A DNA stretch of 64,000 bases, taken from positions 1,860,001 to 1,924,000 of the forward strand of contig NZ_ABIZ01000001.1 of assembly GCF_000172155.1 (NCBI RefSeq), given 5' to 3'. The notes under the pieces are model-generated. The model did not search any database, was not told the DNA's origin, and was given only the letters and a program-made list of their open reading frames with translations. The DNA is from Verrucomicrobium spinosum DSM 4136 = JCM 18804 (GTDB taxonomy: Bacteria; Verrucomicrobiota; Verrucomicrobiia; Verrucomicrobiales; Verrucomicrobiaceae). Numbering within the stretch: position 1 is the first letter of the stretch; every line of letters starts with the position of its first letter. This document shows, one piece after another, positions 1 through 64,000 of this stretch. Position numbers and translations under genes: made by a program.

Positions 1-86
1 GCCAGTGTAGTTGTCGACGTAAGGAGGCACTAACTGAAGCGTCTTCCAGCCCACCTTCGCCCCTCATCTCCAAGTCCCAACAGACC

Positions 87-104
87 TTTGTGCCTTCGTG
101 TGAG
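87..104 (+). repeat. Dispersed 18-bp repeat, copy 1
   Basis: The 18-mer TTTGTGCCTTCGTGTGAG occurs here and identically at 6879-6896; a near-identical reverse-complement copy lies at 6039-6055. The remainder of 1-164 shows no gene or clear signal. Confidence 0.6.
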
Positions 105-164
105 CAATCCTTCATCTCACCCCGCCCTTGCATTGTCTCCACCGTCCCCTTAGAATAGCTGTAC

Positions 165-617
165 ATGGCGCGCCGCGTTCGAGCACTGATCTTGCTGCTG
201 CTCTCCACCATGCTCTTTGCATTGCAGGGGCAGACGGTGGTGCAGTGCCTGTGCTCTGGAGCCATTGCCTTGGGCCAGGCCCCGGAGGCCTGCTGCGGCG
301 AATGCCCGGATGAGTCTGCCGGGGCGCAGATGACTGCAACCTCTCCAGAATCGCCTCAACAAGCTGTCTCCGCCATCCTGTTCACCACGGAGGATTGTTG
401 GCGCATGGCCTCCACCGAAAGCGATCAGGCCTTCCCAGCCACGCCTCATGTGGATGCTCCGCTGCCGACCGTGGCGTTGCTCGCGGAAGACCCCTTTATC
501 ATTGATCGCGCAGCTTTAGGCGATGCGCCCACCCCGGCATGGACCCGGGACAGTTCGCATCACCCTGAACCTACAGGGCCGCCCTGCGCCATCCTCTATG
601 GTGCGCTTTTGATTTGA
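165..617 (+). CDS. Small secreted Cys-containing protein of unknown function
   Basis: 150 residues. Residues 7-20 form a strong hydrophobic segment after MARRVR, so it is probably a signal peptide or membrane anchor. Six cysteines follow in a short stretch (Cys28, 30, 43, 44, 47 and nearby), including a CCGEC motif; the remainder is low-complexity and acidic, with no recognisable domain. It lies 125 bp upstream of the membrane-fusion adaptor gene on the same strand, and a second secreted Cys-containing protein lies at the far end of that operon, so a link to the export system or to metal/redox chemistry is possible. That is inference from context only. ATG start chosen because it leads directly into the signal-like segment. 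Confidence 0.55.
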   Translation: MARRVRALILLLLSTMLFALQGQTVVQCLCSGAIALGQAPEACCGECPDESAGAQMTATSPESPQQAVSAILFTTEDCWRMASTESDQAFPATPHVDAPLPTVALLAEDPFIIDRAALGDAPTPAWTRDSSHHPEPTGPPCAILYGALLI

Positions 618-742
618 GAAGAGACTGGCCTTCCCTGTGAAGCTGGTGCGCTGCGCTGCGGAGATTGCAGCCGGCACCTGACCGTGGTTGTTCGCGTTGC
701 ATGCATGCTGCGTGACGCGCCCCATTTCAGATCTCTCATCCC

Positions 743-2323
743 GTGTCTTTATCCGAACTTTATCAATCGTCAGGCCCCGCTGCCTCTGTCGATCTCTCCG
801 CCGCTGCCCCCGTCGCGTCTTCATCACCAGAATCGCGAAGCCTCTGGCGACGTCTGCTCCGTCTTCCCGCATGGCTCCTGCCATTGAGCCTGATCGCGGC
901 CTTCGGAACGGTTTTCGCCGTGGTCTATCGCGATCAGTTGCTGCCTGCGCCAGTCGTGAAGGTGAGCCGCGCCGTGCTGTTGGCAGATCTGGATGCCGTC
1001 CCGCCGACCGCCGCTGGCCATACCTCCGACCATGCTGCGGTGGCTCCGCGCACCTCTTCCGTTCCTTCGCCATCGCTTCCAGTTGCTGGTACTGCCAAGA
1101 TGCTCTTTCAGGCTGGCGGTTGGGTGGAGCCGGATCCGTTGCCTATTCATGCGGTCGCATTGACAGATGGTGTCATCGAGAAGGTGAACGTCCTGGAAGG
1201 GCAGGAGGTGAAAAAAGGCCAGGTCATTGCCGAGCTCATTTCAGAAGACATCCGGCTCACTCTCAAGGCTGCGGAACGCACGCTCGCGGAGACCGAGGCG
1301 GCGGTGTCTCTGCAGACCGTGCAAGTGGAGGTGGCGATTGCCGAGGCCCGGGCTCTGCAAGATCAGGTGACCGTGGCAGAGGCCAGGCTGGCAGAGGAGA
1401 AGGACAACCTCGCTCGACTGGAGCGCATCCCCACCGGTTCGGTTTCAGAACAAGACAGGGCTCGGGCGCGTTTTGTGGTGCAGGGGCAGGTGGCTGAAGT
1501 TGCTGCACGGCAATCCCAGCATTTTGCCGCCGTGGCCAAGGTGCAGGCCGCGCGCGCCCAGACCCAGGTGCTCACTGCCGCGGTGGCCTCCGCCCGCGTC
1601 ATGGTGGAGAAGCAGCAACTCGCGCTCACCCGCATCCAGATTGTCTCCCCGGTGGACGGGGTCATCCTCGCGCTGAAGGCCGCGCCCGGGCAGAAGAAGG
1701 TGATGAACATGGATGAGCATGACTCCTCCGTGGTCGCCACGCTGTTTGAGAAAGGGCACCTGCAGGTGCGGGTGGACGTGCCCCTCTCTGAGGCCCGTGG
1801 GCTCACCGTGGGCCAGCCAGCCATCATCACGTCCGACTTCCTGCCGCAGGTGGAATTTAAGGGGGTGGTCACCCGCATCGTTGGTGCCGCGGATCTGCAG
1901 CGCAACACCCTCCAGGCCAAGGTGCAGGTGCAGAGCCCTGACGCACGCCTCCGACCGGAGATGCTGTGCCGTGTGAAGTTCCTCGAACCCGCTTCCGGTG
2001 CTGCCATCAGCGCTGAGGCTTCTTCCAAATCCGGCAGCGTGCCTGCCCAGGCGGCACCTGAAGCCGACCGGGGAGACCGGGTGGTCATGGTGCCGGAGTC
2101 GGCGGTGATTGCCGCCTCTGATCTAGATGGTGAAGTCTCCCTCTGGCTGGTGGCTCCGGATGGCCACACCGCCATCCACCGGACGGTGCAACTGGGCAGA
2201 CATCGCATCCAGGACCATGTCGCGATCGCCTCTGGGGTGTTGGCAGGGGACCTGGTCATTCTGCCGCCGCATGGCGGCCTCGTCGATGGACGGCGCGTGC
2301 GTCCTGAAAAAGTAACTCCGTGA
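743..2323 (+). CDS. HlyD/RND-type membrane-fusion adaptor subunit
   Basis: 526 residues from a GTG start. A cytoplasmic N-terminus is followed by one transmembrane segment (about 38-62), then a biotinyl-lipoyl-like half domain (GVIEKVNVLEGQEVKKGQV, about 143-162), a long alpha-helical hairpin/coiled coil rich in Ala, Glu and Gln (about 175-290), the second lipoyl half (SPVDGVI) and beta-barrel and membrane-proximal domains. This is the architecture of periplasmic adaptors such as MacA and HlyD. The stop overlaps the GTG start of the ATPase gene (GTGA, 2320-2323), so the two are translationally coupled. It probably bridges the inner-membrane ABC transporter to the outer membrane. The substrate is unknown. 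An unusual Ala/Ser/Pro-rich N-terminal tail precedes the membrane segment. Confidence 0.85.
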   Translation: MSLSELYQSSGPAASVDLSAAAPVASSSPESRSLWRRLLRLPAWLLPLSLIAAFGTVFAVVYRDQLLPAPVVKVSRAVLLADLDAVPPTAAGHTSDHAAVAPRTSSVPSPSLPVAGTAKMLFQAGGWVEPDPLPIHAVALTDGVIEKVNVLEGQEVKKGQVIAELISEDIRLTLKAAERTLAETEAAVSLQTVQVEVAIAEARALQDQVTVAEARLAEEKDNLARLERIPTGSVSEQDRARARFVVQGQVAEVAARQSQHFAAVAKVQAARAQTQVLTAAVASARVMVEKQQLALTRIQIVSPVDGVILALKAAPGQKKVMNMDEHDSSVVATLFEKGHLQVRVDVPLSEARGLTVGQPAIITSDFLPQVEFKGVVTRIVGAADLQRNTLQAKVQVQSPDARLRPEMLCRVKFLEPASGAAISAEASSKSGSVPAQAAPEADRGDRVVMVPESAVIAASDLDGEVSLWLVAPDGHTAIHRTVQLGRHRIQDHVAIASGVLAGDLVILPPHGGLVDGRRVRPEKVTP

Positions 2324-3048
2324 ACCCCAAGCCCTCTTTCCCAATGACCTCACCCGAATCCTTCATCCGCTGCCGTGGCGTCACCAAGACCTACCACAAG
2401 GGCAACACCCCGGTCACTCCGCTGAGCGCGCTGGATCTGGATGTGCCCCGCGGCACCTTCCTGGCCCTGATGGGCCCTTCAGGCAGTGGCAAGACCACGC
2501 TGCTCAATCTCATCGCTGGCATCGACAGCCCCACCTCCGGATCGCTGCATGTGGGCGGGGTGGATATCGCGAAGTTGAAGCGCGGCCAGCTTACGAAATG
2601 GCGTGCCTCCCACGTGGGCTACATCTTCCAGCTTTATCATCTGGTGCCTATTCTCTCGGCGTTTGAGAATGTGGAGCTGCCACTGCTCCTTGCGCCGCTA
2701 TCGAGGAAAGAACGCCACCGCCAGGTGCAGGTGGCGCTGGAGCTCGTGGGCCTGGGGGATCGGTCAGACCACCGGCCCTCTGAGTTGTCCGGTGGCCAGG
2801 AACAGCGCGTCGCCATTGCCCGCGCCATCGTGGCCAATCCCGCACTGCTGGTCGCGGATGAACCCACAGGGGACCTGGATCGCGAGTCTGCCACCCAGAT
2901 CCTCAACCTGCTGCGGGAATTGGTGAGGGAACACGGCAAGACCATTGTCATGGTCACGCATGACCCTCGTGCCGCCGCTGCTGCGGACACCGTGCTGCAT
3001 CTGGAGAAAGGGAGGCTGGTGGATGCCTCTGAACTTCAAGCCGCCTGA
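2320..3048 (+). CDS. ABC transporter ATP-binding protein (MacB/LolD type)
   Basis: 242 residues. Walker A GPSGSGKTT at 52-60, Q-loop in YIFQLYHL, signature LSGGQEQRVAIARA, Walker B LLVADEPTGDLD and H-loop VTHD are all intact, so it should be an active ATPase. The short length and the GDLD motif place it with the LolD/MacB family that drives FtsX-like permeases. The GTG start overlaps the adaptor stop; an ATG 24 nt later (2344) could also serve. The first permease gene begins 14 bp downstream. It energises the adaptor/FtsX machine at the cytoplasmic face. Confidence 0.9.
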   Translation: MNPKPSFPMTSPESFIRCRGVTKTYHKGNTPVTPLSALDLDVPRGTFLALMGPSGSGKTTLLNLIAGIDSPTSGSLHVGGVDIAKLKRGQLTKWRASHVGYIFQLYHLVPILSAFENVELPLLLAPLSRKERHRQVQVALELVGLGDRSDHRPSELSGGQEQRVAIARAIVANPALLVADEPTGDLDRESATQILNLLRELVREHGKTIVMVTHDPRAAAAADTVLHLEKGRLVDASELQAA

Positions 3049-3062
3049 ACCCCGCACTCCTC

Positions 3063-4217
3063 ATGATCGCAAACACCTTCAATCTGGTGCTCCTGGCGCT
3101 CAAGCAACTGACGCGCCATCGCATTCGCTCCCTGCTCACCATCCTGGGCGTGGCCGCGGGCATGTTCTTGTTTGCTACAGTGGAGACCATGCAGGGCAGC
3201 TTGCGGCGGGCCACCCAGACCACGGCGGATGACACCACGTTGGTGGTGTATCGGGATAACCGCTTCTGCCCCGCCACCAGCCGTCTGCCGGAGCACTATG
3301 AAGCGACCATCCGCAAGATCGAAGGCGTGCGGGAGGTCATCCCCATCCAGATCGTGGTGAACAACTGCGGTGCGAGCCTGGACATCATTGCCTTCCGCGG
3401 AGTGCCTCCCGACGGCCTGACGAAGTACGCGCCGCAGATCCAGGTATTGGACGGCTCGGTGGAGTCGTGGAAACAACGCAGCGATGCTGCCCTGCTGGGC
3501 CGGCACTTCGCCGCCCGGCGTGGCTTGAAGGTGGGGGATCGCTTTGATGCCGCCGGCGTCGTGGTGCACGTGGCGGGCATCATTGACAGTCCGGAGCCGC
3601 AAGACAACAACGTGGCCTACGTCCATCTGCCCTTCCTCCAGCAGGCCTCCCGAGCAGGGCTGGGCGTGGTCACGCAGTTCAATGTGCGAGTGACTTCTGC
3701 GGAGCGGTTAGATCCAGTGGCCAAGGAGATCGACGAATACTTCCGCAGTGAGCAGGCTCCCACCCGCACCCGGCCGGAGAAGGCCTTCTTTGCCGATACC
3801 GCCCAGGAGCTGGTGGAGCTGGTGGGCTTTACCCGTTGGCTGGGCCTCGGGGCCGTGGCGGCCGTACTGGGCCTGGTGGCCAATGCCGTGCTCCTTGTGG
3901 TGCGGGCCCGGGTGAAGGAGAATGCCGTGCTCCAGACCCTCGGCTTCGGCCAGCGGGCCATCGCCCTGCTGGTGGCGGTGGAAGGCGTGCTGCTGGGACT
4001 GGCTGGCGGTGTCTTGGGCGTCCTATCAGCCCTGGCCTTCCTGCGCTGGCAGAGCATCACCATTGGCAATGAAGGCGTCACGCTCGCCATCATGCCGGAC
4101 CTTGAGGTTGTCCTGCGCGGACTCCTTACCGCCCTCGCCCTCGGCCTGCTGGCCAGTCTCTACCCGGCCTGGCAGGCAGCCCGCCGCCCCATTGTTTCCT
4201 CACTCCGCTCCGCCTGA
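3063..4217 (+). CDS. FtsX-family ABC permease, first subunit
   Basis: 384 residues. An N-terminal transmembrane helix (about 20-40, LLTILGVAAGMFLF) follows the typical RHRIRSLLT cytoplasmic entry; a periplasmic MacB-PCD-like domain spans about 45-245, and three C-terminal helices (about 262-365) end with LYPAWQAARRPIVSSLRSA. This is the four-helix type VII ABC (MacB/LolCE/DevC) topology. Such machines do mechanical work on periplasmic or outer-membrane substrates rather than moving them across the inner membrane. A paralogous permease starts 4 bp after the stop, so the pair probably forms a heterodimer like LolC/LolE. Confidence 0.85.
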   Translation: MIANTFNLVLLALKQLTRHRIRSLLTILGVAAGMFLFATVETMQGSLRRATQTTADDTTLVVYRDNRFCPATSRLPEHYEATIRKIEGVREVIPIQIVVNNCGASLDIIAFRGVPPDGLTKYAPQIQVLDGSVESWKQRSDAALLGRHFAARRGLKVGDRFDAAGVVVHVAGIIDSPEPQDNNVAYVHLPFLQQASRAGLGVVTQFNVRVTSAERLDPVAKEIDEYFRSEQAPTRTRPEKAFFADTAQELVELVGFTRWLGLGAVAAVLGLVANAVLLVVRARVKENAVLQTLGFGQRAIALLVAVEGVLLGLAGGVLGVLSALAFLRWQSITIGNEGVTLAIMPDLEVVLRGLLTALALGLLASLYPAWQAARRPIVSSLRSA

Positions 4218-4221
4218 TCTC

Positions 4222-5376
4222 ATGTTGCCCCTTTCTTACGCCGTTCGAAACCTGTTCCGGGTGCCCGCCCGGCTCCTCCAGATTGTCCTGGGGGGCGGAC
4301 TGGTGATCCTGCTGCTCATGCTGGCCGCCGCCTTGTCGGAGGGCATGGACGGCGTGTTGCGCTCTTCAGGATCGGAGAAAAACATCATCGTCCTCGGCAC
4401 CGGCAGTGAGGAGAGTGTGGAGCGGAGTGAGATCAATGCCTCCGTCCCCTCGGAGCTGGAGGCCGCTGTGAGCGGACTGGAAGAAGTGCTGGGGCGGGCA
4501 GCGGTCTCGCCGGAGATCCACTACAACGGGCTGCTCACCTTGGGCGGCGGCGCTGGGGACTCGAGGCAGGCATTGTTTCGTGGCGTGACCCCCGCAGCCC
4601 TGCTGGTGCATCCGGAGGTCCGTCTCGTGGAGGGCACCTTTCCTCGGGCCGGAGAGGTCATGGTGGGGCAGTTGGCCGCGCATCGTCTCGGGGTGGGGGA
4701 GGCTGCTCTCAAACCGGGCACCCTGGTGAAGGTGGGCAGCACCAGCCTGCGCATCTCCGGCATCTTCCAGGCTCCCGGTACCGTCATGGAGGCTGAGCTC
4801 TGGGCGGATCTGAACGATCTCAGGGCCATCGGTCAGCGCGACACCATCTCCTGCGTGGTGGTGCGGCTGGACTCTGCCACCTTCGACGATGTGGAGGTGT
4901 TCACCCTTCAGCGGTTGGATCTCGAACTCGCCGCCATCCGGGAGAGCGACTACTATGCAAAGCTCGCTGCCTTCTACACCCCGCTGCGAATCATGACCTG
5001 GGTCACCGCCGGTCTCGTTGTAGCCGGGGCCGTCTTTGGCGGCATGAACACTCTCTACGCCGCCTTCGCCTCCCGCGTGCGGGAGATGGCTACCCTACAG
5101 GCCGTGGGTTATTCCCGGAAGGCGCTCGCCGTCAGCCTGCTGCAGGAGTCCCTGCTCGCCTCCCTGCTGGGTTCGCTGTTCGCCGCCGTCATCGCCCTGG
5201 CCTTTGCGGATGGGCTCTCCTTTCCCTTTTCCATCGGGACCTTCCTGCTGCGCATCACCCCGGGCATCCTCGGGCTCGGCGTGCTCGGCGGCCTGGCTCT
5301 TGCCATCATCGGCACGTTGCCGCCGGCCTGGACGTGTTTGCGTCCTGAGTTGCCCGCTGCGCTTCGGTCGGCGTGA
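4222..5376 (+). CDS. FtsX-family ABC permease, second subunit
   Basis: 384 residues from the ATG at 4222, chosen because the protein then begins MLPLSYAVRNLFRVPAR, the standard start of this family; a longer reading frame runs upstream into the previous gene and is not credible. One N-terminal helix (about 20-45), a periplasmic domain (about 50-265), then three C-terminal helices with the conserved ASRVREMATLQAVGYSR coupling region before helix 3. Same length as the upstream permease and only 4 bp after it. Together with the adaptor and ATPase it completes a tripartite-type system; no TolC-like gene is present in the window. Confidence 0.85.
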   Translation: MLPLSYAVRNLFRVPARLLQIVLGGGLVILLLMLAAALSEGMDGVLRSSGSEKNIIVLGTGSEESVERSEINASVPSELEAAVSGLEEVLGRAAVSPEIHYNGLLTLGGGAGDSRQALFRGVTPAALLVHPEVRLVEGTFPRAGEVMVGQLAAHRLGVGEAALKPGTLVKVGSTSLRISGIFQAPGTVMEAELWADLNDLRAIGQRDTISCVVVRLDSATFDDVEVFTLQRLDLELAAIRESDYYAKLAAFYTPLRIMTWVTAGLVVAGAVFGGMNTLYAAFASRVREMATLQAVGYSRKALAVSLLQESLLASLLGSLFAAVIALAFADGLSFPFSIGTFLLRITPGILGLGVLGGLALAIIGTLPPAWTCLRPELPAALRSA

Positions 5377-5428
5377 AGTGAAATTTAAAATGCCAAACTT
5401 CAAAACGAACTCATCACTCGCTACACCC

Positions 5429-5491
5429 AACTCTTAACTCTTAACTCTTAACTCTTAACTCTTAACCCATAACTCATAACTCATAACTCCA
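5429..5491 (+). repeat. Heptamer tandem array (AACTCTT type)
   Basis: Nine consecutive 7-bp units: five AACTCTT, one AACCCAT, two AACTCAT and one AACTCCA, ending 6 bp before the ATG of the next gene. AT-rich compared with the flanking genes. Because 7 is not a multiple of 3, the TAA at the unit junction appears in every frame. Unlike the other arrays in the window, this one separates two co-directional genes. Confidence 0.9.
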
Positions 5492-5497
5492 TCGATC

Positions 5498-6010
5498 ATG
5501 AAAAAGACATCGTTCCTCTCCTTGTTCGTCCTCACCGCTCTTTCCTTCACGCTGCCTCAGGCCATGGCTGCCGATCTGCCTGAAGGCCTGCTCGTCACCA
5601 CCGCTCCGTCAGGGGCCGTCACTGTCGCTGCGGCCCGCAAAGAGCCCGCCAAGGCCGGGGCCGAGATCGTGCTGCGTGGTCGCATCGGCGGGCGCATGAC
5701 ATCGCTGATCGACAAAGCGGCCATCGCCGTGCTGGCAGATGAAAAAGCCATCACCGCCTGCAACGACATGCCCGGCGACGCGTGCAAGACCCCCTGGGAC
5801 TATTGCTGCGAAACTCCGGAGAAACTTAAAGCCAGCATCGCCACCATTCAGGTGCGGAGTGCGGATGGGAAGATTGTCAAAGCACCTCTCCGCGGCTTGG
5901 GCGGGCTGAAGGAGTTGAGCACCGTCGTGGTGAAAGGGACGGTGGATGCGGCTTCTGGAAAAGACGTGCTGATCGTGAACGTCACGCAGATCCAGGTGGA
6001 GAAGAAGTAA
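5498..6010 (+). CDS. Secreted protein with CxxxxxxxC-TPWDYCC motif, unknown function
   Basis: 170 residues. Clear signal peptide (MKKTSFLSLFVLTALSF..., cleavage after QAMA at about 24). The mature part looks like a small beta-rich (OB-fold-like) domain: VLRGRIGG early, LSTVVVKGTVD near the end. Between them is a cysteine cluster, ITACNDMPGDACKTPWDYCC, which could bind metal or form disulfides. I recall similar TPWDYCC proteins as uncharacterised in PVC bacteria, but the function is not known to me. It is co-directional with the export operon, 121 bp after the last permease, separated by the heptamer array. It may be a partner or substrate of that system (inference). Confidence 0.7.
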   Translation: MKKTSFLSLFVLTALSFTLPQAMAADLPEGLLVTTAPSGAVTVAAARKEPAKAGAEIVLRGRIGGRMTSLIDKAAIAVLADEKAITACNDMPGDACKTPWDYCCETPEKLKASIATIQVRSADGKIVKAPLRGLGGLKELSTVVVKGTVDAASGKDVLIVNVTQIQVEKK

Positions 6011-6038
6011 GGGGTGGGCTTGATGACGCTCAGATAGA

Positions 6039-6055
6039 CTCACACGAAGGCACCA
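6039..6055 (-). repeat. Dispersed 18-bp repeat, copy 2
   Basis: The reverse complement reads TGGTGCCTTCGTGTGAG, matching the copies at 87-104 and 6879-6896. It begins 28 bp after the upstream stop codon. Confidence 0.6.
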
Positions 6056-6084
6056 AGGGTTTCGGTCTGAGGCGCAGACGCAGA

Positions 6085-6300
6085 AACGGGCTGGGGGCTG
6101 AAAGCCCGGAGTAGTCCCAGCCTTGGGCAACACCCAAGGCTGGCGTGGGTTTTAGATGTTGAGGGCTGCAGGCCCGACGTCGTTCAGGAATGCTCGTCGT
6201 GGGCAGGCTTGATGAGGTCGGGCCTTCAGCCCTCAGAGTCAATGGGGCATCTATTCCTCGGGCGTTGCCCGAGGCTGGTATGAAGCCGGACCTTCGGCCC
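6085..6300. repeat. Composite inverted repeat of nested GGGCTGAAGGCCC-type palindromes
   Basis: Successive palindromes such as GGGCTGAAAGCCC, CCTTGGGCAACACCCAAGG, GGGCTGCAGGCCC, GGGCCTTCAGCCC, CCTCGGGCGTTGCCCGAGG and GGACCTTCGGCCC alternate so that the left and right halves are rough reverse complements. The same arrangement recurs at 27060-27290. The element could fold into one long branched hairpin. Confidence 0.8.
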
Positions 6301-6384
6301 TTGTGATGGGGCATTCCTACTTTCAGCATGGTGGGTGCATCATCGCGGCTCCGAGGTTTACCAAGGCAGAACAGCAAGAAGATG

Positions 6385-6430
6385 CTTTCCCTGATGGCAT
6401 TGGCATAAAAGCGGAACTCCAACCCTCTCC
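6385..6430 (-). repeat. Dispersed repeat end shared with 26941-27410
   Basis: The reverse strand reads GGGTTGGAGTTCCG, then GCCAATGCCATCAGGGAAA. The same sequence, on the plus strand, begins the element at 26941; the inner part recurs inverted at 27375. Confidence 0.8.
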
Positions 6431-6460
6431 GCTCCCCTCAGCAGAATGACAGCTCCTCAA

Positions 6461-6494
6461 GCGGGGTTGGAGTTCCGCCTTTAGGCGGTCACGG
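6461..6494 (+). repeat. GTTGGAGT hairpin repeat, copy with CCGCC/GGCGG stem
   Basis: GGGTTGGAGTT followed by the hairpin CCGCCTTTAGGCGG and TCACG. Compare 6599, 12871, 22219 and 26899, where the stem bases differ but pairing is preserved. Confidence 0.8.
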
Positions 6495-6598
6495 AACAAA
6501 GGCCCATTGTGTTCGCATTCACTTGCCGTCCTCTCACTTCCCACTATCGGGCTCCGACCCATTCGGCCTACATTCCCATCACGACAGGTACTCATACA

Positions 6599-6623
6599 GG
6601 GTTGGAGTACCGACTTCAGTCGG
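6599..6623 (+). repeat. GTTGGAGT hairpin repeat, copy with CCGAC/GTCGG stem
   Basis: GGGTTGGAGTA followed by the hairpin CCGACTTCAGTCGG. Identical in core to the copy at 22219-22247. Confidence 0.8.
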
Positions 6624-6712
6624 CTCAGGATGCAAGCTACGCAGAAGAACTTTCTGCACCTGGCAGCCAGACCGCCGCAACTCCTTCGGAGTAAGAATCA
6701 CATCCTCTCTAT

Positions 6713-6749
6713 CCCAACGCAGACTCGCTCGAAGCTCGTCAACGTTGGG
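6713..6749 (+). repeat. GACTCGCT/GCTCGTC hairpin repeat, copy 1
   Basis: Arms CCCAACG (6713-6719) and CGTTGGG (6743-6749) enclose GACTCGCT and GCTCGTC. A second copy at 22364-22400 has arms CCCAAGG and CCTTGGG, a compensated change. Confidence 0.7.
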
Positions 6750-6878
6750 CTTGAAGCGACATCCTCGTCGAGGAAGACCTTCGGCGCAGCGGCGTAAGGA
6801 ATGGAGTCTCACCAAATGCTCAGACCACCTCGGGGGACAAGCGCCGTACCGTCCCCTCATTCATCCCACCTTCGTGCC

Positions 6879-6896
6879 TTTGTGCCTTCGTGTGAG
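6879..6896 (+). repeat. Dispersed 18-bp repeat, copy 3
   Basis: Identical to 87-104 over TTTGTGCCTTCGTGTGAG. It lies 14 bp past the stop of the DUF1552 gene, mirroring the copy at 6039. Confidence 0.6.
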
Positions 6897-6910
6897 AATA
6901 ACGAACTACC

Positions 6911-8212
6911 TCACGCCATCAACTCCTTGATCACGCCGGTGCTGTCTCCATGCCGCTCCGCGTCCACGCCCACACCATGAAGCAGTGTCAGCCACGCGTT
7001 GCACAATGGGGTGTCCTTTGACACCACCAGGTTTTCGCCCAGCTTGATCCCCGCGCCGCCGCCGGTGAGGAGGGTGGGGCAGTTGTCGAGGTAGTGCTCG
7101 GACCTGAGATTGCTGCCGTACGCGAGGGCCACGTGATCAAACAGACGGCTGCCATCGGTTTCCTTGGTGGCCTTAAGCTTGTCGATCAATCCCGCCAGAA
7201 GCTGGCTCTGGGCCACATCGCGTCGTTGTGAGGCATCGAGCTTCTCGCCCATGGTGGAGTGATAGTGGCTCATGTCGTGCGGGGCCACCTTGATGTCCAT
7301 ACTGGTCAGCAGCGTGCTCACGGGCTGGCGATACGTGAGCACGCGCGTGCTGTCGGTTTGCATGGCCGCGACGATGATGTCGTACATGATCTCGATCTCC
7401 TTCTTCCCGGCAAGGCCGGGGGCGGGTTCTGCCATGTCCGTCTTCGGGCGGGGGACGCCAATCCACTGCTCGTCTTTGCTGAGGCGGATTTCGATATCGC
7501 GGATGCCCTGATAGTATTCTTCGAGTTTTTCGCCGTCATTGCGGCTCAGGCCGCGTCTCAGATCGCGGGCGTTCTCCATCACCGTGTCCAGCACGCTGCG
7601 ACGCTGCGCCAGCATGGCCTTCTGCTGCTCGATGGGCGTGGCGTCGTTCGAAAAGAGGCGATGGTAGGCGGCAAGGGGGCCATTGTGCCCAGCCACGGGT
7701 TTCCCGCTTTGGTCCCACGCCATGGAGAGGCCGGGGCCATGCCCGGAGGATTCGGCATTCTCCGCCCCGTTGAGCTGGAGCGAGGCAAAACGCGTGTGCA
7801 GACCGAACTGTGCTGCGGCCACCTGATCAGCCGAGATGCTGTTGTGAAAGCTCTGCCCCGGTTGCGCATAGCGATTGGCCCCGGTGAGCCACATGGTGCT
7901 GCCGGCGTGGCCCATGTTGGAGAACTTGTTCCACAGCCCCTGCACCACCGTGAAGTCCGCCCTGTGCCGCTCCAGCGGCTTCAGGCCCGCGGGCATCACG
8001 TAGTCTTTGCCAGGTTGATTGATGTCCGGATACCACGACTCCTGGGTGATGCCCCAGCCAAAGCCCAGGAACACCAGGCGCTTGGGCGGAGTGGCCGGTG
8101 TTGCTGCCGCAGCGGACGCGAAGCGGCGAATACCGAGCGACTCCAAGGCGGGCAGGGCGATGAGAGCGGTGCTGGAACGGAGGAAGTGACGCCGGTTGAG
8201 CGGTTGTTTCAT
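6911..8212 (-). CDS. DUF1552 family Tat-exported protein
   Basis: 433 residues. The N-terminus NRRHFLRSSTALIALPAL is a twin-arginine signal (Arg7-Arg8) followed by a short hydrophobic stretch. The body carries the DUF1552 pattern: KRLVFLGFGWG, then LWNKFSNMGHAGSTMWLTG, then SADQVAAAQFG, and a C-terminal half with SHYHSTMGEKL and VALAYGSNL. This family is abundant in Planctomycetes and Verrucomicrobia and is normally encoded next to a DUF1592 cytochrome, as here (22 bp downstream of it). Its function is not established. Tat export suggests folding or cofactor insertion in the cytoplasm. Last gene of the sigma/anti-sigma/cytochrome run. Confidence 0.85.
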   Translation of the reverse strand: MKQPLNRRHFLRSSTALIALPALESLGIRRFASAAAATPATPPKRLVFLGFGWGITQESWYPDINQPGKDYVMPAGLKPLERHRADFTVVQGLWNKFSNMGHAGSTMWLTGANRYAQPGQSFHNSISADQVAAAQFGLHTRFASLQLNGAENAESSGHGPGLSMAWDQSGKPVAGHNGPLAAYHRLFSNDATPIEQQKAMLAQRRSVLDTVMENARDLRRGLSRNDGEKLEEYYQGIRDIEIRLSKDEQWIGVPRPKTDMAEPAPGLAGKKEIEIMYDIIVAAMQTDSTRVLTYRQPVSTLLTSMDIKVAPHDMSHYHSTMGEKLDASQRRDVAQSQLLAGLIDKLKATKETDGSRLFDHVALAYGSNLRSEHYLDNCPTLLTGGGAGIKLGENLVVSKDTPLCNAWLTLLHGVGVDAERHGDSTGVIKELMA

Positions 8213-8234
8213 AAAGCGGGCGATTGAAAAGGAG

Positions 8235-10955
8235 TTACTTGGTGTGGAAGGCCTTGCTGAGCACGAGGGCGTGGATGAACTCGCGGGCAGCGAGATTCTT
8301 GCCCCGGGCCTGGGTGATCATGGCGTTCACCAGGGGCTCGTCACTGAAGCCGCAGGGGCGACCGAGGGCGTACTCGATGAGCGCACTGCTGTAGCCGCGG
8401 GCAAAGTCATCCGCCCGTGTCGCGATGATGTCGCGCAGCTCTTGGTAGTCTTTGAAAGCGGGCCCGTTGTGCAGTTTCGCCGCTGGATCGATGGTCCAGG
8501 TCTTCCTGGTCTTGGGGTCGGGACGGCCATTGGCACCCGTCACCATGTAGCTGTCTTCCGTGCGCCAGAGACCGGCGGCGTCGAAGTTTTCCAGACCGAA
8601 GCCGATGGGGTCGATCTTGCGATGGCAACTGGCGCACTGGGCATCTTCCTGGTGGGCCAGCATGCGTTCTCGAGTGGTCAGGACTTTGCCTGCCAGTCGC
8701 GTCAGAGCAGGCACGTTCGCGGGTGCCGGAGGCGGTGGATCATTGAGCAGCTTCCGCAGCACCCAGGCCCCGCGTTCCACCGGGCTGGTGTGCTCGCCGT
8801 TGCCGCCCATCAGGTGCACGGCAGCCATGCCCAGCAGACCGCCACGCGGAGAGCCTGCGGGCAGGGGCACCTTGCGAAACGCATCGCCATGCACGCCCTC
8901 GATGCCGTAGTAGTTGGCGAGGAACCCGTTGATCACCACGTAGTCCGACTTCAAGAGATCCCGCAGGCTGGAGCCCTGGCGGAGGATCTGGGAGATGGTT
9001 TCATAAACCTCGTCCCGGGCGGCGAGCTTCATGCCGTTGGTAAACCTCGGGTGCAGCACCTGGTTCACCTGGAAGAAGTCCAGCCGGTCCATGCCCAGCC
9101 ATTGATAGACGAAGGCATGGACGAACTCCGCCGAGCGGGGGTCATTCAGCAGGCGGTTGGTCTGCGCCGCCAGCACCTCGGGGCGGGCAAGTTCACCCTT
9201 GGCAGCCAAGGTGCGCAGTTCCACATCAGGAGGAGCGCTCCAGAGGAAGTACGAGAGCCTCGTGGCCAGCTCCACGCCTGTGAGCGGGCGGCGGATCTCA
9301 TCCGTGGCGGGCTCTGCCAGATAGAGGAAGCCGGGCGAGGAAAGCACCACGGCCAGGGTCTCCTTGAGAGCAACACCGGGTTTGTCACCGGAGCTGCGAC
9401 GCATTTCATAGTACTTCACCAGTCCATCCAGATAGCTCGGCGGCACGGTCTTGCCGCGGAAGGCCATCGCGGCAAACCGGGACAGGCCGGTACGCAACGT
9501 TTCACGATCAGGTGCAGGAGCCTTGTCATCCAGCGGCAGATCCAGTGCGGCGAGGGCGGGCGGCGGGGTGGCGGGGGAGGGCATCCTCTCGATCTCCATC
9601 CAGTCCACCCACAACGCCATCTCCGGCCCCAGGCCATTTCGTTTTCTCGCCTCCTGGATGATGGTGGACATGCGTTCGTTGGTGTCTGCCGTGCCCCGCT
9701 CGCGAATGAAGAGCATGCGATCCGCGCGGTCGGTGTGCTTCCGCGTCATGGTCAGCGGGATCTCGATCACCTGGGGATTCTCCATGGTGCCGGTCACCTC
9801 ATGTGTGCTCAGCGGCAGGCCGTTGTTGTTCGGGTTGATGCCGAATTCGAGGAAACGACGGTCCGGGGTGGCGTGTTCATTGCCCGCGATGCGGATGCGT
9901 ACGGTGTAGTCCCCCGCAGGCCAGTTGAACGGCACCAGCATGGTGATCCAGCCGATCTGCAGCAGAGAGGGATGGGTGGTCTGGATGGAAAGATAGGCTC
10001 CCTTGTCGATGGCCGGATAGGTCAAGTAGTGCTGGTGGTAAGGCAGGTAGTAGGGGTTCAGTGCGGCATTGGCCTTGTCCGAGTTGTTCTCCTTGGTGAC
10101 GAAGCCAAACGACTCAGGCGAAGGTGCACCGGGAATCTCTGCCCAACTGCGCCGGAAGATGGCGTCGTTCTTGGAGGCCTTCCGGATTTTCGCCACGATC
10201 CCTGCGTTCTCCGGCTTGGCCGCCGCTTCCTCCACGCCCTTCACCCAGCGCTGGGCGCGTTCTCGGGCATCGATCTCGCCCGCATTGAACTTTTCAACGA
10301 TCGGCGTGAAGACCTCGGCTTCATAGCGGAACTTCTTTTCCACTGCGGCGTTGGCCAGCCGGTCAAAGGCCTCATCCAGGGCGTCCCGACCCAGCGAAAG
10401 GTATTGCTCAAACTGGTTGCCTGACATGAAGAGGTTCGAGCCCACGGTGTCGAAGCCGCCCGTGCCGGTGTCGGCGGGCAGTTCGCTCACGTTGATCTCC
10501 ACCCCCAGCAGTTCGCGCAGTGTGTTCTGATACTCGCGCCGGTTCAGCCGGCGCATGGTGATCTCGCCCTGCTGGTCTGCCAGCGTACGCCGGGCGGCCA
10601 CCATGACGTGCGCCAGGTCATCCAGGAAGTTGGCTTTGGCAGACTTCTCAGGTTGCTTCTCATCCTCCGGCGGCATGTCGCCCGAGTTCATCTGATCCAG
10701 CACCTGCTGCCAGCGTTCTGCAGCCTGGCCGTTGTTGACGGCGAAGGGGAGATCGTCCAGACGGATCCCGCCTTTCTTTTTGGTCTCGTTGTGGCAGCTC
10801 AAGCAGTTCTCCTTGAGCAAGGCACGATGCTGATCACCCATCACCGGCTGGGCCGGATCCGCCGCGGCGGCTGGCTGGAGCGGGAGGGTCGCGGAGATGC
10901 CTATGGTTAACAGCGCGAACCCTGCGCAGATTGAGGAAGCCTTGGGAGAGATCAT
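8235..10955 (-). CDS. Large PVC-type cytochrome c protein (DUF1587/1595/1592/1588/1585)
   Basis: 906 residues from the ATG at 10955, which puts a signal peptide (MISPKASSICAGFALLTIG...) at the N-terminus; the frame stays open further upstream but without a credible start. Two haem-c motifs are visible: CLSCH at 51-55 and CASCH at 774-778. In between is a carbohydrate-binding-like region and then the series of DUF domains typical of this family, with RRLNRREYQNTLRELLG (DUF1587), YFLWSAPPDVELR (DUF1592), GGLLGMAAVHLMGGNGEHTSPVERG (segment before the second haem motif) and GRPCGFSDEPLV near the end (DUF1585). It is periplasmic, and is presumed to act in oxidation of complex substrates together with the DUF1552 protein. 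Starts 20 bp after the anti-sigma stop, so very likely co-transcribed. Confidence 0.85.
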   Translation of the reverse strand: MISPKASSICAGFALLTIGISATLPLQPAAAADPAQPVMGDQHRALLKENCLSCHNETKKKGGIRLDDLPFAVNNGQAAERWQQVLDQMNSGDMPPEDEKQPEKSAKANFLDDLAHVMVAARRTLADQQGEITMRRLNRREYQNTLRELLGVEINVSELPADTGTGGFDTVGSNLFMSGNQFEQYLSLGRDALDEAFDRLANAAVEKKFRYEAEVFTPIVEKFNAGEIDARERAQRWVKGVEEAAAKPENAGIVAKIRKASKNDAIFRRSWAEIPGAPSPESFGFVTKENNSDKANAALNPYYLPYHQHYLTYPAIDKGAYLSIQTTHPSLLQIGWITMLVPFNWPAGDYTVRIRIAGNEHATPDRRFLEFGINPNNNGLPLSTHEVTGTMENPQVIEIPLTMTRKHTDRADRMLFIRERGTADTNERMSTIIQEARKRNGLGPEMALWVDWMEIERMPSPATPPPALAALDLPLDDKAPAPDRETLRTGLSRFAAMAFRGKTVPPSYLDGLVKYYEMRRSSGDKPGVALKETLAVVLSSPGFLYLAEPATDEIRRPLTGVELATRLSYFLWSAPPDVELRTLAAKGELARPEVLAAQTNRLLNDPRSAEFVHAFVYQWLGMDRLDFFQVNQVLHPRFTNGMKLAARDEVYETISQILRQGSSLRDLLKSDYVVINGFLANYYGIEGVHGDAFRKVPLPAGSPRGGLLGMAAVHLMGGNGEHTSPVERGAWVLRKLLNDPPPPAPANVPALTRLAGKVLTTRERMLAHQEDAQCASCHRKIDPIGFGLENFDAAGLWRTEDSYMVTGANGRPDPKTRKTWTIDPAAKLHNGPAFKDYQELRDIIATRADDFARGYSSALIEYALGRPCGFSDEPLVNAMITQARGKNLAAREFIHALVLSKAFHTK

Positions 10956-10975
10956 TGAGGAAGGGGACAAAGGGA

Positions 10976-11971
10976 TCACGGCAGCGGCGGGCGGTGGGTG
11001 AGCGTCACGCGGACGTCGTCCAGGAAGAGACCGCCGAACTCGATTGGCTGCGGTTTCTTGTAGTCCTTGGCATCCAGACGCCATTCATGCAGATGCAGCA
11101 TGAGATACCTTGTGCCGGTGGGGACCAGAAGCTCCGCCCGCCCGGTGTGCCAGCCCTCATTGGTGGACTGGTAAACTGATTGACGTGAGGTGCTGGCCAG
11201 GATGTTGGCAGAGGGTTGGGGCCCGTCTCCTTCACTGGGGGCGGCTTCACTGCGGGGTTTAAGGAAAAACTCATGCCGCTGATCGGCAGTCGGCAGCGTG
11301 TTCAGCGCGTGGATGGTGATGCTGCTGTGCACGCGTCCCTGGTAGTCCTCTGCCAGCGCCCGGAAGCGGGCTTCCACGCTCACCCAGGCGTCGCCGCGGT
11401 CCACATCGCAGTCTGGGCGGCTGAGATCGATAATGCGGTAGATGTCGGCGATGTAACCGTCTCGTCCCGGTTTGCCCTCGTAGTCAGCGCGCACGAGGCG
11501 GAGCATCTTTTCGCCGCTGGCTGGCTTGACCCCGCGGTATGCTCCCACGATCTCTGCGTAGTCACCGCTCCAGTGGCCGGGTTCGATGGGCACACCGGTC
11601 ACTTGAGGGGCCTCACCCGTTTCAAAACTGTCTCGCAGCAGGTTGACGGCCCGGCTGGCATAGGTCCCAGCATAGCCCCACACGAGGGAGGCGCTGAAGA
11701 GGCCGATGACGAGCCCGGCCGCGGCTGCCACGGCGGGGCGCCATTGCAGCCATGCGGAGCGGGGCGGTCTCACTTCGTGAAGGATGGGTTGAGCGAGGGG
11801 GCGGAGCTCACCAAGCGAGCACTCATTGTCCTGGTAGAGGAACCAGAGCTGGCGGGCTTCAGGGTGTTCTTTCAGCACCTGCGCGAGGCGGCCCTTTTCC
11901 TCCGCTGTTGAGGTGCCGTTCAGCGCCGCATTGAAGAGCCGGTGCCATTCGTCCGGAACGGGGTAGTTCAT
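10976..11971 (-). CDS. Transmembrane anti-sigma factor-like protein
   Basis: 331 residues from the ATG at 11971, which overlaps the sigma-factor stop (ATGA, 11968-11971). The cytoplasmic N-terminal part (1-70) is helical and begins with DEWHRLFNAALNGTST, as in anti-sigma domains that count out small leucine-rich helices (AEEKGRLAQVLKEHPEARQLW). One transmembrane helix covers about 79-101. The remaining 230 residues are periplasmic and beta-rich, ending in GGLFLDDVRVTL, resembling a lectin or carbohydrate-binding fold. The topology suggests a sensor that releases its sigma factor when the external domain meets a ligand. No zinc-binding HxxxCxxC motif is present. The protein family is not named with certainty. 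Confidence 0.75.
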   Translation of the reverse strand: MNYPVPDEWHRLFNAALNGTSTAEEKGRLAQVLKEHPEARQLWFLYQDNECSLGELRPLAQPILHEVRPPRSAWLQWRPAVAAAAGLVIGLFSASLVWGYAGTYASRAVNLLRDSFETGEAPQVTGVPIEPGHWSGDYAEIVGAYRGVKPASGEKMLRLVRADYEGKPGRDGYIADIYRIIDLSRPDCDVDRGDAWVSVEARFRALAEDYQGRVHSSITIHALNTLPTADQRHEFFLKPRSEAAPSEGDGPQPSANILASTSRQSVYQSTNEGWHTGRAELLVPTGTRYLMLHLHEWRLDAKDYKKPQPIEFGGLFLDDVRVTLTHRPPLP

Positions 11972-12525
11972 GAGGTGGTTTCCGTGATCCGCCGCTGCAC
12001 GCACTCGGCCAGGGAGCGGCGGATGAAGTTGAGTTTGTTGTAGATGGTCTGGACGGCGCGTCCCTCCTGCTGTGCCAGCGTCGCGGCGTCGATGCCGCGG
12101 GTGTAGATGGCGTCCACCAGGTCCCGGCTGGCGGAGGGCAGCTTCTCCATGCAGGCCTCCAGCGCCTCCATGCGGGGGCTCCACTGCTGCACGTGTTGCA
12201 TGCGTTCGGCAGCCAGGGTCTGCATGAGGTCATCATCGAACTCCACCCGGGAGCGACCTGTCACCCGCTGGAAGTTGCGCACCTCGTAAAACGCCACGGT
12301 GGTGGCCCAGGCGACAAAGTCCGTCCCGGCCTCGAAGGTGGCAAACCTCCGCCACATCACCACGCTGGCGCGCTGGAGCACATCCTCCGCATCATGCCGG
12401 TTGGCCACCAGCGCCATCACGTACCGGAGAAGGAGAGCGTGCGCACCATTGAGCAGCCGCACAAATTCCTCCTGCCGCTCCGGAAGGAGCGCGGCAGGCA
12501 GGTCGGAGGCGGATGAATCGTCCAT
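11968..12525 (-). CDS. ECF-type RNA polymerase sigma factor
   Basis: 185 residues from the ATG at 12525 (a GTG two codons upstream at 12531 is an alternative). Region 2 is visible as LRYVMALVANRHDAEDVLQRASVVMWRR followed by FVAWATTVAFYEVRNF; region 4 as LPSASRDLVDAIYTRGIDAATLAQQEGRAVQTIYNKLNFIRRSL with a helix-turn-helix. This resembles the group of ECF factors expanded in Rhodopirellula and Verrucomicrobium. Translationally coupled to its membrane anti-sigma factor. The most likely regulon includes the downstream cytochrome/DUF1552 genes. No convincing autoregulatory promoter could be picked by eye. Confidence 0.9.
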   Translation of the reverse strand: MDDSSASDLPAALLPERQEEFVRLLNGAHALLLRYVMALVANRHDAEDVLQRASVVMWRRFATFEAGTDFVAWATTVAFYEVRNFQRVTGRSRVEFDDDLMQTLAAERMQHVQQWSPRMEALEACMEKLPSASRDLVDAIYTRGIDAATLAQQEGRAVQTIYNKLNFIRRSLAECVQRRITETTS

Positions 12526-12624
12526 GGGCACGGTGAGGGTATGTTCGCAAGCCGGGCTGATTTACCGATCCGGTTTCGCGATGGATCAAAATAAGCGGCC
12601 AGGGCGGGGAATCTTCCCGGTGAC

Positions 12625-12823
12625 ACGGGCTTCCAGCCCGTACGTGTTACCGGCGTCCCGCCGGTTCAGGGGGCATCAGACGAGGGAAGGGGAAGAGATT
12701 CCCAAAGTGTCTGGAGACTCCCTCCACGAATCCGATCCGGCGTCCCTCCGGGACGCGAGGCGGGTGGGGCGGTCAATCCGGTGGTTGGCACCACCGGCTA
12801 CTGTCCAGCGTCCCTCCGGGACG
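12625..12823. repeat. Cluster of GC-rich palindromic repeats
   Basis: Perfect or near-perfect palindromes at 12625-12641 (ACGGGCTTCCAGCCCGT), 12649-12665 (ACCGGCGTCCCGCCGGT), 12739-12756 and 12807-12823 (two copies of GCGTCCCTCCGGGACG), and 12778-12797 (arms CCGGTGG/CCACCGG). The last two types alternate, as in composite dispersed repeats known from PVC genomes. Confidence 0.75.
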
Positions 12824-12870
12824 AGTGAGCATTCCACCCCCCCCCAACTTCCAATCACGCCGAGGCTCAG

Positions 12871-12899
12871 TGTTGGAGTTCCGCGTTTACGCGGTCACG
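12871..12899 (+). repeat. GTTGGAGT hairpin repeat, copy with CCGCG/CGCGG stem
   Basis: TGTTGGAGTT followed by CCGCGTTTACGCGG and TCACG. The third stem variant of this family, again with pairing kept. Confidence 0.8.
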
Positions 12900-13252
12900 C
12901 CACAAGTTTCCCAGCACGTCGCCGTGTCTCCAACGGTACCAAGAAACGAAGTGCAGCCATAGCCCTCCCGACGCTTCCTGTCACGGAACACCCCATCCGC
13001 GCCTACGGTCACCCCCGGCGGTTGTGCAAGCACAAACCGCCGCTCCTTGGACAAGAGTCGCCCCGCAGCGTGCCCCGCTCCCTCACTACCGGAACCCCAG
13101 CCACCCACACCCCCTGCGTCCCGGAGGGGCGCCGGATCTTCGCGGTCCGATCTGCCCGTTGCCCCCCTCCATTCCGCCACGACTTCCCCCACACTCCACC
13201 TCCCGGTTTGCACTTCCCGGCATCCCGCGCAAAGTGCAGGCCGAACTCAGTG

Positions 13253-14269
13253 ATGATGGATCTCGCATTATTCAGGCTTCCAGACGGAAAGGCATGGATC
13301 GGGGAGGGGCCGTTTGCGGAAGCAGCGGAGCCGCCGCCCGGTGATGCCTTCTATGTGAACGACTTCGCACTTTCCAGCCCGACCCCTTGGAAGATTCCCT
13401 CCCGCCTCACCGAGGTGCCCGCCGGAGCGTTGCCGGAGCACTTTTCTGTGACCAAAATCCAGCCCCGAATCGTGTGGCAAAAGCCCGCCACAGAGTGGTT
13501 CAAGATGGCATTCCGCCGCATCCGCAAGGACGTGCTCTCCCACAAGCTGCGCAAGATGGTGCCCGTGCTCACGGAGTCCGGTACCGTGATGGGGCAGAGT
13601 GGTCAAGCAGACCTCACCCCCCTGCTCAATCGCGTGATGGATGCCCCCCTGGGCCTGTGGGGATACGCCCGGATCGAAGGCAAAAAGGGCTTTCTCGGAG
13701 CCACCCCTGAACTCCTCCTGCGCAAGGAGGGCTCCCGCCTGGAAACCATGGCCCTGGCGGGTACCGCCAAGCCCAATGGCCGCGAGAGTTTTGTCACCGA
13801 CGCCAAGGAGATCGAGGAGCACGAACTCGTGGCCGGTTTCCTCCAGGACGCCCTGGCCCCCCTGGGCAAGGTGCAAAGAGGGCCGCGCCAGACCAGCGAG
13901 GCTGCCGGGCTCACCCACTTCCGCACCGAGGTGGCCGTGGAACTGGAGGGCAATCCCGATCTCAACAGCCTTGTTCGCCGCCTGCATCCCACGCCTGCCG
14001 TGGGCTGCCTGCCGCGGGATGCCGCGAGCCTGGAAAAGCTCAGCGAGTACCGTCGCCAGCTTCAGGCCCCGGAATTCTTCGGCGCGCCTTTTGGCCTCAA
14101 GATTGGCAACACCTTCCATGCCGTGGTCTCCATTCGCGGCATTGGCTGGGATGGCGACAAAGTCATGCTCTCCAGCGGCTGTGGCATTGTGGGCGGCAGC
14201 GCCTTTGATCACGAATGGCGGGAACTGCGCCTGAAGCGCGAGTCCGTGGCCCGTCTCCTGGGGCTGTAG
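13253..14269 (+). CDS. menF: Isochorismate synthase (chorismate-binding family)
   Basis: 338 residues from the ATG-ATG at 13253; upstream codons in the same frame are intergenic repeat sequence. Chorismate-binding motifs are present: GATPELL (149-155), the KEIEEHELV helix (about 185-193), THFRTEVAVEL (221-231), LHPTPAVGCLPR (244-255) and SSGCGIVGGSAFDHEW (307-322). Expected reaction: chorismate to isochorismate, first step of menaquinone synthesis. menD follows after 33 bp, which supports this over salicylate or anthranilate synthesis. Odd feature: the usual R-GWYAGPVG motif is replaced by PEFFGAPFGLKI (273-284), and the N-terminal region is short. Confidence 0.8.
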   Translation: MMDLALFRLPDGKAWIGEGPFAEAAEPPPGDAFYVNDFALSSPTPWKIPSRLTEVPAGALPEHFSVTKIQPRIVWQKPATEWFKMAFRRIRKDVLSHKLRKMVPVLTESGTVMGQSGQADLTPLLNRVMDAPLGLWGYARIEGKKGFLGATPELLLRKEGSRLETMALAGTAKPNGRESFVTDAKEIEEHELVAGFLQDALAPLGKVQRGPRQTSEAAGLTHFRTEVAVELEGNPDLNSLVRRLHPTPAVGCLPRDAASLEKLSEYRRQLQAPEFFGAPFGLKIGNTFHAVVSIRGIGWDGDKVMLSSGCGIVGGSAFDHEWRELRLKRESVARLLGL

Positions 14270-14302
14270 GCCCGTCGTTTCCTCCCATCTCCACCCACCT
14301 GC

Positions 14303-15913
14303 ATGGCTGATCCCGCCACCTCTGGCTCTGGCAACGCGAACGCCCGCGTGGTCGCTCAGTTGCTGGCGGAACTGGATGCGCTGGGCGTGGCGGAGTACTG
14401 CGTGGCCGCCGGGGCGCGCAATGCGCCGTTGCTTGCAGTCATTCTGGATCGCGCTGAAGCGCACAACCTCACGGTGCGCCACTTCTTTGAGGAACGTTGC
14501 GCCTCCTTCTTCGCGCTCGGCCGCGCCATGGAGACCCGCAAGCCCGTGGCCGTCATCACCACCAGCGGCACTGCGGTGGCTGAGCTGTACCCCGCTGTGA
14601 TGGAGGCCTGTTACCAGGGGGCACCCCTCGTGGTCGTGACCGCCGACCGCCCCTCGCGATACCGTGGCAGCGGCGCTCCCCAGGCCGTCGAGCAGGAGGG
14701 CATCTTTGCCAGGTACGTGGTGCGCACCGTGGAGCTCGAAGATCGGGCCGATGGCAGCTTCGTGCAGGCGGAGTCCATCTCGGCCCGGCCGGGGCCGGTG
14801 CATTTCAATGTCTGCCTGGAGGAGGATCTGATCGCAGATCTCCCCGAGGCCAGCCCGGCGGCTCCGCCCTATGAAGCGCCCGAAGCGCTGGCAATTCTTG
14901 TGGCGCATGACTGGGACGCGTTCTGGGAGGCTCATGGCTCCCTCGCCGTGGTGGCGGCGGGCATTCATCCAGATGACGTCCCGGCGGCAGTGGAATTCCT
15001 CGCCGCACTCCAGGCTCCGATCGTCGCGGAAGCCACGTCCAACCTCCTCGGCGAATCCCGCCTGACACCCTGCCTGCAGCCCGCCAGCGAGCGGGTGCTG
15101 AAGCAGCTCAATCCGCAGCGTGTCCTCCGGCTCGGTGCCGTTCCCTCCTGGCGCTGGTGGCGGGACCTGGAGGACCGGCCTGAAGTGCGCGTGCTCAACG
15201 TCAGTCGAGCCCCCTTCCGCGGCCTGGCCCGGACGGAGCATGTCTCGCTGGTGCCGTGGGAGACGCTCGCTCTCCCCATCCCGGCCCCGCCTGAAAACAC
15301 GATCCATCAGCCTGCTGTCCCAGCGATCGATAGTTTCCTTGAATCCCTCCCGCTCTCAGAGCCCGCCTGGATGCGGCACCTCGCCAATCAGGTCTCACCG
15401 GGGGCCACCGTATTCCTGGGCAACAGCCTGCCCATCCGTGAGTGGAACCTGGCCGTGCCCACGCTTCCTGCCGGATGCCGCGCCTGGGCGAATCGAGGAG
15501 CCAACGGCATCGATGGCCTTGTGTCCACCTGGCTGGGCGTCGCCGCAGAGGCGGCAGAGTCCTGGCTTATCATCGGTGACCTCAGCACCCTCTACGACCT
15601 CAGCGCCCCCTGGATTCTCGCCCAGCTTCCACCCGCGAAGCGCCGCCTCGTCATCATCAACAACGGAGGCGGCAAGATCTTCTCCCGCGTGGCCTGGCTG
15701 AAGAACGCTGGCCCCGAGGCCCGTAAGGTGATGGAAAACTCCCACTCCCTCACCTTCGCCCCCTGGGCCCAGATGTGGGGCATGGGCTACAAGCTAATCA
15801 CCCGTCTCGAAGACCTGACAGCTGCACAAAACACGGCGGATCCGTCAGCGTGTACGGTGTGGGAAGTGCGTCCTGATGCGGAGCAGACGGCGGAGTTTTG
15901 GAAACAATTATGA
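14303..15913 (+). CDS. menD: 2-succinyl-5-enolpyruvyl-6-hydroxy-3-cyclohexene-1-carboxylate synthase
   Basis: 536 residues; a thiamine-diphosphate enzyme that condenses isochorismate with 2-oxoglutarate in menaquinone biosynthesis. MenD signature segments are visible: AGARNAPL (in place of the usual PGSRSTPL), FFEERCASFFALGRA with the activating Glu, TTSGTAVAELYPAVMEA, VTADRPSRYRGSGAPQAV, and at the C-terminal ThDP site GDLSTLYDL followed by INNGGGKIFS. Length is close to the family norm. Second gene of a probable menFD operon. Its TGA stop is the TGA of a heptamer unit (15907-15913), so the gene ends inside the repeat array that follows. Confidence 0.92.
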   Translation: MADPATSGSGNANARVVAQLLAELDALGVAEYCVAAGARNAPLLAVILDRAEAHNLTVRHFFEERCASFFALGRAMETRKPVAVITTSGTAVAELYPAVMEACYQGAPLVVVTADRPSRYRGSGAPQAVEQEGIFARYVVRTVELEDRADGSFVQAESISARPGPVHFNVCLEEDLIADLPEASPAAPPYEAPEALAILVAHDWDAFWEAHGSLAVVAAGIHPDDVPAAVEFLAALQAPIVAEATSNLLGESRLTPCLQPASERVLKQLNPQRVLRLGAVPSWRWWRDLEDRPEVRVLNVSRAPFRGLARTEHVSLVPWETLALPIPAPPENTIHQPAVPAIDSFLESLPLSEPAWMRHLANQVSPGATVFLGNSLPIREWNLAVPTLPAGCRAWANRGANGIDGLVSTWLGVAAEAAESWLIIGDLSTLYDLSAPWILAQLPPAKRRLVIINNGGGKIFSRVAWLKNAGPEARKVMENSHSLTFAPWAQMWGMGYKLITRLEDLTAAQNTADPSACTVWEVRPDAEQTAEFWKQL

Positions 15914-15934
15914 ATGATAAATTAGAAATTAGAA
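15907..15934 (+). repeat. Heptamer array, left arm, at menD/CNNM convergent junction
   Basis: Units ATTATGA, ATGATAA, ATTAGAA, ATTAGAA. The first unit supplies the menD stop codon. The sequence from 15914 to about 15937 is nearly the perfect reverse complement of 16004-16028, so both arms can form a long hairpin. Confidence 0.9.
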
Positions 15935-15980
15935 ATGGGATGCCGCCGGACTGAAAGCTCTTCAGAGAGATGCTCCATTC

Positions 15981-16029
15981 CTAATTCCTAATTTCTAATT
16001 TCTAATTTCTAATTTCTAATTTATCATTT
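15981..16029 (+). repeat. Heptamer array, right arm, at menD/CNNM convergent junction
   Basis: CTAATTC, then five CTAATTT, then ATCATTT. The last unit supplies, on the minus strand, the TGA stop of the gene ending at 16024. Pairs with the left arm at 15907-15937; a bidirectional terminator is a likely role. Confidence 0.9.
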
Positions 16030-16986
16030 CTTCGCTCCGCTCCCATTCCCGTTGCCATTTGTCGCGAGAATGATCCCCAGCAGCGCCTGTTGCGTCAGCA
16101 CGCCCACGGCTTCGCCTTGATCATTCACCACGGCTGCGATGGGTTCGCCACGTTTGCGCAGGGCTTGCAGGCAGCGCAGGGCGGACTCTGAGGTCTTCAT
16201 CTGGGAAAGGGGGCGCATGAACTGGCGCACCATCTTGTCGGGCTGGATGCGGGAGGGCAGGGCGGCGACATCCAGCCAGCCGAGCAGGGCCCCGTTGGTC
16301 CCCATCACGGGACGCCAGGAGTGGTTCTGCTCCCGGCACAGCACCAGCGCGCTGGTGACGGCCATCTCGGGAAAGAGGGCGGTCACTTGCTTGAGGGGCA
16401 TCATGGCATCCTGGGCGCACACCTCCTGCAGGCGGCCCGCTTTGTGCAGCATGCTCCCCACCAAGGGACGCAGCACACAGAGGGATTCCACCGTTTTGGC
16501 CAGGGAGGCCATGCTGCGCTGGTCACCCTCTTCAGGCACGTCATTGAGCACGCGGGACTGGAAGAGATTACCGAGTGAGAGCCATGGCCGGGCGATGGTC
16601 AGCAGCAGCTTCAGAGGCTTCGTCAGCAGTCGCAGCACGCCCAGTGGATAGCGGTAAAAAAGCTGCTTGGGCAGGAGTTCCAGCAGCACGAGGAAGAGCG
16701 GCGTCAGCACCACCACGGCCGCCAGCCAGCCCCAGCCGTCCAGGTGGCGCACCAGCTCTCTCACGCTCAAAAGGTAGGCCAGCAGGGTGAAGCAGTGGTT
16801 CAGGGCGGTGACGGTGTGCAGAAGCTCCACGCGGTGCTCCAGCAGCACCAGCAGTCGGGCGGCAGACTTGTCCCCTGCCTCGGCAGAGTGACGTACGCGC
16901 ACACGACTGATGGTGAGGAGGGCGCTCTCCACCCCGGAGAGGATGAAGGCCAGGACAATGCTGATGACGATGACGAACGCGATCAT
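16024..16986 (-). CDS. DUF21/CBS membrane protein, degenerate CNNM-like
   Basis: 320 residues. The N-terminal half is a DUF21 (CNNM) transmembrane domain: MIAFVIVISIVLAFILSGVESALLTISRVRVR, then helices at about 65-85 and 90-115. The C-terminal half looks like a weak CBS pair (MTALFPEMAVTSALVLCREQ-like, and ESALRCLQALRKRGEPIAAVVNDQGEAVGVLT). The CorC/HlyC transporter-associated domain found in full-length members is absent. The ATG overlaps the stop of the full-length paralog (16983-16986), so the two are coupled. Likely a partner subunit for magnesium or divalent-cation transport (family knowledge plus inference). Ends GNGNGSGAKK; the stop lies in a heptamer unit. Confidence 0.8.
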   Translation of the reverse strand: MIAFVIVISIVLAFILSGVESALLTISRVRVRHSAEAGDKSAARLLVLLEHRVELLHTVTALNHCFTLLAYLLSVRELVRHLDGWGWLAAVVVLTPLFLVLLELLPKQLFYRYPLGVLRLLTKPLKLLLTIARPWLSLGNLFQSRVLNDVPEEGDQRSMASLAKTVESLCVLRPLVGSMLHKAGRLQEVCAQDAMMPLKQVTALFPEMAVTSALVLCREQNHSWRPVMGTNGALLGWLDVAALPSRIQPDKMVRQFMRPLSQMKTSESALRCLQALRKRGEPIAAVVNDQGEAVGVLTQQALLGIILATNGNGNGSGAKK

Positions 16987-18263
16987 GATCCTTTCCCCCC
17001 GCCATCTTCTTCCGTTGTTTCCAATACCTGCAGTTCCAGCTGCAGGATGCGGGCACGTGAGGTGCGCTTCACCTTGATGACCACCTGCTCCAGCGTGAGC
17101 TGTTCGCCGGGCTTGGGCGGGTAGCCAAACCGGTTCATCACCAGGCCGGCCACCGTGTCCACACTTTCTGAAGGCGGGAGGGTGATGCCCAGCTCACGTT
17201 CCACTTCCTCCAGGCGGGTGTGGCCCTGCACCAGATAGCGGTCCGGGCCGATGGGCTGGATCCCGACGGTGTTGCCAGGGGCGGGTGCGGCTTTGGAAAG
17301 GAGCATTTCCACGAACTTCTCGCGGGTGAGCAGCCCCTCGAACCCGCCGTACTCGTCCACCACCACGGCGGCCGAGTCTTCCGCAGGCAGATGCTGACGC
17401 CAGGCTTCCACGAGCAGGATCGTCTTGGGTACGAAGGTGGGTTCCACCGTCAGTGTGCTCCAGTGGGGGCGGCCAGCCAGCTTCCAGCGCTGCACATCCA
17501 CCAGGTAGGCGATGGCGTCCTGCTTCTCATCGTACACGGGGACGAAGCGCTGGCGACTGCTCTCCAGGGTGTTCAGGGCTTCCATCTCGCCCGCATCATG
17601 CGGCATGAGCAGCAGATCCACCCGTGGGGTCATGGCATCACGCACCGTCAGGCCGTCGAGATCGATCACCGCCCGCAGCAGCGCGGCTTCATCCGTTCCC
17701 AGTGCGCCCTGCTCCTCCCGCATGTCGATGAGGGTCTCCACCTCCTCCGGCAGGAGGTTATGGCGGGGCTTCACCTTCTTGGGGGCGAAGAACGTGGCCA
17801 GTCCCTCGCTAAACTGCCGCAGGTGCCGGGTGACGGGCCGGCAAAAACCGCGCACGGCCAGGAAGAGCGGCAGGGTACGCCGCAGGGTGCGGGTGGGGGA
17901 GCGCAAGGCCAGCGCATTGGGCAGGAATTCCACGACCACAAAGCCGGTGCCAAAGAGGCTTAGGCCGCTGACCCATGGGTTGCCACCCAGTCCGCGCAGG
18001 GGACCCAGGACCAGCCAGAGGCCGATGGTGGCCAGCACGAGATTGCAAAAGCTGCCGAGGAGCAGAACCTCCGGCAGGGCGGAGAGGGGGTCCTTGATCT
18101 CTGGCGCATGCTGGGCCCGGCCTCGCACGCCCGGCACACCTTCCGCAGGGGGGCCTTTCTTGCGCAGGACAAACAATGCCGTCTCCAGCGCCGAAAAACT
18201 GGCTGCCACATAGAGCAGCACCACGAAGGCGAGGGATAGTATGACAGGCACCAGCAGACTCAT
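16983..18263 (-). CDS. CNNM/CorC-family transporter (DUF21, CBS pair, CorC_HlyC)
   Basis: 426 residues. DUF21 membrane domain (about 1-190) starts LVPVILSLAFVVLLYVAASFSALETALF with the conserved small-polar residues of CNNM helices. A CBS pair follows (VRDAMTPRVDLLLMPHD; RFVPVYDEKQDAIAYLVD; AAVVVDEYGGFEGLLTREKFVE), then the CorC_HlyC domain with VDTVAGLVMNRFGYPPKPGEQLTL. Homologues are associated with Mg2+ export or resistance, and older annotations call them hemolysins. First of a two-gene overlap with the shorter relative. Confidence 0.85.
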   Translation of the reverse strand: MSLLVPVILSLAFVVLLYVAASFSALETALFVLRKKGPPAEGVPGVRGRAQHAPEIKDPLSALPEVLLLGSFCNLVLATIGLWLVLGPLRGLGGNPWVSGLSLFGTGFVVVEFLPNALALRSPTRTLRRTLPLFLAVRGFCRPVTRHLRQFSEGLATFFAPKKVKPRHNLLPEEVETLIDMREEQGALGTDEAALLRAVIDLDGLTVRDAMTPRVDLLLMPHDAGEMEALNTLESSRQRFVPVYDEKQDAIAYLVDVQRWKLAGRPHWSTLTVEPTFVPKTILLVEAWRQHLPAEDSAAVVVDEYGGFEGLLTREKFVEMLLSKAAPAPGNTVGIQPIGPDRYLVQGHTRLEEVERELGITLPPSESVDTVAGLVMNRFGYPPKPGEQLTLEQVVIKVKRTSRARILQLELQVLETTEEDGGGKGS

Positions 18264-18327
18264 CGCAATGCAGGGACGTCCTCAAATGAAGGCCATCCCG
18301 GGAGAGACATCAGATGCCGGATGTGGG

Positions 18328-18364
18328 CCAAGGCGGTGGCAAAAATGCGGTGCCACCGCCTTGG
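18328..18364 (-). terminator. Perfect 14-bp stem hairpin after the DUF1015 gene
   Basis: Arms 18328-18341 and 18351-18364 are perfect complements (CCAAGGCGGTGGCA and its reverse complement) with a 9-nt loop. It sits 14 bp downstream of the DUF1015 stop on the minus strand. There is no T-run after it, so it may be a 3-prime end stabiliser or Rho-assisted terminator rather than a classical intrinsic one. Confidence 0.65.
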
Positions 18365-18378
18365 CGCGAAATCCGGCG

Positions 18379-19614
18379 TCAGCTGTCGAGGGTGTGAATG
18401 AAGAGGCCCGAGCGGAGTTTGGGCTCGAACCAGGTGCTCTTGGGCGGCATGATCTGGCCGGCGTCGGCGATGTCCATGAGCTGCGAGACCGTCGTGGGGT
18501 ACATGCTGAAGGCCACGGCATGGGAGCCGCTGTCCACCAGCTTTTCCAGCTCCGCCGTGCCGCGGATGCCGCCGATGAAATCGATCCGGTCGCTCGTGCG
18601 AGGATCGTCGATGCCCAGCACCGGGGCCAGCACCCGCTGCTGCAGGATGCTCACATCCAGGGCGTCTTCCGGCGTTGCGTCCGGGGTGGGCTCCCAGTTC
18701 AGCGCGTGCCACACGCCGCCGAGGTACATGCAGGCCTCGCCCGCCTTCTCTGGCGTTTTTTTGCCATTGGGGTCCATGGAGAAGATGGAGCCGATCTTTT
18801 CCAGGAACTCCTGCAGGCTGTGGCCGTTGAGGTTCTTCACCGCCCGGTTGTAGGGGAGGATCTTCAGCTCGCTGGCGGGGAAGAGAACATTGAGGAACCA
18901 GTTGTAGTTCTCCTCGCCCGTGTGATGGGGATTTTTCTCCCGGCGCTCCTTGCCCACGCGGGCGGCGCTGGCACTGCGGTGGTGACCATCCGCCACGTAG
19001 GCGAGGGGGATCTCCTCGGCGAAGTACTTGCTGATCGCGTCGCAGGTTTCTGCGGGCAGGCGCCATACTTGGTGACGGATGCCATCGGGTGCCACGAAGT
19101 CGTTGATCGGGGCGTCTTCGGTCTCGTGTTTCTTGGTCAGGCCCAGCACGCCTGCATGGTCACGGTAGGTCAGGAAAATGGGGCCGGTGTTGGCGCTCAG
19201 CTCGTCCACCAGGCGGGTGCGGTCGTCCTCCTTCACCTTCCGCGTTTTCTCGTGCTTGCGGATGATGTCGTTCTCGTAGTCCTCGATATTGCACACTCCC
19301 ACCAGGCCAGTCTGGGCGTGCTCACCCATCACCTGACGGTACAGGTACATGCAGGGGGCGGCTTCACGGACGAGCACGCCGTCGGACTGCAGCTTTTTGA
19401 AGTTCTCGACCGCCTTGGCGTACACGGCGTCGTCGTAGTCGCCCACGCTGTCCGGCAGGTCGATCTCCGCACGGTCCACGTGAATCAGGTTGATCGGGTT
19501 GCCCTCACCCAGTGCCTTGGACTCGGCACGATTGACGACGTCATAGGGCACGGCCGCGACTTGAGGCGCGAGTTCGGGAGTGGGCACAAGGCCCTGGAAG
19601 GAGCGAAGCTGCAT
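18379..19614 (-). CDS. DUF1015 family protein
   Basis: 411 residues from the ATG at 19614, where the protein begins MQLRSFQGLVPTPELA as in the family; the open frame upstream is non-conserved. Diagnostic segments are VAAVPYDVVNRAE, NPINLIHVDRAEIDLP, YLYRQVMGEH, LAYVADGHHRSASAARV (the most conserved motif, with the GHHR core), and a C-terminal region with VDSGSHAVAFSMYPTTVSQLMDIADAGQIMPPKSTWFEPKLRSGLF. The family is widespread in bacteria, about 400 residues long, and linked by some to serine/sugar-phosphate metabolism, but the biochemical role is not settled. Transcribed alone with a strong hairpin 3-prime of it. Confidence 0.88.
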   Translation of the reverse strand: MQLRSFQGLVPTPELAPQVAAVPYDVVNRAESKALGEGNPINLIHVDRAEIDLPDSVGDYDDAVYAKAVENFKKLQSDGVLVREAAPCMYLYRQVMGEHAQTGLVGVCNIEDYENDIIRKHEKTRKVKEDDRTRLVDELSANTGPIFLTYRDHAGVLGLTKKHETEDAPINDFVAPDGIRHQVWRLPAETCDAISKYFAEEIPLAYVADGHHRSASAARVGKERREKNPHHTGEENYNWFLNVLFPASELKILPYNRAVKNLNGHSLQEFLEKIGSIFSMDPNGKKTPEKAGEACMYLGGVWHALNWEPTPDATPEDALDVSILQQRVLAPVLGIDDPRTSDRIDFIGGIRGTAELEKLVDSGSHAVAFSMYPTTVSQLMDIADAGQIMPPKSTWFEPKLRSGLFIHTLDS

Positions 19615-19770
19615 GGGGTGTGACGGAAAACGAATCGACTGAAAGGGAGTCTGTAGCGGTGCCAGACTCAATGTGCAAGCCGGGGGCGCTGACAATCCTG
19701 ACCCCGGGATGCGCAGAAGCCAGCCCGGCCGGGGCTGGCTTGCAGGGGAAAAGGGATCAGGCTGAGCGAC

Positions 19771-20682
19771 TTACTTCGCCGGCTTCGGGTAGCCCTCCAG
19801 CTTCACCACGGACACCTGCTCCTTCGTGGGGAAGTCCGCCGGGACCGCTGCCGTGGCCTCCACTTTGCCCTTTGCGGCCCACTCAGTGCCGCGCTGGAGC
19901 AGGGTGTAGAAGCCGCGATCCAGCATGGAGTAGTCGGCATGGCCCAGCGTGGTGTGGAAGACACGTCCCTTGCCATAGGTCAGCACCATGGAGTTGGGCT
20001 CCAGCACGCCCGTCAGGTCAGATTTGGAGGCGGTGAGGATTTCTACATTCTCCGCCGGGCCGCGCAGCTTGCTGTACAGCTCGTCCTTGGCGTGCATCCA
20101 GGTCTTCGGCAGACCGTTGGTGATCGGGTGGTCGGCGTTCTGGGTCTCCACCAGGAACTCATGCTGAGGGCCATGGGCACCGCCGTTGCCTGCCGTGGTG
20201 TCGCGGAAGAGCTTGCCATCCTTCACGTAGAGCCAGGGGCCGCTTTTCTCGTTCCGCCCTCCCCAGCCACCCACGCCGATCATTTCGTTGTAGGCTTTCC
20301 AGTTGGGGAAGGAGTTGTTGGCCGCATGCACAGAGACGAAGCCGCCGCCGTTCTGCACGAAGGTCTCGAAACTCTTCTGCACGTCCTCCGGCCAGTCGGC
20401 CCCGTTGTAATTGCTCACCACCACCGCGTAGTCGGCGAACTTCGGCTGCCACGTCTTCCAGGCCTCGGCGGGCGAGTTTTTCACTGGCGCGGTGGAGACG
20501 GTCACGGTGAAGGCCCCGCTGCTCTCCAGCGCGTGCACCAGCACCGGCGTGGTGTTTTGCCAGTTGTGGTTGTTCTGACCGTCCACGATCAGGACCTTGA
20601 GTTTGTCCGCTGCGGTGGCGGTGACGGCGACCAGCAGGGCCGCAGCGAGAGTGAAGGTGTGCAGAAGGCGGTGCAGTTTCAT
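19771..20682 (-). CDS. ThuA-like domain secreted protein
   Basis: 303 residues from the ATG at 20682, which gives a clear signal peptide (MKLHRLLHTFTLAAALLVAVTATA). The ThuA domain (trehalose-utilisation-like, glutamine-amidotransferase-like fold) shows KVLIVDGQNNHNWQNTT, YAVVVSNYNGADWPE, FVQNGGGFVSVHAANNSFP, and GKGRVFHTTLGHADYSM near the end. Such proteins are very common in Verrucomicrobia and Planctomycetes as exported sugar-related proteins; the precise activity is unknown. Divergent from the leucine-rich-repeat gene, with a hairpin between them. Confidence 0.88.
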   Translation of the reverse strand: MKLHRLLHTFTLAAALLVAVTATAADKLKVLIVDGQNNHNWQNTTPVLVHALESSGAFTVTVSTAPVKNSPAEAWKTWQPKFADYAVVVSNYNGADWPEDVQKSFETFVQNGGGFVSVHAANNSFPNWKAYNEMIGVGGWGGRNEKSGPWLYVKDGKLFRDTTAGNGGAHGPQHEFLVETQNADHPITNGLPKTWMHAKDELYSKLRGPAENVEILTASKSDLTGVLEPNSMVLTYGKGRVFHTTLGHADYSMLDRGFYTLLQRGTEWAAKGKVEATAAVPADFPTKEQVSVVKLEGYPKPAK

Positions 20683-20755
20683 AGGAGGATCGGGGCACAG
20701 GTACGACGGCCCGGCCCATGTCTTGCAGAAGGGTGGCGCAACTTCTCCCAAAGCG

Positions 20756-20781
20756 GGAACCCCCGAGCTTTCGGGGGTTCC
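20756..20781. promoter_or_regulatory. Hairpin in a divergent promoter region
   Basis: Perfect 11-bp arms 20756-20766 and 20771-20781 (GGAACCCCCGA and its complement) with a GCTT loop. It lies 74 bp upstream of the ThuA start and 75 bp upstream of the leucine-rich-repeat gene start, so it is almost exactly central. It could be an operator, a shared 5-prime UTR structure or a terminator. Confidence 0.5.
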
Positions 20782-20856
20782 GGCGGATATGTATAAGAAG
20801 CGCCAGGGGAGTGGAGTTTTTCTGTACCTTTGCCTCGTCTCGCATCCCACCCTCTC

Positions 20857-22059
20857 ATGAACTTCCAACTCCGTCGTCGCTCTTCCGTGCTCGTGGCCTG
20901 CTCCCTGGCCGCCTTGGTCTCTGTTTCTCCGTTCGCCTTTGCCGCACCCGGAGCTGCCCTCGCTGGAGTGAAGACGCAGACGGATCTGGACAAGGTGATA
21001 GCGGAGACGGCGGATGCGAAGCTCAAGCAGGCCATCAAAGACAACGCCGCCGCCATTCTCGCCGCCGCCAATGAGAAGACGCACGTGGAGGCCATCCTGA
21101 AGGCCATCGAGATCTCGCCTGGAAAGGTGGAGAAGATCAATGCCACGCCCGACAGCCTCAAACAAGCTGCGGGTGGGGACATCGCCCTCTTCGACACTCT
21201 GAAGACAGTGGATCTAGGCATCCCCAACGCCGGTCCACATGACCACCGCAAGACCGATCCCTATGATGCGGCCTTCTTCGAGCACGTGGGCCAGCTTTCC
21301 AAGATTGAGTCGCTCAACATCATCGCCACGAAGTGCAGCGATGACTGGATCGCCCCTCTGGGCAAGCTCAAGACCCTGAAGACGCTCAAGTTCACGAACA
21401 ACGGCAAACTCAGCGACGCCGGTCTGGAGAAGCTCGCCGGACTGAACCAGCTCGAAGCGTTCTCGTTTGTCGGCACCGGGATGCAGGGGCATGCGTATGC
21501 CAAGTTTGAGGGGTGGACAGCCCTTACCCGCGTGAGCCATCGCGGCAGCAGCATCGATGACGAAGGCCTCACCCTGCTCTGCGCGAAGTTTCCCAATCTG
21601 GAGAGCATCAGCCTCGCCCACGCGAAGTGCGGGGATGCCGGCGTCGCCCAATTGCCCAAGCTCACCAAGCTGAAAGGCCTGGAGCTCGGCAGCAAGAACG
21701 CCACTCCCGGCAGCCTCGTCCACGTGGCCAAGATGTCTCTGGAGTACCTGCAACTGGGTGATGGTCTCGATGCCCCGGAAGGCATTGCCGCCATCAAAGG
21801 CATGACCACCCTCCGCCGCCTCACCCTGACCAACGCCAAGTCCCTTGGTGATGCCGACCTGCAGGCAGTGGCCGGCATCAAGGGCCTGGAAAGCCTCGAG
21901 CTCAACAGTGTGGAACTCACCGACGAACGCCTCCCTCTGCTGAAATCCTTCTCCCATCTCAAGGAGTTGCGCATCGTGAATCGCCCCAAGGGCTACACCC
22001 CTGAAGTGCAGGCCAAGGTGAAGGAACTCCTGCCCAAGGTGACGCTGAAGTTTGAGTAG
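20857..22059 (+). CDS. Secreted leucine-rich-repeat-like protein
   Basis: 400 residues from the ATG at 20857. Signal peptide MNFQLRRRSSVLVACSLAALVSVSPFAFA. An alpha-helical region with repeated Ala follows (about 35-100), then a series of about 22-25-residue repeats of the LxxLxxLxLxxN type (IESLNIIATKCSDDWIAPLG, KTLKTLKFTNNGKLSDAG, NLESISLAHAKCGDAG, KGLELGSKN, RRLTLTNAKSLGDADL, ESLELNSVELTDERL). These match bacterial LRR proteins that bind other macromolecules. Function unknown. Divergent from ThuA. Confidence 0.82.
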   Translation: MNFQLRRRSSVLVACSLAALVSVSPFAFAAPGAALAGVKTQTDLDKVIAETADAKLKQAIKDNAAAILAAANEKTHVEAILKAIEISPGKVEKINATPDSLKQAAGGDIALFDTLKTVDLGIPNAGPHDHRKTDPYDAAFFEHVGQLSKIESLNIIATKCSDDWIAPLGKLKTLKTLKFTNNGKLSDAGLEKLAGLNQLEAFSFVGTGMQGHAYAKFEGWTALTRVSHRGSSIDDEGLTLLCAKFPNLESISLAHAKCGDAGVAQLPKLTKLKGLELGSKNATPGSLVHVAKMSLEYLQLGDGLDAPEGIAAIKGMTTLRRLTLTNAKSLGDADLQAVAGIKGLESLELNSVELTDERLPLLKSFSHLKELRIVNRPKGYTPEVQAKVKELLPKVTLKFE

Positions 22060-22123
22060 GCAGATGACGCGGTTCGATCTAGGAACCAACCCCTCTGAAC
22101 TCCAACCTGTGACTTCCAACGAA

Positions 22124-22153
22124 GCGGGTTGGAGTTTCGTTTTTAAGCGGTGA
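22124..22153 (+). repeat. GTTGGAGT repeat, degenerate copy
   Basis: GCGGGTTGGAGTTTCG followed by TTTTTAAGCGGTG; the stem has decayed compared with the other copies. Confidence 0.6.
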
Positions 22154-22218
22154 AGCTCGACCCACATCTGGCGGCGCTCACGCTCACCTCAAACTCACCA
22201 CGCCAAGATGTCGTCGTA

Positions 22219-22247
22219 GCGGGTTGGAGTACCGACTTCAGTCGGTC
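22219..22247 (+). repeat. GTTGGAGT hairpin repeat, copy with CCGAC/GTCGG stem
   Basis: GCGGGTTGGAGTA followed by the hairpin CCGACTTCAGTCGG and TCG. Same core as 6599-6623. Confidence 0.8.
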
Positions 22248-22363
22248 GTAGCTCCTCAGTCGCACCACCTCACGCGCCCACCACCCTCATGGGTCTCCAA
22301 GTCTGCCGGAGAATCGTAGAATAATCCGTCGGCTTCCGCACCTGAAGCTCTATCCCCAGAGAA

Positions 22364-22426
22364 CCCAAGGTTGACTCGCTTAGGGCTCGTCAACCTTGGG
22401 CTGTGCTACGTATCCCTTTCAGGGAT
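22364..22426 (+). repeat. GACTCGCT/GCTCGTC hairpin repeat, copy 2, plus palindrome
   Basis: Arms 22364-22374 (CCCAAGGTTGA) and 22390-22400 (TCAACCTTGGG) pair perfectly over 11 bp. The palindrome ATCCCTTTCAGGGAT follows at 22412-22426. Confidence 0.7.
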
Positions 22427-22540
22427 AAAATACGGATCTCTCTGCGAGTTTGCGTCACTCCCAGATTCAACTCGATACCTCCGCAAGCCGAGCCCGTATC
22501 CTCCGTCCAATCCCACCCTCAGCACCTTGACGCACTGCCC

Positions 22541-22572
22541 ACTGACGTACTGACGTACTGACGTACTGACCC
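22541..22572 (+). repeat. Octamer tandem array before alkB
   Basis: Three perfect ACTGACGT units (22541-22564) and a fourth partial ACTGACCC, ending 1 bp before the alkB ATG. Confidence 0.8.
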
Positions 22573-22573
22573 A

Positions 22574-23191
22574 ATGGACCTCTTCGCGCCCGACCCCTCT
22601 GCCAACCTGCTGCCCTGCGATGGCATCACGCTCTACCACGGTCGCATCTTCACTCCCACCAACGCGGACCATTACCTCACTGCCCTCACCGCCACCCTGC
22701 AATGGGCGCATGACGAAGTCGTCCTCTACGGCCGTCGCATCACCACGGCTCGCAAGGTGGCCTGGTATGGCGAGGCCCCCTTTGCCTACACCTACTCCGG
22801 CACCACCAAGACCGCTCTTCCCTGGACCTCCGAGCTGCGCGAAATCAAAGCCCTCGTCGAAAAGACCACCGGCACCACCTACAACTCCTGCCTGGCCAAT
22901 CTCTACCACACTGGCGAGGAAGGCATGGGCTGGCACAGCGACGATGAAAAGGTGATGTGTAAGAACACCTCCATTGCCTCCATCAGCCTCGGGGCCGAGC
23001 GCAAGTTCGCCTTCAAACACAAAGCCCGCCCCGACCTCGGCACCATCTCCCTCCTCCTGGAACACGGCAGCCTCCTGGAAATGAAAGGTGCCACCCAAAC
23101 CCACTGGCTCCATCGCCTGCCGCCGACAAAGAAAGTGAGTGAGCCGAGAGTGAACCTCACCTTCAGGACCTTCGGTGCGAATTATAAATGA
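22574..23191 (+). CDS. alkB: AlkB-like 2-oxoglutarate/Fe(II) dioxygenase
   Basis: 205 residues. Oxidative demethylase family repairing 1-methyladenine and 3-methylcytosine in nucleic acids. Iron-binding HxD is in GMGWHSDDEK; the C-terminal half has LGAERKFAFKHK, THWLHRLPPTKKV and PRVNLTFRTFG, matching the second His and the 2-oxoglutarate-binding Arg (RVNLTFR). Length fits the short bacterial/ALKBH2-3-like type. It stands alone between an octamer array and a heptamer array; the stop TGA is inside the heptamer unit AATGATA. Confidence 0.9.
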   Translation: MDLFAPDPSANLLPCDGITLYHGRIFTPTNADHYLTALTATLQWAHDEVVLYGRRITTARKVAWYGEAPFAYTYSGTTKTALPWTSELREIKALVEKTTGTTYNSCLANLYHTGEEGMGWHSDDEKVMCKNTSIASISLGAERKFAFKHKARPDLGTISLLLEHGSLLEMKGATQTHWLHRLPPTKKVSEPRVNLTFRTFGANYK

Positions 23192-23214
23192 TAAATGATG
23201 AATTATAAATGAAG
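23180..23214 (+). repeat. Heptamer array, left arm, at alkB/ilvA convergent junction
   Basis: Units AATTATA, AATGATA, AATGATG, AATTATA, AATGAAG. The second unit carries the alkB stop codon. Partly complementary to 23262-23289 (13 bp exact: AATGATAAATGAT against ATCATTTATCATT). Confidence 0.88.
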
Positions 23215-23261
23215 TTTCCTCTATCCAGTCGGCGCCAGGCAACCTGGATGCTGGTTCGAAA

Positions 23262-23289
23262 TTTATCATTTATCATTTCAAATTTATAG
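23262..23289 (+). repeat. Heptamer array, right arm, at alkB/ilvA convergent junction
   Basis: Units TTTATCA, TTTATCA, TTTCAAA, TTTATAG. Here the ilvA stop (23301-23303) is 12 bp outside the array, the only exception among the flanking genes. Confidence 0.85.
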
Positions 23290-23300
23290 CTCCTGCTTTC

Positions 23301-24572
23301 CTACGCCGCGAACAACGGCCTTTCCGCACCCGCCAGCTCCACGCCTGCCTCTGCCAGCCGGGCCTGCACCTCTGCGATATGCCCCCGGTCCCGGGTTTCC
23401 ACGGTGCATAGTACGTGCACCCGGGACAAGTCAGGTCCTGCGAAGGTGCGGTTGTGCACGATCTCCGTGACATTGGCCCCGGCTTGGGCCAGCACGGATG
23501 AGAGATGCACCAGCCCGCCGGGGCGGTCGCTGATGAGCGCGTCGAAGCGGTAGATCCGCCCGTCCGCTGCCAGGCCGCGCTCGATCACCCGGCTGTGGGC
23601 GAGGGGATCGATGTTTCCACCGGTGAGCAGCAGCACCACGCGCTTGCCCGCCAGATCGGGCAGCAGTCCTGCGAGCATGGCGGCCAGCCCGGTGGCGCCT
23701 GCTCCTTCGATGACGCACTTGTCCAGCTCGGCCAGGCGCAGCATGGCCAGGGCCAGGGCTTCCTCCCCTACGCTGACCATGCGATGCACCAGTGGTTTCG
23801 CGATTTGCAGCGTGTTCTTGCCCGCCTCGGCCACCGCCAGGCCATCGGCCAGCGTGAACCTCGTGGAGATGTGGACGGGTTCGCCTGCCTGGAGCCCCGC
23901 GGCAAAGCAGGCGGCATTGGCAGGCTCCACCCCGATGATCTGGAGATCCGGCTTCAGCGCGTGCAAGACCGTGGCCACCCCGGCCAAGAGACCACCTCCA
24001 CCCACTGGCACGATGATCGCGTCCGCATCCGGCACCTGCTCCAGGATCTCAAAGGCCAGCGTACCCTGGCCGGCGATCACCTGCGGATCATCAAAGGGAT
24101 GCACGTACTTGAGTTGCAGCGCCGCCGCCATCCGCATGGCCTCACTGCGGGCCTCGTCAAAGGTGTCGCCATGCAGCACCACATTGGCCCCAAACCGGCG
24201 GCAGCGGGCCACCTTCACCAGCGGGGCGAATCTTGGCATCACGACCGTCACCGGGATGTTCATCTGGCGACCGTGCCAGGCGAGGCCCAGAGCGTGGTTG
24301 CCGGCCGAGGCGGCGATCACCCCTCGCTGGGTCTCCTCCGCCGTGAGTTGCGCCAGCGCATTGCGCGCCCCTCGTTCCTTGAAGCTCCCCGTCCGCTGGA
24401 GGTGTTCCTGTTTGCAATAGACATGTGCTCCAGTCAGCTCGCTCAGTGCGGCCGACTCCACACAGGGCGTCCGGGCCACCGCCCCCTGGATGCGCAGACG
24501 GGCGGCAACGATCTCCGAAAGGGAAACGCTGGCGGCTGAGGAGGCGGGTTTGGCAGTGGAGGAAGGATTCAT
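23301..24572 (-). CDS. ilvA: Threonine ammonia-lyase (threonine dehydratase)
   Basis: 423 residues. PLP-dependent deamination of threonine to 2-oxobutyrate, first committed step to isoleucine. The PLP lysine is Lys65 in TGSFKERGARNAL; the phosphate-binding glycine loop is VGGGGLLAGVATVL; a single ACT-like domain (about 340-415, VHVLCTVETRDRGHIAEV) sits at the C-terminus, matching the medium-length one-ACT form. The preceding leader (24666-24737) is an Ile-rich ORF followed by a terminator, consistent with attenuation by isoleucine supply; this argues for the biosynthetic rather than the catabolic role. ATG at 24572 gives a short Ser/Ala-rich N-terminal extension. Confidence 0.92.
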   Translation of the reverse strand: MNPSSTAKPASSAASVSLSEIVAARLRIQGAVARTPCVESAALSELTGAHVYCKQEHLQRTGSFKERGARNALAQLTAEETQRGVIAASAGNHALGLAWHGRQMNIPVTVVMPRFAPLVKVARCRRFGANVVLHGDTFDEARSEAMRMAAALQLKYVHPFDDPQVIAGQGTLAFEILEQVPDADAIIVPVGGGGLLAGVATVLHALKPDLQIIGVEPANAACFAAGLQAGEPVHISTRFTLADGLAVAEAGKNTLQIAKPLVHRMVSVGEEALALAMLRLAELDKCVIEGAGATGLAAMLAGLLPDLAGKRVVLLLTGGNIDPLAHSRVIERGLAADGRIYRFDALISDRPGGLVHLSSVLAQAGANVTEIVHNRTFAGPDLSRVHVLCTVETRDRGHIAEVQARLAEAGVELAGAERPLFAA

Positions 24573-24601
24573 GATGGGAGGAAAAGTCTGGGCAGATAAA
24601 C

Positions 24602-24630
24602 AAAAAGCCCCGGGTGGAACACCCAGGGCT
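24602..24630 (-). terminator. Attenuator terminator upstream of ilvA
   Basis: On the minus strand an 11-bp stem (AGCCCTGGGTG and CACCCGGGGCT, one G-U) closes a 3-nt loop (24617-24619) and is followed by TTTTTG. The arms are 24620-24630 and 24606-24616. It ends about 30 bp before the ilvA start. The 5-prime arm includes CAGCCCTG (24625-24632), complementary to CAGGGCTG (24665-24672) at the end of the leader ORF. Confidence 0.82.
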
Positions 24631-24665
24631 GCGGAGGAGAGTCGTGATCGAAAATCAGTGCACGC

Positions 24666-24737
24666 TCAGCCCTGCCCCGGATGGGAGCCAATAATGATCG
24701 CAATGATCATGATCGAGGCAGGTGAAGTGAGCGCCAT
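24666..24737 (-). CDS. ilvA leader peptide, Ile-rich
   Basis: 23-codon ORF: ATG start at 24737, TGA at 24666-24668. It contains SIMIIAIIIG, six Ile codons (ATC or ATT) among eight. A ribosome slowed by low charged tRNA-Ile would stop over these codons and leave the CAGGGCTG segment (24665-24672, covering the leader stop region) free to pair with CAGCCCTG of the terminator 5-prime arm, giving readthrough into ilvA. If translation reaches the stop codon, the ribosome covers that segment and the terminator forms. Too short for standard gene calling; whether it is translated has not been shown. Confidence 0.72.
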   Translation of the reverse strand: MALTSPASIMIIAIIIGSHPGQG

Positions 24738-24769
24738 TTGTGCCGGAAAAGTTCCCCAGATTGCCCTCT

Positions 24770-24775
24770 TGTCAA
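24770..24775 (-). promoter_or_regulatory. Possible -35 box of the ilvA leader promoter
   Basis: TTGACA on the minus strand, a perfect sigma70-type -35, 33 bp upstream of the leader ATG. The sequence about 17 bp further on (AACTTTT) is a poor -10, so the promoter is tentative. Confidence 0.3.
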
Positions 24776-24992
24776 GCCCGCCCCGCTGCGCGGGGAGACA
24801 CAAGACTAGAAGACGTCAGACTCCAGACCTGATCCTCCAAACGACGTACAACCGCATTGGGGAGCGCAGTCGGCTCGACTGCCACAAGGGTGGCCCGCCC
24901 GCGTAGCACCTCCACCAACACCTGCCACGAACTTTCCGCCCCACCGATCTTGAGCCTTGAAGTCTCGCCCCCTTTTGTGCGTCAATACTCCT

Positions 24993-26459
24993 ATGCCTTT
25001 GCTTAAAACCGCCAGCTTCCTCGCCCTGGGCCTTCTCTCGCTCACCCTGGCCCAATCCTCCGCCCAGGACACCCCCGGCACCAGCAACCGCCCCAACATC
25101 GTGCTGGTGATGGCCGATGACCAGGGCTGGGGGGACATGGCCTACAACGGGCATCCCCATCTCAAGACGCCCAACTTCGACGCGCTGGCGGCAGAAGGGG
25201 TGCGCTTCGATAACTTCCACGCCGCCGCTCCGGTCTGCTCCCCCACCCGGGGCAGTGTCATGACCGGGCGCACGCCCAACCGCTTTGGTTGCTTCTCCTG
25301 GGGCAACACCCTGCGGCCGCAGGAGGTCACGATTGCGGAAGTGCTCAAATCCGCCGGATACCGCACCGGGCACTTTGGCAAATGGCACCTGGGCTCCGTG
25401 CAGAAAGACAGTCCGGTGAATCCCGGCAACAGTGGGTTCGAGGAGTGGATCTCGGCCCCCAACTACTTCGACCTCAATCCCGTGCTCAGCGATCAGGGAC
25501 GCGCGGTGCCGTTCGAAGGAGACAGCTCGGACGTCACGGTGGACCTCGCCCTGAAGTTCATCCGCAAACAGGCGGAGGCCAGGCAACCCTTCTTTACAGT
25601 CGTGTGGTTCGGTTCACCGCACGCACCTCATCAGCCACTGGAGTCGGACCGCGCTCTTTATGAAGGCCTTGACCTGACCAAGGCCCAGCAGAACTTCTAC
25701 GCAGAAATCACCGCCATGGACCGCGCCTTCGGTCGGCTTCGCAGTGAGATCAAGGATCTGGGCCTGCGGGACAACACCATCCTCTGGTACTGCAGTGACA
25801 ACGGGGCCCTGCCCAAGGTTGGCTCCACGGGCGGTCGCCGCGGCAACAAGGGCAAGATCTATGAAGGCGGTCTCGCCGTGCCCGCGCTGCTGGAGTGGCC
25901 CGCCCGCTTTGCCTCGCCCAAGATGGTCAAACTGCCCTGCGTCACCTCCGACATCTATCCCACCCTGCTGGATGTTGTGGACGTCACGGTGCCCAATCAG
26001 CCCGTGCTGGATGGCATCAGCCTGTTAGGAGTGATCAGCGAGCGGGACAAAGAACGGGAAAAGCCCATCGGCTTCTGGGATCGAGGAAAGAAAGGGATCC
26101 AGACGCCCTCGAAACTCTGGATGGATGAACTGCTCGCCGCGCAAAAGGAAGGCCGCGAGCCCAACGATCCCGCCCGGCTCAATCCCGATGCCGGCGTCAT
26201 TGGCGAGCCCGAGCCGTCCAACCAGTTCCCCGGTCACGCTGCATGGCTCGATGGCCAGTGGAAACTCCACCGCATCGAGGACCCCCAGACCCACGATGTC
26301 ACTTGGGAACTCTACGATCTGGAAGCCGATCCCAAAGAAAGCCGCGTCCTCTTTGCCGAGCAGCCCGATCGCCTGCCCGCCATGCAGGAAGCCCTCAACG
26401 ACTGGCTGAAATCCGTGGTCAAGAGTCTGAATGGCGGCGATTATCCGAAGGGACTGTGA
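24993..26459 (+). CDS. Sulfatase (type I, Cys-type formylglycine)
   Basis: 488 residues from the ATG at 24993 after the signal-like MPLLKTASFLALGLLSLTLAQ. The formylglycine motif is CSPTRGS with Cys82, and metal ligands are in NIVLVMADDQGWGD (Asp42, Asp43). Other conserved segments: GYRTGHFGKWHLG, PFFTVVWFGSPHAPH, TILWYCSDNGALP. Acts in the periplasm or outside on sulfate esters, often of marine or host polysaccharides. Maturation needs a formylglycine-generating enzyme, which is not in the window. The downstream VOC gene starts 22 bp after its stop. Confidence 0.92.
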   Translation: MPLLKTASFLALGLLSLTLAQSSAQDTPGTSNRPNIVLVMADDQGWGDMAYNGHPHLKTPNFDALAAEGVRFDNFHAAAPVCSPTRGSVMTGRTPNRFGCFSWGNTLRPQEVTIAEVLKSAGYRTGHFGKWHLGSVQKDSPVNPGNSGFEEWISAPNYFDLNPVLSDQGRAVPFEGDSSDVTVDLALKFIRKQAEARQPFFTVVWFGSPHAPHQPLESDRALYEGLDLTKAQQNFYAEITAMDRAFGRLRSEIKDLGLRDNTILWYCSDNGALPKVGSTGGRRGNKGKIYEGGLAVPALLEWPARFASPKMVKLPCVTSDIYPTLLDVVDVTVPNQPVLDGISLLGVISERDKEREKPIGFWDRGKKGIQTPSKLWMDELLAAQKEGREPNDPARLNPDAGVIGEPEPSNQFPGHAAWLDGQWKLHRIEDPQTHDVTWELYDLEADPKESRVLFAEQPDRLPAMQEALNDWLKSVVKSLNGGDYPKGL

Positions 26460-26481
26460 ACTCGTGCTTGGCTTTTGACGC

Positions 26482-26841
26482 ATGAAATCCGCCCTCCGAG
26501 GCATCTTTCTCACTTCCGAAGATCCGCCCGCCACCGCCGCGTTTTATCGTGATGTGGCGGGTCTGGACTGGGAGGAAGTGGGCACCGGAAGCGGCTATGT
26601 GTACTGGAAGCTGGATCGCGATGGCGTGCAACTCGCACTCCATGATGCCAAAGCTTTTGCCACCCACACTCATCCCGCGTTGCGTGAATCCAACCTAACG
26701 CACCTCTACTTCCAAATCTCTGATCATAAGACCTTCCTCGAAAAGCTCGTGGTCATGAATGTGCCGGTGGACTCCCAGGATGACGTGGTCATCACCGTGG
26801 TGGATCCCGACGGCAGAAGGGTCATGTTCGGGACGGCGTGA
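26482..26841 (+). CDS. Glyoxalase/bleomycin-resistance (VOC) family protein
   Basis: 119 residues. One VOC domain of two beta-alpha-beta-beta-beta modules: LRGIFLTSEDPPATAAFYRDV, WEEVGTGSGYVYWKL, then LTHLYFQISDHKTFLEKL and VITVVDPDGRRVMF. Metal-ligand positions (His or Glu) are only partly evident, so the activity cannot be assigned. Co-directional with the sulfatase at a 22-bp distance and probably co-transcribed. Confidence 0.8.
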   Translation: MKSALRGIFLTSEDPPATAAFYRDVAGLDWEEVGTGSGYVYWKLDRDGVQLALHDAKAFATHTHPALRESNLTHLYFQISDHKTFLEKLVVMNVPVDSQDDVVITVVDPDGRRVMFGTA

Positions 26842-26898
26842 AGGCAGGGGTGCGGTCTCGATTGAGGGAGGAAAGGTTGTGGGAAACGACACACTGAG

Positions 26899-26921
26899 CC
26901 GACTAAAGTCGGTACTCCAAC
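26899..26921 (-). repeat. GTTGGAGT hairpin repeat, copy with CCGAC/GTCGG stem (minus)
   Basis: The minus strand reads GTTGGAGTA followed by CCGACTTTAGTCGG. The loop is TTTA rather than TTCA. Confidence 0.8.
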
Positions 26922-26940
26922 GCCTCCGGCGCAACGGAGA

Positions 26941-27410
26941 GGGTTGGAGCACCGCCTTCAGGCCAATGCCATCAGGGAAAAATTGACCAGGCTCAACGAC
27001 TGGGATGCCTGGGTGCGGCAGGCTCACTCTACAAGCCCAGGTTCAATCTGGCAGCAGGGCCCCGCTCAGGAGGGCCGAAGGTCCGTCATCATACCAGCCC
27101 TGGGCAGCGCCCAGGGTTTGGAATTCCCAATTGGATTCAGGGCTGAAGGCCCGGACTCATCAAACCTGCCCACGAAGAACAACCCTGAATGACTCCGGGC
27201 CTTCAGCCCTCAGCATCCTTTTCTGCCCCCAAACCCTGGGCGCTGCCCAGGGCTGATATCACTCCGGGCCCTTGGCCCTCAGCTTCTGCTCCGCCACTGC
27301 GAGTCAGGCCGCCGGGTAAATTCCATGTATCAGTCAGGTACTTGATTTGATGCGATGACGGGCCCCAAACTCTATTTCCCTGATGGCATTGGCCTTCAGG
27401 CGGTTCACGC
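26941..27410. mobile_element. 470-bp MITE-like composite inverted repeat
   Basis: Terminal inverted repeats of 20 bp are perfect: 26961-26980 (GGCCAATGCCATCAGGGAAA) against 27375-27394. The interior (27060-27290) is nested palindromes like those at 6085-6300, in the order A-B-B'-A'. Frames inside (ATG at 26944; also the one ending at 6422 on the minus strand) translate to similar strings because the repeat is conserved; I do not call a protein. No transposase is present, so it would be non-autonomous. Confidence 0.65.
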
Positions 27411-27500
27411 TACAAGCTATCGAGGATATCCTCCATTGGCTTCGCTCGTCGCGAGGGAGTGAATCAAGGAGCCGTCATTGAACGTATAACTGGGGTTCAC

Positions 27501-29636
27501 ATGCCCATTCGTTGTCCCATTTCCTCCTCTCTGGCTACCCTTTGGATGGGTGTTGCGCTCCTTTTTTGGTCTAGCCTGGACATCCTTCACGCCGACGTCA
27601 CCCTCACCCCGCTCAAAGAGGGAGCCAATCAAGTGGAACTCACGCCCCTGGAAAACGGCGAGTGGGAGGTGCGCACGACGGGGCCGGACCCGTATTTTCA
27701 CGTGCGAGTGGAAGGGGAGGGGCTCGACCTGGTCAAGGAGTCCGTCTTGTCGTTCGAGTACATCAGCCTCACCGGCGTGGGGCGCATGCTGGTGTTTGTC
27801 GGCCCGGTGCTGGACATCCCACATCTGATCATGCACCAAGGCGTGGGGCGCAGGGAAGGGTGGGGAGCACAGGCCATTGATTTGCGAGACACCTCCGCAA
27901 AACCTGCCCTCCCGGTCAAAACGTTGCGCCTTACATGGGGAGAGGCACCCGGATTGGTGGCTCGATTCCGCAATCTCAAAGTCCGCGCGGCCACGGCTCA
28001 GGAGGCTGAATTGGCTGCCACTCGGGAAACGCGGTTCCAGAATGATCGGGCGTTGGCGAAAAGGTTGAGGAAATACCTTGGCCAGGACTTCCCTCAGCAG
28101 CTCTCCTCCGTCTCAGCAGATCCCTCTCAGATCAAGATTGAAGGACGCATTACCGGGAGCGCGGAAGCCTTGTGGCTCGCGGAGGTGCCCATGTGGGAGG
28201 ACATCACCGCCCTCAAACAACCCGCCTCGCTTCACGCGATCAATGCCGATGCCCAAGGCGCTTTCACCGTCAGCGTTCCGCGTGATGCAGTGAAGGATCG
28301 GGATCTTCTGCTCTCCGGTTGGGCCGTGGTGCAAAGGACGGCGGAGGGAGTGGTGCCTGTTTCGGCGCTGCGATACGTGGAAAAACAGACGCCGCGTGCC
28401 GATTTGCCTCTCATGCGGCCCCGGTCCAAGAAGGGGCTCGGCGGGTGTGACTTTGATCATGAAGACATGGACAGGCTGGGGATCACCTCTGTGACCCTCA
28501 ACATTCTCTTGAATCATCTGCTCTTCACCTCGCCGGGAGAGGGCAGAACTCCCTACACCTATGCCGGTCGCACGTGGTATGTGAACGAAGGCGTGCTGGC
28601 GGGCTATGACCGCTACATGACCCTCGCTGCCAGGAAGCAACTGATGGTCTCTGCCATCATCCTGCTGCCTCAGGAGCGTGAGGCCGCAGCGGGATCGTGG
28701 ATCAAAGTGGCCGGGCATCCGCATGCCGAGCCAGTCGGCCTCTATGTCATGCCCAACTTCACCACCCAGGAGGGGGTGCAGGCGTACGCCGCGGCCATGA
28801 ACCTGATCACCGAGCGCTACAGCCGCCCGGATGGCAAGTACGGCCGCGTGCACCACTGGATCATGCACAATGAGGTCAATAGTGGCTTCTACTGGACCAA
28901 TGCCGGCGACAAGACGGATCTCACCTACCTTGGCCTTTATCAGAAATCCATGCGCGTCGCCTGGCTGCTGGCGGGCCAGTACGATGCCCATGCCAAACCC
29001 CTCATCTCCCTGGAGCACGGTTGGACGCTGAAGCTCGATCCACGGGCTTATGCCGGTCGCGCTTTGCTGGAGCACCTCGTCCAATTCAGCCGAAAGGAGG
29101 GTGATTTCCCCTGGGGCATCGCTTATCACCCGTATGCGGAAGACCTCCGCAATCCCCGGGCGTGGGAGGATCCCGGCGCGACCTTTGATTTCAATGCCCC
29201 TTTCATCACCTTCAAGAACATGGAGGTGCTGGATGCCTGGGCCCGCCTGCCGAGGGTGGCCTATCAGGGGCAGCCTCGCGAAATCCAACTGACCGAGCAG
29301 GGGCTGAATTCCCCCGACTACTCCGAGAAGACTCTGGCCGAACAAGCCGCCGGCATGGCCTACGCGTGGAAGAAGATCGAATCCCTGCCCACCGTCACCG
29401 CTTTCCATTATCATCTCTGGGCCGATGACCGGTCGGAAGGCGGATTGCGCCTGGGTTTACGGAAATTTCGCGATGACGCCGAAGACCCCCTGGGCATCAA
29501 ACCCATCTGGCATCTCTACCGTGCCATCGGCACCCCTGAGTGGGAGAAGGCGAGTGCGTTCGCCCTGCCCATCCTGGGCATCAAGAGCTGGGAGGAAGTG
29601 CCGCATAGAGGGGAAATTATGAATTATGAATTATGA
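27501..29636 (+). CDS. DUF5722-like secreted protein, putative glycosidase
   Basis: 711 residues from the ATG at 27501 (a GTG at 27459 gives 14 more residues), chosen because it leads straight into a signal peptide (PIRCPISSSLATLWMGVALLFWSSLDILHA). Residues about 32-180 look like a beta-sandwich/carbohydrate-binding region. The C-terminal two-thirds look like a TIM-barrel with HHWIMHNEVNSGFYWTN (Asn-Glu typical of clan GH-A acid/base) and REIQLTEQGLNS (a possible nucleophile Glu). I recognise this as a DUF5722-type protein, but the substrate is unknown. The last residues (GEIMNYEL) and the stop are encoded by heptamer units, so the array has added a tail to the protein. Confidence 0.72.
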   Translation: MPIRCPISSSLATLWMGVALLFWSSLDILHADVTLTPLKEGANQVELTPLENGEWEVRTTGPDPYFHVRVEGEGLDLVKESVLSFEYISLTGVGRMLVFVGPVLDIPHLIMHQGVGRREGWGAQAIDLRDTSAKPALPVKTLRLTWGEAPGLVARFRNLKVRAATAQEAELAATRETRFQNDRALAKRLRKYLGQDFPQQLSSVSADPSQIKIEGRITGSAEALWLAEVPMWEDITALKQPASLHAINADAQGAFTVSVPRDAVKDRDLLLSGWAVVQRTAEGVVPVSALRYVEKQTPRADLPLMRPRSKKGLGGCDFDHEDMDRLGITSVTLNILLNHLLFTSPGEGRTPYTYAGRTWYVNEGVLAGYDRYMTLAARKQLMVSAIILLPQEREAAAGSWIKVAGHPHAEPVGLYVMPNFTTQEGVQAYAAAMNLITERYSRPDGKYGRVHHWIMHNEVNSGFYWTNAGDKTDLTYLGLYQKSMRVAWLLAGQYDAHAKPLISLEHGWTLKLDPRAYAGRALLEHLVQFSRKEGDFPWGIAYHPYAEDLRNPRAWEDPGATFDFNAPFITFKNMEVLDAWARLPRVAYQGQPREIQLTEQGLNSPDYSEKTLAEQAAGMAYAWKKIESLPTVTAFHYHLWADDRSEGGLRLGLRKFRDDAEDPLGIKPIWHLYRAIGTPEWEKASAFALPILGIKSWEEVPHRGEIMNYEL

Positions 29637-29727
29637 ATTATGAATTATGAATTATGAATTATGAATTATGAATGAGGAATGAGGAATTATGAATTATGAA
29701 TGAGGAATGAGGAATGAGGAATGAGGA
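29616..29727 (+). repeat. Heptamer array of 16 units, left side of convergent junction
   Basis: Eight ATTATGA, two ATGAGGA, two ATTATGA, four ATGAGGA, all in exact register for 112 bp. The DUF5722 stop codon is the TGA of the third unit (29630-29636). This is the longest array in the window. Confidence 0.95.
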
Positions 29728-29788
29728 ATGGGGCTTCTGGCGCAGCATCGGGAGAAGATGCGGCACTAAACGCAGACGCGTCCATTTA

Positions 29789-29816
29789 TAATTCCTAATT
29801 CCTAATTCATAATTTG
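29789..29816 (+). repeat. Heptamer array, right side of convergent junction
   Basis: Units TAATTCC, TAATTCC, TAATTCA, TAATTTG. On the minus strand, the stop TGA of the phosphatase-like gene (29807-29809) falls inside the third unit. Partly complementary to the left-hand array. Confidence 0.85.
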
Positions 29817-30709
29817 GATCGGAGTTCCACGTCCACCCACACCGCCGCATGATCACTCCACGGCACCGTCGGATCGCTCTCCAGCTTCCCGTTTACCTTT
29901 CCCTGGTCAACCACCTGCCACTCCCAACCTTCTCCGCTGCCAAACACGTGATCAACTCGCGGCTGGTCCGTGGAGAGTAATTTCCACGCTCCCGCTTCCA
30001 TGAGCGGGCTCAGCACATCGCCATCTGGCGTGTTGTTCCAGTCACCCGTCCACAAGGCTGGTGCACCCGTCTCGCGAACCTTCTTCACCCACGGGATCAG
30101 TTGTGCTGTCTGCGCCAGTTGCGTGGCGTGGTAGCGGTTCTCCTTGTAGCGCGCATGCAGGTGCGTGTTGCCGAAGGAGAGTCGCCGCCCTTCACCCAGG
30201 TCCAGGGTGCAGAGGGACAAGCCCTTGCCCGCCCACCAGTCGCCATGTTGCAGTGCCTCTGGACGTCCATTGCTGGCATAGCGGATGAACCCTTCCGCGA
30301 GGACGGGATAGCGACTCACCATGAGCAGCCCACTGCCCACGAGGCCGCTGTGAAAATAGCGGGAATGTTCCAGCCCCACCACTTGCAGCGCCTGCGTCAG
30401 CTCCGCCCGGTCTGCCTCCACGAATGCTTCCTGAAACCCGACGATGTCCGGCTTCAAGCGGGCAACCTCCTCGGCCACCTTGCGAAGTCGTTCCGAACGG
30501 AGTGGTGTGATCCAGTGCAGTCCCCAGACGTTCCAGGTGACCACGCGTAGTTTGAGGGGAGGGGATTTTGTCCAGGCGTCCAGATCAATCTTGCTAAAGA
30601 CGGCCGGTTCCAGGACGGCAGGGGCCCGCAGGTTCCAGAGCAACAACGCGCCCACGATCAGGCAGACCCCGATGGCGAGTTTGAGGAGGCGACGGAACCA
30701 GTGTTTCAC
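29807..30709 (-). CDS. Endonuclease/exonuclease/phosphatase (EEP) family protein
   Basis: 300 residues from a GTG at 30709, which starts at the membrane segment VKHWFRRLLKLAIGVCLIVGALLLWNLR; the frame is open to 30808, but the extra 33 residues look non-coding. EEP motifs: LRVVTWNVWGL, DIVGFQEAFVE, FGNTHLHAR, LWTGDWNNTPDGD, RVDHVFG and a terminal PWSDHAAVWVDVEL with Asp-His. The fold includes DNase I-like phosphodiesterases and phosphatases. With an N-terminal membrane anchor the catalytic part is probably periplasmic; substrate not determinable. The stop codon lies inside a heptamer unit. Confidence 0.82.
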   Translation of the reverse strand: MKHWFRRLLKLAIGVCLIVGALLLWNLRAPAVLEPAVFSKIDLDAWTKSPPLKLRVVTWNVWGLHWITPLRSERLRKVAEEVARLKPDIVGFQEAFVEADRAELTQALQVVGLEHSRYFHSGLVGSGLLMVSRYPVLAEGFIRYASNGRPEALQHGDWWAGKGLSLCTLDLGEGRRLSFGNTHLHARYKENRYHATQLAQTAQLIPWVKKVRETGAPALWTGDWNNTPDGDVLSPLMEAGAWKLLSTDQPRVDHVFGSGEGWEWQVVDQGKVNGKLESDPTVPWSDHAAVWVDVELRSKL

Positions 30710-31212
30710 AAGGGAGGGTAGGGGGCAGAGTTGGGAGCACAGATCAAGCGGCAAGTTGCACCTGCGTGGCGCGGATGGGGATTTCGATCGCCGAAAGACA
30801 GAAGGCACCCGATGGGCCTACCGCTCCGCGGTAGAATTACTCGCGCAAACTATCCATGGGTTGCACTCGCTACGCTCGCTTCACCCATGGCTACGCATGG
30901 CGAACCCTCCGGGTTCAATGCACAATGTGCCAACGTACAATGTTTCTAGGTTTGTCATGGTGAACATCAAATGTTGCATCGACAAATCCGCTCTCCGAAC
31001 CCGGAGGGTTCACCATGATTAGCCATGGGTCGGCCGAGTGAAGCGAGGACTACCCATGGAAAACGGCCAGACCGCTTCTACCGCGGAGCGGTAGGCCCAT
31101 CGCATCCATCGTCTCCGGATTTTCGCACCGCTCCCAGGTCCCAATCTTCGCTCACGCCGAAACCTTTCCTCCCCACGCTGGTTGAACCCCAAACACCTTT
31201 CCGCTCGCTCAC
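30710..31212. other. 503-bp divergent intergenic region holding an inverted-repeat element
   Basis: Apart from the element at 30810-31102, the remainder shows no gene. The two flanking genes (EEP protein, minus; esterase, plus) diverge, so promoters for both should be here, but none was recognised. Confidence 0.55.
30810..31102. mobile_element. 293-bp inverted-repeat element with perfect 27-bp ends
   Basis: Ends 30810-30836 and 31076-31102 are perfect reverse complements over 27 bp (they begin CGATGGGCCTACCGC). Further in, CCATGGGT, CTCGCT and AACCCGGAGGGTTC-type segments also occur in inverted order, so the whole forms a large cruciform-capable palindrome. No protein-coding frame and no clear target-site duplication seen. 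Confidence 0.7.
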
Positions 31213-32370
31213 ATGGGACCTATCCTCCGTACCACGCTCCGTCCGCTCTTGATGGTCATTGCTGCCGCAGCCACCTTGCAGCCCCTCTCGGCACAGACTT
31301 CCCCTGGCGTCACTGCCCACCGCGATTTGGAATACGTGGCCGATGGCCACGAGCGTCACAAACTGGACCTCTACCTGCCCGCGAAAGTGGACGGCAAAGT
31401 TCCCCTCATCATCTGGGTGCATGGCGGTGGCTGGCAGAATGGCAGCAAGGACGGCTGTCCGCCTCTGCGCGAAGGGTACGTAGCCCGGGGCTACGCTGTG
31501 GCCAGCATCAACTATCGGCTCACCAGTCACGCGGTGTTCCCGGCCCAGATCGAGGACTGCAAGGCCGCCGTCCGCTGGCTGCGGGCCCATGCGGCAGAGT
31601 ATCGTCTGGACCCGGACAAGTTCGGTGTCTGGGGCAGCTCCGCCGGCGGACACCTCGTGGCCCTGCTCGGCACCAGCGGGGAGGTCAAGGAGTTCGATGT
31701 AAAAACAAATCTCGACCAGTCCAGCAAGGTGCAGGCGGTCTGCGACTACTATGGCCCCACCGATCTCGCCGCCTTCGTCACCCGGCCAGGCTATGAGCGG
31801 CATGCCGATTCCAATTCTCCCGAAAGCAAACTGCTGGGCGGTGTGGTGATGGAGAACCTGGACAAGGCGGCAAAGGCCAACCCCATCACCTACGTGGACA
31901 AGGCCGATCCTCCCTTCCTCATCGTGCACGGTGACAAGGACCCCACCGTGCCGATCAACCAGAGCGAACTTCTCTTTGATGCCCTCAAGAAGACCGGGGT
32001 GAGCGCCCACTTCCACACCATTCACGGGGCCGGGCATGGCGGCCCGGGGTTCTCGGGAAAGAACATCGAAGACATGGTGGCCAAGTTCTTCGACCAGCGT
32101 CTGAAAGAGGGCCGCAGCACGGTGGATGCCCTGGCTACTGACAGCACGGCCGAGGAAGCCCGCGGGTCCGAAACCTTGCCAGGCGGTCGCCGTCGCATCC
32201 CCTGGGAGTTCATCACCCGCAAGGATGACAAGAACCAGGACGGCAAAATCACCAAGGAGGAATTCTCCGGCCCGGCGCCGTTGTTCCAACGACTGGACCG
32301 CAATGGCGACGGGACCCTGACCCGTGAGGAACACGATGCGGCGATCACGGAGCGGCAGGGTTCAAGGTGA
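31213..32370 (+). CDS. Secreted alpha/beta hydrolase (esterase) with C-terminal EF-hand pair
   Basis: 385 residues. Signal peptide MGPILRTTLRPLLMVIAAAATLQPLSA. Alpha/beta hydrolase (BD-FAE/acetyl-xylan-esterase-like): oxyanion motif IWVHGGGWQNG, nucleophile Ser in GSSAGGHLV, catalytic Asp in HGDKDPTVP and His in HGAGHGGPG. After a linker, the C-terminus holds two EF-hand loops, DDKNQDGKITKEEF and DRNGDGTLTREEH, so calcium binding is likely. Role: deacylation of plant or algal polysaccharide esters or other small acyl esters (inference from family). The EF-hand addition is a useful distinguishing feature. Confidence 0.87.
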   Translation: MGPILRTTLRPLLMVIAAAATLQPLSAQTSPGVTAHRDLEYVADGHERHKLDLYLPAKVDGKVPLIIWVHGGGWQNGSKDGCPPLREGYVARGYAVASINYRLTSHAVFPAQIEDCKAAVRWLRAHAAEYRLDPDKFGVWGSSAGGHLVALLGTSGEVKEFDVKTNLDQSSKVQAVCDYYGPTDLAAFVTRPGYERHADSNSPESKLLGGVVMENLDKAAKANPITYVDKADPPFLIVHGDKDPTVPINQSELLFDALKKTGVSAHFHTIHGAGHGGPGFSGKNIEDMVAKFFDQRLKEGRSTVDALATDSTAEEARGSETLPGGRRRIPWEFITRKDDKNQDGKITKEEFSGPAPLFQRLDRNGDGTLTREEHDAAITERQGSR

Positions 32371-32413
32371 GAACCGCTCAAACGTTTGGGGAGGCTTCGC
32401 CGGAGATTGTAAG

Positions 32414-32563
32414 AATGCAGTGGCAGGCTTTAGCCTGCCGTTGGGCGTGTAGGGCAGTGCGACTGAACAGGCTGAAGCCTGTGACTGCATTGGCCGGCGC
32501 AGCGCCTGCATCGGTGTCGATGTCACCCTTGCTCCGCTCTCACTGAACCGGCGGGACGCCGGT
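32414..32563. repeat. Palindromic repeat cluster at a convergent junction
   Basis: GGCAGGCTTTAGCCTGCC (32422-32439), ACAGGCTGAAGCCTGT (32467-32482) and ACCGGCGGGACGCCGGT (32547-32563). The first two are themselves flanked by the inverted pair AATGCAGT (32414-32421) and ACTGCATT (32484-32491). Located between the esterase and the AlkC-like gene, which converge; no gene is supported between 32371 and 32600. Confidence 0.75.
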
Positions 32564-32600
32564 AGCCCGCACCGCCGGGACGGCTGTGTCACTCCCTCCC

Positions 32601-33710
32601 TCACCCCAGCACAAACGCCGCCTTCGCCAGTCGCTGCCCGTTCACTGCGACCTCCACCACGTGCTTCCCCGCATAGTGCACGCGGGTCGTGAAGTCCTTG
32701 ATCTGCTGGCGTCGTGTCAACGTCACGGCCTCACCGGGTGCCAGCTCCAGCTCCTTCCACTTGAAGACCTTCTCCGCCGTGCCGCCGGACTTCTTCACGT
32801 AGTGGATGACGTAGTCCACCACCAGTCGCTGGGCCCTTTTTGCCGCTGACTTGAACTGCAGCTCCAACGTCAGGTGCTGTCCCAGCTCCAGCTTCCTGGG
32901 GTTGAGGGTAAAACTCTGCACCTCCACTTCCGGCGGCTCGCCTGCCCCCACCAAGCCCAGCGCCCGTGCATCGCCCTGCTTGATCAGCGTGCGCAACGCC
33001 CGCTTCGCGATCCATGCCGTATGCACTTCCCCCAGAGGCCATCCTGCGAGCCGGTCCATCATCCATTCCGGGTGATCCTTGGCGATGTCGTTCAAATGAT
33101 TGGCGACCGACTTGCGCACATACAGGCTGGAGTCCGCCTTCAGGTTCTCCAGGATGGGCAGGGTGGGGGAGGGATCCTTCACCAGTTCCTCCAGTCGGAA
33201 CGACCACGGTAGCCGCGGCCGCGATCCTTCACTGGCCAGCCGGCGCACGGCTTCATGCTCGTCTTCGGACCACTTCTTCATCACCTTCAGAGTTCGGGTC
33301 AGATCGCGCTTCAAAAACTCGCGCACGGCAAACTCCGAGGAGCCATACACCGTGAAGTCCTTGAGCGCCGCCATGGAGGCGTCGAAGTCCTCCAACCCAT
33401 ACAGACCCACGTAGTCCGGCAGCACCAGCGTCACAAAGTTGTGGTCGATCCGCGGAGCCAACTGTCGCAGCGCGTCCAAAGACTGCCGATAGCTCCCCGG
33501 AAGCCCCGCGTGGAGGCTCTCCGTCATTCTCCGCAGCCGCTGCATGAGGCTCAGATCCTCCAGTCCGGGCAGGGCCTGGGCCAGATACGCCTTTTGCTTG
33601 AAGGCGGGCAGCACCGCCCCCATCTCCTGGCCTGTGCGACGAAACCTCGCCTCGTCGAACCAGTCTTTCAGGGCGGGAGCGGCAGCGGGAGAGTCGTCGG
33701 TGTCAGACAT
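32601..33710 (-). CDS. AlkC/AlkD-type HEAT-repeat DNA alkylation-repair glycosylase
   Basis: 369 residues. The first 270 are alpha-helical HEAT-like repeats, with the diagnostic SSLYVRKSVANHLNDIAKDHPEWMM and a Trp/Arg-rich pocket region (WPLGEVHTAWIAKRALR). The last 90 residues are a beta-rich Ig-like domain (RVHYAGKHVVEVAVNG), which is known for a subgroup of AlkC proteins. AlkC/D enzymes excise N3- and N7-alkylated purines without base flipping. Its neighbour alkB is about 10 kb away and gives a second alkylation-repair route. Catalytic residues were not mapped, so I leave the symbol empty. Confidence 0.82.
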   Translation of the reverse strand: MSDTDDSPAAAPALKDWFDEARFRRTGQEMGAVLPAFKQKAYLAQALPGLEDLSLMQRLRRMTESLHAGLPGSYRQSLDALRQLAPRIDHNFVTLVLPDYVGLYGLEDFDASMAALKDFTVYGSSEFAVREFLKRDLTRTLKVMKKWSEDEHEAVRRLASEGSRPRLPWSFRLEELVKDPSPTLPILENLKADSSLYVRKSVANHLNDIAKDHPEWMMDRLAGWPLGEVHTAWIAKRALRTLIKQGDARALGLVGAGEPPEVEVQSFTLNPRKLELGQHLTLELQFKSAAKRAQRLVVDYVIHYVKKSGGTAEKVFKWKELELAPGEAVTLTRRQQIKDFTTRVHYAGKHVVEVAVNGQRLAKAAFVLG

Positions 33711-34051
33711 GCGGAGAGAGGGAGGAGCGGGCTGGAGACGGGTGGGGTTTCGAGGCAGTTTGCTTCAAGTCACTGACATTCCTATGTCAGGGGGGGCGGG
33801 GCATTTTCTTTTTTTGTGCTGAACGCGCCTCACCTCCCAAAGAAGAATCTTGTCTTCAAATCGAAAAACGGATACCTTGGATCCGACTCCGGGAAACGTA
33901 ACATTTCAAGCTTCTTCCGTCCTCGTAGAACCCGCCCTGACAACAGGAGGTTACGTCAAAAAAACCGCGGAAGGAAAGACCTCCCCCGCAAGCCCGCGCT
34001 TTCACCCAGGGGCCTATGTCCCCCTGTGCTCCAACTCAACCCGCCTCCTCG
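33711..34051. other. 341-bp region with no clear gene
   Basis: Divergent space between the AlkC-like gene (minus) and the Ntn amidase (plus). Contains G- and T-runs around 33785-33815 and an A-run near 33958, but no recognisable repeat or convincing promoter. Confidence 0.5.
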
Positions 34052-35131
34052 ATGAAGCCACTTCGGAAAACACTTTTTGGCATTCTTGCACTTTTCCTCC
34101 TTGCACCCGCGAGTCATGCCTGCACCCGCGTTGTCTATGTGGGGGAGGGGGGGCTCGTGATCACGGGCCGCTCGATGGATTGGGCCGAGGACATGTATTC
34201 TAACTTGTGGGTTTTCCCCAGAGGCATGAAACGTGACGGTGCATCAGGCCCCAACACGGTCACCTGGGTTTCCAAGTATGGCAGTCTCGTGGTCTCTGGT
34301 TATGAGGCAGGCTCCGCCGATGGCATGAATGAGAAGGGGCTCGTCATGAATGGGCTCTACTTGGTGGAGTCAGACTATGGCAAGGCCGATGGCCGCCCCA
34401 GCCTTTCCATCATGGGATTTGGCCAATACGTCTTGGACAACTTTGCCACCGTCGCAGAGGCTGTGAACGCCTTGCAGAAAGATGCCATCCGCATCATCGC
34501 GCCCGTGCTGCCCAACGGACGCGGCGCGACGCTCCACATGTCCCTGTCCGATGCTTCTGGCGATTCCGCCATCATCGAGTGGCTGGGGGGCAAGGTGGTG
34601 GTGCATCACAGCAAGGACTACCGCGTGATGACGAACTCGCCGATCTTCGAAGAGCAGCTCGCCATTGAAAAGTACTGGAAGGGCGTGGATCCCCTGACCT
34701 TTCTCCCCGGCTCAAACAACGCGGCCGACCGGTTTGCGCGAGTTTCCTTCCTGGTGCAGGCCATTCCGACCCGGCTTGATCCCCGGACGATCAAGGCCGT
34801 GCCGGGTGCCACTTATCAAAATCAGGCCGCCGCGGCGGTGCTGAGCGTCATGCGTTCAATCAGCGTGCCTCTGGGCATCACCCACCCTACGAAGCCCAAC
34901 CTAGCCTCCACCCTCTGGCGCACCGTGTACGATCACAAAAACCAAGTGCTCTTCTTTGACTCCGCCACGAGTCCGAACGCCTTCTGGGTACCAATGTCGG
35001 AACTGGGTTTCGAAGAAGGCGCGCCGGTGATGAAGCTGACCGTGGCCTGGGGCAAGGTCTATGCTGGCAATGCCGCGAGCAGGTTCGAGCCCGCCGAACC
35101 GTTCCCCTTCCAGCCCGTGGATCCCCGCTAG
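34052..35131 (+). CDS. Linear amide C-N hydrolase (choloylglycine-hydrolase/penicillin V acylase family)
   Basis: 359 residues from the ATG at 34052. A signal peptide (MKPLRKTLFGILALFLLAPASHA) ends exactly before Cys24, which becomes the N-terminal nucleophile (CTRVVYVGEGG) of this Ntn-hydrolase family. Supporting motifs: VITGRSMDW (Arg and Asp of the substrate pocket), GLVMNGLYL, GDSAIIEWLGGK, VMTNSP and the terminal VYDHKNQVLFFD. It should be a secreted amidase cleaving bile-acid-like, N-acyl-homoserine-lactone or penicillin V amides; which one cannot be told. The nearest gene downstream is tRNA-Arg. Confidence 0.85.
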   Translation: MKPLRKTLFGILALFLLAPASHACTRVVYVGEGGLVITGRSMDWAEDMYSNLWVFPRGMKRDGASGPNTVTWVSKYGSLVVSGYEAGSADGMNEKGLVMNGLYLVESDYGKADGRPSLSIMGFGQYVLDNFATVAEAVNALQKDAIRIIAPVLPNGRGATLHMSLSDASGDSAIIEWLGGKVVVHHSKDYRVMTNSPIFEEQLAIEKYWKGVDPLTFLPGSNNAADRFARVSFLVQAIPTRLDPRTIKAVPGATYQNQAAAAVLSVMRSISVPLGITHPTKPNLASTLWRTVYDHKNQVLFFDSATSPNAFWVPMSELGFEEGAPVMKLTVAWGKVYAGNAASRFEPAEPFPFQPVDPR

Positions 35132-35200
35132 CCCGGTCTCACCTGCTCCTGAGGAACTCCTTGCCACGTGCGAATCGTCGCGCATATTCCCCGCTCCCGT

Positions 35201-35275
35201 GTCCCCGTAGTTCAATGGATAGAACGAGGGTTTCCTAAACCTTAAATGCAAGTTCGATTCTTGCCGGGGACGCCA
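35201..35275 (+). tRNA. tRNA-Arg (anticodon CCT)
   Basis: 75 nt. Acceptor GTCCCCG pairs with CGGGGAC; the D arm is GTTC/GAAC with loop AATGGATA; the anticodon stem-loop has loop TTCCTAA (anticodon CCT, reads AGG); the T arm is GCAAG/CTTGC with loop TTCGATT; discriminator G and CCA are encoded at 35272-35275. Confidence 0.92.
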
Positions 35276-35330
35276 CTTCAGCCTGGGCTGGCGTAAGAGG
35301 TAATTTTGAAGCGAAAAAGACTCGCGTCAG

Positions 35331-36485
35331 TTGCCAAACTCCCCAGATTGCCGCGCCGTGGATCTGACGTTTGTTTTCCCCTGTCTCAACGAAGAAAAAT
35401 CCCTGGGTGAGTGCATCACCAAGGTGCGCCAGTCGCTGGAAAAAGCGGCCGGGCTCCGCTATGAGATTGTCGTGGCCGACAACGGCAGCACCGACCGTTC
35501 ACGGGAGATTGCCACCTCGTTGGGAGCCCGGGTCGTGCCGGTATCCAGGAGGGGCTATGGTGCCGCGCTCAGTGGCGGCATTGAGGCGGCTGAGGGAAAG
35601 TATGTGATGTTCGCTGATGCGGACAACACCTACCTTTACGAGCACGCGCTGCCTCTCTATGAGGCGACCTCCACCGCCGGGGCGGACATGGGCATCGCTT
35701 CCCGTATCAAGGGTGACATCAAGCCTGGAGCCATGCCCACGCTGCACCGCTATCTGGGCACCCCGGTGCTCACCTCCCTGATCAATCTTTTCTTCCAGGG
35801 GCGTCTCTCAGACTGCAACTCCGGGTTCCGCTGCCTGCGTAAAACCTCATTTCAGGCCTGGGCGGTGCGTTCTTCCGGCATGGAGTTCGCCTCTGAGTTG
35901 CTCATCAAGGCGCTCAAGCACCGGGCCCAATGCGTGGAGATCCCCTCCGGTCTGAACCCCAACCCGCCGGATCGCGTGCCTCATCTGCGCACCTGGCGGG
36001 ACGGCATGCGTCACCTGCTCTTCATCTTCTCAGAGCGGCCCCAGATGTTTGAGTGGCTCGGCCTCATCGCTGTTGTCTTTGCCACCCTCTTGCAGATCCT
36101 TGCCGTCATCACTGGCCCTGTGAACTTCTTGGGGCTCAATATCTTTGACCTCCACAGCCAGGCTCTCCTGCTGCTGGCCGGGCTGGTGGGCACGCAGTTC
36201 TACATGTATTCCTGCATGTGCTACCTGCGCTCCAGTGATAAGCCGTCAGGCATCACGCGCTGGCTGATCAACATGGACGAGGGCACCCTTTTCTTCCTGC
36301 TCTCGGGAGTGATGCTGGCCATCGCCCTGGTGGTGCTTTCCGTCTTTGTCATCTGGGCAGGCTCCAGCTTTGCGGGGCTCAATCTTACCCACACCCTGGT
36401 GGCCATTGTCCACTTCCTCAGCGTGCCGCTCCTCTTGTGCCTTGGCCTGCTGGGCCTGCACACGCTCAAGCGGTACGAGCAGTGA
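35331..36485 (+). CDS. Membrane glycosyltransferase, family GT2
   Basis: 384 residues. An N-terminal GT2 (DPM1/GtrB-like) catalytic domain: FVFPCLNEEKSLGECI, VVADNGSTDRSREIA, YVMFADADNTYLYEHA with a DxD motif, and SDCNSGFRCLR. Four transmembrane helices follow after about residue 235. Such proteins transfer a sugar to polyprenyl phosphate. Start uncertain: TTG at 35331 gives the long form; GTG at 35358 would start directly at VDLTFVFP and is plausible. First gene of the polysaccharide region; convergent with the VanZ-like gene by 4 bp. Confidence 0.82.
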   Translation: MPNSPDCRAVDLTFVFPCLNEEKSLGECITKVRQSLEKAAGLRYEIVVADNGSTDRSREIATSLGARVVPVSRRGYGAALSGGIEAAEGKYVMFADADNTYLYEHALPLYEATSTAGADMGIASRIKGDIKPGAMPTLHRYLGTPVLTSLINLFFQGRLSDCNSGFRCLRKTSFQAWAVRSSGMEFASELLIKALKHRAQCVEIPSGLNPNPPDRVPHLRTWRDGMRHLLFIFSERPQMFEWLGLIAVVFATLLQILAVITGPVNFLGLNIFDLHSQALLLLAGLVGTQFYMYSCMCYLRSSDKPSGITRWLINMDEGTLFFLLSGVMLAIALVVLSVFVIWAGSSFAGLNLTHTLVAIVHFLSVPLLLCLGLLGLHTLKRYEQ

Positions 36486-36489
36486 GGGA

Positions 36490-37392
36490 CTACGGGAGGA
36501 GTGAGATCCTCTCAATCCACAGGCGACCCGGAGTGCCGGGGTCTTGAGAGAACAAGGTCAGTTTGTGGACAGCGCGGAGCACTTGCCCCGCATCACCCTG
36601 ATCGGGGAACCGGATCAGCAGTTCATTGTGACCGGGGATGACCGTCGCCTGGAATCGCAGACGACGGGAAGAATCCTGTCCATCTACCCGCACTCCCAGC
36701 ACGAAAGGCGAGTTCGCTCCTGACCGGCACTTGATAGAGAGCCGGGTGAAGCCTGACCAGCATGCGGTCGGGGGCCAATACTGCAGACTCGTATGGCCGC
36801 GCGGTTCCACTGGCCAGACCACGATGCCCGCCTCGTATTTAACGGGGCGCTCCATGCCTTCTGTTTCCATCGCCCAAAATGGCGTCGTCCCCAGCCAGGT
36901 GAAGGGAGTCAGATGAGGGAAAGCCGCCTTCCCGGGAATCAATGCGCCTCCATACCAGATCAACGGCCAGGAGGCGGTAAGCACGAGCAGCACAGACACT
37001 GCGAGCAGTCCCCACTTTCGATGGCGCGACTGATGCCAGGCCAACCGGAACAACAAGCCCGCCAGACCTCCAAGCATGCCGTGGAGTCCGTCGCGCCAAT
37101 CCGGATTGCGGGAGGTCAGTGCCTGCATTCCTTCCATCAAAAAGGGAAGCAATACCAGGCACGACACCGCGAGGAACCAGCGGATCCCTTTGTCTGGCTT
37201 CCCCCGACGGGGCGCGAAACTCCATCCCAGTGCGGCAAAGAGGGGCACATGACCCCAGTCCCAAAGGAGCGGTCCCCAGCCGGAGTCTCCAGGTTGGGGG
37301 AGGGGGAGCAGCAATGCCGCACTGATGCCCAGAACCAACACCCAAGGCCCGAGGGTTCCCAGCCGGGAGGATGAAGAGGGGCCTTGCTCCAT
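36490..37392 (-). CDS. VanZ-like membrane protein with C-terminal beta domain
   Basis: 300 residues. The N-terminal half is VanZ-like: WDWGHVPLFAALGWSFAPR, MEGMQALTSRNPDWRDGLHGMLGGLAGL, in about five hydrophobic segments (17-34, 45-60, 71-88, 107-120, 128-145). The C-terminal 130 residues are soluble, probably beta-sandwich. VanZ family members are linked to teicoplanin resistance and exosortase/polysaccharide loci; the exact function is unclear. Last gene of the minus-strand glycan operon. Confidence 0.68.
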   Translation of the reverse strand: MEQGPSSSSRLGTLGPWVLVLGISAALLLPLPQPGDSGWGPLLWDWGHVPLFAALGWSFAPRRGKPDKGIRWFLAVSCLVLLPFLMEGMQALTSRNPDWRDGLHGMLGGLAGLLFRLAWHQSRHRKWGLLAVSVLLVLTASWPLIWYGGALIPGKAAFPHLTPFTWLGTTPFWAMETEGMERPVKYEAGIVVWPVEPRGHTSLQYWPPTACWSGFTRLSIKCRSGANSPFVLGVRVDGQDSSRRLRFQATVIPGHNELLIRFPDQGDAGQVLRAVHKLTLFSQDPGTPGRLWIERISLLP

Positions 37393-37414
37393 GGGGGGAG
37401 GCGTGATGGTGAAG

Positions 37415-38302
37415 TCAGATCGGAATGGGCGCTGTTTCGGTGCCCATCCCGCGTCGTGCTGGCCGCCGGAAGGGGAGTGTCAGCAGGAACTGCAAGTTCT
37501 CCTTGAGCCATTCATCCCGCCTGGGTCCCGTGTAGTGTCGGCAGACGGTGTGGGCCTCCTTCGGCAGGTCAATGGTGTATTGCTCGTAGGGCAGGAACTG
37601 GAAGTCCCGTAGAGCCAGCGCGTAGGCCGTTTGTTCCACAAAGTGGGCATTCAGACGGCGATCCAGATCAGCGGATTCAAGGAAACTTTCCAGGATGTTG
37701 CGGTCCAGCTGGGGCCGGCGATACAGCACCACCCCGGAATTCACCCGGGAGCATTCTGGCGGGAACCCCGGATGGTCTCCGAACTCAAAGGGACTGTCCC
37801 CATTGCCCCGGGTCACCAGAGGGTGAGGGCAGCCACGTTCGAGGTGCTCCACCATGAGCTGGGGGCACTGGAACCACAGAATGTCTGAGTCCAGGATCAA
37901 GATAGGTCGGGAGCTGGCCAAGCAGTAGGGATCCAGGATCTTTTGCAACAGGACCGACTTCAGTGAGTACCGCACCCGGGCTGCCACGGGCAGAATGGCT
38001 GTCATCGCCTCGCGGATGCTGGGATCGACGTTGGAATGCACGCGCGCCCCGGTGAAGCGTTTCTGGAGGAAGGCAATGTCCGAAGGCTCCAGGCTGCCAT
38101 CACTGTGGATGTGGAGCCCGAATGGCGCTCCTGTCCACGCCTTGCAAAAACTCATGAGCCCGGCAGTGGCCATCGGCACGTCCTTCCTACAGCAGAGCAG
38201 GTGAACATCGAAGTCAGACTGGGCGGCATCCATGGCCACGGCTATGGGTGCGGAAAGTGAGAGCCAGCTGCGGAGGAATTTACGCAGAAGATCCAGAGAC
38301 AT
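37415..38302 (-). CDS. GT8-like nucleotide-sugar glycosyltransferase
   Basis: 295 residues. Central motif PILILDSDILWF (DxD-like Asp residues) and NSGVVLYRRPQLDRNILESFLESA match LgtA/GT8-like sugar transferases; FVEQTAYALALRDFQFLP follows. An N-terminal DFDVHLLCCRKDVPMA and QLKSVLLQKI-like segment fit the nucleotide-binding half. No signal peptide or membrane helix. Donor and acceptor unknown. Gap of 21 bp to the acyltransferase gene ahead of it in the operon. Confidence 0.68.
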   Translation of the reverse strand: MSLDLLRKFLRSWLSLSAPIAVAMDAAQSDFDVHLLCCRKDVPMATAGLMSFCKAWTGAPFGLHIHSDGSLEPSDIAFLQKRFTGARVHSNVDPSIREAMTAILPVAARVRYSLKSVLLQKILDPYCLASSRPILILDSDILWFQCPQLMVEHLERGCPHPLVTRGNGDSPFEFGDHPGFPPECSRVNSGVVLYRRPQLDRNILESFLESADLDRRLNAHFVEQTAYALALRDFQFLPYEQYTIDLPKEAHTVCRHYTGPRRDEWLKENLQFLLTLPFRRPARRGMGTETAPIPI

Positions 38303-38323
38303 GATTCTTGGCAGGAGCCAGAG

Positions 38324-39565
38324 TTACGAGATTTGGTTGGGCGGGGGCTCTGGAGTGGGGCCAGCCTTCCCGGGTGGCGGGGATTCAGGGGGGCCAGGGG
38401 TGCCCAGCGCCGTGGTGGAGGCGGGGAAGAGCCGGTTCCTGAGTTGCAGGAAGGGTACCTCCACGAGGCGGGTCATGATAAAGCCGACCGCAATGGCCAG
38501 GCCCAGGGCAAAGACGACCTTGGCGGCAAGCGGATAGGGCAGGGACTGGAAAAACGGCAGCTTGGCCACCACTCGGTACACCGGTATGTGGACCAGATAG
38601 ATGCAGTAGGAGGCCGTTCCCACCGAGGCCAGACCTTTGAGCAGGGCATGGCTGCGGCCCTGCCACACCAGGGCCCCATAGACCACATAGCACGTGGCGA
38701 GAGACACCAGCAGGTACAGCCAGGTCACCTTGTGGAAGCGGTCAATGCTGCTGCCTCCAGTCAGTGCCACCAGCAGGAAGGTGGTCAGCGTCAGCGTGAT
38801 CGCGGCCACCTTCCAGACGGGCTGGCTCAGCAGGCGCGAGGTGGTGCCCTGCCAGTGCAGATAGGCCAGAGCCGCACCAATGAACAGCGCATCAATACGG
38901 TGATGGGTGTTTTTCATCGTGTTGTCCAGCGAGCCCGGCGCGTAGGGGGCAAACTCCACGATCCGAAGCACGAGGCACGCCAGCGCAAAACCCGCTGCCA
39001 GCCAGGGCAGGAAGCCAAACACCCGCACGGTGGACGCGGGTGTTGCAGAATCCAGACCGCTACCTGATCGACGCCGCAGACGCAGACTGAGCCATACCAC
39101 GGCGGCAAAGAGGAAATAAAAATGCTCTTCCACCGCCAGGGACCACGTCACATCCATAAGCCCCCCGGAGCCGTAGTTTTGGAGGAAGAGGATCTCCCGC
39201 ATCAGCCGTTCGGGTTCGGGGCGGGAACCTCCGGCCACCATCAGCAGGATGTAGCCCGCCAGCAGAATGTAGAATGGCGGGTAGATCTTGAAACCCCGGC
39301 GGACAAGGAACCTCCCGATGTTGACGGAGCCGGTCCGCACATGCTCCTGGATCAAAAGGGAGCCGATCAGGAATCCCGAAAGGACAAAGAAGACCGGCAC
39401 CCCCACCCAGCCCGGGATGAAGAGCGGCGCATAGGGGGCAAAGGAGGCCTGCTCCACCCCGCTCACGCTCAGGTTCCCATCGATGTGATGCACCAGCACG
39501 ATGAGCACGGCAAACGCCCTGATGACATCGAGCATCAGATTCCGCTGGCTGGAGCTCGTGATCAT
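38324..39565 (-). CDS. Acyltransferase-3 family membrane protein
   Basis: 413 residues with about ten transmembrane helices. N-terminal MLDVIRAFAVLIVLVHHIDG carries the conserved R and H of this family (OafA/NodX-type sugar O-acylases); FFVLSGFLIGSLL and LAVEEHFYFLF (WSLAVEEHFYF) follow. Pro-rich C-terminal tail after residue 385. Transfers acetyl or other acyl groups to a glycan during export. The ATG overlaps the stop of the GT gene ahead of it (ATGA, 39562-39565). Confidence 0.87.
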   Translation of the reverse strand: MITSSSQRNLMLDVIRAFAVLIVLVHHIDGNLSVSGVEQASFAPYAPLFIPGWVGVPVFFVLSGFLIGSLLIQEHVRTGSVNIGRFLVRRGFKIYPPFYILLAGYILLMVAGGSRPEPERLMREILFLQNYGSGGLMDVTWSLAVEEHFYFLFAAVVWLSLRLRRRSGSGLDSATPASTVRVFGFLPWLAAGFALACLVLRIVEFAPYAPGSLDNTMKNTHHRIDALFIGAALAYLHWQGTTSRLLSQPVWKVAAITLTLTTFLLVALTGGSSIDRFHKVTWLYLLVSLATCYVVYGALVWQGRSHALLKGLASVGTASYCIYLVHIPVYRVVAKLPFFQSLPYPLAAKVVFALGLAIAVGFIMTRLVEVPFLQLRNRLFPASTTALGTPGPPESPPPGKAGPTPEPPPNQIS

Positions 39566-40875
39566 GATGAGCGGAAGTTCCCGGCAGGGGGCACAAGGTT
39601 CAACGGAAACACAGCGGGAAACTCACGGTGCAGCCCCTCGTACAACGGGCGCAGTTCCTGCCAGTCCTGCTCCCGCACATAGCCGGGATAGGGATTCCAG
39701 CACATGGCCGCCAGATCCCGCGTCCAGCGCTGGCCCAGCCCGGCTGCATGATGTTTGAGCTCGTGGTTGAGCCTGGTGATCGCGTGGTGGCAGGAAAGGT
39801 GGTCCACTGCCCACTGGCGTGGCTCCAGATGCGGGGCGGCCTCCAGTAGCGCCGCCAGTTCACGGTGAATGCCCCGCCGGGGGCTGAGGAGCCGCCCGGT
39901 CTGTTTGTTGATATATTTCCTTGATCCCACGTGGGCGTCAGCCCGCATGCCCACCGGCGTGTTGGCAAAGAGGGCCTCCATCGCCGCCACACAACTCCCT
40001 TCGCGCCGGCTCATCAGCACCGCCGTCTTGCTGTCGCATTGGATCTTCCGCACTTGAGGGATGGGCAGGCTTTCAAATACCTCCATCTCTTGTTTCGCCC
40101 CCAGGCTGCGTGCCGTGGCGGTGATGCTCTGGGCCGTCCGCCCCGCCTCCTTTTGACCGATGAGGGCAACCTTGAGCGATGCCGGCAGTTTCGCGAGCGC
40201 CGCGAAGAGTTCGTAGTGCCGTTTGAATGGTGCCCAGTTGGCCACCATCAGGATGTCATACGTGCGGTCCGCGTGGGGCTTTGGGGTGAAGTTGTCAGGA
40301 TGGATCCATTCGCAGGGCATGGTGCTGACGCAGCGGATCCTCGGGTGATAGGCCTCCAGCTTGGCGATCTCTGCTGGGTTGCCGGCCTCCAGGTAGAGGG
40401 TGCCCGGCACCATCCGCAGCGCCCATTCCAGCAATCCGTAACTGGTGGGGGACCAGCTTGTGGAGAGCACTACATTGTACCGGTTCAGAAGCGCGGCCGG
40501 TTCGGCCAGCCCTCGCAGCAGGCGGTACAGATTGTATTCGAAGGCCACATAGAGCACGCCTTTTTCACCGTCAGGTCCTGGTGGTTTCAGGATCAAACTT
40601 CTCGAGAGCACCGGATCGCCCTCGTAGATCTGCCGGTAGCGCCCCAGCAGGGGTATCACAGCCGCTTCATTCAGGAGCGCTTTTCCATCGCGGTGGGGAT
40701 TGACGCGCTTCTCGATCCATGGGGACTCTGCACCCTGATAGGCCAGCAGGTCCTGGACCGGGTCTCGGCGCACGACTCCTGCCGCATGCTGCAGCAGGGC
40801 CTTGGCGTTGCGCAGACCGCGGTGATGCGTCAGTCCGTCTTTCAGCCTGGTTTGCAGGAGCTGCATCAGTGACAT
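39562..40875 (-). CDS. Glycosyltransferase, family GT4-like
   Basis: 437 residues. GT-B fold with a GT4-like C-terminal half: YDILMVANWAPFKRHYELFAALAKLPASLKVALIGQKEAG, then FESLPIPQVRKIQCDSKTAVLMSRREGSCVAAMEALFANTPVGMRAD, the nucleotide-sugar-binding Glu region. The N-terminal half is helical and less conserved. Overlaps the next upstream GT4 by 10 bp. Transfers a nucleotide sugar to the glycan; specificity unknown. Confidence 0.8.
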   Translation of the reverse strand: MSLMQLLQTRLKDGLTHHRGLRNAKALLQHAAGVVRRDPVQDLLAYQGAESPWIEKRVNPHRDGKALLNEAAVIPLLGRYRQIYEGDPVLSRSLILKPPGPDGEKGVLYVAFEYNLYRLLRGLAEPAALLNRYNVVLSTSWSPTSYGLLEWALRMVPGTLYLEAGNPAEIAKLEAYHPRIRCVSTMPCEWIHPDNFTPKPHADRTYDILMVANWAPFKRHYELFAALAKLPASLKVALIGQKEAGRTAQSITATARSLGAKQEMEVFESLPIPQVRKIQCDSKTAVLMSRREGSCVAAMEALFANTPVGMRADAHVGSRKYINKQTGRLLSPRRGIHRELAALLEAAPHLEPRQWAVDHLSCHHAITRLNHELKHHAAGLGQRWTRDLAAMCWNPYPGYVREQDWQELRPLYEGLHREFPAVFPLNLVPPAGNFRSS

Positions 40876-42008
40876 GATTTCTGCGGAGCCAGCAGGTCGG
40901 CGTATTCCCGGGTCATGCGTTCCAGCGTGAAGTGTTCGAACGCCCGTTTTCGCAGGCGGGCGGCCATTTCATCTGGAGATGGGGACATGTCACCCCGCAG
41001 CACTTTCTCCAGTGCACTTGAGAGTCCGGAGACGTCCTTTTTCTTGAAGACGACGCCGTCGGGACCCATCAGTTCCGGGAGTGAACCCGCATCAGAGGTG
41101 ATGACAGGCCGTCCTGCGGCCATGGCTTCCAGTGCGGAAAAGGCACAGGCCTCGTCCCACTCGCTGGGGATCACCACGCAACGTCCGCTCATCATCAGTT
41201 CCGGCACATCCTGTCGCTGCCCCAGAAACTCCACCTTGCCCGCGAGCGGGCTGTCACGCATCTCCTGGATGAGTGGCTCCTTGAGCGGGCCCTCGCCGGC
41301 GAACTGAAGCGTGGGACAGTCCGGCCATCGCTCCGCCAGCAGGCGGAAGGCCTGGAGCAGAGTGGTCACCCCCTTGTAGGAGGCCATCTGCCCGGCAAAG
41401 ACAATCGCGTCCCGCTGTGCTCCGGGAGCAGGGGGAGTCTGGAAACGCTCCAGGGGCACCCCGTTGTAGATGCGTTTGAGGCGTTCTTCCGGTATCCCCA
41501 GTCGGCTCGTGAGCCGGCCTGCCTTGAAGTCGGAGACGGTGATGATCTTTTGGTATCGCCTGGAAAACACCCGCCCTCGCAGCCGGGTCGCCAGCCCCTT
41601 CCATCCCATACGCTGCGGGATTTCCAGGGAGCTCTGGTCTATGTAGTAGGCCTCGGTCACCGGACGCATTCTCACGGTGCTCAAGACGGTCGGACTCAGC
41701 ATGGGATAGAAGCCCACCACCACCGTGGTGGGCTGGAGCCCTGTGATTGCCGCCTGAACTGCCCGTTTGTCGAATCGCCCGCGCAGTACGGGGTTCGACG
41801 TCAATTTGCCTCCTACAGCTTCCAGTTCTTGCTGAAACCACTCTGGCCCGGCCTCTGGGAGGAGCAGGCAAAGCTGACTATCTCTCGATGTCAATGTGGC
41901 TGCAAGATCCAGCAACCATGCCTCCCAGGTGCGACGACCGCGAGGAATGAGATCCATGACCAGCAGCACACGGTGCCGGGCTCTACGGGGGTGGGATGAA
42001 CTGGGCAT
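40866..42008 (-). CDS. Glycosyltransferase, family GT4
   Basis: 380 residues. RVLLVMDLIPRGRRTWEAWLLDL N-terminal domain; IYNGVPLERFQTPP linker; C-terminal GT4 motifs DAIVFAGQMASYKGVTTLLQAFRLL, GEGPLKEPLIQEM and the EX7E-type CVVIPSEWDEACAFSALEAMAAGRPVITSDAGSLPELM. All core motifs are present, so it should be active. Part of the operon run with short overlaps. Confidence 0.88.
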   Translation of the reverse strand: MPSSSHPRRARHRVLLVMDLIPRGRRTWEAWLLDLAATLTSRDSQLCLLLPEAGPEWFQQELEAVGGKLTSNPVLRGRFDKRAVQAAITGLQPTTVVVGFYPMLSPTVLSTVRMRPVTEAYYIDQSSLEIPQRMGWKGLATRLRGRVFSRRYQKIITVSDFKAGRLTSRLGIPEERLKRIYNGVPLERFQTPPAPGAQRDAIVFAGQMASYKGVTTLLQAFRLLAERWPDCPTLQFAGEGPLKEPLIQEMRDSPLAGKVEFLGQRQDVPELMMSGRCVVIPSEWDEACAFSALEAMAAGRPVITSDAGSLPELMGPDGVVFKKKDVSGLSSALEKVLRGDMSPSPDEMAARLRKRAFEHFTLERMTREYADLLAPQKSCH

Positions 42009-42059
42009 CAGCTAGCGGGACGAGGTGAACAGCGTTAAAAGCACCATCGGGCAGGTGGC

Positions 42060-43241
42060 TCAAGCCGTGCGTGCCTGGAAAAAACGGTTGCGCAGGGCGA
42101 GGAAGGGAGTTTCCACCAGCCTTGTGGAGATGACCCCCAGGAGGATGGCTCCAGCCCAGTAGATGGCGGTGAGCGTCCACCAGTCCAAGCTGCCCCCCTC
42201 CTTGAGCCCGGGGATCAATCCCAGCCACCGTGGCAGCGCCAGATGCCAGAGGTAGATCCCGTAGGAGTTTCTGCCCACAAAGGTCAGGGCAGCCACGGCC
42301 CACTGCTTGCCCGGCTTCATCGTCGCCAGTCCCAGCAGCAGCGCTCCGGAGGCCAGGGCCAGGAGGGTGAGTCCGGCGGTGTACATCAGCCAGTGAGTTT
42401 GGCGGGTGATCAGGAAAAAGGGCAAAAAGCCCAGACTCCCGGCAAGGATGAGCGGCAGCGTGTGCTTCTGAGCCCAGGCGGGGAGCCTGGAGTCTGGCCG
42501 ATGCCAGTAGCTGGCAATGAGCACTCCGAAAGCCAGGGTATCCAGCCGCAAATGAGTCTTGTACAAGTGCAGGTACTCAGCGAATTCCGGATGCAAAGAC
42601 GCATTGTAGATCCGCACCCCAAGGCAGATGGCGCAGACTGCCAGGAGCGACGCAGACAATGCCTTCCCATTGTGCCATGGCTTCCGTTTCCACAGGCACC
42701 ATGCCGCCACCAGAGCCACAAGGGTGTAGAAATGCTCTTCCACCGCCAGGGACCAGGTGTGTTGCCAAAGCCGGTGATAATAGTTCTGTAGAAACAGCAA
42801 CTCTCCTGCCACCCCCTTCCACGGTACGACCCCGCCCGACAGGTGTTGGACGACCACTGTCACGACTACCAGACAGTACAGTGAGGGGATGATCTTGAAC
42901 GAACGGCGGACCATGAAGCGCACGACCCTGACCGACCCTGTTTTGTGCCATTCTGCAAATATTAATCCAGACACTAGAAAACCACTCAGCACAAAGAAAA
43001 GATCCACCCCCACCCATCCGCCCGTGCGCAGCATCTGCGTCACGTGATGCACGGGGCGGCTCGTCTCCTCCGGACACACAGGGAAGTGGGAGCCCAGCAC
43101 GAGCACCACGGCCAGGCAGCGCAAGATGTCCAGACCCGGCTGACGCTGCCCTTGCATTCGTCGTGGCGGCACCGGTCCAGTCTCTGGCGAGAAGGGAGCG
43201 CACGCGGCAGGTGCGGGGCTGACGGCTTCAGTCATGATCAC
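42060..43241 (-). CDS. Acyltransferase-3 family membrane protein
   Basis: 393 residues, about ten membrane helices. QPGLDILRCLAVVLVLGSHFPV holds the conserved R and H; DLFFVLSGFLVSGLIFAEW, HTWSLAVEEHFYTLVALVAAW and FVGRNSYGIYLWHLALPRWLG are typical. Paralogous to the protein at 38324-39565. A Pro/Ala-rich N-terminal region precedes the first helix. Likely acylates the exported glycan. Confidence 0.87.
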   Translation of the reverse strand: MIMTEAVSPAPAACAPFSPETGPVPPRRMQGQRQPGLDILRCLAVVLVLGSHFPVCPEETSRPVHHVTQMLRTGGWVGVDLFFVLSGFLVSGLIFAEWHKTGSVRVVRFMVRRSFKIIPSLYCLVVVTVVVQHLSGGVVPWKGVAGELLFLQNYYHRLWQHTWSLAVEEHFYTLVALVAAWCLWKRKPWHNGKALSASLLAVCAICLGVRIYNASLHPEFAEYLHLYKTHLRLDTLAFGVLIASYWHRPDSRLPAWAQKHTLPLILAGSLGFLPFFLITRQTHWLMYTAGLTLLALASGALLLGLATMKPGKQWAVAALTFVGRNSYGIYLWHLALPRWLGLIPGLKEGGSLDWWTLTAIYWAGAILLGVISTRLVETPFLALRNRFFQARTA

Positions 43242-43312
43242 CGCTGATAGCTGCTTTTTTGCAAGGGTGCAGCAGCAACCCTTCTCCCCGGTGCTTTTTT
43301 GACGCGGGGGGT

Positions 43313-44095
43313 TTAGTACGTGTACTTGGTCTTCAGGCCGGCCCTGCCAAGCATGCGGCTCATGACCTTGGCGATTCGAGACCGCAGATAGTAAAAATAA
43401 AGTCTCCAGTCAATGCGACCAAACACTCTGGGCCGGTTGCCCTGGTTGAGCTCTCGCGCCAGTCTGGGCAGATCATTGCGCCGGTCGTGGATGATCTTCA
43501 CTTTGGAGAAGCCACCGATCGCGACGGGATGCCAGACGCGCAGGTTGTACTCCGGCGGGAGAATGAGCACCCGGGCGCTGCTCAGGTACACAGCTTCTCT
43601 CAGGGAAGGCTGATTCTGGCGTGTGCCGGAGGCAAACTTGTCTTTGTGGATACGGGGCCAGCTTTCCAGGAGAGCCCGTACGGAAGGAGTGATCCGGTAA
43701 GCAATCACGCCCCCATTGATGGTCGGCAGACTTTGCGGGAGGGTCTCGATGGCGAGATCACTGCGCCAGGGGTCGTGAACCACAGCAATCTCGAAGTGGT
43801 CGAGTGCCTCAAAAACCTCAAAGCACTCGTCGCAGACATAGGTGTCTGTGTCCAGGTGCAGCGTCTTCTCAAAGGGGCTGCGCAGCAGTGGTTCCACCAC
43901 ATCGTGGAAGGAGTGTTCTGCTTTTACCACCGGAAACACAAAATCAAACTCCTTGGTCAGGGGGTGATCCACCAGATCAGTGAAAACGGCCGCCAGCAGT
44001 GAAGGCATCTGTAGCTTGGCACTTCTCCTGGAGGCCACAGCTTCCTGTAGGTGTCGCAAGCCGGTCGCGACGTAGTGCAAACCTACCTCGCTCAT
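43313..44095 (-). CDS. Putative nucleotide-diphospho-sugar transferase, copy 1
   Basis: 260 residues. YVATGLRHLQEAVASRRSAK, FTDLVDHPLT, then KTLHLDTDTYVCDECFEVFEAL with a DxD metal/sugar-binding motif and TINGGVIAYRITPSVRALLESW: a GT-A fold of the putative PF03407-like or GT8-like type. A clear paralog lies just upstream (44344-45219). Specific reaction not known. Confidence 0.68.
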   Translation of the reverse strand: MSEVGLHYVATGLRHLQEAVASRRSAKLQMPSLLAAVFTDLVDHPLTKEFDFVFPVVKAEHSFHDVVEPLLRSPFEKTLHLDTDTYVCDECFEVFEALDHFEIAVVHDPWRSDLAIETLPQSLPTINGGVIAYRITPSVRALLESWPRIHKDKFASGTRQNQPSLREAVYLSSARVLILPPEYNLRVWHPVAIGGFSKVKIIHDRRNDLPRLARELNQGNRPRVFGRIDWRLYFYYLRSRIAKVMSRMLGRAGLKTKYTY

Positions 44096-44343
44096 ATTTC
44101 AAAGGGGCCAGCGATAGCGTTTTGCATTCAATAGGAGTGGGGAAATCTCCCGAGACCGGGAATGATAGGCAATCAAGCTCCAGTCCGAGGGGGATATAGG
44201 GCGATACTTTAGAGCATAAGAACTCTATCATGATTGAAATGCAAGTATGAATTTTAATGGAGACGGCAAAAGTCGAAAAGCTACAGTGATATACCCCTAT
44301 GGGTGTACGTAGCTCCCGTCTTCAGCTCCAGTTCACTGCCGGA
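44096..44343. other. 248-bp AT-rich gap between two paralogous transferases
   Basis: Noticeably more AT-rich than the genes around it. It may hold a promoter for the 43313-44095 gene or mark an old insertion or deletion boundary. No clear -35/-10 pair was found. Confidence 0.45.
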
Positions 44344-45219
44344 CTATTGCCGGGCCGTGCTTGTTTCCGTGCTGCTGGTATTCCATCCAGGGGGCTTCCG
44401 GCCGAAGACACGCTTGATGGTGCCGGCCAGTCCCAGGCTCAGGGCCCGCATTGCCAAGGTCTTGAGGCGAATACGGCACCAAGTGAGGAAAAACCTCAGG
44501 TGCACCGGGCCATAGTAGAGGGGAGGGTGGCTCGTGTCGTGACCTAGCAGTTGAGCCAGCTCTTCGAGGCAGGGGCTCCGGTCATGCAGAATTTTGACCG
44601 AGGCAAAACCTCCGAGTACGACCGGATAATTGGTCCGGAAATTGTACTCGTTGGGGAGGACGTAGAAGTTTACCTTGGAGTGAAACAAGGTGTGGCGGAA
44701 CGCAGGTTGATCCGCCTTGCGCTTCTTTGAGAACACCTTTTCGTAGCTTTCCTCCCAGTCCGCGAGGAACTTAGACGCCAAAGGACTCTTGTTGAAGACC
44801 ACGACACCGGTGTTGAAGGAGGGGAAAGTGCCCGGAAATTCTTCGAACTTGTACTCGTTCCGATACACCTCATGGGCCACTGCCAGATCGAACCGGTCCA
44901 GCACCCAGAAGATATCCTCACAGGGCTGGCAGATGTAGGTGTCGGTGTCCAGATAGAGGGTCTGCTCGTAGGGGCTCTCCATCATGGCCCGGATCTTTGC
45001 CCGCCGCCCCATCTCTCCCGTCGCAGCGGGAAAGACGTGATCAAACAATCCTGCGGGAACGCTCTGGTCGGTGAAGATCGAGAGCGAAAGGCCAGGCATC
45101 AACTTCGCCGCTTGTCGTGCCGAGATGAGCGCTTCTTGAAGGTGCTTCTCACCTGTAGCCACATAGATGATACCCCGGTGCAGTGAACGGTGTGGCATGG
45201 AGGCGGAGGGGGCGAGCAT
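44344..45219 (-). CDS. Putative nucleotide-diphospho-sugar transferase, copy 2
   Basis: 291 residues. IIYVATGEKHLQEALISARQAAKLMPG, FTDQSVPAGLFDHVFP, then QTLYLDTDTYICQPCEDIFWVLDRFDLAVAHE with DxD, and SFNTGVVVFNKSPLASKFL. Resembles its neighbour at 43313-44095 along the whole length. An in-frame ATG at 45198 is an alternative start. Putative glycosyl-transfer role in the glycan pathway. Confidence 0.7.
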   Translation of the reverse strand: MLAPSASMPHRSLHRGIIYVATGEKHLQEALISARQAAKLMPGLSLSIFTDQSVPAGLFDHVFPAATGEMGRRAKIRAMMESPYEQTLYLDTDTYICQPCEDIFWVLDRFDLAVAHEVYRNEYKFEEFPGTFPSFNTGVVVFNKSPLASKFLADWEESYEKVFSKKRKADQPAFRHTLFHSKVNFYVLPNEYNFRTNYPVVLGGFASVKILHDRSPCLEELAQLLGHDTSHPPLYYGPVHLRFFLTWCRIRLKTLAMRALSLGLAGTIKRVFGRKPPGWNTSSTETSTARQ

Positions 45220-45315
45220 GAAGAAAAGCGCAACAAAGGAGCGCTTTGAAAGAATAGCAATGCTACAGCTAAAACAAGTGCAAAGCGAGAATGTTCTTGG
45301 TTTGTTGTCGCAATG

Positions 45316-46098
45316 TCAATTGTCAGAATTGAGACGAGTCGCCTCGATCTTCATCTTGATATGATCGGTTTGACCCTTCCTGAAGCACTCGCTTTCCGCA
45401 GCAGACACGACGGCCTCAAAACTGGCGCGGCATCCTGGGACCTTGCGATCGTGAAACTCGATGGCGAACTGGCGCACCTTTCTGATCCACGGTGCCGCAG
45501 CTGAGAAGATGGCTTTCTCGGCTCCTTCCACGTCCACTTTCAGGATGTCGATGTGTGGCATCTCATGTTGTTCCATCAACTCCGGTACGGTCACCGTCTG
45601 GACGGTGCCTGCACCGGTGGTTTCACTGCAGAAGAAGGAGACGCTGGCATCGGACGGGTTCGCGATGTTGACCCTCGTCTTGGTGGGCCAGAGGGCCGCG
45701 AGCGCAGGTTTGATCTTGGGATAGGCGCTGGCGTTGCGCTGGAGCAGGTCCCAGTTCTCGTCTGCTGGCTCGATGGCGATGATGGTGGCCTCGGGAAAGG
45801 TGATGGCGTAGAAGATGGCGGTGAGGCCGATGTTGGCTCCTGCATCGATGATGTACTCTGGGGCGGCGGCGGTGGGAGCCGCATACTCTCTGGAAATGAA
45901 CACTTCATCCCACACTCCCACGTCCACGGTTCCTCTGCGGACGGTTGCTGGGTACCGTCCCCCAGGGGGCTTCACGCTCACGAGCCGGCCTTTCTGTCCT
46001 AGGCGTAGTCTGAAATAGGCCCAAAAGCCGTAAGGTCCGCCGTAGGCAGCAAGATAGCTCCTGAGATTCGCAAGCTGCCTGTGGAAGGGAAGGGGCAT
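45316..46098 (-). CDS. FkbM family methyltransferase, copy 1
   Basis: 260 residues. SAM-binding motif IDAGANIGLTAIFYAITFP, IAIEPADENWDLLQRNASAY, and the FkbM core HIDILKVDVEGAEKAIFSAAAPW. FkbM enzymes O-methylate hydroxyls of sugars or macrolides. Here it probably caps or decorates the glycan. Two further FkbM genes are in the cluster (47190, 52662). Confidence 0.87.
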   Translation of the reverse strand: MPLPFHRQLANLRSYLAAYGGPYGFWAYFRLRLGQKGRLVSVKPPGGRYPATVRRGTVDVGVWDEVFISREYAAPTAAAPEYIIDAGANIGLTAIFYAITFPEATIIAIEPADENWDLLQRNASAYPKIKPALAALWPTKTRVNIANPSDASVSFFCSETTGAGTVQTVTVPELMEQHEMPHIDILKVDVEGAEKAIFSAAAPWIRKVRQFAIEFHDRKVPGCRASFEAVVSAAESECFRKGQTDHIKMKIEATRLNSDN

Positions 46099-46179
46099 CA
46101 GTGTGTGGTGACTCCGCGAAAGTAAGAGGGCGGGATCTGGACAACGGGGCAGAGGTTGCTGCCAACATGTCCCCGAGCA

Positions 46180-47142
46180 TTACGCATGAGACGAGCCCTT
46201 GCTACCGACAGTTTCCAGTTGAGCAAGCACTGCCTTCAGCACCACCTCAGGGGTGATATTGCGAAGGCATGCCCGGTCGTAAGGGCAGGCGGAGCACAGC
46301 CAGCAGGGTGAACAGGAGATGTCTGTGTGCAACTGGATGGCCCGTGGGTAAGGGTACACAGGCGCTTCGTATCCGCCGACGATGATAACAGACGGAACCC
46401 CATAGGCATGGGCAACATGCATGCCGCTTGAAGGAGGGCCCAAGAAGACCGTGGCATGGGATATGGCTGCGAGGTAGGCGGGCACGGACGTTGAGCCCGC
46501 GATGGAAACAAAGCGCGGATGCCGGGGTGGAGCGGGGAAGAAGGAGCTCTGCCCGAGTTCCACCACGGTGGCATCTGGAGGGAGGGATTCCACCAGCGTT
46601 GTCCAATACGCCAGGGGCCACTGTTTATTAGGTGTCCAGGCGCTCGCCACTGGTTGGATGACGATGATCCTGCCAGTACTTGGGTACTTGCCTCCGGGAG
46701 CGTCACGTGGGAAGCTGGGCAGGGGGATGGGGTACTCGTCGGGAACCAGCCCCAGTCGCGAGGCCATCTGTTCGTTGATGGACAACTGGGTCTTGCCAAC
46801 GTAGCCAAGCCCCTTGGAATCCTTGGGGAGGCTTCCTGAGTCGTAGGGAATAACGTGAATGGTGCTGGGGACCTGCTTGAGCACTTCCGCGAACCGACTG
46901 TGGAAGGTGACTCTGGCAGAAGGCCTTTGGGCGGCGAAGCTCTGCAGCACCCCCCAGATCATGAGCTCGTCCCCCAATCCACCTGCCACGGAGTACGTGC
47001 TCAGGTTGCGAGGCAGGAAGCGGGCTCGCAATCGCATGCAGGCCAGGACGGTGCGAGGTATCGTCCGCATGCACCGCACGAAGAGATGCCGTTGCAGCTT
47101 CGCAACGACTCGAGGCGCTAATGTTGATAATTTGCCGGCCAC
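46180..47142 (-). CDS. Glycosyltransferase family GT9 (heptosyltransferase-like), copy 1
   Basis: 320 residues from a GTG at 47142. SVAGGLGDELMIWGVLQSF (GT9 N-terminal GGxGD), IIVIQPVASAWTPNKQWPLAYWTTLVESLP and FLGPPSSGMHVAHAYGVPSVIIVGG match WaaF/WaaC-type enzymes that use ADP-heptose or related donors. The Cys-rich tail (CSPCWLCSACPYDRACL) recurs in its paralog at 49483, where it reads CAPCWLRDACSYGRKCL. Sugar donor cannot be proven from sequence. Confidence 0.85.
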   Translation of the reverse strand: MAGKLSTLAPRVVAKLQRHLFVRCMRTIPRTVLACMRLRARFLPRNLSTYSVAGGLGDELMIWGVLQSFAAQRPSARVTFHSRFAEVLKQVPSTIHVIPYDSGSLPKDSKGLGYVGKTQLSINEQMASRLGLVPDEYPIPLPSFPRDAPGGKYPSTGRIIVIQPVASAWTPNKQWPLAYWTTLVESLPPDATVVELGQSSFFPAPPRHPRFVSIAGSTSVPAYLAAISHATVFLGPPSSGMHVAHAYGVPSVIIVGGYEAPVYPYPRAIQLHTDISCSPCWLCSACPYDRACLRNITPEVVLKAVLAQLETVGSKGSSHA

Positions 47143-47189
47143 TGATCCGGAGAGGGCATTTCTGATCTGGCGGGTTGGGCACCCGCCTG

Positions 47190-48278
47190 CTAGGGATCCA
47201 TGAGGATGTTCGACAGCCGGTTGGCCGGGAACTTCAACTTCAAAGTCTCCGCCTTGTCCTTGTGGGCGGCGAAGAGGTTCACATGTTCACTGAACAGGTA
47301 GCGCTGGACGGTGCGGATCTGTACCAGAGCCAGGCGTTTCGTTTTTTCGACGCCTTGTCTGCCTGGTGCATGGAACTCCTGCGTGAGGTGGGTCATCCCC
47401 GGTTCACTGGAGTCAATCCATGCGGGGATGTAAAGCTGGTACCCAGCGTCTTCCAGCCAATGGAGGGGGGAAAGGGTGTTGGTCGGCTTCTCCCGCCAGT
47501 TCTCAAGGATGATCCAGGGTTTGGCTGCCGCAATGGTGGCAGCTGCCCCTTTCAGGACAGAGAGTTCGTGGCCTTCCACGTCCATCTTGATCAATGAAGG
47601 AGGGGGAAGAGGAAGGCTGTCGGCAGTGGCGCAGGCCATCCGGGCACCGCCGCTGGATTCATCCACCATGCCCAGTCCGCTGTGGAGGTTGTCGGCGAGT
47701 TTCATCCCCACCTGTCCAGACTTGTCAGACAGGGCAATTTCATGACAGGTGACCACCTTCTGGAGCCCTGCTTGTTCCACGGCACGGGCGAGATCCCGGT
47801 GCGACCGCGGAAAGGGTTCAAAGGCGTGAATCGCACCTGAAAATTCCGGATGGGCCGCGAGATGAAGGCTGAAGTAGCCCCAGTTGGCTCCAATATCCCA
47901 GAAGTGGGAGGTCTCGGAGGCAAAGGTGTCAATGAGCATGCCGGTCTCCACCTCATAGCCAGACCGGTACTTGGGCAGGTAGATCGCGTGAAACTGGGTG
48001 TTGTGAGCGTCAAAGGCGATGGATTTGCCCCCCTTGGGCAAAGCCAGCTCAAAGCGGCCTGTGGACGGGAGCCGGAGCCGTCGCGAGAACCGGTAGGCCC
48101 TGCGGGCCAGCGCCGCGGCCAGATTTCCGCTGCGGGTGCGACGTCCCCCATGGTAGGCAAAAGCGTAGAGCCGCGCCTGCCAGGGCAAAGATGCGATCTT
48201 GAAGGGATTCCTGGGCACGACCTGGCGGCTGGGATATTCCTGCTGATCGCTCAAAAATGATTTTACGGAGACTAACAC
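47190..48278 (-). CDS. FkbM family methyltransferase, copy 2
   Basis: 362 residues from a GTG at 48278, which overlaps the upstream GT2 stop (GTGTTAG); an ORF open to 48362 would overlap that gene by 91 bp and is less likely. SAM-binding HFWDIGANWGYFSLHLAAHP, IHAFEPFPRSHRDLARAV, and core SLIKMDVEGHELSVLKGAAATI. Transfers methyl to a sugar hydroxyl; partner not known. Confidence 0.84.
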   Translation of the reverse strand: MLVSVKSFLSDQQEYPSRQVVPRNPFKIASLPWQARLYAFAYHGGRRTRSGNLAAALARRAYRFSRRLRLPSTGRFELALPKGGKSIAFDAHNTQFHAIYLPKYRSGYEVETGMLIDTFASETSHFWDIGANWGYFSLHLAAHPEFSGAIHAFEPFPRSHRDLARAVEQAGLQKVVTCHEIALSDKSGQVGMKLADNLHSGLGMVDESSGGARMACATADSLPLPPPSLIKMDVEGHELSVLKGAAATIAAAKPWIILENWREKPTNTLSPLHWLEDAGYQLYIPAWIDSSEPGMTHLTQEFHAPGRQGVEKTKRLALVQIRTVQRYLFSEHVNLFAAHKDKAETLKLKFPANRLSNILMDP

Positions 48279-49438
48279 AATGTTGGACGGCTGACTGATG
48301 GGGGTGCCTGCCCCAACGGGACATCGTGGCCCGCATGCACTTCTACGATACGCGGCGGCCATTCTGCATGAAAATCTTTCAGAAGTTCTGACACAATTGT
48401 TTCATAGTCCCTCCGCAGACCTGCTGGGAAGGCGAACAAGGAGGACACCCTTTCCCAGAACAGGGCGCGGTCCTGCTGCCAGGTGTTCATCAGCCGGCGT
48501 GGAAAGAGGTGGGCGTTTCTGCGCAGGTTCATGCGCAGGAGGCCGGAGTACTCCACGGCAGCCCATGACCTGGGGCCGAGCACGCGCTTGCGCCAGTCAG
48601 GCACCTGCTTCCAGTGGTCGGGCACGCCACTCTGGGGATCATCCAGCACTCTCTCCAGGGCCCTGCGAAAAATGAGAGACTGCCCCAGATCGAATTTCCT
48701 CGATGCCTGGCCAGGCCGGATGCGCCAGGTGGCGACCCGGTCTGGAAGGGCGATGATATCTGAGGCGAGCGCGGCCCTCAGGGCCCACTCTGCATCACCC
48801 AGATAGGAGAGATCTGTGGGGTAGAGGCCAGTCTTTTCCAGCAGTCGGCGGCGGATGAGCACGCCTGTGATGCTGCCGATTCCCAACGGAAAGCCTGCCA
48901 GGAGCAGGGCGAAGGTTTCGCGGGAGATTCTGCCCGGGCGACCTTGCAGGACCGCGCCCAGGTACTTCCAGATGCGGGGTTGCGGACGGGGCAGGATCTG
49001 GTCATGGACGTCAATTTCATCGACCTCCGTCACGACCATGTCCACGTCTGGGTTGGCCAGCAGAGGCGCGGCCAGAATCTCCAGGCAGCGTGGGTACATT
49101 GTATCGTCCGCCGTCGCCACATAGACAAATTCTCCTCGAACCCGCCGCAGGCACTCGTTCCAGCCGGCGTAGAGGCCCTCCTTGGGGACCCGGTAGAGAC
49201 GCACTCTCGCATCCGTTGCCAGTTCAGAGAGGTGTTCCCAGGTGCCATCGTCCGAGTAGCTGTCACAAACGATCAATTCCCAGTCGCTCAGCGTCTGGGA
49301 AAGGATGGAATCTGTCCGCTGTCGCAGGAACTCAATGGCGTTCAGCGTGGGCAGGCAGATGGATACAAGGGGACGCTCTGAGGTGTTCAATGCTTGATTT
49401 GGCTGGTGGATGGGGCGTGTCAAAGTGGAACAAGACAC
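48272..49438 (-). CDS. Glycosyltransferase, family GT2, copy A
   Basis: 388 residues from a GTG at 49438 (a TTG at 49462 is an alternative, and the true start may be slightly later). GT2 motifs: VSICLPTLNAIEFLRQRTDS, WELIVCDSYSDDGTWEHLS, GLYAGWNECLRRVRGEFVYVATADDTMYP. The protein at 51523 is a close paralog. Transfers sugars from nucleotide donors; donor not known. Confidence 0.85.
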   Translation of the reverse strand: MSCSTLTRPIHQPNQALNTSERPLVSICLPTLNAIEFLRQRTDSILSQTLSDWELIVCDSYSDDGTWEHLSELATDARVRLYRVPKEGLYAGWNECLRRVRGEFVYVATADDTMYPRCLEILAAPLLANPDVDMVVTEVDEIDVHDQILPRPQPRIWKYLGAVLQGRPGRISRETFALLLAGFPLGIGSITGVLIRRRLLEKTGLYPTDLSYLGDAEWALRAALASDIIALPDRVATWRIRPGQASRKFDLGQSLIFRRALERVLDDPQSGVPDHWKQVPDWRKRVLGPRSWAAVEYSGLLRMNLRRNAHLFPRRLMNTWQQDRALFWERVSSLFAFPAGLRRDYETIVSELLKDFHAEWPPRIVEVHAGHDVPLGQAPPSVSRPTLC

Positions 49439-49482
49439 CGTGGCGGCTGAGAAAGGAAGCAAGGAACGAGCCGGGTTCGAGA

Positions 49483-50400
49483 CTATGCCTGCGGTGGCTG
49501 CTCCAGATGCTGGAGGGTGGCCGCCAGAACGTCACGAGGATGTATTTCCTGAAGACATTTTCTGCCGTAGCTGCACGCATCCCGCAGCCAGCACGGGGCG
49601 CAGGGCTCCGCCCGGTAGAACTGCTTCGAAAGAGGGTAGGGGTGAGGCAACTCGTATCCGCCGATGACGATGGATGACGGCACCCCGTAGCCGTGGGCGA
49701 GGTGCATTCCCGCCGAGACAGGGCCGATGAACACGTGGCTGGCCTGAATGGCGGCGGCGTACTGTGCGAGAGAGGTTCGCCCCAACAACTCCCGGTAGCC
49801 GGGATGGGCGGGCGGGGTGGTGAAGATGCTGCGGGCTCCCAGTTCCAGAATGGTGCAGGAGGCGGGCAGGCCCTCCAGCAGAGTCCTCCAGTGGGCCTCC
49901 GGCCACTGTTTGTTCGGCGTCCAGTTGCTGGCCGTGGTCTGGATGGTGATGAGGGGGCCGGGGTGGTGGCATTCGGCGGGCACTTCGGATGCGGGGCGCC
50001 GAGGCAGGTCGATGCGGAAGTCTGGGAGCGGCATTCCCAGGTACTGTGCCATCTGGGCCATCACAGGGGCATCCTGCCTGGCTGCGTAGGTCAGGCCCAG
50101 GGCGCTTTTCGGCGTGGTCCCCGGCACCATCCTTTGCACGTCGGAGAAGCCCGCCATGCCTTGAAACAGTTCTGGATGCCGGGTGTGAAAAATCAGCCGC
50201 AGCCCGGGGTTCGCCCGGGACGCTGCCTGGGCCACGCCTGCTGCCATCACCTCATCGCCCAGGCCACTGGGGATGGCGTACACCTCCAGCTTGCGCCTCT
50301 TCCAGGGGGCGCTGACGTTCGTCCGCCAGGTTCGCTGAAATGCGAGCTGCAGCATGGTTGCCCGGCGTTTCCACCCGGGACTGGCCAGATACTTCAGCAT
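49483..50400 (-). CDS. Glycosyltransferase family GT9 (heptosyltransferase-like), copy 2
   Basis: 305 residues. VYAIPSGLGDEVMAAGVAQAAS, LITIQTTASNWTPNKQWPEAHWRTLLEGLP and FIGPVSAGMHLAHGYGVPSSIVIGG are the GT9 core; the Cys-rich end CAPCWLRDACSYGRKCLQEI parallels that of the copy at 46180. GT9 enzymes normally build LPS inner core, so their occurrence twice in this cluster is notable. Confidence 0.85.
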   Translation of the reverse strand: MLKYLASPGWKRRATMLQLAFQRTWRTNVSAPWKRRKLEVYAIPSGLGDEVMAAGVAQAASRANPGLRLIFHTRHPELFQGMAGFSDVQRMVPGTTPKSALGLTYAARQDAPVMAQMAQYLGMPLPDFRIDLPRRPASEVPAECHHPGPLITIQTTASNWTPNKQWPEAHWRTLLEGLPASCTILELGARSIFTTPPAHPGYRELLGRTSLAQYAAAIQASHVFIGPVSAGMHLAHGYGVPSSIVIGGYELPHPYPLSKQFYRAEPCAPCWLRDACSYGRKCLQEIHPRDVLAATLQHLEQPPQA

Positions 50401-50443
50401 GGAGGGCTGGCTTGTGGCATATCGGTCATGATCGGCTGCCGGA

Positions 50444-51478
50444 TCAGGCCACGGCGTTCACCGTGGTGCCGGGGGGGCTGGCCTTTTCCGCAGCGGCGGA
50501 GAGTCGCACATGTTCCCGCTCATACAAGAGGCGGAGCGGGATGGCTTTGAGCGCTTCTGACCAGGCCTTGCCACCCCGCAGGCGCATCAGGGCGGGGAGG
50601 TGGCCTATTTCCGCAAGCAGGAGCGTGAGCCACCTGGCCTCGGCCTCAGAGCGGGTTTTCTTGAGCAGCTGGGTAAAGGGCAGTTTCATCTCCCGCCGCA
50701 CATGTCGATGCAGCATGCGGGTGAGGCGCAGCCGGCTCAGGCGGGCCAGGCGGTTTCCTTTCAAACCATCATTGCGCTCCTTGCGGGGCGTCTGATTTTT
50801 GCAGATGAAGCGGCTGAACACGGAGTGCGGATCCGGCTCATACCAGCAGGATTCGCGGAAACTGATGGCCCGGCAGCCCTCGGCGATGGCACCGTTGTGC
50901 AGCTCGTACTTGATGGACAGGTCCACTTTGCTGTTCAGGTCCCAGAAATAACTCATGGTCCCCAGTGTGTAGCTGAAGAAAGCCTCGATCACCCGGTCAT
51001 CAAAGGTGATCTCGCGGGGGGAATCGCCCCAGATCTCGCGCATGGGCTGACGGTCGGTTTCCGTGATGGTGCCATCTTCGTGGATGTCCACCACGCCGTA
51101 GTTTCTCACCAGCACTGGCAGGCTGGTGGCCTGCTGCATGCTGGCGACATTGCGCTCAATCAGCTCCGGTCCAAACAAGTTGTCATCCTCCAGGACGCAG
51201 GCATAGCGGGATTCCGGGAAATACTTCACGGGAGCAAAGGCCTTGCTCAAGTTGCCCACCATGCCCAGGTTCTGCGGGTTCGGGCGGTATTCGATGCGCG
51301 GATCTGCCATGGACTCCACCACCTGGCGGCCCTCCTGGCCAGCGGAGTCGTCGAACACGGCTGCCTTCCAGTGGGTGTAGGTCTGGGTGAGCAGGCAGCG
51401 CAGCGCCCTGACCAGGAGTTCCGGGCGCTTGTAGGTGATGACGCGGACTTCGACGAGGGGGCTGGCGCTAGGGGACAT
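50444..51478 (-). CDS. Glycosyltransferase, family GT2, copy B
   Basis: 344 residues from the ATG at 51478 (TTG at 51505 gives 9 extra residues). EVRVITYKRPELLVRALRC, WKAAVFDDSAGQEGRQVVES, and ARYACVLEDDNLFGPELIERNV-like DxD (EDDN) are GT2-like. The remainder is helical with basic regions. Transfers sugar to the glycan; details unknown. Confidence 0.8.
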   Translation of the reverse strand: MSPSASPLVEVRVITYKRPELLVRALRCLLTQTYTHWKAAVFDDSAGQEGRQVVESMADPRIEYRPNPQNLGMVGNLSKAFAPVKYFPESRYACVLEDDNLFGPELIERNVASMQQATSLPVLVRNYGVVDIHEDGTITETDRQPMREIWGDSPREITFDDRVIEAFFSYTLGTMSYFWDLNSKVDLSIKYELHNGAIAEGCRAISFRESCWYEPDPHSVFSRFICKNQTPRKERNDGLKGNRLARLSRLRLTRMLHRHVRREMKLPFTQLLKKTRSEAEARWLTLLLAEIGHLPALMRLRGGKAWSEALKAIPLRLLYEREHVRLSAAAEKASPPGTTVNAVA

Positions 51479-51522
51479 CGGAGGGCAGGATGAAACAAAG
51501 ATCAATCAGGGAGGTGTCGCAG

Positions 51523-52602
51523 TCAGGAAGGGCGCTCGGAGGAGATCGGGACGGGGGGCCAGTCACAAGGGAACGTGGCCAGCAAATGATTGGCATGCTC
51601 TTCCCATGAAGAGGTCGGCATGGGTGGGAAGGCAAACAGCCGGAAAAGCTGGCGAAAAAACATCCCGGGATCCTGCTTTCCGACTCTAAGACACTGGGTG
51701 AGAAACTTCCGGGGGTTCGCGCGGGCCACAAACCGGAAGAGTTCAGAGAGCTCCTCGTAGCTCCACTCGCGCTTGAGCATCAACTGCTCGCTCCACGCGG
51801 GGACTGTCTTCCATGCTTCTGGGAGCCCGGCCCGGGGATCGTTCAGCAGATCCCTCATGCTGTCCCGGCAGAGGCGGGCATCATCCATGCCCCAATTCCG
51901 GCTGGCCTGGGCCTCATGGAGTCGCCAGGTGGCCAGGCGTCCTGGAATGAATGCGACCAGCGGGCTGACCAGCAAGGTTCGGAGAGCCCACTCACAATCG
52001 GCATTCATCCCCATGTCCGTGCGAAAGAGGCCAGTCTTGTCCAGGAGGGCGCGTTGGAAGGCAAACCCCGTCACGCTCCCCCAATTGTGATCGAATGCGC
52101 AGGTGATGAGGAACAGGGCCCGTCCATCCACATCATGGCGTGCACTCATCCACGGTTCGATGAACTTCTGGAAGGTGGAGCGGCGCACGGTCAGTTCCTG
52201 CCCCCGGCCATCGATCTCCCGATACCCACAGTAGGCCACGGCGATATTCTCGTTCCCATCCATGGGTTCGGCCAGCCGTTCCAGCAGTTCAGGGGCACAA
52301 GTGTCGTCTGCCGTGGCGATGTACACATACTTCCCGGTGGCCCGCTTTAGGCACTCGTTCCAGCCGGCGTAGAGCCCCTCTTTGGGCACCTGATGCAGGT
52401 GCACGCGGGGGTCGTGAGCCCACTGGGAGAGGTATTCCCAGGTCCCGTCCGTGGAGTGGCTGTCGCAGACGATCAGTTCCCAGTCCGTCAGGGTTTGGGA
52501 GAGGATGGTCTCCAGCCGCTCCTCCAGGAATGCGCGGGCATTCAGCGTGGGGAGGCAGATGGAAAACTTGGGCGTTGATAGCTGGGGGGGGCAGGATGCC
52601 AC
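51523..52602 (-). CDS. Glycosyltransferase, family GT2, copy C
   Basis: 359 residues from a GTG at 52602 (TTG at 52608 alternative). FSICLPTLNARAFLEERLETIL, WELIVCDSHSTDGTWEYLS, GLYAGWNECLKRATGKYVYIATADDTCAP are very close to copy A at 48272; the two arose by duplication within the cluster. C-terminal half helical and divergent. Confidence 0.85.
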   Translation of the reverse strand: MASCPPQLSTPKFSICLPTLNARAFLEERLETILSQTLTDWELIVCDSHSTDGTWEYLSQWAHDPRVHLHQVPKEGLYAGWNECLKRATGKYVYIATADDTCAPELLERLAEPMDGNENIAVAYCGYREIDGRGQELTVRRSTFQKFIEPWMSARHDVDGRALFLITCAFDHNWGSVTGFAFQRALLDKTGLFRTDMGMNADCEWALRTLLVSPLVAFIPGRLATWRLHEAQASRNWGMDDARLCRDSMRDLLNDPRAGLPEAWKTVPAWSEQLMLKREWSYEELSELFRFVARANPRKFLTQCLRVGKQDPGMFFRQLFRLFAFPPMPTSSWEEHANHLLATFPCDWPPVPISSERPS

Positions 52603-52661
52603 GAACAAGGGATGAGCAGGAAAGGGGGTAGGCAGGTTTGAACCGGCGCACTCAGCGCGGC

Positions 52662-53477
52662 TCAGGACGCCTGCGTGTTTTTTGGGTATAGCACGAAGTT
52701 CTCCCGACCCTGAGAGGAAAGGTGTTCCAGATGCTCCGGGTGTTCAATGGCGGCCATGGTGGTCATGTCACAGAGGAAATAGCCGGTGGTCCGGGCAAAA
52801 TCGAGGATCCAGCGCAGCGGGGTGCCGTAGGCCTGGAGATTGAGGGGGTTCCATTCCAGCACTACGGTGGGACGGCAGGTGGTGAGCAATTTCCTGGCTC
52901 CTTCAAGCACCTCTGTCTCCGCGCCCTCCACATCGATCTTGATCAGAGAAACCGGCGGGGAGCCGACGGATTCCCAGATGGCATCGAGCGGGGCGGTTTC
53001 CACCTGCACCTTGCGCTTCATGGAGACCCGTCCTGTGTCGCGCATCCCTTCGAAGGCGGCGTGTGATTCATCGGCCAGAACGAAGTCCACGGTGCCCGTG
53101 GTGCGGCTCACGGCCTTGCTCAGAGTCTGCCACCGGTCGGCATAGGGTGAATGGTCCCGTGTTTGCTTGAGATAGGGGTGGGAGTTGGGAGACGGTTCGA
53201 TGGAAAGAACCTTCACGCCGGGCTTTTGGGCCAGGACCGGGGCCGACATCAGCCCCAAGTTGGCTCCTACATCCAGAAACCAGGTGCCCTCCCGGGCGGC
53301 CTTTACCAGATAGTGGCAGGTCTCCCTCTCGAACACACCCTCATGGCGCAGTCGGGTGTAGAGGACACATCCCTTGGGGGCGTACACCTGGGTGCCAAAG
53401 TAGGGAAAGTAGCCGCGGGAGTTGAACCGGAGGTGGCCAATTCGGTCGTTGATGTTTTTGGAGATATAGGACAGCAT
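52662..53477 (-). CDS. FkbM family methyltransferase, copy 3
   Basis: 271 residues. FLDVGANLGLMSAPVLAQKP, LSIEPSPNSHPYLKQTRDH, and core SLIKIDVEGAETEVLEGARKLL. Intact SAM-binding and FkbM motifs. Located directly after the Wzt gene in reading order, so the methyl mark might terminate or tag the chain that Wzt's C-terminal domain recognises (inference from other Wzm/Wzt systems with capping). Confidence 0.86.
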   Translation of the reverse strand: MLSYISKNINDRIGHLRFNSRGYFPYFGTQVYAPKGCVLYTRLRHEGVFERETCHYLVKAAREGTWFLDVGANLGLMSAPVLAQKPGVKVLSIEPSPNSHPYLKQTRDHSPYADRWQTLSKAVSRTTGTVDFVLADESHAAFEGMRDTGRVSMKRKVQVETAPLDAIWESVGSPPVSLIKIDVEGAETEVLEGARKLLTTCRPTVVLEWNPLNLQAYGTPLRWILDFARTTGYFLCDMTTMAAIEHPEHLEHLSSQGRENFVLYPKNTQAS

Positions 53478-53516
53478 GACGGAGTCTCAGGAGATGGTGA
53501 CGGGACGAGGTGGAGT

Positions 53517-54797
53517 TTATGCGGAGGCGGGCGAAGGGGCAGAGTCGGGCGTCTGCCAGCGGGTTTTAAAGTCGAGCAGGGCAAAGCCACGGTGTTCGGC
53601 CGGGTACGTGGGCACGCCCGGGGCGGAAGTCTCCAGGACAGTCATCTCCATGAGGTCTGTAAGATTGACGTTGGTCAGGCCGGAGTGAAAGTACAGGCCC
53701 AGGTTGTAAGTGCCGGGCACCAGATTGGCGGTGGCAATGTCAAACACCAGGTCGGTGCGGCCGGCTGCCAGCCTCATGGGGGCAAGACCTGTTTCCCGTC
53801 CATCTAAAATGGAGACTCGCGTGCCCTTGGCGTCATAGATGAGGATGCACGCATCTGTCATGCGGGTGGCGACGGAGGCCTCCAGGCTCACGGTAATCTC
53901 TGCGCGGGACCGGCTGGCCACCTGACCTGGTGAAACCCGCATCGTGTTCAGGGTGATCTCTGCGGAAAGACGTTTGGGAAAGTGGCTGTTGCCCCGTTGA
54001 GCGTTGCTCAGGTACAGATTGATTTCCGTCTGCGGGTCACGCGTGGCGGAGACCAGGGTGCCTTCCTGCATGCGGATCACCGAATTGCAGAGAGACTGCA
54101 CGGCGCTGAGGTTGTGGCTTACAAAGATGACCGTTCGCCCGCTGGTGGCGGCCACATCCTTCATCTTGCCAATGCAGCGCTGCTGGAACTCTGCATCACC
54201 CACGGCGAGCACCTCGTCCACAATCAGGATGTCGGGATCGAGGTGGGCCGCGACGGCAAAGGCAAGCCGCACATACATGCCGGAGCTGTAGCGTTTCACC
54301 GGTGTGTCCACGTAGCGCTCACACCCGCTGAACTCGACGATTTCATCGAGCCGGCGCACGATCTCCGGCTTGCGCATGCCCAGGATGGCACCGTTCAGGA
54401 AGATGTTCTCCCTGCCGGTGAGCTCCGGATGGAAGCCCGTGCCAACCTCAAGCAGAGCCGCGATCCGGCCGCGGACTTTGATTTCTCCGCCGGTGGGGCT
54501 GGTGACCCGGGAGAGCAGCTTCAGCAGGGTGCTCTTCCCGGCACCGTTCTTTCCGATCACTCCGAGCACCTCACCGCGTCGCACGTCGAAGCTCGTGTCG
54601 CGAAGAGCCCACACGTAGTCGCTGTCGGCCTTGGAGGTGCGGTCGTTGACGGCACCCAGCCGGGTGTAGGGGTCCTCCTTGCCCCGGAACCGGTGCCACC
54701 AGCGGTTCAGATCGTGGGCCAGCACGCCGGTGCTGACCTCTCCCAGCCGGTAGAGTTTGGAGAGATTGCGGACGGAGATGACGGTGTCGCTCGGCAT
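53517..54797 (-). CDS. wzt: ABC transporter ATPase with Wzt-type C-terminal domain
   Basis: 426 residues from the ATG at 54797 (a TTG at 54815 is an alternative). N-terminal NBD: Walker A GVIGKNGAGKSTLL, signature YSSGMYVRLAFAVAAHLD, Walker B DILIVDEVLAVGD. After about residue 255 there is an additional beta-sandwich domain (Wzt C-terminal, e.g. RAEITVSLEASVATRMTDACILIYD, VPGTYNLGLYFHSGLTN) that in known systems binds the non-reducing end of the polysaccharide and licenses export. Pairs with the permease next to it. Confidence 0.9.
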   Translation of the reverse strand: MPSDTVISVRNLSKLYRLGEVSTGVLAHDLNRWWHRFRGKEDPYTRLGAVNDRTSKADSDYVWALRDTSFDVRRGEVLGVIGKNGAGKSTLLKLLSRVTSPTGGEIKVRGRIAALLEVGTGFHPELTGRENIFLNGAILGMRKPEIVRRLDEIVEFSGCERYVDTPVKRYSSGMYVRLAFAVAAHLDPDILIVDEVLAVGDAEFQQRCIGKMKDVAATSGRTVIFVSHNLSAVQSLCNSVIRMQEGTLVSATRDPQTEINLYLSNAQRGNSHFPKRLSAEITLNTMRVSPGQVASRSRAEITVSLEASVATRMTDACILIYDAKGTRVSILDGRETGLAPMRLAAGRTDLVFDIATANLVPGTYNLGLYFHSGLTNVNLTDLMEMTVLETSAPGVPTYPAEHRGFALLDFKTRWQTPDSAPSPASA

Positions 54798-54811
54798 GGG
54801 TAGAAGGCTTC

Positions 54812-55723
54812 TCAAACGGTGTCCACGAAGGTCTTTTCCACCCGGTTGAAGATGATGATGCCTACCAGGAGGGTGGCAAGGGTGAACCCGGCACTGTAGG
54901 TGAGGGATCCCCAGTCAAAGGCCCCCACGCCCAGATAAACCGCACGATAGGCCTCAATGACCGGGGTCATGGGATTGAGTTCCATCCAGGTGCGGTAGCG
55001 CTCTGGCACGGAGGACAGGGGGTACACCACCGGCGTCGCATACATGGCGAGCTGGACGCCGAAGGTCACGAGGAAGGAGAGGTCGCGATACTTGGTGGTG
55101 AGGGCGGAGACAATGATGCCCACGCCGAGGCCCAGGGCAGCCATCATGGCAATGAGCAGCGGGCTCATCAGAGCGATGCCAGTCCAGTGTGGGGTGATGG
55201 GGGTGCCTTTCGCCAGATACCAGATCAACGTGCCCAGCAGGAGTGCGAACTGGATGGCAAACTGAATGAGGGTGGAGATGACAATGGAGATGGGCGTGAC
55301 CAGCCGGGGGAAGTACACCTTTCCGAACAGGTTCGCGTTGGTCACGAAGGTGGTGGAGGTCTTGGTCACGCAGGTGGCGAAGTAGTTCCACGGAGCCGTC
55401 CCGGCAAGGTAGAAGAGCAGGGGTGGCAGGCCGTCTGTGGAGAGCTTCGCCACACCGCTGAAGATGATGGTGAACGTCAGCGTGGTGAGCAACGGCTGGA
55501 TCAGAAACCAGAGGGGGCCTAGAATGGTCTGTTTGTATTGCGCCACGAAGTCGCGCCGGACGAACATCCAGAGCAGGTCGCGATAACGCCAGAGATCTTC
55601 CAGGTGCAGTTCCAGCCAGCCGGACTTGGGCCGGATGATGAGATCCCATGCATCGTCGTCGCCGGTTTCCAGCGGGGCGATGTCAGCCACAGGGGCTCGG
55701 GTTGGAGAGGGCGAATGTTCCAT
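54812..55723 (-). CDS. wzm: ABC-2 type polysaccharide export permease
   Basis: 303 residues. A cytoplasmic N-terminal part includes LHLEDLWRYRDLLWMFVRRDFVAQYKQTILGPLWFLIQPLLTTLTFTIIFSGV, which is the ABC-2 (Wzm/KpsM) gate region, followed by six membrane helices (TFVTNANLFGKVYFPRLVTPIS; ALMSPLLIAMMAALGLGVGIIVSALTTKYRDL; SAGFTLATLLVGIIIFN). Exports an assembled polysaccharide across the inner membrane. Its stop is 14 bp before the Wzt ATG at 54797. Confidence 0.9.
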   Translation of the reverse strand: MEHSPSPTRAPVADIAPLETGDDDAWDLIIRPKSGWLELHLEDLWRYRDLLWMFVRRDFVAQYKQTILGPLWFLIQPLLTTLTFTIIFSGVAKLSTDGLPPLLFYLAGTAPWNYFATCVTKTSTTFVTNANLFGKVYFPRLVTPISIVISTLIQFAIQFALLLGTLIWYLAKGTPITPHWTGIALMSPLLIAMMAALGLGVGIIVSALTTKYRDLSFLVTFGVQLAMYATPVVYPLSSVPERYRTWMELNPMTPVIEAYRAVYLGVGAFDWGSLTYSAGFTLATLLVGIIIFNRVEKTFVDTV

Positions 55724-55752
55724 GATGACTGAAAGAGCTCGGGGCAGGGGGA

Positions 55753-56754
55753 TCAGGACTGGGTGCTGGATTGCTGGGGAGCCCGGGTCAGGGTGCTGAG
55801 GGGCGGGAGGCCTGCCGCTCTGGCCACTTTCCGAAGGGCGAAGATCATGACGAGAAGGAGCGACTGGCCGGTGATGCCGGCGAGGACTCTCCCGAGCCGG
55901 ACATTGTCCCGGCCCTCAGCATGGTCCCCGGCCCAGAAGCAATGATAGGCCAGTTTGTAGTGCAAGTTGCCTAAATAGAGCCGCACTCGCTGTCGGTCGG
56001 CTGGGGTCATCGCGGGCGCGTAGTGCTGCCAGGCATAGGTGACGTCGTGCACGCAGCGCCTGCCCGTTTCTTGGGACCAGAGGGACCGGTGGCTTCCGTC
56101 TTCATGTTTGGTCCATGAAGGGGTGGCGACGATGCCGGATTTGATTTCCGGGTCCATGAGCAGTCGGGCCATGAGGAGCCAGTCATCTGCCATCATGGCC
56201 TTTTCATACCAGCCCGGCCCCAGCTTATCTCGACGGTAGAGCAGGGCACTGTTGGAGAGGGGGGCCATCCTGCCCAGATAGAAGCGACATGCCTGATCGT
56301 AGGGCATGAGCCAGGATTTCTCTGTCTGGCGGGCAAAAAGTTTCCGCCGGGAGGGGCTGGTGGCGAGGCAGTCTGCCCGGTCGCGAATGCCAGAAATGCG
56401 GAAGTTCATCCAGATGGTGTCCGCGTGGTGATATTCAATCGCCTGGATGGCGCGTTCCAAGAAATCTGGGTCCCACTCATCATCGTGGTCCAGGGAGATG
56501 ACATAGCGGCCTGTGCACAGGGCCAGACCGCGGTTGCGAGCGGCTCCCGGGCCCTGGCAGTTCTGGGGCGTGTAGCTGGTGACAGCGTATCGCGCCACCA
56601 GGGGTCTCAGGTCCTCGTTGCCAGAGTCATCCACCACATGCAGCTCAAAGTCCCGATACGACTGGTTGACCACGCTTTGGAGCGCCCGGGCCAGAGTCGC
56701 CGCTTTCCGATAAGCGGGAATGACAATCGAGACTGTAGGAGCAGCGGCGGGCAC
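55753..56754 (-). CDS. Glycosyltransferase, family GT2
   Basis: 333 residues, GTG start at 56754. VSIVIPAYRKAATLARALQSVVNQSYRDFELHVVDDSGNEDLR, and YVISLDHDDEWDPDFLERAI with DxD (DHDDE). C-terminal part basic/helical with a short hydrophobic segment (QSLLLVMIFALRKVARAAGL) that may associate with the membrane. Donor unknown. Confidence 0.85.
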   Translation of the reverse strand: MPAAAPTVSIVIPAYRKAATLARALQSVVNQSYRDFELHVVDDSGNEDLRPLVARYAVTSYTPQNCQGPGAARNRGLALCTGRYVISLDHDDEWDPDFLERAIQAIEYHHADTIWMNFRISGIRDRADCLATSPSRRKLFARQTEKSWLMPYDQACRFYLGRMAPLSNSALLYRRDKLGPGWYEKAMMADDWLLMARLLMDPEIKSGIVATPSWTKHEDGSHRSLWSQETGRRCVHDVTYAWQHYAPAMTPADRQRVRLYLGNLHYKLAYHCFWAGDHAEGRDNVRLGRVLAGITGQSLLLVMIFALRKVARAAGLPPLSTLTRAPQQSSTQS

Positions 56755-56870
56755 AATCAGATTTCGTCACGCTGCCGCCATTGGTCGCAGAGAGTTGCGG
56801 CCATGCCAGGAATGGGGTGGAGAGCAGTCCTCAGAGGGCTCCTGTTGCGGTGAGTTGAACGGGTCAGGAA

Positions 56871-57404
56871 TCAAAGAAACCGGGCGAGCAGCTTGCTCCC
56901 CAGCACCTTGTCCAGACGTTGATGGAGCTGCTGCGCCGAACGCAGCCGCCGCCGAATTTCCGCCTGGTCGGCGGGGGGCATCTCTTCGTTTGCCGGTGTC
57001 GCTGGCGTTTTCTGGGTGGAGCTTTGCAGTGTCTTCTCGATCTGGGTGCCGGCCGTCTGTAGCTTCTTCCGGACTCCCGGCATCAGCCCTTCCTTCAAGA
57101 TGACCGAAAAATCTGTCTCCGCCTCGTAGTAGTCCTTGCGATCCCCCGCCACCCAGATCTGGCGGACCGCCTGCCAGGAGGCGAGCTGGCGGAGCACGGT
57201 GCTCGCGCTGGCCTTGCTGACCCTGAGCGTCGCGGCAATTTCGTCCAGCGACATCGGGCTGGTCGCGAGGTAGAGCATGGCATAGGCTCTGCCGATCATC
57301 CGGCCCAATCCGAAGGCGTGGGAGGTGTTTCCTCCTGCTTCAATAAAACGATGTCGTTCTGCCGCCCATGATAGGCCCTGGTGGGACGAGGAGTTGGAGA
57401 ACAT
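56871..57404 (-). CDS. GbsR/MarR-like winged-helix transcriptional regulator
   Basis: 177 residues. A helix-turn-helix is visible in MSLDEIAATLRVSKASASTVLRQLASWQAVRQIW (about 52-85), preceded by GGNTSHAFGLGRMIGRAYAMLYL, as in GbsR-like regulators. The rest is helical (dimerisation) with a coiled-coil near residues 120-170. It probably controls the polysaccharide genes around it, possibly by binding palindromes in their promoters (57406-57423, 58264-58278). Placed between two glycosyltransferase genes with a 61-bp gap ahead. Confidence 0.78.
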   Translation of the reverse strand: MFSNSSSHQGLSWAAERHRFIEAGGNTSHAFGLGRMIGRAYAMLYLATSPMSLDEIAATLRVSKASASTVLRQLASWQAVRQIWVAGDRKDYYEAETDFSVILKEGLMPGVRKKLQTAGTQIEKTLQSSTQKTPATPANEEMPPADQAEIRRRLRSAQQLHQRLDKVLGSKLLARFL

Positions 57405-57405
57405 T

Positions 57406-57423
57406 GTTCAGAAAATTTTGAAC
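57406..57423. promoter_or_regulatory. AT-centred dyad just upstream of the regulator gene
   Basis: GTTCA, then an AAAATTTT core, then GAAC, ending 2 bp from the GbsR-like start codon. An autoregulatory operator is possible. The arms are not perfectly symmetric. Confidence 0.3.
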
Positions 57424-57465
57424 GTTCCCAACGAATTGCAACAGACATTTGTCCCCATTGCTTCG

Positions 57466-58206
57466 TTATTTGCCGGGCAGCTCGTGTCGCAGCCGCGCTA
57501 TGACCCGGGTCTTGGTCACCCCCATTGCCCATTTTAAGAAGGGGAGCAGCCCCAGATGCCGGCGGATGAGGCGGCCGTGATCGCGGTTGAATGCCGGGTC
57601 TCCGTGAGAACTGAGTCCGCCCTGCTCGAAATCCGCCACCACGGTCTCGATGTAGCGCTTGGGGATGCGGGAGTCGCCGTAGCAGCGCATGTTGAACTCC
57701 CAGTCTGCGCATGCCGGGTAGGAAAGGGAGAAACGTCCCAATAGCTGGAAGATGTCCCGTCCATAAAAGGCGGCTTGGTGACAGATGTTCCGATGGCAGA
57801 GCCGCCAGGCGTCGAAAGGGCCATCATAGATCTGTGCCCCCCTCATGACATTCCCGTACACCAAGCTGGAGTCGTTTGTGGGCAGTTGATCCCGCACCGC
57901 CGCGAGCGCATGGGGGCGCAGGGTATCGCCGGCTCCGATGAAGTAGATGTACCTGCCTGACGCCAGATCGAGAGCCTCATTCATGGCATCGTAGATGCCC
58001 TGGTCGGGTTTTCCCACGTAGCGCAGGCCGCCTCCCTCGTTCAACGAGCTCCGCTGCACGAGCCGTTCTGTGGATGGAGAAGCGCCGCCGTCCATCACCA
58101 GGACCTCCAGATCCTCAAAGGCCTGGCTGGCCACGGAGTCGAGAGTCTCCCCCAGCTTGCCATCGGCATGCAGGACAGGGAGAATGACGGAGAAGAGCAG
58201 TGGCAT
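57466..58206 (-). CDS. Glycosyltransferase, family GT2 (WcaA-like)
   Basis: 246 residues. FSVILPVLHADGKLGETLDSVASQAF, VLVMDGGASPSTERLV, YVGKPDQGIYDAMNEALDLASGRYIYFIGAGDTLRP, with IGAGDT in place of the usual DxD region. Typical of exopolysaccharide GT2 enzymes acting in the cytoplasm. First gene of the long minus-strand operon; a probable promoter and a 15-bp palindrome lie upstream (58259-58287). Confidence 0.85.
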   Translation of the reverse strand: MPLLFSVILPVLHADGKLGETLDSVASQAFEDLEVLVMDGGASPSTERLVQRSSLNEGGGLRYVGKPDQGIYDAMNEALDLASGRYIYFIGAGDTLRPHALAAVRDQLPTNDSSLVYGNVMRGAQIYDGPFDAWRLCHRNICHQAAFYGRDIFQLLGRFSLSYPACADWEFNMRCYGDSRIPKRYIETVVADFEQGGLSSHGDPAFNRDHGRLIRRHLGLLPFLKWAMGVTKTRVIARLRHELPGK

Positions 58207-58258
58207 TGAGCGGGGTGTGCATCCTTCTCACTTTCGGCAGGGGGTGCACACCGAAATC

Positions 58259-58287
58259 TTAAAACCTGCAATGCAGGTGCTCGTCAA
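58259..58287 (-). promoter_or_regulatory. Probable promoter of the minus-strand polysaccharide operon
   Basis: On the minus strand TTGACG (58282-58287), then a 17-bp spacer and TTTTAAG (58258-58264). The -35 is near consensus, the -10 weaker. The spacer carries the palindrome at 58264-58278. Confidence 0.5.
58264..58278. promoter_or_regulatory. Perfect 15-bp palindrome in the promoter spacer
   Basis: ACCTGCAATGCAGGT: 7-bp arms around a single central base, between the -35 and -10 of the above promoter. A repressor site is the simplest explanation; the GbsR-like protein at 56871 is a candidate binder. Confidence 0.5.
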
Positions 58288-58377
58288 TCTGCGTGTCATG
58301 GTCGACAAGGATCCTCCATCTTGTTGCAGACACTGGCACCCTCTGGCATATCGTTCTTTGGAAAATCTGGACATCCC

Positions 58378-59412
58378 ATGACCTCTGACACTCCCACTGC
58401 TCCAAGCGCCATCCTTCCCGGGGTGTCGATTGTGATACCAGTGTACAATTATGAGAGGTTTATTGGGCAGGCGATCCGCACCGCTCTGGCTCAGGCGTAT
58501 GCCGGGGAGTTGGAGGTCCTGGTAGTGGATGATGGCTCTACCGATGGTACGCCTGGAATTGTGGAGGCTTTCTCGCCCAAGGTCAGTTACCACCGCAAGG
58601 TCAACGCCGGGTTGTCTGCGGCCAGAAACACCGGGATGGAACTCGCCCGGCACGAGTGGGTGTTGTTCCTGGATGCCGATGACGAACTGGAGCCGCAGGC
58701 GGTGGCGGAACTGGTGCGGGCACTGCTTAACAGCGGGCGAAAAGCTGTGGTGGTGGGCTCGCTGGGGCGCATGATTGACGCCAACGGCGACTGGCTGTCG
58801 CCCGCCTCCACACAGGCGGGCGGGGAGGTGGGAAGCTTCACGGCTCATGACTTTGTGTTGAGAAACCGCTTTGCGCCGATTGTCCTGGCGAATCGGAAGG
58901 TTTTGCTCTCGCTTGGAGGATTTGATCCCGCACTGAAGGCTTCCGAGGATCGCGACATGTGGATACGTGCCGCCACGGCAGGCCCCGTGCTCATGTTGAA
59001 GAGCGTGCTTCACCGAAAGCGTGACCATGGGACGAACATGTCCCGGCACGCGGTCCGCCAGACGGATTCCATTCTACAGGTGCTGGGCAAGGCTGCGGCC
59101 AATCCCGCAGTGGGACTGACCAGCGACTTGTGCCGGGAGGCAGAGGCCATCTGTCTCTATCAGTCTGCCCGCATGCATCTGGCAGCGGGGGATCGTGCTG
59201 CGGCCATGCGGCAGTGTTTCCGCTCGGTGGGCCGGCGTTTTTGGGTGCAGCACGCTGCCGCCTGCGGCTATCCCCGGGGCTTCCGCTTCCGCTTTCTGGC
59301 CCTCGGCCTTCTCTCGCCTTTTCGGGGATCGACGAATCCTCCTGGCCAGCCGGATGCTACTGCCTCATCAACTTTGGAAAAACGTCCTGCCGACTACACC
59401 ACCACTTCATGA
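58378..59412 (+). CDS. Glycosyltransferase, family GT2
   Basis: 344 residues from the ATG at 58378, which starts MTSDTPTAPSAILPGVSIVIPVYNYERF; the open frame upstream is intergenic. GT2 motifs: LEVLVVDDGSTDGTPGIVE, ARHEWVLFLDADDELEPQAV with DADDE. C-terminal part helical. First gene of the divergent plus-strand set. Stop overlaps the next gene's ATG (ATGA, 59409-59412). Confidence 0.85.
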   Translation: MTSDTPTAPSAILPGVSIVIPVYNYERFIGQAIRTALAQAYAGELEVLVVDDGSTDGTPGIVEAFSPKVSYHRKVNAGLSAARNTGMELARHEWVLFLDADDELEPQAVAELVRALLNSGRKAVVVGSLGRMIDANGDWLSPASTQAGGEVGSFTAHDFVLRNRFAPIVLANRKVLLSLGGFDPALKASEDRDMWIRAATAGPVLMLKSVLHRKRDHGTNMSRHAVRQTDSILQVLGKAAANPAVGLTSDLCREAEAICLYQSARMHLAAGDRAAAMRQCFRSVGRRFWVQHAAACGYPRGFRFRFLALGLLSPFRGSTNPPGQPDATASSTLEKRPADYTTTS

Positions 59413-60230
59413 AAGACCTTGTACAGAATCGCCGGCGAATGACCCTGGGTCAGAAACTCAATCTGGCAGGCCTTGCCGTGCGTGAGAATGGATTTGCCTG
59501 GACCCTGCTTCTGGGCGTTTACGGAGCCGCCAGTGCGGTGGCCAACAAGGCATTTGGGGGCATGCAGGTCCTGCGGGAAAAGCGCGGTATTCCGGGTATG
59601 AACAGCCGGGCGATGAACCGGGCGATCTGGGAAAGCTGGAACTGGGACGGCGGTGGCGACGAGTGGACGCCCAATGAGGAGTGGAAGGCCAGCCTCATGA
59701 AGCACATCCTCACTCCTGCGGTGCCGGCTGGTGCCGTGGTGGTGGAGATCGGGCCCGGTGCCGGGCGGTGGACGGGGGAGCTGCTCAAGCATTGCTCCTC
59801 CTACCAAGGGTTGGACATCTCGGCCACCTGTGTGGAGGTCTGTCAGGAGAAGTTTGGCAAGGATCCAAAGTTCCGCATCGGGCTCACTGATGGAAACTCC
59901 CTACCTGGAGTCGCGGACCAGTCTGTGGATCTGGTCTGGTCTTTTGACGTTTTCGTTCACATCAATGATACGGATGTGGAGGCCTATCTTCGGGAGATTG
60001 CCCGGGTGCTCAAGCCGGGCGGGAGGACCGTCTTGCACCATGGGTCTGCTGGCGGGGCGCACGGCGGTTGGCGCAGCAACCTGACGACTGCCAAGATGAA
60101 CGAGCTTGCCGCCAAACAGGGTCTGGTGGTGAAGAGCCAGATCGATGGCTGGCAGGATGGGGGTACCTTCCATGCCGCCGGCCTTTACGAGGACATCATC
60201 ACAACTCTGGAGAAGCCCGGGCATGGCTGA
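59409..60230 (+). CDS. SAM-dependent methyltransferase (class I)
   Basis: 273 residues from the ATG at 59409. SAM-binding motif VVVEIGPGAGRWTGELL, LDISATCVEVCQEKFG, SVDLVWSFDVFVHIN, and IARVLKPGGRTVLHHGS. Helical N-terminal 85 residues. Probably modifies sugar or lipid-linked intermediate; substrate unknown. The GT4 gene start at 60223 overlaps its end by 8 bp. Confidence 0.82.
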   Translation: MKDLVQNRRRMTLGQKLNLAGLAVRENGFAWTLLLGVYGAASAVANKAFGGMQVLREKRGIPGMNSRAMNRAIWESWNWDGGGDEWTPNEEWKASLMKHILTPAVPAGAVVVEIGPGAGRWTGELLKHCSSYQGLDISATCVEVCQEKFGKDPKFRIGLTDGNSLPGVADQSVDLVWSFDVFVHINDTDVEAYLREIARVLKPGGRTVLHHGSAGGAHGGWRSNLTTAKMNELAAKQGLVVKSQIDGWQDGGTFHAAGLYEDIITTLEKPGHG

Positions 60231-61350
60231 TCGACTGCGGATCCTTCAGGTGGTGGACAGTCTGGAGCCGGGGGGCATGGAAAATGTCCTCACCCAGATG
60301 GTCTCCCGCATGGATCCGGAAAAATTTGAGTTTGAGGTCTGCTGCCTGACAAGGGGCGGACCCTTCGAAGCGCGCCTGCCAGCAGGCATGCCGGTGCATG
60401 TGCTCGGCAAGTCACCAGGTTTCTCCTGGGGTACCGTCACGGCCCTGCGGCAACTGGTAAGAGCTCGGGGTTATGACGTCGTGCACACCCGTCACCTGGG
60501 GGGGCTTATTTACACTGCGCTCGCCTGTCCCCGGCGCGGTGTGCCGCATCTCGTGCACTCCGAGCACACCATCTGGGATGGGGCCGAGCTTTCGTCGAAA
60601 CGCCGCTGGCAGCGTCGTTTCCTCTATCCGAGGGCATCGGCGGTCTTTTCGGTCTCACAGCAGCAGATGGATCAAATGATTGCCATCGGACCCGGGCATC
60701 GGCGGCTTTCCCGTATATTGAATGGCGTGGACTGCGTCCGTTTTGCTCCTGCGCCTGATAAAGAAGAGGTGCGTCGTCGCCTTGGCCTTGCTCCTTCGGG
60801 GAGATGGCTGGGGATTGTGGCGAGGTTTGGTGCCCAAAAGCGGCACATGGATCTCCTGGAGGCTTTTGACCTCATCGCGGCGGATCATCCGGATGTCCAC
60901 CTGCTCATGGTGGGGGACGGGGGGCCAGAAAAGTCCCGGGTCTTGCAGCGGATGGAGCGCAGCCCCTTCAAAGACCGTGTGGTGTGGGCTGGGTTCCAAC
61001 AGGATCCGGCATCCTGGTACCAGGCGCTGGATGTGCTGGTGGTGTCTTCTGCCAACGAAGGGCTGCCGAATGCAGTGCTGGAGGCGATGGCCACCGGGCT
61101 GCCGGTGGTGGCCAATGATGTCTGCGGGGTGCTTGAGATCGTTCGTACACCCGATCACGGGTGGGTTGGTGCCTATGGCACCATTCCTGCACTGGCTCAA
61201 GGATTGACGATTGCTGCCCAAGCCTCGCCCCTCGAGCTCCAGGAGCTTGGAAGGAACGCGCGGAAGCATGTGGAGAAATTTTTCTCGCTTGATGCCATGG
61301 TAAATGCTTATGATGCGCTTTATTCGTCGCTTTCTGGGTCAGGGGGATAA
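60223..61350 (+). CDS. Glycosyltransferase, family GT4
   Basis: 375 residues from the ATG at 60223. LRILQVVDSLEPGGMENVLTQMV, HTRHLGGLIYTALACPRRG, RILNGVDCVRFAP, then LGIVARFGAQKRHMDLLEAF, LLMVGDGGPEKSRVLQRM and the EX7E motif VSSANEGLPNAVLEAMATGLPVVANDVCGV. All GT4 core motifs are present. Confidence 0.9.
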   Translation: MADRLRILQVVDSLEPGGMENVLTQMVSRMDPEKFEFEVCCLTRGGPFEARLPAGMPVHVLGKSPGFSWGTVTALRQLVRARGYDVVHTRHLGGLIYTALACPRRGVPHLVHSEHTIWDGAELSSKRRWQRRFLYPRASAVFSVSQQQMDQMIAIGPGHRRLSRILNGVDCVRFAPAPDKEEVRRRLGLAPSGRWLGIVARFGAQKRHMDLLEAFDLIAADHPDVHLLMVGDGGPEKSRVLQRMERSPFKDRVVWAGFQQDPASWYQALDVLVVSSANEGLPNAVLEAMATGLPVVANDVCGVLEIVRTPDHGWVGAYGTIPALAQGLTIAAQASPLELQELGRNARKHVEKFFSLDAMVNAYDALYSSLSGSGG

Positions 61351-61458
61351 CATTTCACCTGATGGGCTTTATTTTCGCTCGACAGAATGCCTATCTGCCG
61401 GACATGAGGTGACAACCACCTGATCTCTTCGGGTGCCAGCATTACCATTTTCGCCTTT

Positions 61459-62922
61459 ATGACCAACCGATCTCATAGCAAGGACATATGGCTTGCAGTG
61501 AGGACGCATTTCATGTTGGACGGGCTCATCCTCATGCTGGGGGTGGCGTTGGGGTCGGCGCTGCGGTTCAATGACCCGCTGCCGGAGCGGCTTTCGGATT
61601 ACCTGCCAGCCCTTTTGGCGGCAGGGTTTGCCCTCCCGTGCATGATCTATGGTGCCGGGCTGTACTCCAATCGTATTCACATCCGGCATCGTTACCGGCT
61701 GGTGGTGTTGGCTCTCTGTTATGGAGGGGCTCTGATCCTCATGCTCTCGCTGGGGTCACTCATTCTGGATGCCCGTCTGGGCCGTGGGGTGTTGTTGATC
61801 TCTATGCCTCTCACCTACCTGATGCTGGTGCTGCATCACGGGCTGCTGATTCGACGCAGCCTTGGCGTGCGTGACCGGGTGGTGATGCTGGTTTCCAGCG
61901 ATGCGGACATGCTGGTCTGGCAGCGGCTCAAGAAAGTGGGGGCTCCCTTCTATCAGCTCACTGGTCTGGTGGACACCCGGCAGGAATTCACCGAGGGAGG
62001 TGCCTCCGTTGATCCGGGACACTCTGTCTTGGAAGATTTGCCCGAATTGGTGAACAACCTGCGTATTGACAGTGTGTTGTGCACCAAATCCCAGCTCCGG
62101 GATCCCCGGCTGGCAAATGTGCTTCGCAATGTTTCCTTTTCCGGGGTGCGTCTGGTGACCTTGGCCGACATCATGGAGGATGCCTACCGGTTGGTGCCGC
62201 TGTCTCTGGTGGACCTGGAGTGGCTGCTCCATGCCAGCACTCTGCCGCACCGCTCCTATGTGCGGAAGTGGAAGCGTCTGTTCGATGTGGTGATCTCCTT
62301 GGTGGTGGGATTGCTGTCCTTCCCCATCTTGCTGGCGGGCATGATTTGGGTGCGCCTTGCTTCGCCAGGCGGGCCGGTCTTCTTCAAACAGGTCCGCAGT
62401 GGCCGGCTGGGCAAAACCTTTCAGGTGTTGAAACTGCGGACCATGCGGGTGGATGCTGAGGCGAATGGCCCGCAGTGGGCGAAGAAGAACGACAACCGCA
62501 CCTTCCCTGGGGGTGGACTGCTTCGGAAATTCCGCGTGGATGAGATCCCTCAACTGTTGAACATTCTCCGCGGGGAAATGAGCTTCGTGGGGCCACGTCC
62601 TGAACGTCCGGAATTTGAAGATCAGCTTGCTCTGGAGATTCCTTATTTTCGTGAGCGGCTCCTGGTGGCTCCGGGGCTCACGGGCTGGGCGCAGGTCAAC
62701 TATCCCTATGGGGCGACGGTGGAAGATGCCCGCCGGAAGCTGGAGTATGACCTCTACTACATGAAGCACATGACGATCACGCTGGATCTCTTCATCCTGC
62801 TGGATACCGCCCGCATTGTGATCGGGGGCGGAGTCAATCAGCGCGCGGAACTTGAATCGGTCGTGCGGGATCTTGCTGGCGTGGCCTCCAGAGTGGATGC
62901 AACGGCCAACACTCTTGGTTGA
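61459..62922 (+). CDS. Polyprenyl-phosphate sugar-1-phosphate transferase (exopolysaccharide initiating)
   Basis: 487 residues. Four N-terminal helices, a Rossmann-like middle region (VRDRVVMLVSSDADMLVWQRLKK), and a C-terminal bacterial sugar transferase domain: KRLFDVVISLVVGLLSFPILLAGMIWVRLASPGGPVFFKQVRSGRLGK, FQVLKLRTM, DEIPQLLNILRGEMSFVGPRPE and APGLTGWAQVN. Puts the first sugar phosphate on undecaprenyl phosphate. Starts 108 bp after the GT4 gene. Confidence 0.92.
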   Translation: MTNRSHSKDIWLAVRTHFMLDGLILMLGVALGSALRFNDPLPERLSDYLPALLAAGFALPCMIYGAGLYSNRIHIRHRYRLVVLALCYGGALILMLSLGSLILDARLGRGVLLISMPLTYLMLVLHHGLLIRRSLGVRDRVVMLVSSDADMLVWQRLKKVGAPFYQLTGLVDTRQEFTEGGASVDPGHSVLEDLPELVNNLRIDSVLCTKSQLRDPRLANVLRNVSFSGVRLVTLADIMEDAYRLVPLSLVDLEWLLHASTLPHRSYVRKWKRLFDVVISLVVGLLSFPILLAGMIWVRLASPGGPVFFKQVRSGRLGKTFQVLKLRTMRVDAEANGPQWAKKNDNRTFPGGGLLRKFRVDEIPQLLNILRGEMSFVGPRPERPEFEDQLALEIPYFRERLLVAPGLTGWAQVNYPYGATVEDARRKLEYDLYYMKHMTITLDLFILLDTARIVIGGGVNQRAELESVVRDLAGVASRVDATANTLG

Positions 62923-62954
62923 TCTGGACGATAAATGCTGCTGACTGTCTGCCT

Positions 62955-63773
62955 GTGGAACGTTCTCCTGAATCCCTACGTCATCATTTTGAAGTTGAAC
63001 GCGAACTGGCCAACCGGCTGAGGGCGAGCACGCGGGAAGAGCGGCCTGTCTTGGTGCCCCGTTTGTATGCGGAGCTTTACAAGCGGGTGCCGGATCACCC
63101 TCGGACGGATCGTGCCAAAAGTCCCGAGGCTGCCGCTGCGGCGGTTCGCAGCCAGCTGCGTCTGCTGAGTTCCTTTTTGGGGGCCAGGTGCCAGTTTGTC
63201 GAATTTGGTGCGGGAAGCGGAGAGCTTTCTCGTGCCATCCGCGGCAAGGCGGGGCGTGTGGTGGCCGTGGAGGTCTGTGAGCAGGGGGAGCGTCAGCCCG
63301 CCAGTGAAGAGGGGGTGGAGTGGGTTTACCATGATGGCTTGTCTATCCCGTTGCCTGATCGCACCTTCGACCTGGCATTCAGCTACCAAGTCCTGGAGCA
63401 TGTTCACCCTGATGATGTGCCGGTGCATCTGGCTGAGGCTGCCAGAATCCTCAAACCGGGCGGGACTTACGTGCTCAGCACCCCCCACGAGTTCTCCGGG
63501 CCGCATGACATCTCGCGGTACTTCACCTCCGGGTTGGAGACCTTTCATCTCAAAGAATGGACCTACGCGGGCCTTAGCGCAGAATTGCGCAAGGCCGGTT
63601 TTGACTGGGTGGGGGCATTTGTGCGGGGCCAGCACGAGGAGAAGCGGGGCCTTTGGCTCTGGCTGATCATAGAAACCACTCTGCGCTTTCTTCCTCAAAA
63701 GCTCCGCACGGTTGCAGCCCGCAAGATCCTCAATAATGTGGTGGTGAGTGCGACGCGTGGGGCGGAGCGCTGA
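62955..63773 (+). CDS. SAM-dependent methyltransferase
   Basis: 272 residues from the GTG at 62955 (TTG at 62919 gives 12 more, overlapping the upstream stop). CQFVEFGAGSGELSRAI (SAM motif I), VVAVEVCEQGERQPAS, FDLAFSYQVLEHVHPDD and EAARILKPGGTYVLSTPHEF. Class I methyltransferase; acceptor unknown, likely a sugar or a lipid-linked intermediate. Next gene begins 16 bp downstream. Confidence 0.83.
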   Translation: MERSPESLRHHFEVERELANRLRASTREERPVLVPRLYAELYKRVPDHPRTDRAKSPEAAAAAVRSQLRLLSSFLGARCQFVEFGAGSGELSRAIRGKAGRVVAVEVCEQGERQPASEEGVEWVYHDGLSIPLPDRTFDLAFSYQVLEHVHPDDVPVHLAEAARILKPGGTYVLSTPHEFSGPHDISRYFTSGLETFHLKEWTYAGLSAELRKAGFDWVGAFVRGQHEEKRGLWLWLIIETTLRFLPQKLRTVAARKILNNVVVSATRGAER

Positions 63774-63789
63774 GCGTGAAACCCCGTCC

Positions 63790-64000
63790 ATGGATTTCGT
63801 TACCGTCGTTCTCGTCCTGCTGGTTTACTACATCCGTCCTCAGGACTGGGTGGCAGGACTCATCGGCGTCGGCATTGTCACCCCGATCATGGCGGTGGCG
63901 ATATTTGCCATGGTCTCCCGGGCGAAGGAGGAGGGCAGGAAGCTGCAGCTCTTCCTCACCCCTTTGGATTGGTGGGTGCTGGCGCTCTACATCTTCATCG
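63790..64000 (+). CDS. O-antigen ligase/polymerase-like membrane protein (truncated by window)
   Basis: 70 residues visible, C-terminus beyond the right edge. MDFVTVVLVLLVYYIRPQDWVAGLIGVGIVTPIMAVAIFAM: repeated hydrophobic segments and the YYIRPQDW motif, which I associate with O-antigen ligase-like proteins in exopolysaccharide loci. Consistent with the sugar-transferase gene preceding it. Confidence 0.6.
   Translation, partial: MDFVTVVLVLLVYYIRPQDWVAGLIGVGIVTPIMAVAIFAMVSRAKEEGRKLQLFLTPLDWWVLALYIFI

Follow-up and report, generated by a model that had tools for sequence, protein, structure and literature searches.

The stretch of DNA analysed here, referred to as the window, comprises 64,000 nucleotides of Verrucomicrobium spinosum DSM 4136 and harbors the gene ilvA on its minus strand (Table 1). 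In profile searches, the ilvA product reached 407.5 bits against TIGR01127 (cut-off 378.75) and 285 bits against PF00291, while the ACT domain PF01842 stayed slightly under its cut-off (24.4 versus 27). The next gene downstream of ilvA, at 22574-23191, encodes a 2OG-Fe(II) oxygenase on the opposite strand, which suggests that ilvA forms a transcription unit of its own. The leader preceding ilvA is flanked upstream by a divergent sulfatase gene. Elsewhere in the window, a match to the Acido-Lenti-1 RNA was recorded at 12778-12823 on the plus strand, with 38.4 bits against a gathering score of 37.

Table 1. Positions in the window of ilvA and of the observed and predicted elements of its leader
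Feature	Position	Strand	Basis or remark
ilvA, threonine ammonia-lyase, 423 aa, PALP domain	23301..24572	minus	TIGR01127, PF00291
Leader peptide ORF, 23 codons, MALTSPASIMIIAIIIGSHPGQG	24666..24737	minus	six Ile codons
Regulatory run Ile14-Ile15-Ile16 (ATC ATT ATT), expected stall site	24690..24698	minus	codon conservation
Additional leader Ile codons	24702-24707, 24711-24713	minus	
Putative -35 box TTGACA	24770..24775	minus	conserved spacing to leader start
Putative -10 ACTTTT, 2/6 to TATAAT, weak	24747..24752	minus	ends 9 nt before leader ATG
Intrinsic terminator hairpin AGCCCTGGGTGTTCCACCCGGGGCT, 11 pairs	24606..24630	minus	terminator scan and fold
U tract TTTTTGTTT	24597..24605	minus	directly after terminator
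Antiterminator hairpin, whole	24621..24682	minus	fold and covariation
Antiterminator outer helix, ATCCGGGGC with GCCCTGGGT	24682-24674 with 24629-24621	minus	
Antiterminator inner helix, GAGCGTG with CACGACTC	24667-24661 with 24646-24639	minus	
1:2 hairpin, GCTCC with GGGGC	24674..24688	minus	competitor of antiterminator

The short open reading frame with six Ile codons that a sequence-only reading of this DNA had pointed out is present, and so is the stem with a T-run that it had described, which folds as an intrinsic terminator hairpin (-21.2 kcal/mol, z -4.63). Its placement just ahead of ilvA was likewise correct, with a distance from the terminator end to the ilvA ATG of 33 nt rather than the 30 claimed. 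A terminator scan over 501 bases returned two overlapping terminator-like sites, both at this place, versus 0.4 in shuffles. The whole window contains a single short ATG-initiated ORF with at least five Ile in eight codons, and a terminator lies no more than 110 nt from it; no ORF of this Ile density turned up when the 64-kb window was shuffled 100 times with its dinucleotides preserved.

The conservation of this arrangement was followed at 17 loci obtained by a protein scan of the genome collection and at seven loci (at least 80% identity) from 57 relatives, which amounted to 22 distinct loci after the duplicates L002 (the same as L031) and L032 (the same as L003) were dropped. Locus L047 was set aside before the counts as an ilvA fragment; there (L047:3001-3426), the last third of ilvA stands alone with unrelated sequence before it, representing a truncated gene or an assembly joint. 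Leader and terminator were found directly before ilvA in 21 of the 22 distinct close orthologs, and the leader-bearing loci include Verrucomicrobium, Prosthecobacter, Chthoniobacter flavus, and several metagenome-assembled Verrucomicrobia. A covariance model built from these 21 ilvA leaders and termed R1, with which true leaders score 33-123 bits, detected one strong copy, at ilvA, in 16/17 genomes of the protein-scan loci, four of which carry a second match of 24-28 bits. None of 60 control upstream regions (40 of cimA and 20 of ilvA paralogs of 55-58%), which came from 233 genomes with a citramalate synthase match and from 27 ilvA paralogs at 54-58% identity, scored above 13.1 bits.

R1 matches were obtained in 2/137 genomes of the order of Chthoniobacter, both known before, and in 8/136 genomes of another order, four of them new (E 4e-26 to 8e-16), which indicates that the leader is present in a minority of genomes in these orders. 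At three of the new loci the leader is followed by an intact ilvA, and at the fourth, L146, by an ilvA with a frame that the record shows as broken close to its beginning (L146:1634-1979). The 21 orthologs and these four covariance-model loci constitute the 25 ilvA leaders analysed below. Among 387 sampled genomes of the phylum, an ilvA of at least 80% identity occurs in four, and these are also the four that carry the leader at ilvA.

The leader terminators of the ilvA orthologs and the covariance-model loci are succeeded by a T-run. Pairs were counted on alignment A1 (21 leaders), since a second alignment, A2, had its terminator columns out of register and was set aside. In A1, 98.9% of the cells of the terminator helix are paired, and four of its nine pairs show double-sided changes. 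As the antiterminator, the sequence-only reading had proposed CAGGGCTG (24674-24667) with CAGCCCTG (24631-24624); both segments are present and complementary, at a spacing of 35 bases rather than 32, but their register is not conserved (79.2% paired, one pair broken in both sister species), and ATCCGGGGC:GCCCTGGGT is kept instead. That reading had also proposed to search orthologs for conserved Ile codons and compensatory changes in both stems; the codons and stems are indeed kept, but the antiterminator it had drawn displays no double-sided change.

The conserved register ATCCGGGGC:GCCCTGGGT is paired in 90.4% of cells in the alignment of ilvA leaders and contains six double-sided cells versus 2.2 in shuffles, with 2/500 shuffles as high. 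In single-sequence folds, the outer helix, of at least 5 bp, was observed throughout the set of 25 ilvA leaders, with a mean z of -3.28, and the inner helices of those folds include the conserved bases around the stop codon; the window segment itself (-24.8 kcal/mol, z -1.33) is mildly better than its shuffles and ranks among the weaker leaders. In 24/25 ilvA leaders, the GGGGC segment falls within the most favourable pairing partner of the terminator 5' arm. The 1:2 hairpin has -5.7 kcal/mol and z -0.69 in the window, and 81.9% paired cells with no double-sided change in A1. When arms were permuted among 20 leaders (the near-duplicates L003, L031, L040, L043, and L146 having been removed from the 25), combinations as stable as the matched ones arose, out of 5000, 0 times for the terminator and, as modest signals, 41 times for the 1:2 hairpin, 69 times for the inner helix, and 171 times for the antiterminator. 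RNAalifold on A1 recovered the antiterminator in part, and the terminator from the full leader. By these comparisons, both terminator and antiterminator covary among the ilvA leaders, the latter modestly.

Related leaders were encountered before other genes. At E <=0.01, R1 matched 32/387 genomes of the phylum, namely 4 at ilvA, 14 in a family labelled f9, which we guess to be the Opitutaceae, and another 14. Thirteen of the f9 genomes, each with a single R1 match, have an Ile-rich leader with terminator before a short threonine-dehydratase-like gene (seven genomes) or before the citramalate synthase gene cimA (six genomes). The design that the sequence-only reading had described ahead of this ilvA is not confined to it. 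One citramalate synthase tested gave 625.7 bits against TIGR00977 (cut-off 450), while one short threonine-dehydratase-like protein tested was nearest to threonine ammonia-lyase models and below all curated cut-offs shown (TIGR01127 308.1 versus 378.75), so that its presumed role is borrowed from the nearest models. All seven genomes with the leader on the short ilvA-like gene also encode a citramalate synthase, which lacks the leader there. For the six genomes that carry the leader at citramalate synthase, a search at E 1e-30 gave no match to threonine dehydratase in four, all of one genus; the remaining two possess an ACT-type threonine dehydratase without leader. The 13 related leaders differ at the C-terminus (RRRMAV, GILA, VDAA) and their stop mostly lies further on, while the distance from the Ile run to the antiterminator is kept.

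Several loci at the margin of this search were inspected individually. At a weak R1 match in f9 (L071:1501-1629), an ORF of 110 aa is preceded by a terminator and, ahead of that, a short ORF (VKLLAASLITLC...), which may be another amino-acid leader. The 14 other genomes consist of L065 and eleven weak matches, which were inspected, and of the weak matches G215 and G425. On the minus strand of L065 (1501-1631), from another class of the phylum, a leader with 11 Ile codons and a GTG start and a terminator precede an acetolactate synthase gene (TIGR00118 620.9 bits, cut-off 538.35). The eleven weak matches (L066-L070 and L072-L077) were discarded as mere terminators or stray similarity, seemingly due to chance, and a terminator near citramalate synthase at L099 was assigned to the upstream gene, with no leader.

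Citramalate synthase of the window's own genome and its relatives is preceded by another conserved short ORF, unlike the ilvA leader but also containing Ile codons, at L078 (G000:C1:2678935-2679415), L079, L081, L082, and L083. It reads MSSAASIWLIRII and MASQPAIFxIRIIxGLLCA, and ATTCGAATTA is kept. A search of this set for T-run terminators on the same strand gave none close to the gene start; in L078, a weak one is located 178 nt upstream. The fold of the L078 region is no more stable than those of its shuffles (z 0.03). This type of ORF could be a second isoleucine-linked leader.

The Ile codons of the ilvA leaders are well preserved. At the second codon of the regulatory run, ATT is found in 23/25 leaders and ATG in 2/25; at the third, ATT occupies 23/25, with ATC and ATG once each. 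Each leader holds two to six Ile codons in 24/25 cases, and the 13 related leaders hold three to six. The single-Ile leader is L034 (L034:1458-1582), where LLIM replaces the III run and the RNA structure is retained. The last Ile codon stands eight codons ahead of the stop in 23/25 ilvA leaders.

The leaders also favour AUU more than the genes they precede. AUU accounts for 64/114 Ile codons in ilvA leaders versus 127/465 in the downstream genes (Fisher P 1.5e-8), for 22/33 versus 9/59 with the short ilvA-like genes (P 1.6e-6), and for 23/30 versus 9/109 with cimA (P 3.0e-13), where the leaders are kin and the counts non-independent, some genes extend past the locus end, and the gene-side counts follow each gene's own frame with L146 excluded for want of a usable one. 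The long ORFs of the window use AUU for 109/545 Ile codons. This preference in the leader sequences points to decoding. AUU and AUC are usually decoded by one tRNA; the preference may act via slower wobble decoding, or may keep the run unstructured. A model of attenuation (PMC1183508) links the choice of regulatory codon to sensitivity via different isoacceptors.

Upstream pieces of 80 nt, or less where the record ends, were searched for promoter elements. For each of the 25 ilvA leaders, the motif TTGAC occurs exactly once in the piece, at a distance of 36-42 nt from the leader start; the gap from the -10 element to the ATG is 7-14 nt (median 10 in 25 leaders), and TATAAT is matched modestly, at three or more positions in 18/25 leaders, against a random expectation of 0.32. 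A generic promoter scan called no promoter at the leader of the window. Shine-Dalgarno-like tetramers were found in 5/25 leaders. The spacing of the -35 motif suggests that the leader mRNA is probably leaderless or nearly so, with its presumed start site at or close to the AUG.

The position of the ribosome was modelled by an occlusion scan in which the footprint was assumed to reach 12 nt past the first A-site base; for six leaders, the regulatory run was placed by hand. In silico, when the last regulatory codon occupies the A site, the antiterminator probability is 0.50-0.89 across the 25 ilvA leaders, and it falls below half of its maximum one to three codons later in every one of them. In the 13 related leaders, the switch lies 0-4 codons after the run despite stops located elsewhere, the poorest being L055 with an antiterminator probability of 0.22 at the last Ile. 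With a 10-nt footprint, the ilvA leader L041 switches too early, at -5 codons, and the other ilvA leaders at 1-4; with 14 nt, the switch occurs at 0-3 for ilvA leaders and at -1 to 3 for the others, L055 being at -1. Equilibrium folding of the full RNA was rejected as evidence for a switch, since the terminator is favoured in every ribosome state (mean 0.95 when stalled, 0.96 with the ribosome at the stop); the switch must consequently depend on the order of co-transcriptional folding. With no ribosome on the RNA, upstream pairing of the terminator 5' arm persists at 0.5 or above in 18/25 ilvA leaders, which differs from the classical picture of the trp model.

Taken as a whole, the ilvA leader is very probably an isoleucine-specific ribosome-mediated transcription attenuator, and the attenuator logic put forward by the sequence-only reading gains support from the conservation, covariation, and modelled geometry of 25 ilvA leaders. 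The AUU preference and the presence of the design at citramalate synthase, the alternative enzyme of entry into isoleucine synthesis, also favour this reading. The testable hallmarks of ribosome-mediated attenuators appear to be present in sequence and model, the 1:2 hairpin least clearly. In the mechanism that we infer, from transcription start through leader translation, stalling, and termination to the response to isoleucine, transcription would begin at or shortly before the leader AUG, and a ribosome would trail the RNA polymerase along the leader. When Ile-tRNA is scarce, the ribosome would stall on the Ile codons before the GCTCC arm, covering this arm and blocking the 1:2 hairpin, and the free ATCCGGGGC could pair with GCCCTGGGT, engaging the terminator 5' arm and permitting readthrough into ilvA. 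When Ile-tRNA is plentiful, the ribosome would pass the Ile run and cover ATCCGGGGC, so that the terminator would form ahead of ilvA.

Three other explanations were weighed. The conserved peptide (MIIAIIIS..GQG) might arrest the ribosome upon a small-molecule cue and not through slow Ile decoding, a notion encouraged by the conservation of C-terminal residues (Gly at codon -3 in 25/25 and Gln at -2 in 21/25 ilvA leaders). However, these C-terminal codons lie within or beside a pairing RNA arm, and both C-terminus and stop vary in the 13 related leaders, where the distance between Ile run and antiterminator is kept; together with the AUU preference, which argues for decoding, this renders nascent-peptide arrest highly unlikely. 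A metabolite-binding riboswitch or T-box with an incidental open frame seems even less likely. In other phyla, T-boxes act on isoleucine genes, and the strong nucleotide conservation around the leader stop codon would suit such an element. Against it, none of the 4227 families of Rfam 15 reached its gathering score on the window leader when covariance models were searched (five matches at E up to 10, to sRNA families, were far under the cut-off), and further leaders gave sub-threshold sRNA matches alone. The spacing also speaks against it, as the distance from start to stop takes the values 57, 66, 69, and 72 nt only, with a GGG codon fixed three codons before the stop, while the spacer from stop to terminator, by contrast, assumes any length from 27 to 40.

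Static folding, which always yields the terminator, would agree with a constitutive terminator of a short upstream transcript next to a chance Ile-rich ORF. That coincidence is the least credible of all, given that the combination was absent from the 100 shuffles and that the arrangement is conserved and covaries among the ilvA leaders. An attenuator sensing isoleucine through translation of the leader is the reading retained here.

Enterobacterial ilvL (ilvGMEDA) and ivbL (ilvBN) possess leaders rich in codons of the end products and mutually exclusive terminator and antiterminator structures; their leaders mix Ile, Val, and Leu codons and precede multi-gene operons. Compared by design alone, the leaders described here share this plan, but carry an Ile run with occasional Val, Met, or Leu and serve one entry-step gene. 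The Corynebacterium ilvBNC attenuator (ilvB-II motif) likewise has an upstream ORF coding for branched-chain amino acids with terminator and antiterminator, and the start of its transcript is one nucleotide away from the first codon of the leader (PMC11857589, PMC10272879); by design, it differs in preceding acetohydroxyacid synthase and in a leader, MTIIRLVVVTARRLP, that mixes Ile, Val, and Leu. The ilvB-OMG motif, which includes a predicted upstream ORF before a branched-chain amino acid gene and has 41 representatives in various phyla (PMC10272879), sits before ilvB; the leaders here reach the threshold of no family in Rfam 15, which may not include all ilvB motifs. For Sinorhizobium meliloti, trpL is described as leaderless, the attenuator RNA starting with the leader start codon (PMC7298713), a likeness to the present case that concerns tryptophan and Alphaproteobacteria. 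A caution comes from ilvB of Streptomyces coelicolor, where altering candidate regulatory codons had no effect (PMC1262725); candidate leaders can mislead. Searches of open-access papers, judged by title and abstract opening, showed no report of an isoleucine attenuator in Verrucomicrobiota, nor of one before citramalate synthase, and in a 2010 survey of premature terminators (PMC2965389), the terms ilvA, Verrucomicrobi, and Opitutus are absent.

The kind of switch is a textbook one, here in what appears to be a family absent from Rfam 15, in Verrucomicrobiota. In a broader joint reading, which could equally well hold or fail, one isoleucine attenuator design would be employed in several Verrucomicrobiota lineages on whichever enzyme gates isoleucine synthesis, be it threonine dehydratase or, where threonine dehydratase is missing or lacks the leader, citramalate synthase, sensing Ile-tRNA via the less-used AUU on leaderless mRNA. 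These findings provide comparative support for translation-coupled attenuation in a phylum for which the searches of open-access papers showed no such report, and add citramalate synthase as a likely target of attenuation. If the joint reading is true, the position of the leader would reveal from sequence alone which of the two isoleucine routes a bacterium throttles. As related genomes place this leader design at one or the other of the alternative entry enzymes, it can serve as a testable marker for control of the isoleucine route, and it makes a natural case of one regulatory RNA design placed on two non-homologous genes.
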